Below are positions 1-64,000 of a DNA stretch of 64,000 nt, piece after piece; the first letter of the stretch is position 1; each line of letters opens with the position of its first letter. The notes under the pieces were generated by a model that saw only the letters and a program-made list of their open reading frames with translations, did no database searches and was not told the DNA's origin. Both the position numbers and the translations under genes were made by a program. The DNA comes from Dryococelus australis (lineage: Eukaryota > Arthropoda > Insecta > Phasmatodea > Phasmatidae), in contig CM057006.1 in assembly GCA_029891345.1 (NCBI GenBank), forward strand, positions 44,502,556 to 44,566,555, in the 5' to 3' direction.

Positions 1-140
1 ATGGAGCTACTTTCCGTCCATCGTTACCAACTTTACTGGACACATGCCACTCACGCGCCCGTTAAAATATATGCAGGTAGAGGCAGTGACATTTTCCTAA
101 GGTTGATTTCAAAAGTGCTCACTTTATCGTGAACAGCCTT
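1..140 (+). mobile_element. Family A MITE, right end (cut by window start)
   Basis: This is the right-hand third of a family A element. It matches the ends of the copies at 12997-13417, 22542-22963, 37175-37591 and 38572-38989, and it stops at the terminal GTGAACAGCCTT followed by TA. No coding capacity is visible. The left part lies outside the window. Confidence 0.85.
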
Positions 141-226
141 TACAGATAAGGCATCCAGATACAGTTACCGGGTGGCTACTATCCTTTCCTTGCCCGCGAT
201 TTCTCGCTAATGACGTAAACTGGAAG

Positions 227-497
227 CAGGGATAGGACAATTTCGCGAGTTCAATGACCTGTAGGCTAGACTCCACGGTGCTGTGCACATTCGAGAATTA
301 GTTGTTTGTTCATTGGCTGCTCCGTCACTCCTGGCAGTATGGCACTCGCTACTTGTTTCCTTAGAAGTCTGCTATCGGCTCAGAGTAGTCCAGGGCGTGT
401 CTAATAAACTACGATCCAACTGCAAACTCAACTTCAGTGCACACGTGTTGGACTCTACTATGTCCTGAAACGAAGTCGCGAAATGTTCCTATTTCTA
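227..497. mobile_element. Family C hAT-type MITE, complete
   Basis: The element is 271 bp with inverted ends of about 25 bp. Its left end reads CAGGGATAGGACAATTTCGC and its right end is the inverted counterpart. It is flanked by near-identical 8-bp duplications, ACTGGAAG at 219-226 and GCTGGAAG at 498-505. Ends starting YAGNG with an 8-bp duplication are typical of hAT transposons. It is non-autonomous: the 61-residue reading frame inside is not a transposase. It carries an ATTGGCT (inverted CCAAT) motif near one third of its length, as its relatives do. Confidence 0.88.
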
Positions 498-774
498 GCT
501 GGAAGTCATGTGGCACGTCGCGTTGCGTATGTGTACGTGTGTGTGTGTCGCCTGATGTTTATGAACCAGGCGGGACCAGCGAGTGAGAAGCAAATAGCGC
601 GCGTCTGATCAGCTGGCGGGGGAGGAAAGTTGACGTGTCGCTTCCAACGGGCCGTGACTAACGAACAGTGCGGGTTGGCTGAACTTCCAGGGGGCCGTGA
701 GACAAGTGTGTACAAGCGCCCCCCCCCCCCCCCCATTCGTCCTCCGCGAGACACATTTTTAGGAAGCCTTTTAA

Positions 775-1126
775 AAATGACATGAAAAGAAGAAATAGCA
801 GGCGAGAGAGAAACGGAGAAATGGAAGGAATCTCAGAGATGTTCGGAGATACCGAGAATAAGATAAAAGCAGGTTACAAGCAGTGGAGAGAATATATCTG
901 AGATTAATCATAGGAGTTTCAAGAAGAGAAAGACTCGGAATGTAGATATAAGGCAACAGTTAAACATTAATGATTTAAATGGACAGATAAATAATACAGG
1001 AAAAATTTGCGAGAACATGTAGAAAGGATGAAAAATACAAGACTTCCCAAGCAAATAATATATTATAAACCAACAGGAAAATGGAATACCGGACGAGCGA
1101 AGGAAAGGTGGTTCCATCAAGACTAA
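775..1126 (+). pseudogene. Non-LTR retrotransposon ORF2 C-terminal remnant
   Basis: The last part reads, in one frame from 1015 to the stop at 1124-1126, HVERM, then TRLPK, then KPTGKW and GRAKERW. This is the usual C-terminal signature of insect non-LTR reverse transcriptases (W..H..RM...RLPK...P.G.R..GRPK.RW). Upstream pieces such as RNVDIRQQLNINDLN fit the same region of those proteins but are broken by stops and frame changes. The endonuclease and the catalytic reverse-transcriptase core are absent, so it is a dead, 5'-truncated copy. The clade cannot be assigned from this much. Confidence 0.65.
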
Positions 1127-1410
1127 TGCTTGGAGGTCGCAAGCCATAAAGGCCTCAACGCATGAAGAAGGAAAACACGTTTTGGGACCAGATCGATTTA
1201 CTATCTGTCTTCTGTCTACGTAAAATGACGTTTCGCTGAATCCAACAAAGTATTGTGGATCATGGCGTGACAGTACGGCGTCCTGCGTCCTTTAAGCTCA
1301 TTCGCGACGTAATGTTAGGTCTCTAGCAGTTTTCATAATGTTTACTGCAATGTAATTTTGTTCGTATGAGCATAATTGATTGGATGTTACGTTACCGAGG
1401 AAGGAACGTG

Positions 1411-1669
1411 AGTGAGTGAAAAGACTTGGGCCGTTCTTAATATCGAGGCCTTGAGAGCCGATGAGGGTGAAGTGAAGTGTGTATGGAGTTGTGCCGGAAT
1501 GTGAGGGCATGGGAAACGGGAGATCCCCGAGAAAACCCGCCAAAACCAGCGGCATCGTACTGCACGATTCCTGCACGCGAAAAATCCGATAGCGACTACG
1601 TCGGGAATCGAACCAGGTTCGCCTAGATGGGAGGTGAGTATTCTAACCACTACACCACTGGGGCCCCCA
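1411..1669 (-). mobile_element. tRNA-derived SINE, full length, reverse strand
   Basis: Read on the minus strand, this copy has a GGGGCC start, an A-box-like segment (GTAGTGGTTAGAATAC), a B-box-like segment (GGTTCGATTCCCGAC), then the family body with TCTCGGGGATCTCCCG and the tail segment GGCTCTCAAGGCC. The same layout occurs at 5922, 16771, 23415, 33794 and 60857. SINEs of this kind are transcribed by RNA polymerase III from the internal A and B boxes and have no protein. The anticodon loop (CTCCCATC region) suggests a glycine-like tRNA ancestor, but this is weak. Confidence 0.85.
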
Positions 1670-2090
1670 TTTTAACACTAAGATTTCTTGAAATCTACTC
1701 TAATTTATTTGTGGTGTTACAAAAATCTCTTTAGCACATAGTTTCTAAAGAATCCCTTGTGCAGATACTTATAAAAGGAAAATACGGTGCGCTGTAAAAA
1801 CGCCTTCTTTGCTGCTACACACTGTAAAAAAAAAATGGGAAAATTACCTGACAGGTGTAAGGTAATATTCGCAAACTTGTGGGTGAAACATAGATTTCCT
1901 TGCAGGTGAGGTAAAATTACTGCACTCTGGAGTAAAATTTACGTACATGGTAGTGGAAAATCCCACAAACGAAAGGGAAAATTACCTTGCGACTCGTGCA
2001 TCTCTTCAGCATTGTCTCAGCAGCTTAGTTGGGGGGGGGGGGGGGGGAAGAAACAATCGTTTAGCACGCTAATATTCGCTGATGATATCA
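1670..2090. other. Unassigned AT-rich stretch with a G tract
   Basis: No gene is visible. ACACTGTAAAAA at about 1817 resembles the end of family H elements, but no partner end was found. A run of about 17 G occupies 2031-2047. Confidence 0.5.
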
Positions 2091-2160
2091 TGCTGTCATC
2101 GCGGTGTAATGGTTAGCGCATCGGCCTATCGCGTCGGAGGACTGCGGTTCTGCGAGTGTC
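2091..2160 (+). other. tRNA-like fragment
   Basis: This segment reads like the head of a tRNA or tRNA-derived SINE: GTGTAATGGTTAGCGCATC resembles an A box with D-loop, followed about 30 bp later by GGTTCTGCGAG, a damaged B box. The acceptor stem does not pair and the B box is mutated, so it is not a functional tRNA gene. Confidence 0.45.
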
Positions 2161-2242
2161 CCCAACACAACCTAACCCAATTTTATTAGGGTGCGCAGTG
2201 TGCGACGGGGCGATGTGTGCAGTCAGGAAGCGGGATGGACTT

Positions 2243-2497
2243 CGACCAGGTAGGTGCCCACGCCGCGGTGAGATGGTACCCGGTCAACTCACACCCCGTG
2301 GGAAGATAGGTCAGCGTGGCCTCCGGACAGGATCACTTTGCTCCCCCCCCCCCCCCCCCCCCGGGGGACTCGGCCAGGCGCCCACGCCGCGGTGAGATGG
2401 TACCCGGTCAACTCACACCCCGTGGGAAGATAGGTCAGCGTCGCCTCCGGACAGGATCACTTTGCCCCCTCCCCCCCCCCCGGGGGACTCGGCCAGC
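2243..2497. repeat. 124-bp GC-rich tandem duplication
   Basis: Two nearly identical units with a period of about 124 bp, for example CGCCGCGGTGAGATGG at 2261 and again at 2385. Each unit ends in a poly-C tract followed by GGGGGACTCGGCCAG. The block is much richer in GC and CpG than its surroundings. Open frames across it shift between units and carry no recognisable domain, so I do not call a gene. Confidence 0.85.
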
Positions 2498-2604
2498 CAC
2501 CGGACACCACCCGGCCCCCATGCCAATAGCGGCGACGGAGACGTCATCGTACACAGAAAATAATTGCAATGTCGCTGCGACCGAAAAAGAAATCACTGTC
2601 GTGA

Positions 2605-2772
2605 CCGAACCCGAGCCCGCGTGTGGGAATCGTGCCGGACGATGCCGCTGGTCGGGCGGGTTTTCTCGGAGATCTCCCGTATCTTCCCCCCGCCCTAGCA
2701 TTCCGCACTACTCCGTACCTCGTTTCGCCCTCGTCGGCTCTCAAAACGTCGATGGTCAAGAAGTGTGTTGAG
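2605..2772 (+). mobile_element. SINE body, head missing
   Basis: This matches the body and tail of the tRNA-derived SINE (TGTGGGAATCGTGCCGGACG, then TCTCGGAGATCTCCCG, then GGCTCTCAAAACG) but lacks the A-box part. It follows the tandem repeat directly. The tRNA-like piece at 2091-2160 may be an unrelated copy or a displaced head. Confidence 0.8.
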
Positions 2773-4686
2773 CCGCCACTCAGCGCCCAAACGAGATGAC
2801 GGGCAAGGAAATTTGCTTTAGGGAAAACGCCCCAACTGAGGGACTCTCAACCTAGCGCCAAGGTCAAGGTGCCTCAGAGGAGAACATGGAAAGAAAAATA
2901 ATTCTCCTATCAAATGCAACTCTCTGGTGTTGTAAATAAATAGGTTATATCAAACACAGCGCCCAACCCAAAATAAATTTACTCACCTCCTCGCTGGTAA
3001 GTCGGGCACTCCTACGTAAAACCAACAACATATAGCATGACATTTATAAAATAAATTATTGGTTTAGTTATCAAGTGATAGTGTAGAAGAAAGCTTGTAA
3101 GTACACTTAAACCCACCACAGATGGTAATTTAAAAGGGGAAGATTACAAATAAATTACTAACTTACGTTAACATTTAAAATGGTTTATTCTTTCTTTATC
3201 TTTTTTGTCCTCACCAGTTGAGTACAAATATCTAACAAAAAAAAAAGTTTCATATCCATCACTTACAGCAGGAAGGTAATCAGAGTATTTTTATTTAAAT
3301 TTAATATCAATGTTTTCGCTATGTTGTTACTTCCGTTTGTTTTTCTTCTTGTGTTCTTTTTCCACTACGGTCTTCTAGGGACCACGGACGAATTTCAATG
3401 CTTCGCCCTTTGTTATTCCTTCTTCTTTCTCTAGCACTCCTTCACCTTCTCACTATGTATCTTTTTCCTCTCCTCGGACCATTTCTAGCCTGTTCTCTTT
3501 TCATTCCTGCCTTTGGAAATTCCACAGAGTAAAATTACCGAGAGGTTACATCCTAACTTTTGGGTTATGAATCACACATGGTTAAAATGTTAACAATTAA
3601 ATTGACACACGCAAATAAAATATTACCTTTCACTTTCTTATTATTATTCCTTTTTGGAAACCAGATTTGTTCCATTATTTTAAGCAGAATTGTTAACTTG
3701 TTATTACCCAAACATTAAATAAAATTTAAAAAAATTAGTGTCACATATCGTCCAGAAAATGCGCACATCAAGCGCGATAAATTTAGACTGTTTTACAATC
3801 CAGTAAGCGCCATGCTTAAAGTTTTAGTCTGTCACATCATGCACAAGGAGCATGCGAAAAATGTGAAAGTTCTGACCATAACATTTTGGACGAAAATTCG
3901 GCGTGGGCAGCGACACACACAGCTCGGCAATCTCAGCACATGTTGGCAAAGAAAGAATTTCTGCAATGGGCAGGCAAGTAAGGTTCAACTGCACATGGGC
4001 TCAGTTACATTTCCCTGGGGTAGACTTGGGCCGCACTAAGAAACATCAAAAAAAAGAATGTAAAAACATTATAACCTTCGTTACAAACACTGACAGGGGT
4101 GAGGCAATAAAAGTTACAAAGGTTCCACTTACCAATGCGGCAGTATTGAAGTTCTACATACTATAAATTATGAAAAGTTTCAGCAGTTTATTTTTCAGCA
4201 CTCACGACATGGCGGAAACTGGATGGAGAAGAAGGGGTCAGCAAATTCCTTTGTGCATGGAGTGGCTTGGACAAAGTTCCGAAAGTCGTGATGTGGCTAA
4301 TCGATAAATATCGAAACACCATACCAAGAGTGTAAAATTTAGAGGAAAATTCCATGCCCATATTTTAGAATCACAAGATTATAGACGTAATTAAAACAAA
4401 ACAATGACAATAGAAAGTTGACAAAAAAAAAAGGATTACAGAAATACAACGAACAATAATCACACAATATCAAAATTTAACAACAGTTTTTTGTTAGTTA
4501 CTTGCCTTATTACAGTACAAGTGCTGCTCTCTAAAGCAGCGGCAGACAAATAGCACATACGTTGTAGATACCTCTAATAAAGACACAAATACTGAATATT
4601 ACCAAAGTTAATAATAAACGTTTCTTTTCAGGGCCGTTTGCGGCATTTACAAATTAATTAAAAAGTAAATGAGATTAATTGGTTTA
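2773..4686. other. AT-rich DNA without recognisable features
   Basis: About 1.9 kb of AT-rich sequence. I see no repeat shared with the rest of the window and no reading frame with a recognisable motif. The open frames at 3812-4166 are short and unremarkable. Confidence 0.5.
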
Positions 4687-4745
4687 AAGACCGTTAACGT
4701 TAAAGTGAGCACTCTAGAAATCAACCTTTGAAAAAAACCACTACA
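4687..4745 (-). mobile_element. Family A MITE, terminal fragment
   Basis: Only the outer 55-60 bp are present (AAGACCGTTAACGTTAAAGTGAGC onward in degenerate form), preceded by TA. The order of end motifs (AATCAACCTTTGAAAAA) shows it is the right end in reverse orientation. The remainder is missing. Confidence 0.7.
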
Positions 4746-4978
4746 CGCAAGGCGTGCAGTGTTTCCGTCGTGACGCTGTACTGTGCGAATCAGATCTGTA
4801 ACAGTGGGATTTTATTACATGCAATGAAAGCTCACAAATTAAACTATGTCCGTATGCTCGTACTTTTTTCTTGCCGCTTAAAAAAAAAAGCTACATTTGA
4901 CCATTTTCACGAATTTTCTCTCCATGAATGTACTTAAAATGCTAAAAGTAAAACCATAGAGTTATAGATAGGGACGGG

Positions 4979-5262
4979 AACATTTCGCGTGTTCATTTCA
5001 GGACAAGATAGATGCCAAACACGTGTACACTGAAGACGGCTTTGCAATTGGATCGCAGTTTAGTAGACACACCTTGGACGACTCTGAGCCAATAGCAGAC
5101 TTGCAAGGAAACAATTAACGAGTGCTATACTACCTGTTGTGAAGTAACACTGGCTACTCTATGGCGCAGTAACCAATGAACAAACATCTGAGGCTCGAGT
5201 GGACACAGAACAGTAGAGTCTATCCTGCAGGTCATTGAACTCGCGAATTTTTCCTATCCCTA
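4979..5262. mobile_element. Family C hAT-type MITE, complete
   Basis: The element starts TAGGGACGGGAACATTTCGC and ends in the inverted counterpart CGCGAATTTTTCCTATCCCTA. The flanks are GTTATAGA (4971-4978) and GTCATAGA (5263-5270), an 8-bp duplication with one mismatch. It is 284 bp long and non-coding. Its interior aligns, in reverse orientation, to the copy at 227-497. Confidence 0.88.
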
Positions 5263-5479
5263 GTCATAGATGATAGTTATTTTTTTATATAGCAAAGGGT
5301 TGTGTTTACGGAGCATATATTTACCGAGGTACGCGAATACGCGCAAGCAACGATTTCACAAAAAAAAAAAAAATGTTTCACTTCGCACTCATCTTAAGGA
5401 GAAACCATAAGCCGCCACTACTGCAAACGACTCTGGCATGTGGCGCAGCGGTATAAATAAGCAGGGGTAGTTATTTCAC

Positions 5480-5700
5480 CCCCGTGAACTCTCTCCCCTC
5501 GTGCGGATCGTGCTCGGCTCTATACGCACGGCCTTTCGGCACCGTCAATTAATCCCAGGTGGTGGAACGACGCCCGAGCGGAGGGGCGAGGGCCCCAGCT
5601 CGTTAATCGGCGCTCGGAGGGTCGACGGCGCAGCGCAGCTCGTTAATGGCGGGTGCCAAGGAACACGTGATGTTCTCCGAAGCTAATTAGGGATGGCACC
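5480..5700. other. GC-rich single-copy block
   Basis: The block is rich in GC and CpG and is not repeated elsewhere in the window. It contains several TTAAT motifs in GC-rich context (TCAATTAATCCC near 5546, CTCGTTAATCGG near 5601, CTCGTTAATGGC near 5640), plausible homeodomain-type sites. It could be a regulatory element or the edge of a CpG island. There is no convincing reading frame. Confidence 0.3.
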
Positions 5701-5921
5701 ACGGTGGGCTTTTTTTTCCCCCCCGACCCCCTTCTTTCCTTTTACGTGCCGCCTCCAAGGAGGTCAGAGGTCGCGGCAGAAGGAGGGCGTGGCTGTCCCC
5801 AATCCATCGTGGCAAATTTCTGGCGGGCGCATGAGAAACGCGAGATCACAGAAAAGTTAAGAACATGGAAGCGAAATGACAGCGGTGGTTCCTTCGATGT
5901 TGGCGTGTCGATTCTCTGATT

Positions 5922-6150
5922 GGGGCCGCGGTGATGAAGTGGTTAGACTACTCGCCTCCCGCATAGGTGAACCGGGTTCGATGCCCAGCGGTGGGCGTCG
6001 TGCCGGACGATGCCGTTGGTCGGCGGGTTTCCTCGGGGATCTCCCGTTTCCCCCACGATTTCATTCCGGCGCTGATCCACTCTCCACCTGAATCACCTTT
6101 ATCGGCTCTCAAGACCTCAATGTTAAGAGCGTCCAAATCACTTCACTCAC
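5922..6150 (+). mobile_element. tRNA-derived SINE, full length
   Basis: It has GGGGCCGCGG, an A-box-like AGTGGTTAGACTAC, a B box GGTTCGATGCCC near 5975, the body with CTCGGGGATCTCCCG, and the tail GGCTCTCAAGACCTC. It aligns end to end with the copies at 33794 and 60857. No clear A tail is seen. Confidence 0.9.
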
Positions 6151-6460
6151 TATAAGATATTTCAACGTAAATAAAAGTCTGCATCTTGTCGCAAATTGAT
6201 AAATTAGGGTATTGAAACACAAATGTGGATGTCGAAAAGTGTCAAAAAACCAGTAAAAGTCGATGTGAACACCTCTCCGTTTACGATATTTATTCTTCTG
6301 CAAAAACAGTGTTATAAACTATAACGACAACGCTGTATATTTCCTGAACAGAATTCTCTATTATAACACTATGGTGGCTGCTTAAACTTCTGAGGATTAG
6401 AATAAACGCGAGGCTTGTTTATGCTGTACCCCAGCGCCGCACCGTAGCAAATTCCCCTTA
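6151..6460. other. Unassigned spacer
   Basis: I see no repeat, gene or regulatory signal in this AT-rich stretch between the SINE and the next family A copy. Confidence 0.4.
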
Positions 6461-6865
6461 AGGCCGGGCGTCACCTTGAGGTGTTATCGCTGCTTAAGAT
6501 CGATTTGTACGCACGTCGTGGATTCTTCCGCCATGTGCTAAATTAACATCGCCACTGGCCTGATTTCTTTATTCATACGTTGGTTAGGTGAAACTGTAAT
6601 TATTAGAAAAGTGAATATTATACAAATTTGCTTATCCATACATTTTCATGCGTTGAAACATACAAAAAGTAAAAGAAATAATTTCAGTATTCACAAATGT
6701 TTACCTAATACTCTTAATTTTACGTTAAGGACAAGGAACTACTTTCCATCCGCCGTTACCAACTTCACCGGGCGCATGCTGGTCAGTGTGCCCAATAGAA
6801 GTACGGTGCTGGTAAGAACAATTACATTTTTCGAAGGTTGTGTTTGAAAGTGCCTTGTCGACCAT
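6461..6865 (+). mobile_element. Family A MITE, degenerate full-length copy
   Basis: Internal landmarks of family A follow in order: CTGCTTAAGATCGAT, ATTCTTCCGCC, GGTTACC-like TGTTTACCTAA, and CCATCCGCCGTTACCAAC. Both ends have decayed more than in other copies (AGGCCGGGCGTCACC at the left). It is an old insertion. Confidence 0.75.
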
Positions 6866-7069
6866 GCGAGCACGCTTTATTCTGTGGCAACGCCTTAGCA
6901 AAATTCACCATGAAGTTCGCGCACAGAGATATGGTTGCATTAAGAAGAAGTTTATGTTCAACCAGAGGAATTCTTGTTTGCATACGATGATATAGCCCTA
7001 CATTTACCCAGAAATGGCATCGTTATAGGGGTGGAAAGTCACACATGCGTAGTCCAACCTATTTGCATG

Positions 7070-7073
<4 letters not shown>

Positions 7074-7123
<50 letters not shown>

Positions 7124-7160
7124 CATATACATATACATTTACATATATATATATATATAA
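7074..7160. repeat. TA-rich microsatellite
   Basis: A (GT)n run leads into about 22 AT repeats, followed by imperfect TTACATATACATA units. The reading frames that cross it are produced by the repeat. Confidence 0.95.
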
Positions 7161-7169
7161 ATACAAATT

Positions 7170-7616
7170 ATCTCCTCCGACCAGCAATTTTGGATTAGAA
7201 ATTATTTCTATTTTCGTCGTGTCGTGCAGCATGAGAGACAGAGTGTACAACCTTGCAAAATTAAATTGTATGGCAAACTTTCCCAGCAATAGCAAATACG
7301 CAGCTTAAAATAAAAAATATATTTGATAATTGCCGTATTTAACTCTTACAAATAATAATTTTACCTTTGAATGTATTAGCTAAAACACTTTGTCCAAATT
7401 TCTGGTCTGCCCGCCGCCTTTAAAACTAATGCAGTTAATCAGCGCCTTCCAAAAGGTTCCGAAAAATTCTACTCTTCGTGTCGCGTCAGTAAACTGTCGG
7501 GTTGTAAATTCGAGCAGTCACAGTGAGAACATAAATGCTGTGTCGTGGTTGCGGGTTTTGTCGTGTCGTGTCGTGCTGTGTTTGTCGGGGCTACGCGACT
7601 CGCGCATTAGCGGGCT
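7170..7616 (+). mobile_element. Family F repeat element, left end missing
   Basis: From CCAGCAATTTTGGATTAG to the end GGGGCTACGCGACTCGCGCAT, this matches the complete copy at 31680-32163 and, in reverse, 59731-60276. The left terminal segment is replaced by the TA microsatellite. The right part contains repeated GTCGTGTCGTG. No coding frame is shared between copies, so it is a non-autonomous element of unassigned class. Confidence 0.8.
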
Positions 7617-7621
7617 TCGAG

Positions 7622-7690
7622 AGTTGAGTTGAGTGGTTTGGGCGGCTCTTAACAACGAGGTCTTGAGAGCCGATTGGGTTTCAAGAGAGT
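7622..7690 (-). mobile_element. SINE tail fragment
   Basis: GGCGGCTCTTAACAACGAGG followed by TCTTGAGAGCCGA is the reverse complement of the SINE tail. The rest of the element is absent. It abuts the right end of the family F copy. Confidence 0.75.
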
Positions 7691-8199
7691 CCCGAATGTA
7701 TGCACGCATGTTCGTCTATACAGTATACGCCCTTGGTGTAAACGTTTGGCGATGGCGAAGAACCACCACACGTGTACGCGCGTGCAGATCACCTGCGATA
7801 TCGGAAACATTCATGAAGCTCGTTGCGAAGTAATCTGAAACGTGATACATATAGCTTGACGTTTAAAAGTAGCAATCAATTTCCCGCTTATTTTTCGTCG
7901 TAAAACCTGACACTTTGTGTATTTAACTTCTGGGTAACTTTATCGCATTATTGTATTTATCAGCGGTAATTACGCATTTAAAAGGCGATAATTACTACCA
8001 GACTGTTATTTGCTTTATAAAAAAAAAACAATATAAATATTTCCTCGATACGATGTCTGGTTTCAAATGACGTTCGCCTTGTAGAGCTGCGGGGAAAAAA
8101 AAACCATCGACGAAGGTAATGGGAGTATATGACAAATAATTAGGCGTGTCGTATGTATTTTCATCTAATTTCCATTACATTTAATATATACACTGGAAG
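7691..8199. other. Unassigned AT-rich stretch
   Basis: No repeat family, gene or clear regulatory signal found. Confidence 0.4.
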
Positions 8200-8432
8200 T
8201 CCGAATCAGTGATATCAATCAGTGAAATAAAATTCAATGGAAGTCAGTTGATAAGCTTCTACTGACCAGCGAATCAAGCAAATTAACTTTGAACAAATTT
8301 TCTATAGGAGTAGAATTCTTGACATTCAGTGAGAAACACAAATAAATCAGTGAAATTCAGCCACTATGTTAATTAGTTATCTGGTACTTATTATCAGTTG
8401 CTCATTTATAGCTGTTTCCACTGATTTGCCTC
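8200..8432 (+). mobile_element. Family I MITE
   Basis: It matches the reverse complement of 13932-14170, with shared landmarks TCAGTTGATAAGCT, GAATTCTTGACATT and CAAATAAATCAG. The ends are inverted copies of CNAATCAGTGA. It is about 235 bp and non-coding. The target duplication is not clear, so the superfamily is left open. Confidence 0.78.
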
Positions 8433-8717
8433 AAATCTCACTGTTTCAAGATTGGTGTGTATGATATTATATCCAACGGACTGGTCTGACATTTTAATCA
8501 CAGCTTTAATAAAATTGTTACTAATACTTCCAATTATATATATTTTTAAACTTTTTACCAATTACATAATAAAGGACAGAGAAAAATATTTATATTGTTG
8601 CAAGCAGCCAGATGGTTGGATTCTAGTTCAATAGGTACTAAGGACTTATTAAAAATAAAACAACTGAATTTGAGTTTTATTTATTCACATAGCTATTATT
8701 TACAACATTAAACTATA

Positions 8718-9075
8718 AGCTTTTCACGGTAATGTGAGCACTTTTGAAAGCCCTGCTTAAGATCTACTCGTATATACGTTGTATGTTATTCCACTTTATG
8801 TAAAAATAACGTTGCCATGGGCCTCGTCACTTTATTGATGCGTCGGTCAAATGAAAATGTGAAATTATTAGAAAAGTAAAAATTGTACAATGATGCTCAT
8901 TTTTAAACTTCGGTGCATTAAAATAAAAACATAAATCGAGAGAAATGATATAAGTAATCAAAAATGGTTACCTAAATCTTTTTGTTCGACGTTAATTTAT
9001 GGCACTACTTCCCCCCCCCCCTCCCCCCGTTACCCACTTTATTGGGCGCATGTCACTCACTGCCCTTTTTATCTA
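8718..9075 (+). mobile_element. Family A MITE, right end lost
   Basis: The left end (AGCTTTTCACGGTAATGTGAGC) follows TA, and all internal landmarks are present up to GGGCGCATGTCACTCACTGC. A poly-C expansion at 9010-9020 sits where other copies read CCATCCATC. The terminal 60-70 bp are absent. Confidence 0.88.
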
Positions 9076-9998
9076 TCTTCACTTTTACACTTGTTACTAT
9101 AAGTGAGCGCAATATTGAATATCTACCTCAATTCTAATTGAAGTCCTTCTCACTGTCTCTACATTCGTTGCAGTCACTTAATTCACGCTCATTGTTTACG
9201 CATATATGTTGAGTCTATCTATTGCCAACATTCCAAATTTCTTACCTTCGCGCATTCAGTCCAGTAGTCCGTCAGTCGCACCCTTCGCCGTACCGATGCT
9301 CGCAGTCCGAGACTTCCATCCCGCTGGTCGCTTTCGTCGCCACACTTCGCTCTGCTGGCTCATCGTCTCTGCTGTCTTAGCACTCCTGGCGCTCAAGCTG
9401 ATATTTCCCTTTTTTTTTAAATTTGGTTATCTGGGAGAGGTTTCGAAAAATGCCCCCTTAATGCAGTGGTTAGTTCTCAAATCATTATAGTTCTCAAATT
9501 ACAACACTCAAATTCCAACACAAGAGTGTTATAGGAAGGTTCAAAAAGTTGAATGAGAGTCTAAGCGCGGCATACTGCATTTGTGATCCAAGCTGCGAAA
9601 GGAACAAAAACAACTTTTCCTCTACAGTTTATGGCTCAAACTATTTATTAAATGATTGTTAACAGTTTCGCTTGAATGAACAAAAATATATTGACGACAA
9701 GTCTGACCCCTATTTTCAACAAAATTCAGTGTGTCAATACTCGCTCAAATGTTTACAAATCGTACACTGAATCAGTATGTTCTGCACAACACACAATTTC
9801 ATTAAATGCAATCTGATTGGGGGAAAAATATCTAGGAGCAAAGCCTAGTATGCTGCAAAATACGGGAAATCGAGACTTTTGAATGTCATAAACTTATCGA
9901 AAACTCTTTAAGATAACCAAATAAAAAATGTGAAATATGACCTTAATGTTGCACAATCCTCCAAACTCTCAAAGCTACTGTCGGGTCGGAGGGCCTAA
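9076..9998. other. Unassigned stretch
   Basis: No shared repeat is identified with confidence. A 94-residue open frame at 9206-9490 has a hydrophobic stretch but no recognisable domain; it is probably chance. Confidence 0.4.
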
Positions 9999-10690
9999 AG
10001 ACGGAGTCTCCATAGCCCAACGAACACGACACGACAGACAGATATGACTAGGGATATGAAAATTTCGCGATTTCAATGACCTGTAGGCTAGACTCCACGG
10101 TGCTGTGTACACTCGAGTATTAGCTATTTGTTCATTGGCTGCTCCGCCAGTGAGTAGCCAGCGTTATTCCGCTCCTGGCAGTATGGCACTCGCTACTTCA
10201 GAGCTCAATGGAATTTCATATCAAATTTTATTCAGTGTTTACACAACCCCGACGAAATCTGCCCTACAAGTATGTTTTTGTCTGTTGGGAAATCATAAAA
10301 TGGCAAGTTATGCTTACAATATCCGATATTTACTTTGTAAAACTCGCGACAAAATGAATAATTATTTTGCTTTTGACAAAATTTTAATTTATACGAGAGA
10401 TCAAAATTATTTAGGTACAAACCGGAGAGTTATTTTGGTGGCAAGTTAGTTTATTATTTATTACAGTAGGGAAATATGCACGAAATTTTTTTATAATGTT
10501 TTATTTAAATTTTTTGCGCGCCCTGACGGTGGAAAGTAAAAATAGAATCTACTTTTGCCGGGCTATCGAGGCTGATATTTTGTCGGACTAGCGTCACAGT
10601 GACATTGCTTTTCATTGGCTGTTACTCAGATTTTGTCGTGTTGGGGTTGCCGTGTCGGGTTCGTCGGGACATTGTGGCTCCAGCTTTAGT
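9999..10690. mobile_element. Family F-like element interrupted by a C MITE
   Basis: The left segment AGACGGAGTCTCCATAGCCC and the right segment with CGTCGGGACATTGTGGCTCC are approximate inverted partners. The interior AGAATCTACTTTTGCCGGGC near 10545 is shared with 16320-16370. A truncated family C copy (10049-10198) lies inside the left part. The class is uncertain; its (A)CGACACGACA motifs resemble family F. Confidence 0.5.
10049..10198 (+). mobile_element. Family C hAT-type MITE, truncated
   Basis: It starts TAGGGATATGAAAATTTCGC and follows the copy at 227-497 through the ATTGGCTGCTCC segment to GGCACTCGCTAC, where similarity stops. The right inverted end is missing, so no duplication can be scored. 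Confidence 0.8.
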
Positions 10691-10740
10691 GTGGAGAACA
10701 ACTGGTCTTGAAATTTCTTCACTAAAAACGCCTGTCTCTA

Positions 10741-11060
10741 TACATAGTCCATTCACGTTACTTCCAACTTTTCTGTAACAGGAGAACAACTTAAGCAGTT
10801 CTGCTTCCGGGATATTTCTCCGCCCGCCTCATTCAAACAAATCTTAACTACGTCTATAAAGTTGAACCAAAAGGATAACGCGCCCCATTTGTGCACACGC
10901 AGTGTAATAATATTTTACATACGAACTATTTATTACTAGGCATTACCAAAACACCTATTTTCTCACTGTTATATCTTTAGTAATTATAAGTGAAATATAA
11001 TTTATAGCTAAAATATGTGTAAATGTTCAAGTCAACCAAAAATAAGTTACTTTTATGTTA
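10741..11060 (-). mobile_element. Family B MITE, one end missing
   Basis: It begins TAGTCCATTCACGTTACTTCC, the reverse complement of the right end of the copies at 47354 and 54747. Shared interior includes CGGGATATTTCTCCGCC, GATAACGCGCCCCATT and ATTTATTACTAGGC. The far end is cut off just before the family D element at 11068. Confidence 0.8.
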
Positions 11061-11067
11061 ACATAAG

Positions 11068-11295
11068 TAGAGACCTGAAGAATTCGGGAGTTCAATGACC
11101 AGCAGGCTAGGCTCTACATTCTTATGTATGCCGATATCAACTGCACATTGGCTGTCTGCTGTTACAGTGGAAGGCGACTAATGGGCCACAGGAGGTGTTG
11201 AACACTGTGTGGACTAATGGCTAAAGTTGTATAAACGCACGTGGTTTGAATTCTAGCTTGTTCCGAGATGAATCCAAGGATTTCTCAGGTCTCTT
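11068..11295 (+). mobile_element. Family D hAT-type MITE
   Basis: It starts TAGAGACCTGAAGAATTCGG and ends CAGGTCTCTT, an inverted match. It aligns along its length with 62374-62622. Shared features include CAACTGCACATTGGCTG and AGGAGGTGTTGAACACNGTG. A clean 8-bp duplication is not seen at this copy, unlike the copy at 62374. Confidence 0.8.
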
Positions 11296-11928
11296 GAGTA
11301 TAAAAAGGTTGTGATACGTTGCGTGTGTAGGAAGCAACCAAGCACGTCGTACGTAGGGTGATTATTCGAAGTTATCGATTCAAAAAGTGTGAAGAAACCA
11401 CGAATGGACTATATAGCTTCCTGGTAGCATTCGGGCAAACTTTGTGCACACGAAACATCGCAGACGGGAGAGAGCGAACGATATCACGCTAACAGGACCT
11501 GACGGCCGTTGTTGGGAAGGCTGACCGATTACTGGCCATCTGCTGCAGTTGGGTTGACCCCTGTGCCCAAGGGAGACACGACGTAGGGCGCTTCGCAAGG
11601 GAGCGCCCAGATTGTTGGTGGGGGGGGGGGGGGAGGCGAGCGCGTCACGTTTCCACAGTTCGGGTTAGCTACGAGGGCAGATTTAACTTGATTTTCGCAG
11701 GGAAGAAATGGCGTCGCGGTTCATTTGATATGTGCGCGCACATTATCTGGTTGGCTTCGCGAGGCTCTGGAAAAGGGTATTGTGTTTTACTGGCTACTAC
11801 ATGCTGTTGTTACGATATGATTTATGATTCTTCATCGTGCCTTAACGGGGCTATAGGGGCGTAGCAAGTTATTGATAATAATATATTCTCTTTGAATGAT
11901 AGAATTTCCCAAAAAAAAAAGGGTAAAT
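11296..11928. other. Unassigned spacer with a GC-rich block
   Basis: About 11500-11640 is richer in GC and includes a run of about 14 G at 11620-11633. No gene or known repeat is recognised. Confidence 0.4.
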
Positions 11929-12075
11929 TGGAAAGACCACGTTATAAGGACGGATAACAACAGATTTCCAAAGCTTGCCCTGGAATACCATCCTACTAGA
12001 AGAAGAGATACTGGCCGACCCATGGAGAGATGATCTGAAATCTGAGGTCGGAACAGGCTATCCATGAAGAGGAAG
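11929..12075 (+). pseudogene. Non-LTR retrotransposon ORF2 C-terminal remnant
   Basis: In one frame from 11929 the sequence reads WKDHVIRTDNNRFPK, then EYHPTRRRDTGRPMER up to a stop at 12031-12033. The W..HV.R....R.PK...Y.P.RRR..GRP..R pattern is the C-terminal signature of insect non-LTR reverse transcriptases. A recognisable continuation (GRNRLS) follows after two stops. The 3' end runs into short AAGTAAGTAACTAAGTAAG repeats, as expected for a retrotransposon tail. It is 5'-truncated and dead. Confidence 0.7.
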
Positions 12076-12233
12076 TAAGTAACTAAGTAAGTTATGTAAT
12101 GAACACTATTTAAAAGTGGCTTTATTTAACAATAAGGTTGTACAATATTATTTCAATACATCCATTATGAAGTACGAGTGGTGGGAGGGGGGATCGATAT
12201 AAATACACTGTAATATTAAATTATAAACTTTTA

Positions 12234-12672
12234 ACACATTGAGGTCTGCACACATTTACTGACACTTTAGAGAAGTTAGAAGTGAGTCACCTATATCCGC
12301 TACTACAAGAACACCTGTTCTGTTGGCGTGTGTGTATTGGCCCATGCCACACCGGGCAGTACCTTGTAATATACAGCGTTCATTATTGGCCAGTCATCAA
12401 CCAATTGAGAACTGAGCTAATTTTGGCCCAATCAAATGTCCTTTATCGTACAAGAGGATTTACAATCCATCACGTCCCTTTGAGTGGCTATAAAAATAAA
12501 TTCTATCGTTAGCAATATTATAGTTACTGCGCTTTAGTGTTCTCGCAAGGTCGTGTTAAACACTAGCTGAACAAAGACGCACATCCACGCGAGCTTTGTT
12601 CTGAACAACAAATAAATTTTAAAATTATCTTTGATCGAGCTACACTCGAGCATTGTCTAAAAAGAGTTAACC
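12234..12672 (+). mobile_element. Family K element with promoter-like core (possible solo LTR)
   Basis: A segment of about 440 bp matches 51818-52297 in reverse orientation. Highly conserved parts include ATTCTATCGTTAGCAATAT and GTCGTGTTAAACACTAGC. This copy has inverted and direct CCAAT motifs, a TATA-like GGCTATAAAAATAAA at 12489, and AATAAA at about 12611, the order expected of an LTR. Against that, the ends read TTAACAC...GTTAA, which could also be a TTAA target site. The class is open. Confidence 0.5.
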
Positions 12673-12996
12673 AGCCGCGTTCTGAGTAAAGTCTAATTGG
12701 AGAAAGTCCCCATTTTGTTCATGATTCCTGAGGCTGATTAGGACGGCGGAAGTCGACGCCCGGACATACCCATCTTCAGTGGTTTCCTCGTTCCAATGCC
12801 CCGACGACGATAGACACCGCCCACCGGCTACACTTATGTATACCTGCTGTGTTGTCCCCGTTTACTGGCCGGTGTAGGGGGTTTCTGAGGTCTGCGATTT
12901 CATAACTAATTTCTGCAATCACGGACCGTGTCCTGGATAAATATGTGATGGTGTGATCAGGCAAGCCGCACAGCTAAGGCCTGATCACTACTCGTG
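12673..12996. other. Unassigned spacer
   Basis: Moderate GC. No gene or shared repeat found. Confidence 0.4.
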
Positions 12997-13417
12997 TAGG
13001 CTATTCACGGTAAAATGAGCAATTATGGAAGCCCTGCTTAAGATCTACTTGTATGCACATTGTGTATTCTTTGACTCGTGTAAGATTAACATTGTTATGG
13101 GCCTCATAACTTTATTCATGAGTCGGTCAAGTAAAACTGTGAAATTATCATAAAATAAAATATTTAACAAATCTGCTCATTCCTACACTTCGATGAATTA
13201 AAAAAAACGATAAGCGAAAGAAATAATTTATGTTGTCAGAAATGGTTACCTAACAATTTGTACTCGACGTTAAGTTACGGAACTTCTTCCCATCCATCGT
13301 TACCAACTTTACTGGGTACATGTCACTCAGTGCGCCAGTTTAAAATATGTGCAGGTAGGGGTAGTGACATTTTATAAGGTTGATTTCAAAAGTGCTCACT
13401 TTATCGTGAACAGCCTT
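12997..13417 (+). mobile_element. Family A MITE, complete
   Basis: It is 421 bp, from TAGGCTATTCACGGTAAAAT to GTGAACAGCCTT, with inverted ends of about 25-30 bp. Flanking dinucleotides are TG on both sides; most other copies have TA. Internal order: CCCTGCTTAAGATCTAC, ATTTATTCATGNGTCGGTCAAG-like segment, TGGTTACCTAAC, CCATCCATCGTTACC. It is non-coding. Confidence 0.92.
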
Positions 13418-13469
13418 TGCCTTAATTTTGAAGTGTCAAACACTATTATGTTAATAAAATAAGTGTACC

Positions 13470-13647
13470 AATTCGAATTAAATCAAACTGCAATACAAAT
13501 TGGTCGGAGTAAGTATAAAAACATCTTAAAGGCACTTGTTTACTAAACAGTGTTCTAATCTGAAATCCAATCCACGTAATTTTTGGAAGTCGTATTGGCA
13601 GAAAAGCAGTTCAATGTTGGGGCACGGAGATTGGTTGTGCGCAGCCA
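13470..13647 (+). repeat. Repeat shared with 27345-27525
   Basis: Shared segments include GCAGAAAAGCAGTTCAATGT and GATTGGTTGTGCGCAGCCAG, found again near 27460-27510. At both sites a hAT-like family J element lies downstream, directly here and 350 bp away there. The ends and class of this repeat are not defined. Confidence 0.55.
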
Positions 13648-13932
13648 GTAGAGACAGGTGTATTTCGCGAAAATATTTGAAGACCAGTTGCACTCCAAAA
13701 CACTTTAGTTTGCAAGCACTTTCGTGGCTGGGCGATTGTAAACATCGCGCGCCTCAAGCGTCTGCTCGCGAATCATGAACGTTCAGTATAGGAGTTCTTT
13801 GTTCTGATTGGCGCAGTCAAGAGCATGTCTTCTCACGCAGAGACGTGGCCAGTGAGCAAAGGAAGTTGTTGTTGTGCACATATTGAAGTCTGGAATGGCC
13901 ACAAATATGTTCGAGAAAAACACCGGACCCTA
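13648..13932. mobile_element. Family J MITE
   Basis: It begins TAGAGACAGGTGTATTTCGC and ends GAAAAACACCGGACCCTA, inverted matches. Its interior is shared with 27881-28139 (ACTCCAAAACACT, GAATCANGNACNNTCA, ACGTGGCCANT). The TAGNG start suggests hAT, but the 8-bp flanks agree only in part. It is non-coding. Confidence 0.65.
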
Positions 13933-14170
13933 CGAATCAGTGAAAAATTGTGAAAATTGAGGGACTGATAAATATGTGCCTGATAACTAACTGGCATGAT
14001 GGCTGGATTTCGCTGATTTATTTGTGATCCCCACTAAATGTCGAGAATTCCTCGGTTATAACTTAAGTCACTTGTCCCCAGTTCATGTCCTTGGTTTGCC
14101 AGTTGGTAGTAGCTTATCAACTGACTTTTAGTGAATGTTATTTCACTGATTGATGCCGTCACTGATTTGG
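13932..14170 (-). mobile_element. Family I MITE, reverse orientation
   Basis: The reverse complement aligns with 8200-8432. The terminal CGAATCAGTGA and TCACTGATTTGGG are inverted partners. It directly abuts the family J element, so one of the two probably inserted next to the end of the other. Confidence 0.78.
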
Positions 14171-14554
14171 GTTTATAGTTTATGAATCAACAACCGAATT
14201 TACGAATGGGCAACAAAGATCAACTTTCATTTTTTTCCTGAAAAAAAAAAATTTTACATTGAATATTCTATAGTTTTTTTAAAATTAGAATAGACACAGC
14301 TGTTTACACTGAGACTCGTATGATAACAAGTAGGATCCCTCTTGACCCTACCATACCCACATTAATTTACAGTTTCATGTGTTGCAAACAAAATATGTTA
14401 TGATGTATGCTGTACTTCAGTCGACAAAACACTTGTTTTGTTGACACAGCCAATGAGGTGTAGGCTGTAGGTTTCACTACAGTAATATGAACCAATTACG
14501 ACCTAGACCAGTACGACGGTTTGCGAATCATTTACCCACAGGTAAGATCATTGA
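14171..14554. other. Unassigned AT-rich spacer
   Basis: No shared repeat or gene is recognised. Confidence 0.4.
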
Positions 14555-14848
14555 TAGGGACCTACAAAATTAGCGTTATTTTTTGGTGTCAAGCTAAAAT
14601 TCGCAGTACCGTAGACACTCGAGCCGGCGTCGTTTCTCCATTGGCTGCTGCTTAGATGTTAAGTCACTCCCATGCTGAGGGAGTTGCACGTGATTGGGGG
14701 GACACGATTGAGAAGTGTCCAATTATTGGTGCTGAGTTACCCGGGGCGTGCTAAATAAGGAATGGGCCAATTACAAGCGTATTCCAAAGGAAAAGTACTT
14801 AAAGCTTAAAATGTCTTCAAATAATAACGCGAATTTTTCAGGTTTCTA
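14555..14848. mobile_element. Family E hAT-type MITE, complete
   Basis: It starts TAGGGACCTACAAAATTAGC and ends GCGAATTTTTCAGGTTTCTA. The flanks are ATCATTGA (14547-14554) and ATCATTGC (14849-14856), an 8-bp duplication with one mismatch. The interior carries ATTGGCTGCTGCTTAG and GGGCCAATTAC. It is 294 bp, non-coding, and closely related to 25730-26011 and 53115-53396. Confidence 0.9.
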
Positions 14849-16290
14849 ATCATTGCAGTACAGACCAAGAAATAGGATATGGCTGTGTTGGGGACACCGC
14901 CAATTTTTTTGGCGTTAATACGTCTACGTTGACACGCTCGGGCGCCTTAATGTTTATTTTACATTCCCGGCACCGCTTCACTCGATCATATGGGGTTTAA
15001 TGGGCATCACTGGATTGCTTTTGAGATGCTCTTTCCAACCGTATACGATTTCTGTATTTCGACTTGGCTTTTTGACGAGTATAGTCCGACATTGGGTTAA
15101 ACTTTCTTAACTTTTTTACATTAAAAACATACAATATCACCATAACCACGCCACACAAATGTTTTTTTACACGCAATCGATTGATCTTGACGGAGCTGTC
15201 GATTGAAACCAAAACGAGTGGCGTAGCTTCTCCTAGTCAAAAGTTATACTACGCGAAAATTATGAGACGCTGCGAAACGAACTCAAAATCGTGACCCCTC
15301 CCCCCCTTGCCGGTGCGCTATGCTTTGCAGTCGTCACTCAACGTAACATATTCTTTGATCCTTTGGCAATCGAGTGGTGTCATTGAATTTTGAATGCAGA
15401 CAATAGATTCGGAGCTGCAATGCCAAACTGTATCCCCCGATTTTGTTATCATCGGATTTTCTGGATTGTCCGTAAACTCCCCGTAAAATTACGAACATAT
15501 TGATTTTAAAAACCTGACTTTCCGTAAATTTTACGAAACCTCTCCCTTAATTTCCTACTAAATTTAGTGTGCTTACAGTTTAAAATATAAAGAGATAATG
15601 AAAAAGTATTTAATTTTCGTTACGTGGGTGTTCTACTGAGTATAAAAAAAAAATTGTGCGATATTTGAACCTGAGTCAAAAAGTTAAAAGTTTACGACTC
15701 TAACCATTCTCTTGCAACTCTCATTTGTTGACAGTGGGATAATATTGGTATTTATTACAGAGACACATACGCAACTTTTTCAGTTTCTGTTAAAGTTAGT
15801 GTATTGTAAGTGTTGTTAAATGTTACAAACGCCTGATGCTATTTTTATAATGTTTTAAAAATTGTTTCAAATAGTAGGTCTTATGTTCGATTTACAGTGC
15901 CTCGACGAGGTCTTCCCGACAGTCAGACACGACGGTACAGCCCGACCATTTCCGCCACCAAAAATAGTTCAATGTTTACAATACCCCGACAGTTTCCTTC
16001 CGACAAGTGTTTCGTGGCTTTCGGCAAATCCTAGAATGGCCAGTAACTTGCTATGGAGTATGAATAAATCACAGATCATTGTACACTATTTTGTTTTGAT
16101 AACTTTGTAAACGAAGTATTTTTGGGTTTTGGAGCAGTTATTTTTCCACGAATATTTATTGTCGTCAATCCATTAGCTTTCTGTTAGAAGAAAACCAGGA
16201 AGTACACGTAAAAAAAAACAACAAATGTTTAATGTGAAATTTCCCACAGTAGTGAAATATTCAGGACATTTTGTTTTGTAAGGTTATGGT
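14849..16290. other. Unassigned stretch with decayed repeat pieces
   Basis: No gene found. TACGAACATATTG and TTTTACGAAACC around 15490-15540 form imperfect inverted pairs. From about 15895 there are CCCGACAG and CACGACGG motifs like those of family F, perhaps the left part of the element ending near 16445. Confidence 0.4.
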
Positions 16291-16445
16291 TCTGTTTTTT
16301 TCTACTGCCAAGCGAGGCCGACCGATCCGACGCCCGACGAAAGTAGAAATAGAATCTACTTTTGTCGGGGTGTCCTTGCGCCTGATTGGCTGATGGAAAA
16401 ATTTCGTCTGTGTCGGGGCTGTTTTGTTGTACAGCTTTAGTGGCG
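16291..16445. mobile_element. Family F-like fragment
   Basis: AGAATCTACTTTTGTCGGGG and GTGTCGGGGCTGTTTTG, followed by CAGCTTTAGTG, correspond to 10540-10690. The left boundary is unclear. Confidence 0.5.
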
Positions 16446-16770
16446 TGGATAACTTTAACTGCTGCAGAAACGGCAATTTTATAGTTACAGTGGTGGAGAA
16501 AGAATCATGTAGACTCGGCGTTGTTCGTCCCCGAAACCAGAAGCTATCGGAAATACGGATACTTTCCGTATTTTATATTCACGTACTTAATGCCGTTTTT
16601 CCTCATTACGGTTTGTATTTTCGTATATTTACTGTATATTTCCGTAGAATTTCCGTAAATATACGGACATTTTTAACTGTGTAATGAAACTCGGTGATGT
16701 AACTGCACAAACATCTAGACCTTATAACGTAGTGTCTTATTCTCTGGTTTCTCAGTATGTCCCCGAGAAA
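16446..16770. other. Spacer with TACGGAAA inverted pairs
   Basis: Several short TTTCCGTA and TACGGAAA motifs between 16550 and 16675 could fold on each other; they look like a decayed MITE. No gene seen. Confidence 0.35.
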
Positions 16771-17018
16771 GAAGTGAAGTGAAGAGGTTTGTGGCGGCTC
16801 TTAACAGCGTGACCTTGAGAGCCGATGTGGGTGCTTGAGGTGAGAATGGAGCGGCGCCGGATTTAATAGGGCGGAGATCCCCGAGAAAACCCGCTGACCG
16901 ACGGCGTCGTCCGGGACGATCCTCACTTGCGAAAATCCGGAGTGGCCCGACCGGGGATTGAAACCGGTTCTCCTTGGTGAGAGGCGAGCAGTCTAACCGC
17001 CCAGCCACCGCAGTCCCA
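16771..17018 (-). mobile_element. tRNA-derived SINE, full length, reverse strand
   Basis: On the minus strand it has the tRNA-like head with B box GGTTTCAATCCCCGG, the body with CTCGGGGATCTCCGCC, and the tail GGCTCTCAAGGTCACG. It aligns with the copies at 23415 and 60857. A second, separate tRNA-like B box (GGGTTCAAATCCC) lies on the plus strand at about 17159-17171. Confidence 0.88.
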
Positions 17019-18159
17019 CCAGTCTCGTCATAAGTTATCGGAAATGTCTCAGGGTAAAAGGATACTAATTTTCCTTAGTACAGCGCATGTGTACAACCTG
17101 ACTCGGAAGGGCGTGTGCTAAGCGCATAACTCAAATGAGTAACACGGAGTGTGACGCGGGTTCAAATCCCTAAATAAATAATTGCAGTATCGCTATGAGC
17201 GTGACCCATCGCCCCGCCGAGGGGTCTCGGAAACACGTGTGTTGTGGGACTGGGAACTCCTTCAGACGATCCGCTCGCAAAAGCTGCCGCCGCCGAACTG
17301 TCTGATTTACTGCTCGAGCCATCGACTCCCCCCCCCCCCCCATGCGACCCTCCAGACCAGGGTGGTTTACAAGGTTCTGATGTCTTTCCTGCACGATGCA
17401 TGGTCTGACATTGGAGTCAAACCGCCTTTCCGACTACGTCTCCGTCTTGTAAGGATTTCCAGGAAAGAGTGTCGAGAGCTCCTTTTGGTAATTTGGCCCT
17501 TTGAATGCGTGGGAGAGTCGCCTAACGTAACAACTGCATAGAGAACTGTAATAAAAAATATTGGAAAAATATTTCCCTGAAGAATCACTGTGTGTTATAC
17601 CGGATGCTCAGGAACAAATGATAATAAACACCAGAGAGTGGTATACAAGTACAAATGGAGCATATTTCATCAGGGGACCGATTGTCTGACGTTGGTAGTT
17701 AACCTGCTAATGGCAGTGGCGATGCGCAGGGGCGGCTATGCAACCTTGTGTACGTGGCACGTGACTGACAACACCAATCAGTGCAGCACAGCCGAAGACT
17801 CGGAGGTGCATGTTAACAAGTTATTAATTATAACAAATTTGTTGCAAAATCAAACCACAAAATGCAGGATACGCAGTATTTACCACACGGGGTCTTGTCT
17901 ACATTTAATTTTTCCTTTTATGTAGTTATATCAGTTATAAAATAATGAAAACACACAAGATGATTTGCAGCCAAAAATTTTCCTTGCTGGTGTACTACAT
18001 GAACATTTATTAAACACCCGAAAATTAATCGAAATCGAGAATTTTCGTTCCGTTACAATTTTCGCTAGTAAAATTTCTTGCCGAAATGAAAATGAAAGTT
18101 ACCATTTTTCGTTTTAGTTTCGGTGTACCGAATGTTCGCACAACTATTTAGATTATATA
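17019..18159. other. Unassigned stretch with GC-rich part
   Basis: About 17200-17500 is GC-richer, with a poly-C tract near 17329. Open frames of 119 residues (17182-17541) and 111 residues (17590-17925) have no recognisable domain and are not called. Confidence 0.35.
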
Positions 18160-18215
18160 AGTAATTTGCGGTAAAGTGAGCACTTTTCAATCAATTAAAA
18201 AAAAAAAATCCCCGC
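18160..18215 (-). mobile_element. Family A MITE, terminal fragment
   Basis: TTTGCGGTAAAGTGAGCACT followed by TTTCAATCAATT is the outer end of a family A element in reverse orientation. The remainder is replaced by an A tract and unrelated sequence. Confidence 0.6.
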
Positions 18216-20716
18216 CCGGTGATTGGATGCATTCTACTGCGCACACGAGCGTGAAGACTTCTGGTTAAGTTGGTAGCGAAATTAGAAAAAAATAGTCTTA
18301 AGTCTAGACTTTGTATTCCGAGTGGAATATTTAAATGTATGGCAAACAAAGTTGGTGTTTTTCTGCACTCTAAAATTCTAATCAGTGGAAAGCCACCGAT
18401 TGTTTAAGTGAAAAAAATTTCACTGGCTGAATTAGTGATGGCCAACTACGATGGCGATTTAAATATAGCTATTATTGAATTTTGCCAAATAATCACGTGA
18501 AACAAATATATTTACGATAGTTTACTGTCCATACTTCCCAAATTACCGTAATTTAAAAAAATAAATACTTTTGGATGTGACAGGGATATAACTCGCACAC
18601 TCTTTCATCTGTGCTACCAAGTCATGTTAATAATGAGAGGAAAATATATGTGGTATACTTCTTTAACGAATGCGTGTAGTTTTAAACCGTATGCTCTTAC
18701 TTTTCGCTTTTGGATTAATTGGCGTCGATATAATTGTTAAAAAGAATAGTATATATGAGTGTACTCTCTTCACCAGACTATATGCAGTTTATCAAACCTT
18801 CAAGCAGAGCGCTGTGACGATTACATGAAAACAAAATGAAAGACGTAAAAACGGAATGAAAGGCTGTGTGTTCATATTACCTCGTAAAATGGTATTTTGA
18901 AAGACGAAACACATTTTAGAAAGTATCTTGTATTGGTTTTATTAGATTATTCGTTGTTATTTCATTTGATACACGTTGTTTAACGGCCATTTTTAAACGT
19001 TGTTAAAAGGCCATTTTTTTCACGCCGTTTAACTGATTCGTCAGTCAAAAAACAAACCACTGAAGATGAAAAACAGTGGGAAAAAAATGGGTGCAAATTT
19101 AAATACGTATTCAACGTCAAAAAATGTATTAACAGCAAACCTGTGTTTCTATATCTTTCTCTTTGAATTAAAACTACACTGTGTTACGGTGAACGTAACA
19201 TCATCAAATAAATGGGTTTCTTTGCCGTACAGATAAATATGTATGGATTTTTTTAATTTACTGATTACAGTCAAAGCTGCCAGAATTTCTCAAGTACTTA
19301 GGCAATAACATATTTATGAGGCAACAAAATTTTTTGATAAATAGTTCTATCAAATATATCGCTGCCTGACTAGACTATGATAGTCGGAAATCACATTTGG
19401 TAGCCCAAGGACAAAAATTATTTTTATTTAAATTAGTTGAAACTCTTAAGTGGGGCATCTGAATTTGCCTTCCAAAATTATTAGTAAAACATGGCTAATT
19501 TTTAAATAAATGTTTCGTTTTTTAGGTAACAAAAAACATTCATCGCAATATTTCAAATTAAATAGTTCTGTTTTGTAAAAATACTGCCTGAAACCTTTTT
19601 TTTTTTATAAGAGCCCTGATTCACTAGGTATTTGGAAATACTAATGTTAATATTATTCAAGGTCGGTTTGATTTTACTATATATAACGTGATAGTTTCTT
19701 TCTCCCATAGCAAACCCCTTGCATATTCTTCCAGGCGCAGTCTAAAACACTATCGGTTATTTTGTCGATTCAGAAAGGTTTCCCCGGTATTCGACTCAGT
19801 GCATATTAATTTTGATTGCCATTCGTATCTTCACCATAAATTGAAAATGTTCTTAAGTGTTAATGATTTTTTCTAATCAGAATGAGTATGTAATATTATG
19901 AGAAAATCGAGAGTTTATACATTATTATATGTCATTCACAAAGAAATAGACTATTAACTATTATCGCGAAACCATTGTTACAAATTTCTTAATCCGTGAA
20001 GACAAAAAATTCTTTCCATTTTACCATCCACATTTTAAATATCTCTTTGTTTTCCGAATTTCATTGTGTTTTATTTTTCCAACTCACAAACTATTAATTA
20101 TAACTTGAATGTATTTACTGCTATTTTTGCTACCCATGTACTGAGAATGAAGTTTGTAAAGAAAGCAATTTTACTAATATCCCAGTCTGACATCTCATGT
20201 ATGATAATAGTGGGTTTGGGTGAATAAACTTTAAACATAATAAGAAATTATCTGATACGTCCAACTTGACATAATAACAATAAATACTTAATAATAAATT
20301 GTGTGTAAAAATGGAGAGGGTAGATCATTGTTAACATATTTGTATTCAGTAGTAATTTTCAGGTCGGAATGGAAGGGGGGCGAAGAGAGATTAAACACGA
20401 AAATATCTGCCAAATCTCGTGAGTGTAACATGCGCTACTTGGCGAAGATATTGTTCTTCTTCTCCTGGAGTCAAACCTTTTGTCCAAAAGAAAACGAAAC
20501 TGGTTTCCATTCTTTGCACTGGGACGGCGATAAATTATTACAGTGGAAACAAACTTCGCCAGGGTGAGAATTCTAGGAGTAAGGTATGGTTGCCGTGTCA
20601 AGGGGTTGGGTTTGGGGGGAGGGGAAGGGGGATATTAACGACACTTCCCGGCTAACAAATCATTGGCTGGAGGAATTGTTTCCGGCGCTGCCGTCAGGCA
20701 GAAAGAACCCGAATCC
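18216..20716. other. AT-rich DNA without clear features
   Basis: About 2.5 kb with no recognisable gene. AATCAGTGGAAAGC near 18375 recalls family I ends. Faint family A similarity (CTGATTCGTCAGTCAA near 19030) may mark a very old copy. A G-rich stretch at 20601-20630 has four runs of three or more G and could form a quadruplex. Confidence 0.35.
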
Positions 20717-21358
20717 CAGTGTTGCCAGATGTACGGAAATTATTTCCGTATTTGTGAAAATAAGTTGTTTTGCACGACGTACGTGTGTAGGATTTCACTT
20801 CCATGCCTTAAAATACAAGAACAATGCAAGAACGAAGTATGCTTTAAAATATGTTTCTGTTCAAAACACAGATCTCGCGTGCCTCATCCATAAAATGTAA
20901 TGGTATAATGCTTTTCGTTGTTACAGTACACTTACTTCCACGTTCTCAAAATTTACCATATTATTTAGTTGTTACACTTTCAATTTGGCTTCACACAAGA
21001 AGTAGTGTTCGGCTATTGTGTTGGTTTATTTGAGCTAGTTAAATGTTGTTAAGAAATCGTCATACGTTCCGAAAGCAAGGAATAGTTTAGAATATTGCAC
21101 AAAGTGAACACCTTTCTTTACTGCTGAGTCAAATAGCTGTAGTGATTTTATTTAAGTCTGTAAAAAAAAATATTTTCCTCATAATTTATAGGCTTAAAAA
21201 GTTTGTTACATCTGTAAACGTTGTTAAAAAAATAAACACAAAATAAATTTGTTTGATAAAAACGTCTCTTGATCGAGTGTGTGCGAAAATTGTTCCAATA
21301 TACGGTCATTTAATGACAACACGTAGGGAAATTCATCTCTGAAAACTTGGCAACACTG
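20717..21358. mobile_element. Probable hAT-type element, non-autonomous
   Basis: The left end CAGTGTTGCCAGATGTACGG and the right end ACTTGGCAACACTG are inverted partners; CAGTGTTGCCA is a common insect hAT-type terminus. Inside the ends, GGAAATTATTTCC and GGGAAATTCATC also correspond. I could not find a matching 8-bp duplication, so ends may have been altered or two copies joined. No transposase frame is seen in the 642 bp. Confidence 0.55.
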
Positions 21359-22541
21359 AAGCTCCGCGCGGGCGGCATCTGCGACTCCCGCATGTCTATT
21401 CGCGTGGCACCCCTTCTTCATTTTCTGCCCCCCCCCCCCCCCCCAACTCCAGAACCTCGCTAACCACTTTGATATCCGATGTAGCAGTTCCTGGGACTGA
21501 CGTCTGCTTGAAAGATGTCTTGAGGCGCAGTCATGCGTCTGGTTTGGCTACTGTTTCCTTACCTCGCCGTCTCTTCCGCCCCACCCCCTCACCTCCCAAC
21601 CAAACACCATTTCACCCCCTCGAATCGGAGACGCCACTTACCGACCTGGCGCACAAAAGACTAGATATTTTTAAACACGAAACTAATTCATCAACGTGAT
21701 CTTTACTCACGACGTTGGCTGCAATTCTGAACGTTATTCTGCAGATACCACGATGTGCCATCCCAGGCAATATTTCATCACAGCAATGTTTGAAACTGCT
21801 GCAGCCAGCTTTCTGTGCGGAACGTTTAATGATACAAGTGGACGCTATCTTAAATGTATGTAATTTTTGCCATTACTTATATTTGAGATCAATTTGTGAA
21901 AATGTGTCTTTGTCAGGGCATAGAACGTTATTTAATTATATTTGAGAGAGAATTATTGTTTGGTTTCTTGTGCTGCTATCGCTTCTGCGGTGATTATCAG
22001 AAGGTAATCAGTAATTTATTCCCATTTATTTCACGTTGCAAAAAAAAAAAAAGATACTCCATTGATATTGCAATTATTCAATCGCCGATGTGATATTCTA
22101 TGCCTTGTCAAAGAAAAAGTTTTAATAATGACTACCGAATACATCTTATGACCATAAAAAATGTGAAATTCCACAATGATTTCTATTCCCTCCCCCTTAA
22201 GTCTGTCTAGATTACCATTTATTCCTTTCAAAAACTGCACGTGGATTGTACTTGGTAGTCGTGAAGGCGAAGACGTAAGTAATAATTATAAAAATGTTCC
22301 TTTACAACTACACAAAATCACTACAAAGGAAGCGGGTCTTTCAGTGGTGTTGAAGAGGTCAAAATTATTCCCGTATTTTGAAGACATTTGATATTTTTTG
22401 TTACGCGTTAAACAGTGATCACATAAAAGTAAACAAACATAAAAGTAGTTTTTTAAAAATATGTAAAAAAAAAAAAAAAATTTAATTTTAACAAAGCACT
22501 CAGTGATGAAATTTTTCTCTCTCTACAAGTGCAAAGGTATA
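21359..22541. other. Unassigned stretch
   Basis: The first 300 bp are GC-richer, with a poly-C tract of about 15 at 21429-21443. The rest is AT-rich. Open frames of 65-76 residues have no recognisable domain. Confidence 0.4.
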
Positions 22542-22963
22542 TAGACTGTTCACGCTAAAATGAGCACTTTTGAAAGCCCTGCTCAAGATCTACTCGTATG
22601 CACGTTGTGTATTCTTCTGCCTTATATAAGATAAACATTGTCATGGACCTCATCACTTTATTCATACGTCGGTCAAGTGAAACTGTGAAATTATTAGAAA
22701 AGCAAATATTTGTACAAATCAGCTCATTTTTACACTTAGATGCATTAAAAAATAACAGAAAGCGAAATAAATTATCTAAATTATCAGAAATTATTACTAA
22801 CACTTTTTATTAGGCGTTAAGATACGGAACTAACTTCCCATCCATCGTTACCAACTTTACTGTGCGCATGTCCCTCAGTGCGCCCGTTAAACTTTATGCA
22901 GGTAGGGGCAGAACTTTTTTTTTGGTTGATTTCAAAAGTGCTAACTTTATCGTGAAGAGTCTT
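22542..22963 (+). mobile_element. Family A MITE, complete
   Basis: It is 422 bp, from TAGACTGTTCACGCTAAAAT to GTGAAGAGTCTT, flanked by TA on both sides (22540-22541 and 22964-22965). The terminal base changes are compensated at both ends (GACT/AGTC), so the inverted pairing is kept. All family landmarks are present; it is non-coding. Confidence 0.92.
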
Positions 22964-23414
22964 TAATTAAATTATAAAAACAGATTGCTTTTGATTAAAA
23001 CCACGAAATTGTTTCATATTCATTCGAGTTTGCATTGTATTCACTATCTCGAAATTTCGCTCATATTAGAATTAATTAATATTCCGTTGGCTAGCTAAGA
23101 TTTTCTGTTCAAGGACTTTTTTACATCATTATTTGACTGTGTTCCTCATTACTACTGACTATTTTAACCGTTATCTAATTCACGCCAAGCTCAGTACTTA
23201 AATATATTTTCAGAGCGGCTCAAGATAATAATACGAAAGCTGTTGTGATGCCTAAAACATTATTAACATTATTTTAAGTTGTAACTTCTGGTTTGATCCA
23301 AACCGTAGTATATGTAGGAGCGAGTATTCAAGTGACAATACCAATGTTGTACTTAACTGGGAAGTAAAAGCCGTGCGACCACTGACACGAGGTTACTAAG
23401 CCATCAACTCCTGA
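22964..23414. other. Unassigned AT-rich spacer
   Basis: No gene or shared repeat recognised. Confidence 0.4.
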
Positions 23415-23691
23415 ATGGGCCACTGTGACTGAGCGATTAGCACGCTCGCCTCCCACCAAGGCGAACCGGGCTCAATCCCCGGCCGGGTCACCGGATTTTC
23501 GCTCGTGGGAATCGTGACGGGACGACGCCGTTGATCGGCAGGTTTTCTCGGGGATCTCCCGTTTCCCTCGCCTCTTCATTCCGACGCCACTCCATATTCA
23601 CGTCAATCGCCCTCATCGGCTCTCAAGACCTCGTTGTTGAGGGCCGCCCAAATCTCTTCACCCAGTCGCTCATTAACTCCTAAAAAAAAAA
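23415..23691 (+). mobile_element. tRNA-derived SINE, full length, with A tail
   Basis: It has the head TGGGCCACTGTGACTGAGCG, an A-box-like GAGCGATTAGCACGC, the B box GGCTCAATCCCCGG, then the full body and tail GGCTCTCAAGACCTCG. A run of A follows at 23682-23691, the only clear A tail among the SINE copies here, so this may be one of the younger insertions. Confidence 0.9.
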
Positions 23692-25729
23692 AGTTCCGGG
23701 TAAACTACGCAGGTATGTGCCATTTCTATATTTTAATTGGCGTTTATATTATCTTCGAGTGGAACAACTACATAAAAAATTGTTTGTGTGTGTGTATGTT
23801 AATAATACCAATCAAATCTAAATAATAGCAGCCACGTAGTCCAACGAGTAACACACTAAGTGATAATCCTCTTTGCACGAACTGTATTTGTGTTTGTTTT
23901 TCACTTATGAGTTTCTTAAATATATGTTGCCCTCTTTCCTCTCTTAAAGCGTCATATTTTATCTGCCGGATTTTTATAATCGGGAGGGGTAAAATGGAAT
24001 TTCAAAAACAATTATATTTATGCATACTTATACATATGCAGATAGCAATACACGTTTGTATTGATGGTAATTTAAAACTACTATACTGATGAAACGAGGC
24101 ATACAACGAATATCGCGCGTGACTTTATCTTGTAATCTGGCAAAACTTACTACCGCTTAATTTCGATCAGTGTACACGCGTAAGAAAAATACAATAAATA
24201 TTTTAAGGTAAAAGTAGATTCCTGCTCGTTTAGATGCAGAGTTAGTCATGAGATATTCCAAACCAGGATTCTGTAGTTAATAATGGGATGTTACTGCAAC
24301 GCAATAATAATCTTTTCTTTAATGGAAATATTTCCAACTCGAATAATGATAAAACAATGGTCTGTTGATAAATCTGCTGGACGTTCATAGGAAATAAAAT
24401 AGCAGTGACTTGGTACGGACGAAAATGTGTCATGGAGTAGTTTTTTTTAGAAGAATAACTCGGAATAGTAATAAATTTGCAACTGAAACCAGCTGTAGGA
24501 TCAGACATTCAATAGTAAAATTTTATTTTTGTAAAGGTAAAACTATCTGACATACTGTAAAGTTAACGGGGTTAATATTTAATCTACTCTTTCAACCCCA
24601 AGTAATTTGGGGTTGATAAGTGTAGTTTTTCTAAGCAGACAGCTATAAATGCAAACATTTTTCACACTATATGTGTTGATGGCCACTTGCAGCCCAATAA
24701 ATCTCATATTTTTACATTTGGGAGGGGGGAGAGTGAGATCTCTACTTATTCACATGATAGAAAAAATATGGCAAAAAGGGGGGGGAGGGGGTGGTTGAAG
24801 CTGGCTACATCCTTAGCATCCTTACCGACAGCCACTAGAAATAAAACTGGCATATGAAGGACATTGCTCCCATTGTGTGCACTGTAATAATATTCCACAT
24901 ATGCAAATCTGATCTGCATGCAATTTAGTAAATAAATTTAAATAAACCATTACCACAATCAAGTCTATAACCATTGCCATGATAAAAATCCTGTGCTAAA
25001 ATTGACATCTTAATAAAAACTTGATGTTTTCTTCTTTGGTCAATGCGATTTCATTTCCAAATGCTTACGGATACTTATTTGAATTCGTGATCGTGTAAGT
25101 TGGCCAACTGGTTGAACTATATTTTCATCTATTTTTTTATGTGGACATCTCGTCAATAAACAGCAGCGATAGGAACAAAACAATGACTGTAGCTCTTGCA
25201 GATCTCTTTTATTTTTACAAAACACATCTTAAAAAATCAAGCGGACCTGCAAAATGAAACGATAATTGGAGACCCGGAAATGCAAAGTTGTGAAATTTGA
25301 ATTTGACGCGAATAGTAATAATAGTGGATTCTGATTGGCTACCAATAAGTTATCGCACAAGATATTTAGAAGTTCGCCAACTTACTATGCAGCTATGAGT
25401 GAATGTGAATGTGTGTACTGTTTTGCGTGGTTGTAGCAAACACCATTGTGCATAACTTATTAAACCCTTACTGTAATTGGTATCGTGATAATTATTTATA
25501 TAGTAGCACTGCTTTTTTAGCAATTACATGTCAAAGCCTTTGAAGCTCTCTCCACGTGCTACTTTCTAACGCCTTGATGAAAATACGGGGGGGGGGGGGG
25601 GGGGACGAACCCTATGCGAACAGTATGTGCAAGGGCGCGAATAATAACATAGCGTAAAGAGGTGATAATGCATTTTATATGGGGAAAAAAGTGTATTTCA
25701 CTCTTTGCATGAATTCCATGTGTAATGTT
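23692..25729. other. AT-rich DNA with minor features
   Basis: No gene recognised. A perfect 10-bp-arm hairpin (TCAACCCCAA / TTGGGGTTGA) lies at 24592-24616. TGTGCACTGTAATAATATTC near 24878 weakly resembles the inside of family B. Poly-G tracts occur at about 24779 and 25588-25603. Confidence 0.4.
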
Positions 25730-26011
25730 TAGGGACCTGCAAAATTCGCGTTATTTTTATGGCGTCAAGCTAAAATTCACAGTACTGTATACACTGGAGC
25801 CGGCGTCGTTTCTCCATTGGCTGCTGCTTAGATGTTAAGTCACTCCCATGCTGAGTGAATTGCACGTGGTTGGAACACACGATTGAGAAGTTTTCATTTA
25901 TTAGCGCAGAGTAACCCGGGCCAATGGGCCAATGACAAACTTATTTCAAAGGGAAAAGTGTTTGAAGTTTAAAATGTCCTCAAATAATTACGCCAATTTT
26001 GCAGGTCTCTT
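25730..26011. mobile_element. Family E hAT-type MITE, complete
   Basis: It starts TAGGGACCTGCAAAATTCGC and ends CCAATTTTGCAGGTCTCTT. The flanks GTAATGTT (25722-25729) and GTAATGGT (26012-26019) are an 8-bp duplication with one mismatch. The interior has ATTGGCTGCTGCTTAG and GGGCCAATG in opposite orientations. Confidence 0.9.
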
Positions 26012-26254
26012 GTAATGGTTTTTATTTCATTATACACTGACCGTATTTTTAGGAGGAAAACTTGCCAGGGAGGAAAGAAATTTACACCTCAGAGTTCATT
26101 ACGTTGGAGTCGTAACTTTCAGATAAATTAAGCACATTAATGAATATAAGTGAGGCCATCTGTTTGCTGGAAGTAATATTACCACCACACACCGTTTTCT
26201 TTGCAGTAATGCGAAAGGTATCCGCTGTTGGTCCCCAGCGTATTTGATTATGTG

Positions 26255-26527
26255 TAGGGATAGGAAAATTTCGCGAGTTCAATGACCTGTAGGCTAGACT
26301 CCTCAGTCCTCTACATACTGGAGCCTCAGATGTGTGTTCATTGGCTGTTGTCCCGCACCTAGCAGTTATGGGATTCGCAAGGTGCTTTCTTGCAAGTCTG
26401 CTATTGGCTCAGAGGAGTGCACGGTGGGTCTAATAAACTGTGATCCAATTGCGAAGGTGACTTCACTATATATGTGTTTGACGTCTATCTTATCCCGAAA
26501 TCAATTCGCGAATTTTTCCTATCCCTA
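26255..26527. mobile_element. Family C hAT-type MITE with perfect duplication
   Basis: It starts TAGGGATAGGAAAATTTCGC and ends CGCGAATTTTTCCTATCCCTA. A perfect 8-bp duplication, ATTATGTG, lies at 26247-26254 and 26528-26535. It is 273 bp and non-coding. It sits 15 bp from the next family C copy. Confidence 0.95.
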
Positions 26528-26542
26528 ATTATGTGTTATAGT

Positions 26543-26836
26543 TAGGGATAGAAAATTTCTCGAGTTCAATTACCTGTAGGCTAGACTCCGCAGTCCTCTC
26601 TACACTCGAGACTCACATGTTTGTTCATTGGCTGCTGACCCACACAGTAGCCAGTGTTATTACACACCTGGCAGTATGGCACTCGGTACTTGTTTTCCTT
26701 GCAAGTCTGCTATCGGCTCAGAGTCGTCTAGGGGGTGTCTCATGAACTGTGATCCAATCGAAAAGGTGACGTCAGTGTACACATGTTTGACGTCTATCTT
26801 GTCCTGAAATGAATTCGCGAAATTTTCCTATCCCTA
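26543..26836. mobile_element. Family C hAT-type MITE with perfect duplication
   Basis: It starts TAGGGATAGAAAATTTCTCG and ends in the inverted counterpart. A perfect duplication, GTTATAGT, lies at 26535-26542 and 26837-26844. The right duplication overlaps the first bases of the family B end at 26841, so this element inserted at the edge of an existing B copy. Its interior is about 20 bp longer than in its neighbour. Confidence 0.95.
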
Positions 26837-26840
26837 GTTA

Positions 26841-26960
26841 TAGTCTGTTCGCGGGGTTTTTTTCTCGCACTTTTTGAATTCAATCTTTGAAAAAAACATC
26901 CCATGTGTGAACGTGTTTGGGTGTTTCCTAAATACCGGGTAAGTTTCCCGCTCCTATTTT
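26841..26960 (+). mobile_element. Family B MITE, left end
   Basis: TAGTCTGTTCGCGG followed by a T run, TCGCACTTTTTGAATTC and AAAACATCCCATGTGTGA matches the left ends at 47354 and 54747. The match fades after about 120 bp and the right end is absent. A TA precedes it. Confidence 0.75.
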
Positions 26961-27344
26961 TCCGTATATATGCAACCCGCACACAAAACTACCCACCTAA
27001 CATAACGTCAATCGCAGCAGAACACCAGGCGTCCGTTGATTCGTTGTCTTTAGTACAGTTAGCGGTGAACGGATGCTAATATATGAGTGATGCGCTGAGA
27101 AGCAGTCACTTTTCACAGAATGCACAACGTTTTATTGTGTTGAAAACATAGACTTAAGATGAGGTAGACCGCTTATTCATCTTCTGCGCATGTACCCAAC
27201 ATTGACCTACCCCAAACCTACAAAACTCTTACACAACTGCCAAAGTCACATGGTCAACAGTGATGTACGTGTTTGTTTATATCTTAATTTTTGAATGACA
27301 GGCACTATTCTATTAAAAAAAAATAGTTTTACAAGTTTTAATAT
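26961..27344. other. Unassigned spacer
   Basis: No gene or shared repeat recognised. Confidence 0.4.
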
Positions 27345-27525
27345 AATCAAAATGCATTACAAATTGGTTAGAGGAAGTATACATTCATCTCAATGCATTT
27401 GTTTACAAATCAATTTTCTAACCTACAATCCAAACCACGCCATTTTCGCTAGACGTGTAGGCAGAAAAGCAGTTCAATGTCGGGACACGGGGATTGGTTG
27501 TGCGCAGCCAGCGAGATCGGTCTAC
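27345..27525 (+). repeat. Repeat shared with 13470-13647
   Basis: GGCAGAAAAGCAGTTCAATG and GGATTGGTTGTGCGCAGCCA recur from the 13.5-kb region. Similarity ends near 27525. No clear termini or coding frame. Confidence 0.55.
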
Positions 27526-27880
27526 CCCACCTTTAGTCTATGGTTGAAGCAGATTATTGCGATGTTTACCGATTGCGTTGGTACGTGACGTTTGCGCGCC
27601 CTAGTAGCACACATCTGCCTCGCTTCGAGCCAGTGTGTTTCTTCATCATGCGACATAAACTTACAGTCACCGCTTGCTGTATCGACGAAAAGGAATCGAC
27701 GCGCACGGGCTGTGTTCTAGCTATTCTCTATTTACTCGCCCCTGATTGGTGCGAGCTGAGAACGGCGTCGAATGTGCAGATAACAGACGAGGCGCCGTAA
27801 CTAGTACGTACATGGCACAGGACTCGGGTTACACAAGAGAACATTATTTTATGGCGGAGGAGAGGATATTATATTATTGG
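27526..27880. other. Spacer, CpG-richer
   Basis: This 355-bp stretch has no counterpart between the corresponding repeats at 13.6 kb. The open frame at 27540-27800 has no recognisable domain. Confidence 0.35.
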
Positions 27881-28139
27881 TAGGGCCACCTGCTTTTCGC
27901 GAAAAGATTTCAGGACTCCATGTACTCCAAAACACTAGAGCTCAGGTCCACTTTCCTGATTGGATGGTTTTAACTGACACGCTTTGCAGGCGTCTCCCCG
28001 CGAATCACGGACACTCACTGTCGGAATTGTATCCCGACAAAGACACGTGGCCAATAACCAAAGGAAGACTGCACGATTGCCGTAGGAGATTGGAGTCTAA
28101 CCTTGGCGTAAATATTTTCGCGAAAAACAGGTGGCCCTA
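27881..28139. mobile_element. Family J MITE, complete
   Basis: The ends TAGGGCCACCTGCTTTTCGC and the inverted CGAAAAACAGGTGGCCCTA pair over about 20 bp. The flanking octamers ATTATTGG (27873-27880) and GTTATAGG (28140-28147) agree at 6 of 8 positions, compatible with an old hAT duplication. An 87-residue open frame spans it but matches nothing known. Confidence 0.78.
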
Positions 28140-28143
28140 GTTA

Positions 28144-28530
28144 TAGGCTGTTTACAGTTAAAACGAGCAATTTTGAAAGCCCTGCTTAAGATCTACTTCT
28201 ATACACGTTGCGTGTTCTTCCACCTAATGTAAAATTAACACTGTGAAATTATTATAAAAGTAAATATTGTAGAAATCTGCTCATTTTTACACTTCGATGC
28301 ATAAGAAAATACAGAAAGCGAGAGAAATGATTTAAGTTAATACAAATGGTTACCTAGCATGTTTTGTTCGACGTTAATATATGGAACTACTTTCCCCTCT
28401 ATCGTCAACAACTTTACTGGCCACACGTCACTCATTGCGCCCGTTAAAATATAAGCAGGTAGCAGGTAGGGGAAGTTACTTTTCTTTTAAGGTTGATTTC
28501 AAAAATGCTCCCTTTATCGTGAACAGCCTT
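28144..28530 (+). mobile_element. Family A MITE, internally shortened
   Basis: From TAGGCTGTTTACAGTTAAAA to GTGAACAGCCTT, flanked by TA on both sides. It is 387 bp; a block of about 30 bp around the family's CATGGGCCTCATCACTTT segment is missing. It starts 4 bp after the family J element. Confidence 0.9.
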
Positions 28531-28674
28531 TAGATAGACAATATTGTAGGCGGGATGCATAGATACGGAGAAGTAGGCGCTGGCGACTCATCCGGTATAT
28601 CATACATCGCGAGCGTTTTATAATTGTGTTAAAATGAAAGTACCTAGTGTCTGGTTAATTTGAACTTTTACTCA

Positions 28675-28862
28675 CGGTATGTGCTATCTATAAATTATAA
28701 CATTAAATTTATAACTAAAACGAATAGAACAGGTGTGTTGGTAATGCCTAGTAAGAAATAGTTCTTATGCAAAATATTACTACACTGTGCGAGCACGAAT
28801 GCGGTGCGTCATCACTTTGCTGTAATTTTCTTGACTTGGTTAAGGTTAATTCTTCTCAGTTT
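28675..28862 (+). mobile_element. Family B MITE, middle part (interrupted copy)
   Basis: TATAAATTATAACATTAAAT, GGTAATGCCTAGTAAGAAAT and GACTTGGTTAAGGTTA correspond to the inside of the B copies at 47354 and 54747. The rest of the element continues at 29366 after a 500-bp interruption. Confidence 0.75.
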
Positions 28863-29075
28863 AGGAACAGAACGATACTTTTACATAGGGAAAATTTCCG
28901 CTGTTGCGCTGCATTCCAAAAAGCAACTTTGAGTTATTCTTTTAAGCTACATGTATAATAATAATTTTAAAAAATATTTCACATAGTTACGAAGTATTTT
29001 TTTATATTTGGTTTACGATTATTGAAATTATCATGTTTTTTTTTTTCAACGTAGAAAATAGAGAGAATTTGGTAG

Positions 29076-29290
29076 AAGGCTGTTCACTGTAAAGTGAGAA
29101 CTTTTGAGGCCCTAGTTACTTTCTACCTACCAGCCATTAATGTAAATATTGCCATTTAAGTAATAAACACAGTGTATATGCTTCACCAGACACGAAAGAT
29201 AATGTCTAAGGCTACAATAAAATATATTTATTGACTATTATTCCAAATGAGAGGGCTCCAAAAAATGCTCATTTTCTCGTGAACAGCCTA
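29076..29290. mobile_element. Short family A relative
   Basis: The ends AAGGCTGTTCACTGTAAAGT and TCATTTTCTCGTGAACAGCCT are inverted partners of family A type, but the 215-bp interior is different from the standard A sequence. It lies inside the segment that splits a family B copy. It is probably a deletion or recombinant derivative. Confidence 0.7.
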
Positions 29291-29365
29291 TACGCATGGG
29301 ACACTAGCGCTTAGGCCTACCTAGTGACGACAATTTTTGGTTGCCAAACTTTTAACATTTATCTT

Positions 29366-29463
29366 CCCAAAGCTTTGTTTGCATGAGGCGGAGGAATATC
29401 CTGGAAATAGAACTTTAGCAGGGCTTCAGAAAATTTGGACGTAACCGTGAATGGACTACAGTG
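29366..29463 (+). mobile_element. Family B MITE, right end (interrupted copy)
   Basis: TTTGCATGAGGCGGAGGAAT, TAGCAGGGCTTCAGAAAATT and GTAACCGTGAATGGACTA match the right ends at 47700-47783 and 55080-55163. It completes the copy whose middle is at 28675-28862. Confidence 0.8.
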
Positions 29464-29528
29464 ACTTCGGCCCGCTCGAGAGGTAGAAAGTGAAGACGGT
29501 TTGAAGGAGGAGGAGGGATGGTGATTTA

Positions 29529-30012
29529 AGCTGTGTCCTAATTCCCCTTAAGTACATACTTGTACGTATCTGTCACTCGAAGTGACGCCGTAACTGCTGT
29601 CTGAATTGCAAGTGAAGTATGCACGTATACAAGTAAATGAAGATGTATACCTATCGCGTACTTGCGGGAAAAGTGCCGCCATTTTGAGAAGCAATTTGTA
29701 GGTTACAATTAATTTCCGACATAATTATATTATTAAAGATTAATAGGGCAACATTACTACTTCGTAGACATAGAATTCTGAATTGAGTAAATCATTATCG
29801 CAAGGTTAACCTTAAATAAAAAGTCTGAACAATAAATTCGTATTAGTTCTGTGTTCCTAATCTACAAAGGGTAAGATTAAAAAAGCAATCCAAATTGCAC
29901 TTAGTGAAATATTATTTAATACTTAATTTAACCTTTAAAATTTCCGGCAATTATGAAATTCTTATTAGGACTACATGTACGTTAAAAGTGGTTAGCTGGC
30001 TAATTACAGTTA
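29529..30012 (-). mobile_element. Family G (PIF/Harbinger-like) MITE, left piece
   Basis: This aligns with the reverse complement of 53574-54173: GCTGTGTCC at the end, then GCCGCCATTTTGAGAAGC, CTACTTCGTAGACATAGA and GGTTAGCTGGCTAAT. Similarity stops near 30012 and resumes at 33297, so a 3.3-kb insertion splits the element. Flanking TTA/TAA at the two outer ends (29526-29529, 33408-33410) fits a Harbinger-like 3-bp duplication. Confidence 0.82.
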
Positions 30013-30932
30013 TAGTCCATTCTATATAAGTGGTCTCAAATTTGAAAGTTCTAGGAAAGTAGTGCCAATGGCATCTGGGTGGCTATGTGCCCTTCCGCCA
30101 CAGCTGAACTGTCATTGAAGGTGACTGAAAACAAACACCATGTGACTGATAGTATTTGTAAACAAACAACATTTCACTGCCTGTTTTTGTAAACAAACTG
30201 CATGTGCCTCCTCCCAAATGCATTTTAGAAGCTCTGAAGGACTGTTCAAACAGTTGCAAGTTGGCAACAATCCCATTTTATTTAGTTTATAAATATTTTA
30301 TGTAATAAGTCTATGAATTGATAATGTTTTACCTTGAAAGAAACTTGTCACCAGGATGCACGAAAATGAAATTGTATTTTGACTGTCAAATGAATAAAAG
30401 ATATTTTACTGACATATATTTAATATATTTTTAATGACAACTAATCTTGTCACGCTTGTCACACTTACCCGAAGTAAGTTCTTGTAAACATAAAAAAAAT
30501 TTAGCATGGTTTCCACGAACACCAAATACTAAGATCCCCCCCCCCCAAGGAATGCACGAATACAGAAATAACACCCCCCCCCCCCACACCTTTTCAAAGC
30601 CAGTATACATTCTTGCATACAGGCTATGCCTACTATTGCATTAAAAGTACATAATTCATCTTTGTGGTATGATATGACAACAAACTCTGTACAGCCTGAT
30701 ACTTTTATGGTGGTTATAATTCTCAGGATGTTAAAGTACATATAAAATATATTTTAATACCTTTTCTCAAATACCCACGTGTTCATATTGTCATGCTGCA
30801 AATAAAAACTTTTTTCTGACTAACTCAGTGTTGATATTTACATTGAAGTTCAGTCGCACAACCTCCCTCCTCAAAATTGTGAATACAGCCCTAGGCTTGT
30901 TCTCGGGCACCTAATGAAATATTGTATTTCAG

Positions 30933-31100
30933 TTCAGAGATGTTACAAAGCGCTCTAGAGAAGCAGATGTGACCTACAGTAACAATACATCAAATGAACA
31001 TGTTACTTACACACTAAAAAGATGCCCCACCTACCCAAGATTGAAGCTGATGCATGAGACACTTCTTTATGATGTTGGAGCACCTTCGTTGGGTGCTTAA
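30933..31100 (+). CDS. Hypothetical terminal exon, 55 codons
   Basis: A good acceptor-like TATTGTATTTCAG ends at 30932. From there one frame stays open for 55 codons to TAA at 31098-31100, encoding a charged peptide with KRSREADVTYSN, then LKRCPTYPRLKLMHETLLYD. I do not recognise it. No donor upstream in matching phase was found, and no polyadenylation signal is immediately downstream. It could be a captured host exon, a decayed transposon exon, or chance. Confidence 0.2.
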   Translation, partial: FRDVTKRSREADVTYSNNTSNEHVTYTLKRCPTYPRLKLMHETLLYDVGAPSLGA

Positions 31101-31679
31101 ATTGAAAGAATTTTGTTTGATAAGTATGTTGTAATTTACTTGATATCAAAAAGTTGTCTTTCTAATGCAAATCCTGTTTATGTGAATTATTCTTCTGTTA
31201 CTCTTGCAATATTCTTAGCAACGTATGTTAAAAACATACGAGCTCTTTTAATTAGCAAAACAAAAATGCTCAAAAAGTTTATGAAAGACTCCAACGTTGA
31301 AACCTACATGCCATTATGTTACTTTCAAATTCAGCCTTTAAAAACAGGAAAAGCCTTTAAATTTATTTGCTAACAAGTATCCCTGCGTAACAAGCTTGAC
31401 AAATTTTATGTACGTTCTAAAAAAATTAAAGTGATACAATTTACAAGTTTGTATGGCCAGTAGTAAGCTTTACATTCTGAAACCCTCCAGAACCAGAGTG
31501 TTAGAGTTTAAATCAATAATAACACAGAGAAATGTTCATAGCAATTAAATGTGGGCCAGTTAGGGTATCATCTTTATTTTATTTCGAGGAAAAAAGGAAA
31601 AAGTGAGCAGATCGGCCTGGGGTTGGGGGCCTTTAGTTTATCGTCTTTCGTGAGACAGGATTATTTCAATGTTCCTACG

Positions 31680-32163
31680 ATGTCGGAATCACATAGCCCC
31701 AACGCGCACGACACAACGGCCAATGAAATACAAGATTCTGTCGTCCGATCAGCAATTTTGGATTAGAAATGATTTCTATTCTTCGTCGTGTCATGCGGCA
31801 CGAGGCACAGATTGTACAACATTGCAAAATGAAATTGTATTGCAAGCTTTCCCTACAATGGTAAATACGCAGCTTAAAAGAAAAATAATTTGAAAACTAC
31901 TGTATTTAACTCTTAAAAATAATAATTGTACTTTTGTATGCATTAGCGATACCAATTTGTCACCATTATGCATTACAAATTTCCCTTTTGTTTACCACCT
32001 TTGAGACTAACGTAGCCTATCAGCGCCTTCTAAATAGTTATGTTAAATGTCGAGAGTGTGGTGTTGATCGTGCTGTAAATTCAAGTAGTCACATTGAAAT
32101 GTGTCGTGGTTGCGTTTTTGGTCGTGTCGTGCTGTGTTGGTCGGGGCTATGTGATTCCAGCAT
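31680..32163 (+). mobile_element. Family F element, complete
   Basis: It starts ATGTCGGAATCACATAGCCC and ends GGGGCTATGTGATTCCAGCAT, inverted partners of about 20 bp. The same ends occur at 59731-60276. The interior includes CAGCAATTTTGGATTAGAAA and GTCGTGTCGTGCTGTG. It is 484 bp and non-coding. It lies within the 3.3-kb insertion, so it is a third level of nesting. Confidence 0.85.
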
Positions 32164-33296
32164 GAGTGTGTGGCATTTTGAGTTGCATATTGTTTTGATG
32201 GAGCAGTGGAAAATTTTGCTCGTATGGAAATAACATTTCAATTATCTAACTTCGAAAATTATAACTTAGTCAAAATACGAAAAGCGATACATACGTCGCT
32301 GTTCATATTCGTACAGATGCAGCAATATATACACGCACACACTTTGGCCGAAATTAACCTCACACTCGAATTTACGATGTAGACAAACAAATATTATTCA
32401 CTCACTAAAAAAGTGTGGAAAGTGCGGCTTTTTCAGGCCACGTGCATCTCAATAATTATATTAATGGTTTACAAGCACATTTACAAAACACGCAAACTTA
32501 CTGTTGTAACCTTTTGAACACGTGTTTTTCTATGGCAATCCTTGCCAGTTTATTTCACTAAAAACACGTTTGTTCGTCACTAGCATTAAATAAATTATTT
32601 GCATATTCATTCAGTAAAATCAGCACTGCGCACGTTTCCTGATACAAACAAACTTAAACTTATATACGGAAATTATATTCGTGTTACTTCATTGTGGAAA
32701 GCGGTTAGGAAAATGGCGGAACGAGCAGTTTTAACAACGTGCTGATTAATATTACATTTCACTCAACAAAACGCACTACAACGGTACCTACAACCAACTA
32801 TGTTTGGAAAAAGTAAATAAAAAAATAATTAACTACCGATTAAATAATCAGACAACACCAATAATATATTCGTATAATAAACACGATGAGAAGAAAAGCG
32901 CACGCACAACTGCCTTCACCGGACTGGAAACATAAACACGGCTAGCAATTGACTGGAAACGTTTACTGTTCGTATGTGTCGACATATTCTGTCATAAATG
33001 CTGAACCTGTTTTTAAAGTCCCGCTACAATAGCCAAGAAAATTTAATATTGCTTTAGAAACATAATTGAAGCCATAAATGTTGTGTATATAATTAAGATT
33101 TTAAATTACAACTTTTAGTTACGAGTACTATTTTCTTCCAAAGACATCTTCAAAATAGCCAATCTAACAATACGGCTCCCGCAGCAGTTCATTAGTTGAT
33201 ACAATACTGTAGGAGTGAGAGCATTTACTGTTTACATAGTATGTAGGTTGGTCACATTGTCTGTCAAATTTGAGACCACATATATGAAATTAACTT

Positions 33297-33407
33297 TACC
33301 GAAGTCAATAAGACTCCATGTCCGAATTCATCAATTTTAGTGCCAAGGGTAAGTGAAGTATGCAAGGATGCAAGTACGCAAGTTTATACCTGAATTCGGA
33401 CACTGCC
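33297..33407 (-). mobile_element. Family G MITE, right piece
   Basis: TGTCCGAATTCATCAA, GGTAAGTGAAGTATGCAAGG and ACCTGAATTCGGACACTGCC match the other end of the G copy at 53574-54173 in reverse. TAA follows at 33408-33410. Confidence 0.82.
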
Positions 33408-33412
33408 TAACC

Positions 33413-33790
33413 ACGGAGCTCACCCGAGCCGGGTGCGAAAGCACTCCCACCTTGCGCCTGCTAACTGCCCGGGTAGACTGCCCCGCCCAGCACCGCCGAG
33501 GAGGCGTTGTTATGAAAGACGAGCCGCGGGCGCTGATGACAGCGCCGGCATGGAAGGCGTCCCCGCTCCCAGGGGCACTGGCACGGACCGCTGCCCCCTC
33601 CCTGTCCCCCCTCGACACACACATCGCGGGTCTTCCTGGGACTCTGCCCCCCAGCGGGCCGTGGGACCTGCAAGGTACGCACTCGTGCGCTCGTGGCGTC
33701 AGCACATCCCCGGCCTCTGGGACACTGGGCCTCCTAGCCGAGCGTGCCGGAGTTGTCGCACACGCACCACTATTATTCCCCGTACCTACT
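33413..33790 (+). other. GC-rich single-copy island with coding-like frame
   Basis: This block is strongly GC- and CpG-rich and lies between a G element and a SINE. One frame from ATG at 33511 has high GC at third codon positions and gives an A/P/L/S-rich peptide (MKDEPRALMTAPAWKASPL at its start) up to CTGCAAG followed by GTACGC near 33675, which resembles a splice donor. It could be the first coding exon of a gene or a CpG island. No known domain is seen, and longer frames that run on into the SINE are not credible. Confidence 0.25.
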
Positions 33791-33793
33791 CAG

Positions 33794-34052
33794 TGGGGCC
33801 GCGGTGGGACAGTGGTCAGACTACTCACCTCCCACCAAGGCGAGCTCCGATTTCGATTCCCGGCGGTGTCGCTCCCGGATTTTCGCACGTGGGAATCGTG
33901 CCGGACGATGCCGCTGGTCGGCGGGTTGTCTCGGGGATCTCCCGTTCCCCTTGCCCTTGCATTCCGCTGCAGCTCCATACTCACCTGACTTCACCCTCGT
34001 CGGCTCTCAAGACCTCGATGTTAAGAATCGCCCAAATATCTGCACTACCCTC
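33794..34052 (+). mobile_element. tRNA-derived SINE, full length
   Basis: It has the head GGGGCCGCGGTGGGACAGTG, A-box-like AGTGGTCAGACTAC, a damaged B box (TTTCGATTCCCGG), the conserved body GATGCCGCTGGTCGGCGGGT and the tail CGGCTCTCAAGACCTCGATG. It creates the downstream half of the two long open frames in this area. Confidence 0.9.
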
Positions 34053-34890
34053 CACCTACTCAATAATATGTTCCGTGTTCATAATTTCATTGAGAAACTC
34101 CACTAGAACCAGATATGTAGGACAACTCTTGGTTCGAATTATCGTGTTAAACTTTGGTACGACCAAAATTAACGTATCCTGCTCCTCGCATAGAGTAAGT
34201 TCGACCTGAGCTCTTTTCTCTCTGTGTATCTGCGAAAGTATTAAAAAAATATATGTAATATTTCAAAATTAACTTGATTTATTAAAGTTGTCTTGCAAGT
34301 TAAGTACCCTTTTCAATGTGTATTTTAGGCGTATAAGAACAGCTCTATTAAATTACAGGTAGTCCTATTACACACGTCGTAAATTATTGAGTTTTTTTAT
34401 CACCCTGTGAAAAAGTTTTTTTTTTTTTATTTAACAAAGTTTGTTTGGCGCAACAATATTAATTGTTTGTGTAGAGGAAAAGAAAAATATGTTGTTTGTA
34501 ACCAAATTATATTTTGGCCCTTATTTGGTTGGCCGACACAAAGAATTGGTACGCGCAACCAAAGATTTGTTTGGTTCTACTTAATATTAAACAGTTTCAT
34601 ATAATAAAAATAAATTTGGAAGAGCCACCGATATTATAACTTGGATATAATCCCCACCTTAGCGCTACGCCATAGCAACCACATCTAAACCGACTACAGA
34701 CGAAGTTGGAATGCTTTTTAATACATACATTTTAAATACTGGACAAATTAATATTTCAAGTTTTGCAGCTTCACTTTTTAGTTTCCTGTTGAACTTTTTA
34801 GTGGCTTCGCCACTGTTCCGAACCAATGAAATGCCATCTGGATCATGGGAGGACTCTTTCCGTTGAGTAACCATGTGTCGTACGATAATT
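34053..34890. other. Unassigned AT-rich stretch
   Basis: No gene or shared repeat recognised. Confidence 0.4.
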
Positions 34891-35170
34891 ATCAACTGGC
34901 ACGAGAATTTCGCGTGGGAGTTCCCGGCAACGCTGACGCCTCGCGTCGCGTTCCTCCGGAAGTCACGCGAGATCGCAAGAGAGGCGACGCCGACTTCCGT
35001 TCGGCGAAGTAGACAACCTGCGCTGGACTGTTTCTTGCTCTGCGCGGCCGCGAAACAAGGGAAATGACGACGTGGCCCGATTGCAGCACGCTTGTAACGA
35101 TTCGCGTGTCACTGGCAAAGGCGAATACCCTCTTGATCCAGAACTGCGCAGCAAGATCACACGTGATTCA
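34891..35170. promoter_or_regulatory. CpG-rich island, promoter-like
   Basis: The segment is GC-rich with dense CpG in an AT-rich setting. It holds two ETS-type cores in opposite orientations, CTCCGGAAGTCA near 34956 and GACTTCCGTTCGG near 34994, plus GCGCGGCCGCG near 35041. These fit a CpG-type promoter, but no transcript or coding exon can be assigned next to it. A non-promoter, GC-rich repeat is an alternative. Confidence 0.3.
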
Positions 35171-35206
35171 CCGCAAACCGTTTCCCATAACCAAAATTCA
35201 TGTATA

Positions 35207-35617
35207 AAGGTTGTGGAAAAGTGAGCACTTCTGAAATCAGCCTTGGAAAAAGTCACCGCCCCTACCTGCATATATTTTGACGGGTGCACTGAGTGACATG
35301 CGCCCAGTAACGTTGGTAAAGATGAACGGGAAGATGGTTCCATGTGTTAACGTCGAATAAATAATTGGTAGATGACCATTTGCGATAACTTAAATTATTC
35401 CTATTGCTTTATGTTTTTTTTTTTTAATGCGATGAAGTGTAAAAATTTGCAGATTTTTAAAATATATACTTTTCTAGTAATTTTACAGTTTCGCTTGAAC
35501 GACGCATGAAGAAAGCGATGAGGCCCATGACAATGTTATTTTTACATAAGGTGGAAGAATACACAACGTAGGTACAAGTAGGTCTTAAGCAGGGCTTTCA
35601 GAAGTGCTAATTTCACC

Positions 35618-35618
<1 letters not shown>
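35207..35618 (-). mobile_element. Family A MITE, reverse orientation
   Basis: It starts AAGGTTGTGGAAAAGTGAGC after TA and ends AGTGCTAATTTCACCG, where it runs into a TA microsatellite. Internal landmarks (GTTGGTAAAGATGAACGGGAAG, CAGGGCTTTCAGAAG) are in reverse order. About 412 bp remain; the last bases of the end were probably absorbed by the repeat. Confidence 0.9.

Positions 35619-35656
<38 letters not shown>
35617..35656. repeat. TA microsatellite
   Basis: About 18 TA units between a family A end and the hairpin. Confidence 0.95.
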
Positions 35657-35661
<5 letters not shown>

Positions 35662-35664
<3 letters not shown>

Positions 35665-35785
35665 TTTTACGTCACGTGAAACGATCGCGGTAGGTCTCAC
35701 TTTCTTACGAGACTTCACGTTTCACGTAACACAACCACGTAAGAAAGTGAGACCTACCGCGATCTTTTCACGTGACGTAAAACGT
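35662..35785. repeat. Near-perfect long hairpin
   Basis: The left arm at 35662-35709 and the right arm at 35738-35785 are reverse complements over 48 bp with a single mismatch; the loop is 28 bp. Each arm contains GTCACGTGA and CGGTAGGTCTCAC. Such identity suggests a recent inverted duplication or selection for the fold. It is not a known family in this window and carries no frame of note. Confidence 0.92.
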
Positions 35786-36161
35786 ACGTGTTCACGTCTA
35801 AAGAAAAGCTCGTCAGAGTTAAGCTATTGCGTGATACGTTATATGTGAATCCGTATCATGTGAACCACGTTGGTCGATCACAGTAGTGAAGGAGCTGCTG
35901 TGCATTTGCTTTTTTTTTTCACTGCATCGCTTTTATTTTTGCCACGCCGTCTGCTCACACAGCTCGTATCTTGTCCTTTTTCGTCCGAAATGGAAGACGA
36001 AATGGTAATGGATGTTAGGCTACATCATAGATTAAATCTAAAACTTAATGATGCAGCTGATCAGGAAAGTTCAAGAAAGCTTTCATGAATGTAGCTACAG
36101 TACACATGTACGTCGTAATGCGTTTTCACAGTGAGGAAGACATATGTACAGCCACTAGGTA
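35786..36161. other. Unassigned spacer
   Basis: A smaller inverted pair (GCGTGATACG / CGTATCATG) lies at about 35828-35860. A 72-residue open frame at 35870-36088 has no recognisable domain. Confidence 0.4.
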
Positions 36162-36400
36162 AAGGCTATTCACAGTAAAATGAGCACATTCGAAAGACCT
36201 GCTTAAGATGTACTTTTATGCACGTTGTGTAGTCTTCCGCCTTATGTTAAAATTAACATTGTCACGGACCTCATCGCTTTATTCATGCGCTGGTCGAGTT
36301 AAACTGTGAAATCATTATAAACGGAAATATTTTACAAATCTGCCCATTTTTACACCCCGATGCATTAAAAAAAACCGGAAAGCGAAAGAAACAATTTAAT
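36162..36400 (+). mobile_element. Family A MITE, right half missing
   Basis: From AAGGCTATTCACAGTAAAAT after TA to GAAAGAAACAATTTAA. The match stops where sequence associated with a transposase fragment begins. Confidence 0.88.
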
Positions 36401-36477
36401 TCAATCCTTATTTTTGCCGCATGCCTTGTACAACGTTTACGAAGTCCGCAGAAAAAAAAAAGTGACTTACGTTCTCC

Positions 36478-36708
36478 ATGTTGCAGAGATACATGCGTAA
36501 TACTGGCCGTCCTCGGTCTGTGCGCACTGTTTGGCTTGAGGAAGTGATACGTCAGCACATCAACGACACGCCCTCCACTAGTGCACACTCCATAGCGCGC
36601 CAAATGGGCGTGCCCCATTCAACCGTGTGGGACGTACTGTGGGCAAATCGCCGTCATTCCTACCGCTGGCAGAAAAAGTACAAGGCATTCAGCGAAAATA
36701 CGTTTTAA
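36478..36708 (+). pseudogene. Transposase N-terminal helix-turn-helix fragment
   Basis: An open frame of 76 residues contains TGRPRSVRTVWLEEVIRQ and then STSAHSIARQMGVPHSTVW. This is the helix-turn-helix of the kind placed before DDE transposase domains in insect elements of the Tc1/mariner type: R.VRT..., then TS...IA...GV.HSTVW.VL. The helix-turn-helix would bind transposon ends. The DDE catalytic domain is missing; the frame ends in FSENTF, and downstream sequence up to the TA repeat shows no continuation. It is a truncated remnant, though this part is undamaged. Confidence 0.65.
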
Positions 36709-36837
36709 AAACCCAATTTTCACAGGCTCATATCTCCTTTAATATTCTGTTCAGGTATACGGTGTCCTGTATATTTTCGACTTCATTTTTCATAAGAAAC
36801 CGCCTCCTGCCAGTTTGAGCGTTTAATTTCCGAACAA

Positions 36838-36879
<42 letters not shown>
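36838..36879. repeat. TA microsatellite
   Basis: About 20 TA units directly after TTTCCGAACAACC, the apparent end of the element carrying the transposase fragment. Confidence 0.95.
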
Positions 36880-36884
<5 letters not shown>

Positions 36885-37116
36885 GAATTCAAGCATTGCT
36901 CCTTCGAAGGTCACTTGATGGTGGACTCGTTCGAAGAGATTTTGAGTAATGCCGGTCTGGCTTAATTTCTCCTCACGAACGCGTGAAGCATTTGTGAGAG
37001 AGGCCGTCCAATATATATGTATGTATGTATATATATAACACGCACGTAAATACACACATATATAAATAGATAGAGTGCTTCTGCCTTATTTGCCTTTAAC
37101 AGGGCCACTTTTATAT
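36880..37116. other. Unassigned spacer
   Basis: AT-rich, with short TATATGTATG and CACACATATA repeats at 37010-37070. No gene. Confidence 0.4.
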
Positions 37117-37172
37117 AAGCTGTTTGCCGTTAATTCAGTTCTCTTTAAAGCCCTGCTTAGCATTTGCTTTTA
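37117..37172 (+). mobile_element. Family A MITE, left-end fragment
   Basis: AAGCTGTTTGCCGTTAATTC, then TTTAAAGCCCTGCTTAGCAT is the first 55 bp of a family A element. The full copy at 37175 follows directly, so one element probably inserted into or beside an older one. Confidence 0.75.
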
Positions 37173-37174
37173 TA

Positions 37175-37591
37175 TGCGGTTCACGGTAAAATGAGCACTT
37201 TCGAAAGCCCTGCTTACGATATACTTGTATGCACGTTGCATATTCTTCGGCCTTACGTAATATTAACATTGTGATGGGACTCATAACTTAATACATGCGT
37301 TGGTCGTGTAAAACTGAAATTATTAGGAAAGTAAATATTATACAAATCTGTTCATTTTTAAATTCCGATGCATTGTAATAGACAGAAAGCAAAATAAATA
37401 ATTCAAGTTATTACAAGAGGTTAATTAACACTTTTTATTCAACGTTAAGATATGGAACTATTTTCTATCCATAGTACCAACTTTACTGGGCAGATGTCTC
37501 TAAGTGCGCCCATTAAAATATACGAATTCAGGGGCAGTGACTTTTTTCTATGGTTCATTTCTAAAGTCCTTTCTTTATGGTGAACAGCCTT
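37175..37591 (+). mobile_element. Family A MITE, complete
   Basis: It is 417 bp, from TGCGGTTCACGGTAAAATGA to GTGAACAGCCTT, flanked by TA on both sides. All landmarks are in order. It is non-coding. Confidence 0.92.
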
Positions 37592-38571
37592 TATCCGCCT
37601 TTTGTATTCTTGCGTCCCATGTGAAATTAACGTTTATCCTACTTAATTTCGGAATAGGGAGAGATATTCGTCATGGGAATGTTCGGCGTAAGGAGAATTT
37701 CCGACACAATGTGCCCCGGTGTTCCAGAGAGGCCGCTTTCAATTTGGTGGTAAATTGAGAAATTCTGTTTATTTGGGTGTAAACGTTTGTGTTCGGTTCG
37801 GATTGTGATACGTACTTGCCCTGGCAAAATATTAAATAATACTTTGGTTTTGTAGCTATTACTATGCACGCCGTCCAAAGATACATTATTTACAAAGGTG
37901 AACAGTAAACAATTAAATCGTATTTGGCATTGAAATTTTGTAGACACTTATGTTATTAAAAATGTTACGAAACAAGCGTGAAACAAAGATACCTGTGTCT
38001 CATCAAAAGGAATTTTTCGATTCTGTCGTTACATTTAATTATAGTGACCGTGCAATCCAGTTGCTAAATTCAGATTTATGATGGAATATTAAACTCAATG
38101 TTGGCGTATTTCTTTACATTCTAATGCGAAGAACCGGGTTCATTCTTTGCACAGATTGTAACACAATACAAATCAGAAGCTTTTAGAAATCCATATCAAT
38201 TTCATGACGATTGCAATTACCACACTTGATTAAATACGATGCTAATCTCTGTTCTACAAGATGGATTAAATCACGTATACATACAACGCTAGTGACACCT
38301 GGCGGCGAAATTTATTATTTGCCCAACTATTACCATCGAACTTCCCAGCCTCAGTAAAAGTAAATCTTGATAAAATTGACGTTGCCAAAGACCCAGTCAC
38401 TTTATTCGTTAATCAATTAAGTGTGTGGCATTTTAGGAACGTGATTATTACTACCATTATGCTTATAAGAATGAATAAATTTAATAATTCTCGTGTCCAC
38501 AAATTCAAACATAACTTTAATAATATTACGTTAAAACACACAACTTTCGCTACGTCGTTGCCAACTTACTA
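37592..38571. other. AT-rich spacer with a decayed family A copy
   Basis: GACGTTGCCAAAGACCCAGT and CACTTTATTCGTTAATCAAT at about 38380-38420, followed by ATTAAGTGTGTGG, recall the middle of family A and probably mark a very old copy. No gene recognised. Confidence 0.35.
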
Positions 38572-38989
38572 TAGTCTATTCACGGCAAAATGAGCAATTT
38601 TGAAAGCCCTGCTTAAGATCTACCTGTATGCACGCTGTATATTCTTCCACCTTATGTAAAATTAAGGTTGCCTTGGGCCTCATCACGTTATTCATACGTA
38701 GGTCAAGTGAAACGGTGAGATTATTAGAAAATCAAACATGTTTAAATCTGCTAATATTTATACACCGAAGCGTTAAATCAAATCAGAAAGCGTAAGAAAT
38801 AATTGAAGTTATCGCGAATGGTTACCTAACACTTTTTATTCGACGTTAGCATATGGAACTAATTCCCATCCATCGTTACCAACTTTATCTGCCGCATATA
38901 GCTGGGTGCGCCCGTTAAAATATATGCAGTTTCAGTGACGTTTTTCTAAGGATGATTTCAAAAGTGCTCACTTTATCGTGAACAGCCTT
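38572..38989 (+). mobile_element. Family A MITE, complete
   Basis: It is 418 bp, from TAGTCTATTCACGGCAAAAT to GTGAACAGCCTT, with TA at 38570-38571 and 38990-38991. All landmarks are present. It is non-coding. Confidence 0.92.
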
Positions 38990-39589
38990 TAGCAGCTTTC
39001 AAATCTTTGTGTCCTTTGTAATAATGAAAATTATGGGAGGGAATTTTTTTAAATTGTTAGTTTCAAATGCTGGTAAGGCGGTCGTCCGCTGACGGTTGAA
39101 CTGCTCTGAAGCATGTTTCAAATACAGTTTTTTTTAAACTATACTATTAAACGTGTGCTCGATATGTTTACCTGAGAAAAAAGCATGCCCCAAATGAGGA
39201 CGGAATAGTGATTTTAATATATGCATATTAATTTTGAAGTCCTCCGACATAGTTTAAAGCTACTTGCTCATACTGCTATATCTTGAAACACACCAACAGG
39301 ATACGAACATTGCTTCAGACTTTCCACCAACGAAATTATAGGGTCGCCGCTTGAACTCCCCACGACGAGGACAACTGCACGCCAGTTCAAATTCTCGCAC
39401 GTTGCGGCGATGGCACACTTGATATGCGTGTCAGTGTGACCCTTATCGTTCTCTTGCTTGTGAGCCTCAGACGCGAAAACTAGCTTCTAAACAATGTCGG
39501 GAGACCTGCCACTATCGGCGAGTCACAACCCCTACTCCCAACCCTCGTAACTACCCCCCCCCCTCCAACCCTCCCCCCTACCCACCCAC
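38990..39589. other. Unassigned stretch, GC rising towards the end
   Basis: From about 39340 the sequence is GC-richer and single-copy, ending in C-rich runs near 39548-39590. No frame with a recognisable domain. Confidence 0.35.
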
Positions 39590-39780
39590 TCCTTCCAGAC
39601 ACCCGCTGCGACAGTTGACAACAGACGTGACGTCACGCCGCGGGGAGCCAATTACACGGCACGCACGCTAATGAGAATAATTGGCGCTCAATCACCGGAG
39701 ACCGTAATACAACTCCCTCGCGAATTAATTACCTACCGGCAATTTGACTGGGGGGTTATCAGCTGGTAATAAGGGGTTCG
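39590..39780. promoter_or_regulatory. Candidate regulatory element
   Basis: A single-copy block with a GTGACGTCAC site near 39629 (CRE type) and clustered homeodomain-type cores in GC-rich context: CCAATTACACGG, GCTAATGAGAATAATTGGC and GAATTAATTACC between 39648 and 39735. Such clustering is typical of enhancers, but only conservation or reporter data could show it. Confidence 0.3.
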
Positions 39781-40469
39781 GTTTCTGCAGCCCCATGCTC
39801 TGGCGATGTGGGGGAGGGGGGAAGAGAAATCATGTGCGAAGGGAGAGGGAAGGGATCGGGGTTCTCCACTTAAAAACATTTTGCCATATTTCAGCCTGCC
39901 ACAGTTAATTAGCATCAAGCAAGGAAATAAAAAAGAACAGATTGCGGAAGACCGTTGCTGGCGTTGTTATATGAATCGCTGCACTTGTGCGGAGGCAATA
40001 ACACTTGCGCTCGGATATTCGAAACCAGCATCGGCGTGAAAGTTAAACTGCACTTGGCACGGGCGCGCAAAACAAAATCTCTTCTCCCCTAAAGGAAATG
40101 ATATAATATCATTCGTGTGCGTAGTTAATTCATTCGATGAACTGAACTTGCTTTCTCTTGAATGGATAAAAAATACACAATATTTACATTTAAAGAATCC
40201 TCCCCAATAACAAATTTTTTTTAACGACTCAAGGTCACGTCCGGTGATGTAAAATAGTATAAACAAACTTCGCGTGTGTTTTGTTTCGTGGGAATGTCAA
40301 GTGGTGACAGTAAGTTTTCAACAAAGCAATCTATTCACCAAAGGTACAGGATTGTGGCTGTTGCTTGAAACACTGTTATACATAAGAATAAATTCCGTAT
40401 GTGAATTGTCAAAAAAAATACAGACTTTCATTTCTGTCCTGAAAAAATATTGGGTGCAGTTGGGGGGGG
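39781..40469. other. Unassigned spacer
   Basis: No gene or shared repeat is recognised. A run of 12 G lies at 40461-40472. Confidence 0.4.
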
Positions 40470-40830
40470 GGGGGGAAGGATGAACAAAACCGCCGGTCGC
40501 GCCGGTGACGTCATCGAATATGGTGGCCACACACCAGCGCCCCTAGCGGGCGATGAAAGGAAATACTGCAAACAAGATGGTGGGGTCGAAGGAATGTGAG
40601 TAATAGGGTATGGCACACTCCAGCAGCAATAAATAACATTACAGGGATGGACGGTTCACTCTAGCGGACTACGAGAGAACTACGGCATGTGGAGCTCATG
40701 CGACAGATGCGAAGGACAAGTGGAAACAATATAGCGGGCGAAATAAGATGTCGGCCGGAAACAAGATGGTGGATGTGACGTCATTCAAGATGGCCGACGG
40801 CGCCTCAGCCTCCAACCTTTGCCCCCGCAT
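40470..40830. other. Block with paired CRE and YY1-like motifs
   Basis: TGACGTCA occurs at 40506 and 40776, each followed within a few bases by an ATGGTGGCC or AAGATGGCC motif. Further AACAAGATGGTGG copies lie near 40571 and 40761. The arrangement could be a promoter-like array or the ends of an unrecognised repeat in direct orientation. No coding frame is supported. Confidence 0.35.
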
Positions 40831-41500
40831 CGGCATACCCCAACTACTATTGTTCTATAGTTTTTTTTTTAATTATGATATACACAACTACTTGCAACGA
40901 GACCCATACAAAACTAGGTAGGTCCCATTTTATCATCACTCCCACCTCGTTATGATCAAAGTTGTCCCGGAAACCATTTCTAAATACGCTTATTAGGCAG
41001 TCGCCTCCTAAATAACACGCAAGCTTGTGGAAAACTTGCAGATTGACTCGTATTTGCCATCCCGAGAAAGCTTGTCATATTAAGTGGTTTTAAAGTTTAA
41101 TTGGAGCCAAATGTCTTATGAATGGCACCTACAGTGTTTTGCTAATGGCAAACTTGCAGATGACTTGAATTCAATTATGCTTGTAATTTCCGAATATAAT
41201 ATTGCTGCAATTTTTACTGATCAAGATAGCTTCAAGGTTGTCATTTGGATACTAGTTATCTTAATTCAAGCTTGCTAGCTTTCACAGCTCAGGCTCCCTG
41301 CAATTTTACAGGCTTGTCATGAAAAGTTTGATTCAAGCTTCAGTCAAACCATTTATGCTGTCGGAGCTTTCACCAATGGACTAAAAAGAGCGAGTTTATA
41401 CCTCTCCGGCACCAAATAAAATTCCTAGTGAAGAGAACACCGACAAGACATATTTGTTCTGATAAGTTTCATTTCTAATTCATCTTCACTTCTATAACCT
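40831..41500. other. Unassigned AT-rich spacer
   Basis: No gene or shared repeat recognised. Confidence 0.4.
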
Positions 41501-41776
41501 ACACTGAAAAAAAAATTATTGTAAACTTCCTAAACTGGAATGGAAGTTTTTAACCTCTACAGTGTACGGAAAAATTACTATACATCAGGCTGAAAATATG
41601 GGAATGTTTAGCATCAATACTATAAAAAGTTGGCAACTTCCTTACTCATTTGACTATTTCCTGAGAAACTGTAGGAAGGTTACTATAGATATATGGGAAA
41701 ATATTTTACTATTCACGCATTGTAACTGTACGTATACACATATATGGTAAATTGACAAATAATTCCTTGTAGTGTA
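41501..41776 (+). mobile_element. Family H MITE
   Basis: It starts ACACTGAAAAAAAAATTATT and ends AATTCCTTGTAGTGTA, inverted partners. The interior GGAAGTTTTTAACCT, GGAATGTTTAGCATC and CTTACTCATTTGACTATTT is shared with 59202, 61617 and 61898. It is about 276 bp and non-coding. The CACT start recalls CACTA-type elements, but the target duplication is not clear. Confidence 0.8.
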
Positions 41777-42195
41777 GCAATTTTTAAGACAGACTTTCAT
41801 CTACAAACATTCTAAAATTTGTTTAGCAGTTAATGTACACTCAAGTAGAACAGTGACGCTTTGGTCAGCTGATAAATTATAGCATGTAAATAAACAATAC
41901 TGCTGATACTTTACCCATCAGCTGTTGGTGGACAGATACAAAAGTCAAAATAAACATTGGCGCTACTTTCGTCTAACTGTCGAAATCTTGCCCCCTTGCA
42001 CTCTTAATCGGGATCGGTTATTTTTTTACTGATTGTCAGTTGAAACTGCTCCATCCAAAATCTGTAGCAAAAAATATCAATAATTCATCAGTTAAAAGAA
42101 ATCTACTAACTCAAGCATTAGAAAACTAGTTATTTATAGTTGGTTAATAAATAAGCACAGAGCATTCCTATGTGATGTAAGTAAGGTAAGTTTTT

Positions 42196-42290
42196 GGTTG
42201 TGGTTGGGCTCGAACCTCCACCCATAAAGCAAAGCATGCTGAAGCTTTCATGCTAAGCCATATCCACTGCCCTACTTTACCACTGCCAAA
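42196..42290 (-). other. tRNA-like segment, left arm
   Basis: On the minus strand it has an A-box-like TAGGGCAGTGGATATGGC and a B box GGTTCGAGCCC with flanks CAACCACA. Spacing between the boxes is near that of a tRNA. The acceptor ends do not form a clean stem, so I call it tRNA-derived, not a tRNA gene. Confidence 0.6.
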
Positions 42291-43055
42291 TGTGTGCTTG
42301 TATTATGGGTACTGAACCACAAAATGTAATGTCAGATATTGCTGTAAGTTTCGTGATGTGAAAGTATTTCTTGTTGTCGAAATATATAGATTTTCTGTGC
42401 AAGTACATGACTTTGTCAAGTTCGAAAGTCAATCTATCTTTAGGTTAGTTCAGATTCTGAGCTTCAAAAGATTAATATAGTGGTTTCAATGTACGAGGTT
42501 ATCTATGTCCACTAGTATCCGCCATTTTACAATGCAACGAGACACTACAGATTTAAACTGTTATCTTTAGTGACAGATAGATCAGTGATAATTTTACTGA
42601 CTCGGTAGTGCGGTTATTCAATAAGAAAGGTGGATTTACACCAACAAAAGTTTTGTGGTCTGCAAGTTAACAGATCAAATAATAAGGAAACGACAAATTT
42701 GATAAAATATTGCATTGTTTCTAATGTTCCACTGTCTAATTAGCATAGTTATTACTAGCCAATCTGTCTCTTCAAAATAGCAGTTTTATTCTGTAAAATT
42801 TCGTTGCATTGTAAAATGGCAGATACATTGAAAACACCGACAATACCAATAAAAACACTATATTTCTCTTTTAAAGCACAAAATCTGAACTAAACTTAAC
42901 TTAGAATGACTTTCGAGCCTTACAAAGACATATACCTACGTACGCATAATATGTGTATATTTCAACAATATGAAGTACTTTCACATTACGAAACTTACAG
43001 CCGTTCGCCATTGTAAGTTTATGTTATTACGCAAATGCGATACGGATTAATTCAG

Positions 43056-43150
43056 TGGCAAAGTAGCAGAGTTGGTAGAACTTCAACCAAACAAGAAAAA
43101 GAATGTGTTACGTTTTGTGGTGCCGGTTCGATACCAACCACTTCAAAAAT
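43056..43150 (+). other. tRNA-like segment, right arm
   Basis: AGTAGCAGAGTTGGTAGAAC resembles an A box and D loop, and GGTTCGATACC at 43125-43135 is a good B box. It is the inverted counterpart of 42196-42290. A complete acceptor stem is not evident. Confidence 0.6.
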
Positions 43151-43962
43151 TTCCTTGCGCATTTAATAATTTTGTTTTGCTACAAAATAATTCTACTTAA
43201 TTTATTTCAAACCGGAATGAACTGTTTTTAATCCTTGTTCTTTTTATTGATCGACTATAAGTGACTGATTTTCTACTATCTGTATTAGTGGATTTCATTT
43301 AACTGAAGAGATTAATAGTTTTCTTTTTGTACTTATTCTGAATGGAAGTAGTAAGGGCGGGCGGGATCTATTCCACATTGGATTAATTGGGATTATTCGA
43401 TGGATTATCGATGTGATCGATTTTTACGAATATATTTAAAACACGAGAGAATTTCATAGTGTTTAAATGATTTATGAGTCACCTAAGTGGAAATTTTATA
43501 CTTTTTTTGGGGGGGGATATTGTTTGTAGACGGTGGTGGGAGATAGGCGACTTTGAAAGATGTGATTTGCATGTTAAATGACCTGTTTTCCGAATGCAAT
43601 TAAACATCAGAGAAAAATCAGAGTGATCTAGTTATGAATAAATTGCACGCATCGAATAGCAAATTTCGAACGACTACATGAATAATAAGTGAAATTATGT
43701 AAATCTTAAATATAACATGAGTCTCCAGCTTAGAAATATAATTTACATGAGAGAGAATTTTAACTAATGTTGTCGACAAGTGCAAACTCACTAAACGAAA
43801 TTCAGCTTGCAAGTATGAAATTACACAAGGCAGAGTCTTTAAACGAGTTCTGTGTATGAATTAATAACACTACGGACAAGTATATTGAACAACTACTGTT
43901 TTTAAACAAAATCCAGCAAGTCAGTATGAATAAATAACACATACAAATTACACAATTCAGAC

Positions 43963-45158
43963 TAGATATTAAGATATAAAATTTGTTGGAATTATATACG
44001 GGGATTTGGATTTCGGATAGTATATATCTTCAGGGATATAAATTTTGATTGGCGGAATTTGTGAAATTATATTTAGTTGCAAATACGACAGGTTAATGGA
44101 TTCGGAAGTGTTCAAACTTCGCTGCACGAGAGGTGGGATTCAGGTAGGCATACAGACAGTCTTCAACTCAGGAAAAGACATGCACTCTGGTGAGGGGTAC
44201 TGGTGGGGTTGGGGTGGGTGCAGGGACCTCGGAAGCCATCTGCATCCCTGTATCCAGTATCCACAATCTTGCCTTAGTGTCGAAAAAAGACAATCGCCCG
44301 CTGATGGGTGAATGACATCCAGGGCCTTGCAGCCATGCATTTGGGGGGAAGGGTGCAGGGTGGCTGTCATTGTGGAGTCGGACCGGCCCTGTGGGGTGGA
44401 GGGTTGGGTGACTACAAGAAGGCAGCTCCCAATATGTACACAATTAGTCATTTGGCACCATCTTACATTAGTGCTGAAAGAATTGACAATCGCGAGCAGC
44501 CCAGCATAGCAGTCAAGCGTGGGGTGGAGGGTAAGGGGAGGGAGTTGTTGAAGGGAACTCTGGAATGAAGTGACCTCAGGTATCCAGCCTCCACCATCTT
44601 CAGTTGGTGATAGAAGCTTGGAGGAGACAGATGTGTACAGCTCTCTCTTCCGTCTTCATCGGACGGGTAGGCAGTTGGCGAACAACGAGGCTACAATCGG
44701 GGCTTACATCAACTACAGACTGGCGACCATCTCTAATGATAGCCACAATTAACATTTAAAATGTACCCATTTTAATATAAAAGTATTTTTATCGGGAAAT
44801 ATAAAAATTATTGTATGTTAAGTCAATATTGCGATACGTTTTTCAATTGTTGTGTTTGCTAGAAGAAAATCCCTAAAATACAGCTAGTGTTAACGAGTTT
44901 GCTCTATTTTTGGATATTTGTAGTTTGTTCGTCATTTTAAAAACTAATTTTCTCTTCGAGGAAGGTTGCGAATTTTTCTGTTAAATATATTAAGTGATGT
45001 GGGATTATGCTATATGCAAGTTTATTATTTTGAAACAAATCATTTGGGGTAAGGTTTTGTATCACTATATATTTTACTAATCAGAATAGAGGCACACTAT
45101 TGTGTCTGGTTTAAATCGTATTCAGAGTTTTTTTTTTGCCATCAGATGTCATTCTCCA
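43963..45158. other. Central spacer of the large inverted repeat
   Basis: About 44045-44760 is GC-richer than the arms. It has G-rich runs with quadruplex potential at 44194-44218 and degenerate internal repetition: CCAGTATCCACAATCTTGCC at 44250, GGCACCATCTTACATTAGTG at 44455 and CCAGCCTCCACCATCTTCAG at 44583. Open frames are short and no protein is recognised. Confidence 0.5.
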
Positions 45159-45645
45159 GGCTGAATTGTGTAATTTTTACGTGTTATTTATTCATACTGA
45201 CAAGCTGGATTTTGTTTAAAGACAGTAATTCGTCGTTATACTTGTCTCTTATATTATTAATTCATACATAGAACTCGTATAAATACTCTGCCTTGTATAA
45301 TATCATACTGGCTAGCTGAATTTCGTTTAGTGAGTTTGCACTTGTCGACACCATATGTTAAAATTCTCTCTCGTGTAAATTATATTTCTAAGTTCGAGAC
45401 TCACGTTATATTTAAGATTTATGTAATTTCACTTATTATTCACTTAGTCGTTTGAAATTTGCTATTCGATACGTACAATTTATTCTCACGTAGATCACTC
45501 TGAATTTCTCTGATGTTTTATTGCATTCAGAAAACAGATCATTTAGCATGTAAATTACATCTTTCAAAGTCGCCTATCTCCTATCACCTTCTACAAGCAA
45601 TACCCCCCCCCCCTTTCCCAAAAAAAGTATAAAATTTCCATTTAG

Positions 45646-45936
45646 GTGATACTTGTAAGTCATTTAAACACTATGAAATTCTCTCGTGTTTTAAGTATAC
45701 TCGAAAAAAATCGCCTATCTACCACCAACATCCCTCCAAACACCTCAAAATTAGAGAAATTAGAAGAAATGAGCCTTAGCCAACTCTTGCATTCAAATCT
45801 ACGCCTATATAAGACATTGCAACCCACCACTCTGGTCAGACACCTCCAGGGCACCACACCGTCAACATCGTACAGAGTTCCTGCTACCCCTCCCCCTATA
45901 AAGAAAGAAAGTCCCAAATCAAGAAAAAAAATCTAA
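45646..45936 (+). CDS. Hypothetical 96-codon frame in the right arm
   Basis: The frame starts within the inverted-repeat arm, but from about 45700 runs through sequence that the left arm lacks. It encodes a polar peptide with SKLEKLEEMSLSQLLHSNL and a P/K-rich end (TPPPIKKESPKSRKKI). Codon choice and lack of low complexity make it look more protein-like than other frames here. No family is recognised; it may be a captured exon or part of an element's own gene. Confidence 0.25.
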   Translation: MILVSHLNTMKFSRVLSILEKNRLSTTNIPPNTSKLEKLEEMSLSQLLHSNLRLYKTLQPTTLVRHLQGTTPSTSYRVPATPPPIKKESPKSRKKI

Positions 45937-46168
45937 TCCTATTAAAAGTTAACTCTTCTTGCCTAACCCCTTTTGATTAACCATTTCAATTAAATTTAAC
46001 CCTTTTTGATTAAAATTATCGGATTAAGGATTAATCTAATCAATGAAATCTATAATCCATCAATTATTCCCAATTAATCCCTGGTGAAATAGAACCCGCC
46101 TGCCGTAACTACTGATGGAGCAGTTTCAACTGACAATCAGTAATAATAACGGATTCCGATTTAGAGTG

Positions 46169-46494
46169 TACATAAGACATATATTAGCTGTATTATCGCA
46201 GTGAAGATTAAATAGAAAGATTATATAATTTATATATTCTGTATGGTACGAAAGCGCGTGTAAAATAAATTGTGTGAGTTATGAGAGAGATTGCTAACAG
46301 CAGTAATACGTTGAACTGGAGGAAACTGCACGTACTCTAGCCCATACTCGATAAGACACTTGCATGCTAAAAGTTCTCTTAACAAGAAGACACTAGAAAA
46401 ACACCCTTGACATAGGTTTCAAAATACAGCCAAAACTGCCCAAGAACAACGCTACACATCTGGTGGAGCAACATTTATTTATAACTATAAATAC
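46169..46494. other. Unassigned spacer
   Basis: AT-rich; no gene or shared repeat recognised. Confidence 0.4.
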
Positions 46495-46791
46495 TAGACA
46501 CATGCGAAATTCGCGTCATTATTTAAGGACAGGATGAACTCCAAGTTACCGTGCGTTCGACTGACTTCAGCCATTGACCGGAATTATGTCTGGCACGCAT
46601 GGAGAACTCTGGAGCCAATAATGTAAGTTCAGCGGTGGAGTGGCCAATATATTTCAAGGAAATCAAGGAGGTAGGTAACTTTGATTAAAGTGCAGCGGCA
46701 AATAAAACCACGAGCTGAGCTCCCTTATTTAAAAAGCAGTGCAGTCTATCCTCACATCGAAAAATAACACGAATTCTTCACGTCTGTTCTA
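46495..46791. mobile_element. Probable hAT-type MITE related to family E
   Basis: The left TAGACACATGCGAAATTCGC and right CGAATTCTTCACGTCTGTTCTA are inverted partners of the C/D/E type. The interior differs from the three clear E copies. No convincing 8-bp duplication was found. Confidence 0.5.
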
Positions 46792-47353
46792 ATTACGTAG
46801 AGCAGTTAGAAAAAAAAATCTTAAAATGACGACAAATGTGCAGCTTTAAAATAAATTCGCAATCTGAAATTAAAAAAAAAAATTTTAATTCAAAGAGCAT
46901 GGTAGTCTGGCTCCATAGTAAAAATCTAAGATTAAAATGTCTTCGAAATAGTTTTCTTTCACACTTGAATTAAAATGAAAAAAATAAATAAATTAGTTCA
47001 GCTCTGTTTGTTAGCGGTAGAATGTGATAAACCTTGATACTGAGGGATAAGCAGGCAAATAACGAAGAATCATTCAAATAGCTTGTTAGAGATCACCAGC
47101 GAATATTAATATAATGTTTCATAGTTAACTGCAAAAAAAAATAAAGTTTAAATCTCAGTACTCAAAGATAAGACGTAGCGTTTGTCTGGTTTATAGTCCC
47201 AAGGCGACGTCCCCTTACAAATCAAAATCTGGTGGAAAATTGCAAAAGAACCTCTCCTGGCACCATGAAATAAATAATACGCCTCTGTAAAATCATTGGG
47301 TTTGTAGCCGGAACACGCCGGAAACTCTTCAACTCGGAGTCTTGAGGTAAGAA
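46792..47353. other. Unassigned AT-rich spacer
   Basis: Contains several A runs; no gene or shared repeat recognised. Confidence 0.4.
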
Positions 47354-47783
47354 TAGTCTATTCGCAGTTTTTTTTTTCACACTTTTTGAATCAAACCTAT
47401 AAAAATCACCTTACGTATGACATGTTAAGTTATTTCCTATATATGCCATGTATGAAAAGCGTTTAATACCTCTCTTAACATAGAAGTAACTTATTTGTAG
47501 TTAAACTCAAGTTATACCTATATTTTATTTATAAATTATAATATTTAATTTATAATAAACTTGAATAAAAACAGTGAGAACAAATCTGTATTGGTAGCGC
47601 CTAGTAAGAATCAGTTATCATGCAAAACATTTGTACAAATGAGCGCGCACGAATTAGGTGCTTTGTCCTTTGGTGTAATTTTCTAGACTTAGTTAAGGTT
47701 AGTTTGCACTAGCCGGAGGAATGCCCTGGAATTATATATTTAGCAGGGTTTCAGAAAAGTGCGAAGTAACCGTGAATGGGTTA
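47354..47783 (+). mobile_element. Family B MITE, complete
   Basis: It runs from TAGTCTATTCGCAG and a T run to GTAACCGTGAATGGGTTA, about 430 bp. It aligns throughout with 54747-55163. The first and last 30-40 bp are imperfect inverted partners. It is followed by TA; the left flank is AA. It is non-coding. Confidence 0.88.
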
Positions 47784-49586
47784 TACCATCCCTGGGTACC
47801 GAGTCTTCTGTAGGCTCAAATACATAATTTCAACTTACTGATTTTGAAATAAGTATCCGTTGTGACTCTCTTCTTTTATTCCACGAACACGGCTGCGTCC
47901 TAAACGTACACTTTTGTAACTCTTTCGGGTCGACAAGCCAAGATAGTCCTTACCGACCACGTATAATCAGCTAAAACAATTATGACCCTCGAGGTGTTTC
48001 TTAAAATTCTTAAATTGTAAAAAATTTCACATAACAATGTAAAATCAAATAAACGAAATTAATATAGGGCTTAACTCCAAGCTGCGTTAAAATTAATGTG
48101 ATAAAATTATTACGTACTATCAGTATTGCCAACTTTGAAAAATTACAAAAGCGTATCAATTTAAATAAAATTACAGCCATGACAAACTGCACAAAATTAC
48201 GTGCCAAATTATATAAAACCATTAAAAACATACTTAAAACTTGAAATAACACATGCACATTAACAAATAGTTTAAACATAACAATTAACATATTAAATTT
48301 CATTAATATATAATAGTTATGTTGAAAATAAAATAATTCTGCCAATAGTAACGTCACAAAGAATAAATTGATATATTTATATGAAAAAATGAGCAAAATT
48401 AACATCTTGGAAAATAAATAATAGTGCCTTAATGCCCTGAAATATTATACGTTACATTAGTATGCGCTACACTTGCATAACGTGTCTGTGCGTCACCGGA
48501 AACCCTTAGTTAACGAAGTAATTATCCTTCGTGTCGTCAGCTTTTATTACTTCCTCTAGGAAATTATCCCGCTGCGTACTATCAAAAATCCAAAATAAAA
48601 GGAGAACGATAGAAAAGTTTTGCCCTCCTGTGCGTGTAATCTTGCGTTGTGTAGTTTTTCATGGGGGATGTATTTTAATTTGTGGTCAATGTGTGCTAAT
48701 AAGTGGTTATAACACGTTGTGGCCTCCAAACAATGTGTTTTTTCATGGTTTAATGTGAGCGCTCATTCGTTCGCAATAGTCTCCCACTTCGAATTTTGCA
48801 TATCTTAGCGCTCATTATTCTATGGGGTACATACATGTCGAATTTCTCATGCATATTTAATGGCCTTTCAGTAACGACCTTGAAAATACTCCAATAGGGC
48901 TGATAAATAAAAAAAACTTTTAAAATACATTTAAAATTGTTTTATGGATGATAACATGTATTAATAATGCTGCTCGGACTCTCTCAAACCCGTCATTAAT
49001 TTAATTATTTTAGCATTTTACTTTGGCGTAGCCAATCGAGAGTGCAGATAACTTGGACAGTAACTATCGCCTTGAAAATTCCAAAATTCTTATAAATAAT
49101 TAATAAAGACCTGGCATTCATCCAAAACATTTATCGACTCTTACATGACTGTATTGGCTAATCAGTCGCTTTTGTCGCATGGTAGGGTAACATTGCTGAT
49201 CTATACACATGAGGAAAAAGGGGGGGGGGGGGCGATTTCTGTATTCGATTCCCAGCCTCGTCCCTTGGAATTTCCAAAGTGGCTGGTGGATCTGGTTTGC
49301 AAGAGTAATGAAACTCCAAATTACTGCAGACTCATCCTACCCAGTTACTCCGTATGACAACAGAAAACATACCACTGAGGGAGGGAACTTAATTTTACGC
49401 GCTTGCAGGTGTGTGAATCCTTTTACACTAGACCCTTGAAGTGTGTAAAACTGCGTTTAGTTCTATTTGCGTTTTTTTTTCTCGATACGTTTTAGTTATA
49501 TACTGTGAAAAAATCATTTAATTTTAATCCTCTATGGTCCCATTATCTGCTTGTCGTAATTTAATTCCACATTTCGTTACTCGAGG
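47784..49586. other. AT-rich DNA without called genes
   Basis: The largest open frame is 131 codons on the minus strand (48010-48405). It gives a very hydrophobic, L/F/I-rich product because the strand is T-rich, and matches no family I know. A G tract lies at 49219-49231. Confidence 0.35.
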
Positions 49587-49616
49587 TTTTTTTTTTTTTT
49601 TTTTTTTTTTTCCCCC
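49587..49616. repeat. Poly-T tract followed by C run
   Basis: About 25 T, then CCCCCC. It could be the A tail of a reverse-strand retroelement, but no element body is recognised next to it. Confidence 0.8.
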
Positions 49617-51817
49617 CACTAGGAGCTATGAGAATACATTTGGGAAAAATATGCGCACAACGGAACCTTGTTCACATCATTTGTCAAACGACCCGCAAGG
49701 TCTTTAGCCATCCCAGCTTCGGTAGGGGGGAAAAAAAAGATTGAGCGCGAATTCGATTAAAGTGGTTTGGAGTCCATTGTAACCTTGGACGTCCCGTCTG
49801 CTTTAACCTTTGTGCATGACCGTTCGTCGCCAAATACAAACGTTGACTTCAGTCTCCCGAAAACTGAAATATTTTGAGTATTTTTGATACGCCGCCTGTC
49901 AACTGGAACGAACACATTGTCTTGACGACTTGACAACAAAGTAGCAATTAGTCCAGTCAATAGAGGAGTTGAGTCAGATAATAATGCACAGTAAAGGTTT
50001 ATTTTGCTACAAAATGATTTCTGGGTTGTTCGATATAAGATAATAAAAGTCCCCGTGAATTAGTCTAGAACTAAACTCAGGGGATAGTGGCCAAGATGAA
50101 GGAGGGGAGTAATTTTTGTATTTTTATTGTTTCACTGAAGTTCTATGTGACGCATAATTTCAATTTCAACAGGGTATCTTTTTCTTTTCTTAACTTTAAT
50201 ATGAAAAGTAAAAAATGAAAATTGCTGTATTTTGTGAATCAATTTCAAATATTAACTGTCAAAAATGTTTTCGATAATTGCACCAATGAGCAAAATACTT
50301 ATTTTCAGCTCTTTTTTAATGTGCTAAACAGACTCAACTTACACAAAGTTAGAAGATCTAAATTTTAGAGATTTTTTACGCCAACCACTTTGAATACTAT
50401 GACAATCTGCTGTAATGAATAAAACAAAAAAAATCAACCGACACAGTGTGATGATGAAAACGAGAACTCAAAGAAACGTTAATATAAGGGTGCTCTTCTA
50501 CAATGAATTTAAATCTGAAAAAAAAAAAAAAAAAAAAAAAAACCCCCCTTCCGAAGGTTTCTCTAAGTGTTTCTGTCGTGTTTTATATTTCTTTTTTTAT
50601 TTTATTATTTCCCATAAACATCCTTCGGTTGTTGCTTACTAAGCTGCAATGTGAAACTAAGATCTATATCAGCTCACAGAACAAATATTACGCCGAGCTC
50701 TTACTTTCAGCTTCAAAACGTAAAACGGTCGCAGTTATGTTGCCAACATAACAAGATTCGTCAACACACATCAACAAGATGGAAATCTGCTAATTCAGAT
50801 ATTGGCTACACTGATGAGAGAATCTCGGGAACCTATCTTCAAGGTAAACATTGTCTAGGCAACCCCATTTGTATTAAGTTTATTTCCTACTGTTCATCCA
50901 GTTGGAAAGTGGGACAGATTATTCCGGGGCTCGACTTCCAATTCTTTCTAAAATTAGGCATTGAAGACTGGCAATCCTAATTTGTTCAAACAGCTTTATG
51001 TTTTCAACGTTCAAGTCGAAAATCGACGATCTCGTCTCGGTAAGCATAACACCGTACAAGTCACATAGCGTCAAGTGGAAAAGGGCAGTGACTGTGCAAC
51101 TCTCAAGTGAAGTTACCAAATTGTCTTGTAATTTGCTATATATTAAAAATGAAATTATACTTCTAGCCATCTCGTAATTACAAACTGATCGAACGCATTT
51201 CGGTTGTTCCCAGTTTATATTGTTTAAACAAAAATAAATTTCCATTGTATTTTTGGTGTTAGTAACACGGCTGCGACCCGAAAAAAGTAGTGGATCGGAA
51301 GGACCTATGATGTAGTGTCACCCCCTCCCCCTCCGCCCCTTCCAACAAACTTCCTGGTCCATTTCACGATAGCAGCAATGTTGATCTGCAATGCCGTGGC
51401 GTTTTGCGTAGCATTTCATCAATTCTTGGCACCAAATGTAAGTTTATTTGCGCATGATTTTCACATTCGCCGTGGACTCTGTGACACTTGGGGGGGGACT
51501 AAACCAGAGTGTGACTCGGGCTAAGAAAATCTGACCCTGCCCGTGAGGACAACGACTGCAGGGAAAATAGCTTTATTGTTTTCTAATTTTTGTATCGTGA
51601 TTTCACAAGAAAGAGTTCTATTTGTCAACAGGCGTTTTCGTGAATACGTTCCGTTTGTACAACTACGGAAATGAACACAATGGATTGTGCGTATATGATG
51701 TTAAGCATAAAAGAACATCAGATTGTAATACGATCAATTCGGGACTCCTTTGGTCGACAGCCAGCCTATAATATTTTAGCTGAATGTTATTTCATCTAAA
51801 ATAAATACTTCTTGACC
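49617..51817. other. AT-rich DNA without called genes
   Basis: About 2.2 kb. An A run of about 25 followed by CCCCCC lies at 50518-50548, in the same homopolymer-pair pattern as at 49587. Open frames of up to 109 codons (50651-50980) have no recognisable domain. Confidence 0.35.
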
Positions 51818-52297
51818 GGTTAACACTTTGTAGACCATGCTCGAGTGTAGCTCCAGCAAAGCTAATTTAGAATTTTTTTTTTGTTCAAAACAAAACTCGC
51901 GTGGATGTACAGTCTATGTTCGGCTAGTGTTTAACACGACCTCACAAGAACACCACAGCGCAGTAAATGATATTGCTAACGATAGAATTAATTTTTTGTT
52001 TAGCCCCACAAAGGGACGTGATTGATTGTAAACCCTGTTATACGATAAAAGAAATCTTCGATTTGGTCAATATCATATCAGCTCTCCATTGCTTGATGGA
52101 CGGCCAGTAATGAACGCTGTAAAGTACAGGGTAATGTCAGGTGTGTTTTATGGACCAATAGGACGATGGGGAGTTCTAAACACACACACACACACACACA
52201 CACCAACAGGACCGGTATTCTTGCAGTAGTTGATATACGTGACTCACTTTAAATGTGTATTAAGTGTCAGTAAATGTGTGCAGAACTCAATGTGTAA
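51818..52297 (-). mobile_element. Family K element, reverse orientation
   Basis: The reverse complement aligns with 12234-12672. The conserved core GATATTGCTAACGATAGAAT is present, but the TATA-like box is altered to CTAAACAAAAAAT and the AATAAA is lost. A CA microsatellite at 52180-52203 expanded inside it. The left end carries TTAACAC. It is a more decayed copy than the one at 12.2 kb. Confidence 0.6.
52180..52203. repeat. CA microsatellite
   Basis: About 11-12 CA units inside the family K copy; the other K copy has only TGTGTGT there. Confidence 0.95.
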
Positions 52298-52341
52298 AAA
52301 AAAAAACGCAAAAAGGAAAGGTGATTCGATCGCAGCTGATA

Positions 52342-52739
52342 AAGACTGCTCACGATAAAGTGAGCACTTTTGAAATCAAACTTTAAAAAATGGCACTGCC
52401 TCTACCAGCATATAATTCCAGCTAGTAAAGTTGGCAACGACGGAGAGAAATTAGTTATATTCCTTAACGTGCAATTAAAAGTGTTAGGTAAACACTTGCA
52501 AATACTAAAATGATTAATTTTGCTTTCTATCTTTTTTAATGAATGCAAATGTAAGAATTTGTAAATTTGTAAAACCTTAACTTTTTTAGTAACCCACAAT
52601 TTCGCGTGACCAACGCATGAATAAAGAGATCAGACCTGCGTTAACGTTGATTTTGCATATAGTGAAAAGGTACGCAACGTGCATACAAGTAGATCGTAAG
52701 CAGAGCTTTAAGAGTGCTCAGTTTACCGTGAACAGCCTA
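52342..52739 (-). mobile_element. Family A MITE, complete, reverse orientation
   Basis: It runs from AAGACTGCTCACGATAAAGT to TTTACCGTGAACAGCCTA, flanked by TA (52340-52341 and 52740-52741). It is 398 bp. The right TA is shared with the family B element that follows at once. Confidence 0.9.
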
Positions 52740-52741
52740 TA

Positions 52742-53055
52742 TGATCCATTCATGGTTACTTCACGCTTTTATGAAGCCCTGCTAAAGTTCTACTTCCAGG
52801 ATATTCCTCCGCCTCGTGCAAGCCAAGCTTAACTAAGTCTGGAAAATGACACCAGGGTACAACGCGCCGCTTTCCTGCGCACTCAGTTCTAATATTATTT
52901 TACACGAGGACTATTTATTACTAGCCGCTACCAACACAAATATTTCCTCACTGTTTTTATTCGTGTTTATTATAAAAGAACTACTATAATGTATAAATAA
53001 AATATAGGTAAAACTTCAATTTTACGAAAAAATAAACTACGTCTGTATTTACAGA
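52742..53055 (-). mobile_element. Family B MITE, far end missing
   Basis: TGATCCATTCATGGTTACTT, then GAAGCCCTGCTAAAGTTCTA and GATATTCCTCCGCCTCGTGC, is the reverse complement of the right end of family B. Similarity runs to about 53055 (ATAAACTACGTCTG). The other terminus is not seen. Confidence 0.82.
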
Positions 53056-53114
53056 GGTATGAAATGCTTGATACATGACACATTTAGGAAGTAACTAAAT
53101 ACTTAATACATGGG

Positions 53115-53396
53115 CAAGGACCCGCAAAATACGCGTTATTATTTGTTATCAGGCTAAACTTCACAGTACCTTATATACTGGAGCGAACGTCGTTTCTCCA
53201 TTGGCTGCTGCATGGTTGTAAAGGCACTCCCTTCCAGACTGAACTGCGCGTGATTGGGGCACACAGCTGTGAAGTGTCCGTTTACTGGCGCAGAGGTACC
53301 CAGGGCGTGCCAAGCAAAGCATGGTCCAGTGACAAACACATTTCAAAGGTAAACGTTTTTAAAGTTAAATAATAACACGAATTTTGCAGGTCTCTA
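53115..53396. mobile_element. Family E hAT-type MITE with perfect duplication
   Basis: It starts CAAGGACCCGCAAAATACGC and ends ACGAATTTTGCAGGTCTCTA. A perfect 8-bp duplication TACATGGG lies at 53107-53114 and 53397-53404. It is 282 bp, non-coding, and carries ATTGGCTGCTGCATGG. Confidence 0.94.
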
Positions 53397-53573
53397 TACA
53401 TGGGGGGAGATTTTTTTCGAAAGGTTCGTGTTAAAACGTCCAAAGAAGCCATGAATGGATTGTACTTGCAAATACACGTATAAGGGAGAAGGCAAATTAG
53501 TTATGCCGGTTCTTGTCGACGACATGAAATGTAGTACAGTAAACTGCAAGGCGAGGAGACTTCGGCCGTGTCC

Positions 53574-54173
53574 GAACTCAGGTATATACTCGCGTACTTG
53601 CATCCTTGCATTTTTCACCTACGCTTGGCACCAAACTTGATGAATTCGGATAGGTAGTCTTGTTGGGTTCGGTGCCAGTTATTAGCCAGCTGACCACTTG
53701 AAATGTTCATTTATTCCGACTAAGAATTTGATAATTGCCGAATGTTAAATGAAGTATTAAATAATATTTAAATTCGATTAACATCAACATTTATTGTCTT
53801 GTATTATTGTATGTAAGTGCAGTTTGGATAGCTTTTTTTTTTTATCTTAACTTCTGTAGGTTAGGAACATAGGCCTAATACGAATTTATTGCTTAAACCT
53901 TTTTTTAAGGTGAAACTTGAAATAATTATTTACTCAGTTAAAAAGTCTATGTCTACGAAGTAGTAATATTGCCCTATTAAACTTTAAATCAAAATATTAT
54001 GTCGTAAATCAATTTTAACCTACAAATTGCTTCTCAAAATGGCGGCACATTTTTCGCAAGTATGCGAGAAGTATACAACTACGTTTACTTGTATACTTCA
54101 CTTGCAGTTTGGAAAGCGCTTACGACGTCACTTCCGGGGACAGTATGTACTTCGGGCGAACTCGGACACAGCC
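53574..54173 (+). mobile_element. Family G (PIF/Harbinger-like) MITE, complete
   Basis: It starts GGCCGTGTCCGAACTCAGGT and ends GAACTCGGACACAGCC. The 3-bp flanks are TTC on both sides (53571-53573 and 54174-54176). Terminal GGCCGTGTCCGA with a 3-bp duplication fits PIF/Harbinger. It is 600 bp with no transposase or Myb-like frame. It contains an AAAATGGCGGC motif near 54037. It is the reference for the interrupted copy at 29529-33407. Confidence 0.85.
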
Positions 54174-54746
54174 TTCGTATCGCCGCGAAGGTATCCTGCC
54201 AGGCGATGACCAAACGCGTGAAAAGTACTCGACCACGTGTTCGCTAGGGCGGGAGTTAGGGTTTTTGAATGTGCGCGATGGTCGGACTGAAGAGATTGGA
54301 TGGGGGTGTGAATTGCGGCAGTGGGGTTGGGGGGGGGCTACATGCCACCCCCCACACACGCTACCAGGCCGGGCGACCGCTGTAGAAAGGGTCCGCGGGA
54401 GGGAGGGGGGTGATACGCTCCGCGTCAACAACCCCGCACAACAAAAGCAACTTGTTGAAATTCGAGAGAGAGACCCCACCCCCCCCCCCCCCCCTCGCGG
54501 GGCACGGCGGCAAATCGGCCTCGGCGAAGGGGCGCGCGGCTTGAAAGGGCTTTACGAAGGGTCGGTGCGTGCGGGGTAGTGTCGGCCAAGGAGTGAGGAT
54601 AATCCGTGTGAATGAACTGCAGCGTGCGATAAGACAAAACAAGAGACGAGGGCGCGTGATGCAACATTACATCCTCGCGTTTTTACCTGGACACTACACA
54701 CAGCAAAAAATTCATTTTTTCTCTACAAACATATTTTTGCAAACTA
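54174..54746. other. GC-rich single-copy block
   Basis: GC- and G-rich, with G runs near 54326 and a C run at 54478-54493. Open frames of up to 156 codons (54109-54579) begin within the G element and have no recognisable domain, so no gene is called. From about 54700 the sequence becomes AT-rich. Confidence 0.35.
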
Positions 54747-55163
54747 TAGCCTATGCGCAGTTTCTCAACACTTTTTGAACAAACCTTTCAAAAATCACCC
54801 CATATATTATGTATTTAGTTATTTCCCAAATATGTCATGTATCAAGCGTTTTATACCTCTTTAAACACAGACTTATCATATTTTTCATTAAACCGAAGTT
54901 TTACCTATACTTTATTTATACATTGTAATATTTATTTTATAATGAACACCAATGAAAACAGTGAGAAATAATCTGTATTGGTAGCGCCTAGTAATAAATA
55001 GTTCTCATTCAAATTACAACTGAGTGCGCAGAAAGCGGCGCGTTGTCCTGTAGTGAAATTTTCCAGACTTGGTTAAGCTTAGCTTGCACGAGGCGGAGGA
55101 ATATCGTGTAAGTAGATCTTTAGCAGGGCTTCAGAAATGTGTGAAGTAACCGTGAATGGATTA
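54747..55163 (+). mobile_element. Family B MITE, complete
   Basis: It is 417 bp from TAGCCTATGCGCAGTTTCTC to GTAACCGTGAATGGATTA, with TA at 54745-54746 and 55164-55165. It aligns throughout with 47354-47783. TA flanks and inverted ends suggest a Tc1/mariner-type mechanism. It is non-coding. Confidence 0.9.
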
Positions 55164-55486
55164 TAATTGCCAAAGACTTTCTTTTGACCTTGACGCCGAA
55201 ATATAGTAAACGAAAAGCACATTATTTTAGAAGACGTACAAAATTTGATTATATAACTTAGTGTCTATAATCAACGTTAAGTCTACAACATTTGCCGGTT
55301 AAAATTCAACATTAGTTTTACACATTCCGCACTAAGGTTTAGTGAAATTTGTTCCAATCTTATTTGTAGTTTTACAAAAATATATGTGGCAACTACATTG
55401 CAAAAAAATTTTGATTTTGCACAAGGAATTGTTTGGCAACTGGTTGCCAAAGATATTTTTGTAACACTGCAAATAATGTAGACTAA
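55164..55486. other. Unassigned AT-rich spacer
   Basis: Short GGCAACTGGTTGCC palindrome near 55434. No gene or shared repeat recognised. Confidence 0.4.
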
Positions 55487-56028
55487 GGCCGTGTCCGAAA
55501 TGACAAATTCGTTACTTGGTAATTTGCCATTTCATAAGTTTCAATTCTGACGTTGTCGACTATCACTTGTTTAGCACTCGCGGTACAACATTCTTGCGCT
55601 AACAGAGAAAATATGTTTTAATTTAAATTCATTGCTTAAAGTTGATGTAATATTTCTGCTATCATCACTGGAATGCTGAGAATATGTTAATAAATAAGAT
55701 AATAATAAATTATACAATAACGTCTTTAAAAAAATTTTGTTGCGTAATACGTAAGCAATGCACAACACTTACTTGCTTTTTAAAATATGCCTAGTGAATT
55801 TTTTAACAGTTATTTGTTTTTAAAAACTGTTTTAATTACACATTCGCGTATATGTTTTGAACGCCAAAATCAACATGGCACTGATTTTGTCTTTTTTCTA
55901 TTTTTGCTAACATCCCCTAGATACAAGATACGAAATACCAGATTACCAAATACGTCACCATTTTTTTGTATACAAAATCGGGTCACGTGATCACTTTGTC
56001 AACAGATACTGCCATTTCGGACGCGGCC
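55487..56028. mobile_element. Family G-type (PIF/Harbinger-like) MITE, second subfamily
   Basis: It starts GGCCGTGTCCGAAATGAC and ends GCCATTTCGGACGCGGCC, with TAA at 55484-55486 and 56029-56031. TAA fits the TWA target of PIF/Harbinger transposons. The 542-bp interior is unlike 53574-54173; inside the ends a second inverted pair occurs (GGTAATTTGCC / GATTACCAAATACG region). It is non-coding. Confidence 0.85.
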
Positions 56029-56729
56029 TAAATTTCTCAATCTTCGCGAGGAACCTGTGAAACAAATACTGTTCTAACTAGCAAGTGATGTAGACTTCGA
56101 GATTATTATAAATCTTGAGCTATATGAAAAGATGAATAGTTTAGAAGTGTGTTTTCTAAAATAATTAGTTGTAAATATACACTGTAATATCTGCAGAGTT
56201 ACAAAACAATCTTCGGCAACAAGTTTCCAAAGAATTGGTTATAAAAAGTACAAAACTTTTTTTTACTATGTAGTTTGCGAAGAATTACTTGTACATACAT
56301 ACATACATACACATAAAAGAAAATTTTACTGGTCAAATTACATCACAAAAAATTCCAGGTTTTTGAGTAAAATCACTAACTCCCAGTTCCGACAAAGAAC
56401 AGAATTTATCCCATAATTTATAAGCTGCTTCTCGATTGAAGTCCGGTGAGATTACTTGCCGAGGTAGACTCATCTTCACCTTCGAAACTCGAAGCTTCGT
56501 ATTTAATTCCTAGTTCATCCCCCCCCCCCCCCCGTTAGCCAAGAGACATGCAACTAAGGTAATCACTCACTATGCACTACTTTCGTTACAGTTCCACGCA
56601 GCGTAGCACTTATTTGCTATTTGTGATGAGAATTTTGTAATATTTTAAATATGGAAATCCTTATTTATTCACCCTTTCTCCTTTTTCCGCTAGGCAAATT
56701 TCTGAGCTATCTTGATTCGAACTTGATTA
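56029..56729. other. Unassigned AT-rich spacer
   Basis: Contains a short CATACATA repeat at about 56293 and a C run of 15 at 56519-56533. No gene recognised. Confidence 0.4.
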
Positions 56730-57148
56730 AAGACTGTTCACGGTAAAGTGAGCACTTTTGAAATCAACCTTTGAGAAATTTGTGTATATTTTGTAACGGC
56801 ACACTGACTAGCATTCGTCCAGTAAAGTTGGCAACGACTGAGGGGAAAATAGTTCCACGTCTTAGCGTTGAATTAAAAGTACTAGGTAAACATTTGTGAA
56901 TACAAAAACTATTTATTTTACTTTTTGCTTTCTTTTTCTTTAATGCTTACGGATGTAAGAATTATCGAGTTTCTAAAATACTTACTTTGCTATGAATTTC
57001 GCAGTTTCACTTGACCGACGCTTGAATAAAGCGACCTGGCCCATGGCAATATTAATTGTATGTACATACGGTGGAAGAATACGCAATGAGTATACAAGTA
57101 GATCTTAAGCAGGACTTAAAAATTGTTCTGTTTACCGTGAACGGCATT
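56730..57148 (-). mobile_element. Family A MITE, complete, reverse orientation
   Basis: It is 419 bp from AAGACTGTTCACGGTAAAGT to TTTACCGTGAACGGCATT, flanked by TA (56728-56729 and 57149-57150). All landmarks are present in reverse. It is non-coding. Confidence 0.92.
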
Positions 57149-57188
57149 TAAACTTATGATTGACAGGATTTTTCCATTGCCAGTTTTT

Positions 57189-57376
57189 CATAGATCACGA
57201 TTTTTGTTCCGCGTTTGCGAACTCACGATGCACTTTGTACTAAATATTTTCATAGATCACGATTTTCGTTCCGCGTTTGCGAACTCACGATGCACTTTGT
57301 ACTAAATATTTTCTCATCGATCACGATTTTCGTTCCGCGTTTGCGAACTCACGATGCACTTTGTACTAAATATTTT
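57189..57376. repeat. 62-bp tandem repeat, three units
   Basis: Units at 57189-57250, 57251-57312 and 57313-57376 differ by only a few bases. Each contains TTCCGCGTTTGCGAACTCAC and GATGCACTTTGTACTAAA. The period is not a multiple of three, so the 101-codon frame across it changes reading frame at each unit and is not a protein. It starts 40 bp after a family A end. Confidence 0.96.
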
Positions 57377-59201
57377 CCGGTGCCCACTCAAATAGTTACT
57401 TTCTTTTTACATGTATTTTTTTTTTTTTACTGTCGGTTTACTATCCTTGTCACAAGAAAGTTCAGCAATGCAGCCCTTTTGAAATCTCATTTGTCCGCTG
57501 TTCTTTATTGGTCTTTTTAAACGGACAAGTAATAATCTGAAAATGTTCACTGCGAAATTACCAAGTCGTCGATTTTTTTATAAGCTAGTGGAGGCGTCGA
57601 CATTAACATCTGTATTGCAAATAGTGTGGCTCCCCATAAGGCCCCTATACGTACTAGAATAATTTTATTTGCTGAAAGACAGCCCATACTAAGACATATT
57701 TCATGTGTACCGAGAACAGAGTGCATCGTAAGTTGCTGACACTAACTTTGTTGGTAGGTAACTTTCTACATGAATGACTTGTTACTCTAAAATCGAGGGT
57801 TTTTGAGAAAATCACTAAAGTAGTGGAGAGTTATGAGAGAATTACTAATTCTTTCTAACATTATTATAGTTTAAAAAAAAAAAAAGCAATACTAAGCCAA
57901 ACTGTATTCGTTAAATAGTTTTCATTTTGGGGCTTAAATTATCTCTTATCTAGTAACAAGGAAAAAGGATCCACGTACATGTTAACATAAACTAGAAATA
58001 TGAAGTCAGCAAACCGGGACTGCATTCATCGATATAGAACATATACTATTGCAGTTTTCATAATTCACAATTTTCCAGTGAATTGAAGGCGAATCGATGT
58101 ATTTATACTGATCCCCGTGGAAATATTACAATTCATAAGGTCGTCACTAGAGACCAATGTTTTGAATAAATACTAATACATAATTTGTATAAACTGGTTT
58201 CTTTTTGGTTTCTTTCCAGAATATTAAAACGACCGATGTAACAAATGATTTTCCTCGTTTTTTTTTTTTTTTTAAGTAGGGTGAACTGATAACTCATTAT
58301 TTATGTAACGTAAATTATGCGTATTGGTACATATGCTACCGCATATGGAAAGGTGTATGTCTGCGTGTTAGTCACTGTACTTAACAAAAATTTAATACCA
58401 AGATGAATTACATCTTATCATTAGCTAACAAGAAAATCATATCTTTATAACGTTTTCACTTCTTTTAGTGTCATCTCTACAAATGTGTTAACTGTGTATG
58501 CTTAATTTATATAAGTAATTCTCATCAAACGTTGTGCAAGTAGTTAAAATAATTGCGATATAAAATCTTCGTCCATATTAAACACGGAGGTCATCCGATC
58601 TGGTAACTGCTTAGAAACTGCTCCGGGAATCTAAGGCGGTACAAAAGCGGTTACATTAAGTGTATTACTCAATCAATTTTAAATTTAAACTCAACTGCTG
58701 CAGCCTAGCAAGATGGTGTCATCAGTTTACATGTGGACATAAATGCCAACAAGGTGGAATATATAAATTGCTTTACTACTACAAATCAACGTTTCAGCGT
58801 TATTATTGAGATATTGTGCAGTGATTTTTTTATTTCCACTTTTATCTTTATGTTTTGTATACAGCCAAATTTATGTGCCTAAATGTGGACGTAAACTGAA
58901 AAAGCGCATCAGTTACTTTATAAAAATGTGTTACAGAAATTTAGCTAACATCTACGAAGAACGTATCAATTTTTCGTAAGTGTACATAAACCTGCAACGG
59001 TACGCAATGCTAAGTGAAGAGGAGCGAGTTATTTTGAGAGACTGTACACAACCCAATGATGAACTAACCCTTGTTATTGGGAGAGGGCGCTGATGTAGAG
59101 GCTGAAGACTAATCCCCAAGGGCGTTGAGTCTCGTTAAGGGATTACATAACCCCCCTAACCTTGTGTACAGCCTCGGCAAAGAATTAATTCGACGTCTGT
59201 C
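57377..59201. other. AT-rich DNA without recognisable features
   Basis: About 1.8 kb. A run of about 13 T lies near 58259-58273. No gene, repeat or regulatory signal is supported. Confidence 0.4.
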
Positions 59202-59474
59202 TACAATGTAAAAAAGGTTCTGGTAAAATTCCTAGATTGTAATTGAATTTTTTAACCTATACATCGTATGGAAATATTTTCGCATGTCAGACTGCATATG
59301 TAGGAGTGTTTAGCGTGGTTACTATACAAGGTTGGGGACTTCCCTACGCATTTGACTGTTTCGTGAGCGAATGTAGGAACGGTAACATGGATGTATGGGA
59401 AATTAGTTAACCATTCGCACCTTCACACTATTCGTATACATCGGTACGGTAATTTTACGAATAATTTCTTACAG
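59202..59474 (+). mobile_element. Family H MITE
   Basis: It starts ACAATGTAAAAAAGGTTC and ends CGAATAATTTCTTACAGC. The interior GGAGTGTTTAGCGTGGTTAC and CTACGCATTTGACTGTTTCG is shared with 41501 and 61898. It is non-coding. Confidence 0.78.
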
Positions 59475-59730
59475 CATAAAACTGAAGTTCTGAACTTCTC
59501 GAAAAGAAAGATGGTGGAAAGCCTACCCCGAAGGGATACGTTGGAATAACACAGAGTGGTCCGACATTTATTAGTTACATGGCTTCTTCGAAACCAACAG
59601 CAAAGGATGCCCGGTTATTTTTGATCTCACAGCTTATCACTCTCTGTGTACACCCCAAGTATGCAGATCGTTCAGTTCCAGTAAATACTCTTTAACATTT
59701 CCACCGGGTATGCAGCAGCGAGTCTTACTT
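59475..59730. other. Unassigned spacer
   Basis: No gene or shared repeat recognised. Confidence 0.4.
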
Positions 59731-60276
59731 ATGCCGGAATCACACAGCCCCGATGAGCACAGCACGACACCACAAAGACAGCAACCAAGACCATTTTCAA
59801 TGTGCCTGCTCGAATCTACAGCCCGACAGTGTTTACTGACGCGCAAGAGTAGAAATTTTTGGATCCATTTAGAAGGCTCTAATTAACTACGCTAGTTTCA
59901 AAGTCGGTTAGTCAGACGGGAAATTTGGAATACACGATGGCGACAAAGTCTTAGAGCTAATGCATACAAAGGTGAAGTTATTATTTATAAGAGTTAAATA
60001 CAGTAATTTTCATAACTTGTTTTCTTTTAAGCTACGTGTTTCCCATAGTAGGGAAAGCTTATCGTACAATTTCATTTTGCAAAGTTGTACACTCTGTGCG
60101 TCGTGCCGCACGACACGACGAAGAATAGAAATAATTTCTAATCCAAAACTACTGGTTCGTACGGCAAAATTGTCGGGCTTACGTCAGATCTATCTTGTAT
60201 TTCATTGGCTGTTTAGTTTTAAGTGCCGTGTCGTGCTTGCGGTGGCGTACTGGTCGGAGCTATGTGATTCCGGCAT
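59731..60276 (-). mobile_element. Family F element, complete, reverse orientation
   Basis: It starts ATGCCGGAATCACATAGCCC and ends GGAGCTATGTGATTCCGGCAT. The interior is the reverse complement of 31680-32163 (for example TTTCTAATCCAAAACTACTG). It is 546 bp. Outside the ends, TT occurs on both sides. It is non-coding; the class is not assigned. Confidence 0.85.
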
Positions 60277-60856
60277 TTCATATGGAAACTGAAGGATCCA
60301 GTCCTGGCCGAAGTTTTCATAGCGTGGTTTGGATAGACGTTCCAGGCGTAGTTGCAGATTTTTAATACCAATCTCGCCAACTGTCTATCTTTCAGTTCAA
60401 ACTATTAGCCTTTATGCCTGAAAGTTATTATTACTTTTATCATTATAAAACGTTTCCAAGCTAATAGCCATTTTATCATCACCAATAAATACAAGTAAAA
60501 CAACACAGTAGGGTTGGTACTCGGGAATTGTGAAAGAGCGCTATCATAGTCGTAACTGAAGTTTTATTTAGGCAATAATTTTTGTCAGCATTATCATATT
60601 GATACAGTGAAATAGAAAGAAGACGGAAATATTTTATTGTAATTATTTTAAACTAAAGTGCGAGCACCTGACCTTGTACAATTTTGGCAAGAGCAGCAAA
60701 AATGATACACCCTTCCTTCAGACGAAACTAGAAGTACTTATACGCGGCAGATCTTGAAAAGTTAAGTGCGTTTACAGCGTTGTTATTTCTCAATAACGTT
60801 CTAAACGAAGCATTAGTATACACTTGGCTCAATGCTTAGTCATTAACCTCCCGATT
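60277..60856. other. Unassigned AT-rich spacer
   Basis: No gene or shared repeat recognised. Confidence 0.4.
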
Positions 60857-61105
60857 GGGGCCGCGGTGGTGTAATGGGCAGACTATTCGCCTCCCACCAA
60901 AGCGAACCGGGTTTCGATTCTCGGCTGTCGCTCCCGGATTTTCGCGCTTAGGAATCGTGCCGGACGTTGCCCCTGGCCGGTGGGTTTTCACGGGGATATC
61001 CCGTTTCCCCCATCCTTACATCCCGGTGCTGCTTCATAGTCACCTAGATTCACCTTAATCGGCTCTCAAGACCTCGATGTTAAGAGCCGCCCAAATCTCT
61101 CACCT
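60857..61105 (+). mobile_element. tRNA-derived SINE, full length
   Basis: It has GGGGCCGCGGTGGTGTAATG, B box GGGTTTCGATTCTCGG near 60908, the body GGATATCCCGTTTCCCCCAT and the tail GGCTCTCAAGACCTCGATGT. A second, partial SINE follows directly. Confidence 0.92.
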
Positions 61106-61235
61106 CCTCAAGCCTCCCAACCGCTGGAGTCTTCGGTTCGATACCAGGCCCCGGCGGGCGCGGTTTGATGGCTTTCTCGTAACACTCCCGTTTTTCACCT
61201 CATCTTCATTCCGCCATTGCTCAATCACCGCCTGA
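61106..61235 (+). mobile_element. Partial tRNA-derived SINE in tandem
   Basis: CGGTTCGATACCAGGCCCCG is a good B box, followed by a shortened body (CTCGTAACACTCCCGTTTTTC, CTTCATTCCGCCATTGCTCA). The A-box half is missing and the body differs from the main family, so this is another subfamily or a damaged copy joined to the first. Confidence 0.65.
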
Positions 61236-61616
61236 CCTCACCTCATCTTTTCCTCGTGTGCCATTCTGATGAGGACTCCCTGCTCCATCTAGCCACGTAT
61301 ACGTGCTTAATGCATTTAATACATTTATTATGCGAAATTTCATTATACAAAAACACACCAAACGTTACGTGGACGGGGGCCGAAAATACGTTTTGCTGGA
61401 GGGCTAAAACTAAAAATATTTCGCCAGTGATTTGGAATTACAGTAAGGTACAAAAATTTTCTAATGAAATTTATTGTATAGCTAGCACCGAAAGAAATAA
61501 TAATACTAATTTAGTACGTTATTCCTGCTATCGGAAGGGTGAGTATCGATGTTAAACTTCTGAACAAAGATGAACATAAGCAACCAAGTTTTTTCTGTTA
61601 CTTGGGCGATAATAAT
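61236..61616. other. Unassigned spacer
   Basis: The 112-codon frame at 61217-61555 has no recognisable domain. No shared repeat. Confidence 0.4.
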
Positions 61617-61895
61617 CACTGTAATAAATTGTTTGGAAATTTACCCTACTAGTGTATGTATTTGCTTAGTGGGAAAGCAGGAATGGCATTGTTTCCCCTA
61701 TACATTCATTGTAGTGTTCCTACATTTGCTCAGCAAACAGTCAAATGCGTAAGGAGATTCCCAACTTTGTATAGTAGCGCTACTAAACATTCCTATATCT
61801 GCAGCTTGATGTGTGGTGTTATTACCGTACAGTGTATAGGTTTAAAACTTCCAATACAGCTTAGGAAGTTTACCAGAAATTTTTTTTACAGTGTA
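61617..61895 (-). mobile_element. Family H MITE, left half of a palindrome
   Basis: It starts CACTGTAATAAATTGTTTGG and ends TTTTTTTTACAGTGT. The reverse complement aligns with 61898-62176 throughout (for example CAAACAGTCAAATGCGTAAG). It is non-coding. Confidence 0.88.
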
Positions 61896-61897
61896 TG

Positions 61898-62176
61898 CAC
61901 ACTGTAAAAATTATCTGGTGGACTTTCTAAACTGTTATGGAAGTTTTTAACCTATACACAGCATGGCAATAATACCACACATCAAGTTCCAGATATAGGA
62001 ATGTTTAGAATCGCTACTATACGAAGTTGGGAATCTCCTTACGCATTTGACTGTTTGCTGAGCAAATGTAGGAACGCTACAATGAATGTAAAGGGGGAAA
62101 ATTTTACCAGGCCCGCTTTCTCACTAAGTGTATATACTGGTATGGTAAGTTTTCGAATAATTTCTTAGTGTGTATA
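61898..62176 (+). mobile_element. Family H MITE, right half of a palindrome
   Basis: It starts CACACTGTAAAAATTATCTG and ends CGAATAATTTCTTAGTGTGT. Its head lies within a few bases of the head of the reverse copy on its left. Aligns with 41501 and 59202. Confidence 0.88.
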
Positions 62177-62373
62177 GTGCGTATAGTGTGTATATTTCTT
62201 AGTGTTCTTAGTATGCGTGCGTACAAATTCTTTATGTTTTAAAATACCGCTTGAAGTATCATACATTTGCGAGCGTGATAAAAACATTGTCAAATTATGA
62301 TTATGGTGAAATGTACCACGGCAGCGCCGCTAGTAGGCTACAAAAAGCTTTCCCACATTTAATCCGTGATAGA

Positions 62374-62622
62374 CAGAGACCTGAAAAAATTCGCGAGTTC
62401 ATTGATCTGCAGACAAGACTCTACAACAGTCTTATGTGTGTACAAATATGCCGATGCCAACTGCATATTGATTGCCTGCTGTCACAGTGGAAGGCGACGA
62501 TTGGTCCAGTATTCTCCAGGAGGTGTTGAACACCGTGTGGACCAATGGCTGATGTTATTTAAACTCACGGGTTTTGAATTCTAAATCGTTGCAAAATGAA
62601 TCGGTGAATCTTCAGGTCTCTA
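62374..62622 (+). mobile_element. Family D hAT-type MITE, complete
   Basis: It starts CAGAGACCTGAAAAAATTCG and ends GAATCTTCAGGTCTCTA. The flanks GTGATAGA (62366-62373) and GAGATAGA (62623-62630) are an 8-bp duplication with one mismatch. It is 249 bp and aligns with 11068-11295. It is non-coding. Confidence 0.9.
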
Positions 62623-62630
62623 GAGATAGA

Positions 62631-64000
62631 GGACATTATCGTAATAGAGGTCGTTCTTCGTCAAAGGCGACAGGTTATTTTTACACTTCAGCTCATGTAC
62701 CTATTTCAGCTAGGTTTGCTATTTACTAGTACGCATTTCTCCACGTCTGACGTTTTCATGTTATCTTTGATAGCCTGTTTTCCTTCCGTGCCGTGATGAA
62801 TATGTATTATTCTGGTCTGGCTTCGATTATAATATTTATCTTGCGTGTACTGTTGGGTTCCAGTTCTTGGTGAAGAATTAGTGCATGATACCTTGAAAGT
62901 CACACGTGCAATATTTTTTTTTTAAATTCCGTTTGCTGGCTGTACATCTCTGTCAGACAACAAGACTTATAAGTATTTTAAAAAGTGAGCGAAAATCAGA
63001 AAATTGGTTTATCAGATCAACTACTTGTGGTCGCGCTTTGTTTATCCTTCAAACTAACCAGAAGTGTTAGGGTATTGGAATTGATTTTGCCAGAAATTTG
63101 AGCTATTATAGTTCGATGTAATCTTGAAGTACATCCGGACATACAGCAATGCGACACATCTTCATTTCGAACCCATTTAAAGAATTTTGATTAGGTTATT
63201 AAAAAGGGTAAGATTAAATTCACGGTTTTATTAATTTTTTTACCACTTAACTATTTAAAATAATACCACAAAAGTAGAAGGAAAATCCTGGTTTCTCTGT
63301 GTTAGCAATCCTCTCTGAAGACGTCAGCGACTAAGTACAATACCCAGCTCCGACAATTATTGTTCTTTTCCCCTGACGGTAATACCTAAGACTCATGTTA
63401 CATAGCAGGTTCGCTTTCCTACCCAACGCCTCCCTTGGCCCTCGTTCGCCCTTTGCGCCGATGGTTATTACGTAATCTGGAGTGTGAATGAACTCAAGTG
63501 GGGACACAAATCTGTTTCCCTGTCAAGAGGGGCTCTTTACTGCAGCTACCGTGGCGTCACGCGAGGTAAAACCGCTTATGTCCAAAACGCAGGACACTGC
63601 ACCGTTATTCCAAGACGTGTTCCTTCCTACCTCCACCTCAGTTTAATTTTTAAAATGTATCGATTTTTTTCTATGCTTTCGTCGTCAAACCAACTCTTAA
63701 AAATGGGCGGTGCATACATTTCCTAAACTGATCGTACCTTAGTGCTAAAGAGTATTGATAAAAAAAAAGTTGTGTGAATTTGGCAAGCCCTTGTGGCGTC
63801 ATTGCACTAAACAGCCGCAGACTTCCACACATGTTAACAGGGGTTTAGGAGACTGTAAGGGGGTTGGCTGACAATGACAGTGAGGGAGGTAGGAGGTGAA
63901 AAGGGAGTAGGGGGTGGGGGTTGGGAAAACGTGTTATAGTTGCAGAATGCCGCCCGGCGGCCGGCGAAATGAACAATATTTCGGCCGCAACAGTGCATTG
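62631..64000. other. Unassigned stretch to the window end
   Basis: AT-rich to about 63350, then GC-richer. The frame at 63484-63726 has no recognisable domain. A G-rich stretch at 63903-63925 has four G runs and quadruplex potential. The last 70 bp are GC-rich (CGCCCGGCGGCCGGCG). Confidence 0.4.

Follow-up and report, generated by a model that had tools for sequence, protein, structure and literature searches.

How a palindromic insertion could come to carry a tRNA-like segment in each of its two arms is the question raised by a locus in the genome of Dryococelus australis. A preliminary description placed this insertion at 42056-43341 of the 64,000-nt stretch of DNA analyzed here (the window) and offered two origins for it, namely a head-to-head fusion of two tRNA-derived retroposons (SINEs) or a foldback element that captured a tRNA-derived sequence before its arms were duplicated. 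The genome searched for relatives comprises 3,415,067,245 bases and is described as an assembly of 3.42 Gb with 17 large scaffolds and a scaffold N50 of 262,277,254 bases, in which repeats account for 63.29% of the sequence with an unclassified portion of 1.56 Gb (PMC10268593).

The two halves of the insertion are reverse complements of each other, as initially proposed. Positions 42045-42610 align with 42730-43352 at 74% identity (407 of 552 aligned bases), and the alignment score of 355 compares with a maximum of 51 in 100 shuffles. The proposed borders proved too short, with the element instead spanning 41999-46168 and its right end displaced by a nested insertion at 43347-46113. The main body (41999-43346, plus strand) corresponds to positions 1-1390 of a 1440-bp family consensus, with 1264 of 1345 aligned bases identical (94.0%) and about 43 bp of the consensus left arm missing, and the displaced right end (46114-46168, plus strand) corresponds to consensus 1385-1440 in an alignment that reaches exactly the last consensus base. 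The arm alignment sets the left arm at 41999-42610 (plus strand) and leaves a central loop at 42611-42729 in the interval between the aligned arms; taken together with the consensus alignment, it sets the right arm at 42730-43346 (minus strand), continuing at 46120-46168. The dinucleotides read on either side of the element are TG (41997-41998) and TA (46169-46170), which are not identical and fall one base short of an exact duplication. The segment 46038-46168 was also considered as an empty-site paralogue and was ruled out, because the consensus shows 46114-46168 to be the element's own right end.

The nested insertion is itself an inverted-repeat element of 2767 bp with AGTAGT...ACTACT ends, and it belongs to a separate family. 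Its arms share 520 identical bases with 79 mismatched bases, and a search for its relatives elsewhere in the genome gave 5092 first-look candidates, of which the best 40 were scored. The terminal repeat of the palindromic element is absent from these relatives, as among the matches listed outside the window none starts before query base 55. Consensus positions 1385-1390 are present on both sides of the nested insertion, as AATGGA at 43341-43346 and as GATGGA, with one mismatch, at 46114-46119, and these six overlapping bases look like a target duplication generated when it inserted. A second copy (L030) showed no clear 6-bp duplication. AGT...ACT ends combined with a 6-bp duplication are features reminiscent of the ends of Polinton/Maverick elements. 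Regardless of its classification, the locus presents one inverted-repeat element nested inside another.

Several other repeats share the window. Another palindrome with CACT-type ends, about 556 bp long and unrelated to the element, lies at 61617-62172, with related half copies near 41500-41775 and at 59203-59474; elsewhere in the genome, a relative of this other palindrome has a copy of the 1440-bp element (L008) at its end. Six copies were aligned of a roughly 250-bp dispersed repeat that has a tRNA-type head and contains a B-box sequence (1415-1667, 5918-6142, 16779-17008, 23445-23661, 33794-34041, and 60856-61100); from its sequence, it is likely a SINE family that could serve as a natural control for polymerase III tests. 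An uncharacterized repeat of about 425 bp is present in many window copies (12997-13418, 22540-22965, 28142-28532, 35218-35619, 37171-37593, 38570-38991, and 56728-57141), and a short tandem array at 57185-57377 holds 3.1 copies of a 62-64-bp unit that are 95-96% identical. Three frames of the window unrelated to the element had no match in Pfam.

The preliminary description proposed a genome search with 42056-43341 and named a single copy lacking a flanking duplication as an outcome that would speak against mobility. The search revealed a mobile family instead, with many relatives that share both arms, the fold, and 2-bp flanking duplications. It gave 2262 first-look candidates, and the best 40, the window copy included, were all relatives upon scoring; the other 39 are 84-89% identical to the query, and 37 of the 40 span nearly all of it. 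In the aligned copies, similarity continues past the borders first drawn up to a sharp end, CACTCTAAATCGG, beyond which the flanks are unrelated. A consensus was built from the 18 of 20 loci in which both ends were found, with the window copy (L001) and L020 omitted because one end was not found. It is 1440 bp long with the ends CACTCTAAATCGG...CCGATTTAGAGTG, and the 18 loci are 94.2-95.3% identical to it. A query with the left end gave 1703 first-look candidates, and in a sample of 10 of the 40 matches listed, seven reach the last or last-but-one base of the element, one lacks the last 19, one ends at 1383, and one lacks 467-765.

The divergence of the copies carries information on how they arose. 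Across 30 copies, the mean distance to the consensus is 5.6% and that of the copies from one another is 10.4%, with individual copies about 5-8% from the consensus, so that the relationship is nearly starlike. A few variants are linked among these copies. Those few aside, the divergence appears close to the expectation for one burst followed by separate decay. The longest stop-to-stop frame in the consensus is 85 codons. Copies of roughly uniform length in high number are what is expected of a miniature inverted-repeat transposable element (MITE), and 1440 bp exceeds the usual size of this group, which is given as generally below 600 bp with exceptions allowed (PMC4877112). The family is apparently undescribed and may well be among the unclassified entries of the published Dryococelus australis repeat library; its kind, a large palindromic non-autonomous DNA transposon, is already known.

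The ends of the element bear on its mode of movement. The terminal 60 bp of the consensus are perfectly inverted (60/60). We examined 37 loci (L002-L020 and L063-L080) and located both ends in 30, and identical dinucleotides flank the element in 27 of these 30 copies. Mispaired flanks agree at 2 bp in 33% of cases. No copy matches when the comparison is extended to 3 bp (0/30) or across 3-9 bp (0/30). To judge from these flanks, the 2-bp duplication is the signature of insertion by cut and paste, with the cuts staggered by 2 bp. Inverted ends with an exact 2-bp duplication therefore indicate a non-autonomous cut-and-paste DNA element, in the form of a large palindromic MITE, and not a SINE dimer.

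Assignment to a superfamily is more tentative. The 27 matching duplications are TA in 15 copies, CA in five, AA in four, and TG in three, and a Tc1/mariner origin with its strict TA duplication was dropped on account of the 12 pairs that are CA, AA, or TG. The Foldback/Galileo/MULE class, for which duplications of about 7-10 bp are typical, was set aside in light of the 0/30 result at 3-9 bp. Elements of the CMC group (CACTA, Mirage, and Chapaev) have CACT-type ends and a 2-3-bp duplication that is not fixed to TA. The family displays both features, and its CACT...AGTG ends together with the 2-bp duplication point to this group, as a provisional placement by comparison. A search for the CMC-type transposase PF02992 gave 11 candidates, none at E<=0.001, and the control was likewise without matches. 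To find an autonomous partner, 30 loci were fetched of the 150 PF13358 matches listed (from 14198 candidates); none matched the consensus, and these 30 loci showed only unpaired loose matches to the element's end. A 63-base query from the terminus gave no hits in a search whose filter passes over common words.

The feature that drew attention to the locus is the pair of A-box/B-box segments. The B boxes lie where the preliminary description had placed them, with GGTTCGAGCCC on the minus strand at 42206-42216 and GGTTCGATACC on the plus strand at 43125-43135. The left motif segment (42194-42288, minus strand) has its A box, TAGGGCAGTGGA, at 42263-42274 and was detected by ARAGORN only at a relaxed threshold; the right segment (43064-43135, plus strand) has its A box, TAGCAGAGTTGG, at 43064-43075. 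The consensus retains an A-box plus B-box match in each arm. Dinucleotide shuffling never equalled it (0 of 400 for either arm), and shuffling the columns of the paired arms never equalled the two-arm match (0 of 300); the motif used was chosen after the sequence had been seen, and when the left arm is read in register with the right, its A box departs from the motif at one base. Among the 30 copies, 12 have a GGTTCGANNCC match in both arms. The A-to-B spacing is 58-66 bases. The spacing in most tRNA genes is shorter. In the consensus, the two segments sit in mid-arm; the distance to the outer ends is about 230-240 bp, and that to the center exceeds 300 bp.

Whether the motifs have been maintained can be approached by comparing arms and copies. 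Informative box positions agree between the arms at 15 of 17 columns versus 60 of 92 other columns (p 0.049, or 0.025 with another gap cost), and 24 of 30 copies have every base of the left B box in place, which ranks this box in the top 1.6% of 11-mers. Taken together, these two observations give hints of constraint on the motif. For the right B box the match is exact in 14 copies, and neither this box nor either A box is better conserved among the 30 copies than other stretches. The copies, as sequences, thus display no consistent constraint on the motifs. Additionally, four of eight copies sampled with the right segment (L074, L075, L076, and L079) share a deletion of approximately consensus 149-441 that removes the left motif. 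These four are 1093-1101 bp long and lie on four contigs, with matching flanking dinucleotides in three of the four, and they form a derived subfamily of about 1.1 kb with two deletions relative to the consensus. Because copies with the left motif deleted sit at separate sites, movement does not need both motifs.

The term tRNA-like holds for the A/B motifs in both arms and does not extend to tRNA identity. ARAGORN with default settings found no tRNA in the window, and under the relaxed setting its 34 hits were scattered and included the left segment. At a cutoff of E<=10, the Rfam tRNA model matched neither the window element nor 15 further loci nor another 8, and at minimum energy each segment is predicted to fold into a long hairpin and not a cloverleaf. 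A tRNA gene or pseudogene was ruled out by the default ARAGORN and Rfam negatives and by the scatter of the relaxed hits. Rfam matches below threshold belong to other families; for example, Arthropod_7SK in L080 (14.5 bits and E 1.8 against a gathering score of 44) was taken as chance. The right segment alone gave 1465 first-look candidates, and eight of the 40 listed were fetched, all of which (8/8) lie within relatives of the element. A separate dispersed repeat as the source of the segment was rejected on the basis of this sample, which leaves room for rarer or more distant free copies. We regard the motifs as statistically real by the shuffle comparisons and as the family's one unusual feature, a feature that is not required in duplicate and whose promoter activity is putative.

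The orientation of the segments bears on what they could produce. With the left motif on the minus strand and its right counterpart on the plus strand, both face away from the center. Long complementary RNAs had been anticipated from transcription of both arms, and this expectation finds no support in the orientation of the motifs, which face outward in the same sense with T-runs soon after the B boxes. Since outward segments on opposite strands of an inverted repeat are copies of the same sense, any transcripts would be same-sense relatives of each other and not complements. Counted from the start of the B box, T-runs of at least four T are reached at 28 and 45 bases in the consensus and at 91 (left) and 45 bases in the window copy, from which it follows that putative polymerase III RNAs would be short. 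According to this model, a long hairpin RNA would arise only by read-through of the whole element.

Three other readings of the locus deserve consideration. The closest one accepts the same DNA transposon and adds working polymerase III promoters or TFIIIC sites in both arms, which would yield outward RNAs of about 110-130 nt or open chromatin. The shuffle results in both arms, the slightly better agreement of box columns than of the rest, the unusually well kept left B box, and the consensus T-runs at 28 and 45 bases from the start of the B box all argue for working promoters. Against these stand the missing Rfam tRNA match, the predicted hairpins in place of cloverleaves, an A-to-B spacing longer than in most tRNA genes, a right B box that fewer than half of the copies (14 of 30) match exactly, with unremarkable A boxes on both sides, and the spread of copies that have lost the left motif; T-runs, moreover, are common in AT-rich DNA. 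On balance, we consider functional promoters unlikely. A more ambitious proposal, in which a working promoter or TFIIIC site in each foldback arm keeps the ends open to transposase and some two thousand paired, outward-facing TFIIIC sites are scattered through an insect genome as mobile boundaries, would be a long shot in our estimation.

Fusion of two tRNA-derived SINEs head to head, the first origin in the preliminary description, would account for one B box per arm, and the presence in the window of a repeat with a tRNA-type head also speaks for it. What the element shows in place of the simple-repeat tail of a SINE and a duplication of variable length are inverted CACTC...GAGTG ends and a duplication of exactly 2 bp, and it has the A/B motif only, with no tRNA-related head by Rfam. 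The motifs lie in mid-arm and not at the junction, and the sampled right-segment occurrences all fall in relatives of the element (8/8). These observations make a SINE fusion highly improbable. We give equally little credence to a host hairpin-RNA locus that produces endo-siRNA and is not a transposon. The segment 42056-43346 (1291 bases) is predicted to fold into a single long hairpin at -437 kcal/mol, a figure obtained without a shuffle control, as such a locus should; a host locus would not be expected at high copy number with sharp ends and target duplications, and the arms are only 74% identical in the window copy.

The reading that best accommodates these observations, to which we assign a probability of roughly 85%, is that the window element is one insertion of a 1.44-kb DNA transposon, non-autonomous and of the cut-and-paste type, that is almost fully palindromic, MITE-like or foldback-like, with an A/B-box segment that is most likely a degenerate passenger. 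A transposase encoded elsewhere would bind the ends and excise the element, which would then be pasted at a 2-bp staggered cut favoring TA. The founder palindrome may have formed by inverted duplication of one arm, and an A/B-box segment already in that arm would have become two. As the two motif segments are homologous, one sequence was present before the arms duplicated, and the passenger most likely predates the duplication. The second origin in the preliminary description is thereby retained in part: a mobile foldback-like family and homologous segments that predate the duplication stand, and the absence of an Rfam match and the predicted hairpin folds speak against a tRNA origin of the captured sequence. 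The arms of the consensus are identical at 534 of 666 positions and at 34 of 55 in the stretch holding the A boxes. Drift would have lowered the identity of the arms to 80% and left the ends identical, with multiplication only afterwards; that the arms diverged before the burst follows from the copies being within about 5-8% of the consensus. The ends were presumably kept identical since both must bind transposase, and we infer that identity kept at the ends only fits a requirement for two matching transposase sites. The linked variants and the deletion subfamily among the copies count against this explanation, as such features are held to be more typical of class I elements in the account of PMC7805219. 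Further points against it are the two hints of constraint on the motif, the unequal TG and TA flanks of the window copy, and the outcome of the limited transposase searches, which yielded no autonomous partner.

Even if the boxes are inactive, the family clearly exemplifies a large, palindromic, MITE-like element with diverged arms and identical 60-bp ends. If they work, the rule that polymerase III features denote a SINE and inverted ends denote a MITE fails for an abundant family, and one genome offers many natural paired TFIIIC sites. Among the open-licence papers listed, we found no description of a MITE whose two arms both carry polymerase III motifs. In terms of known systems, CMC elements resemble this family in their CACT...AGTG ends and in a 2-bp duplication that is not confined to TA, with the difference that the PF02992 search here, whose control was likewise without matches, found no CMC transposase. 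Galileo, of the P superfamily, and the Tm1 foldback elements have the same long imperfect inverted arms and small loop, in a comparison made by descriptions only; their duplications are longer, whereas at least 3 bp never matched here (0/30). The Bari-related MITEs (PMC4877112) and the Incomer MITEs of bats (PMC6875036), both Tc1/mariner, are like this family non-coding, with terminal inverted repeats and high copy number, and moved in trans. They are described as using TA, in contrast to the 15 of 27 TA and 12 of 27 CA, AA, or TG duplications here, and they are shorter than the 1440-bp element, with no polymerase III motif noted in the parts of these two accounts that describe them. DINE-1 is likewise an abundant non-autonomous insect element that was once debated as a SINE or a MITE, and polymerase III features versus inverted ends were applied to class it; the corresponding part of its description reports it without polymerase III and tRNA features, whereas A/B motifs are present in the palindromic family (PMC2374699). 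The inverted-repeat boundary elements of fission yeast combine inverted repeats with B boxes, as seen here (PMC4502379). Those elements are described as fixed, flanking a silent locus, with five B boxes and a tested boundary function, whereas the family in Dryococelus australis is mobile and its consensus carries one predicted B box per arm, as a sequence motif only.
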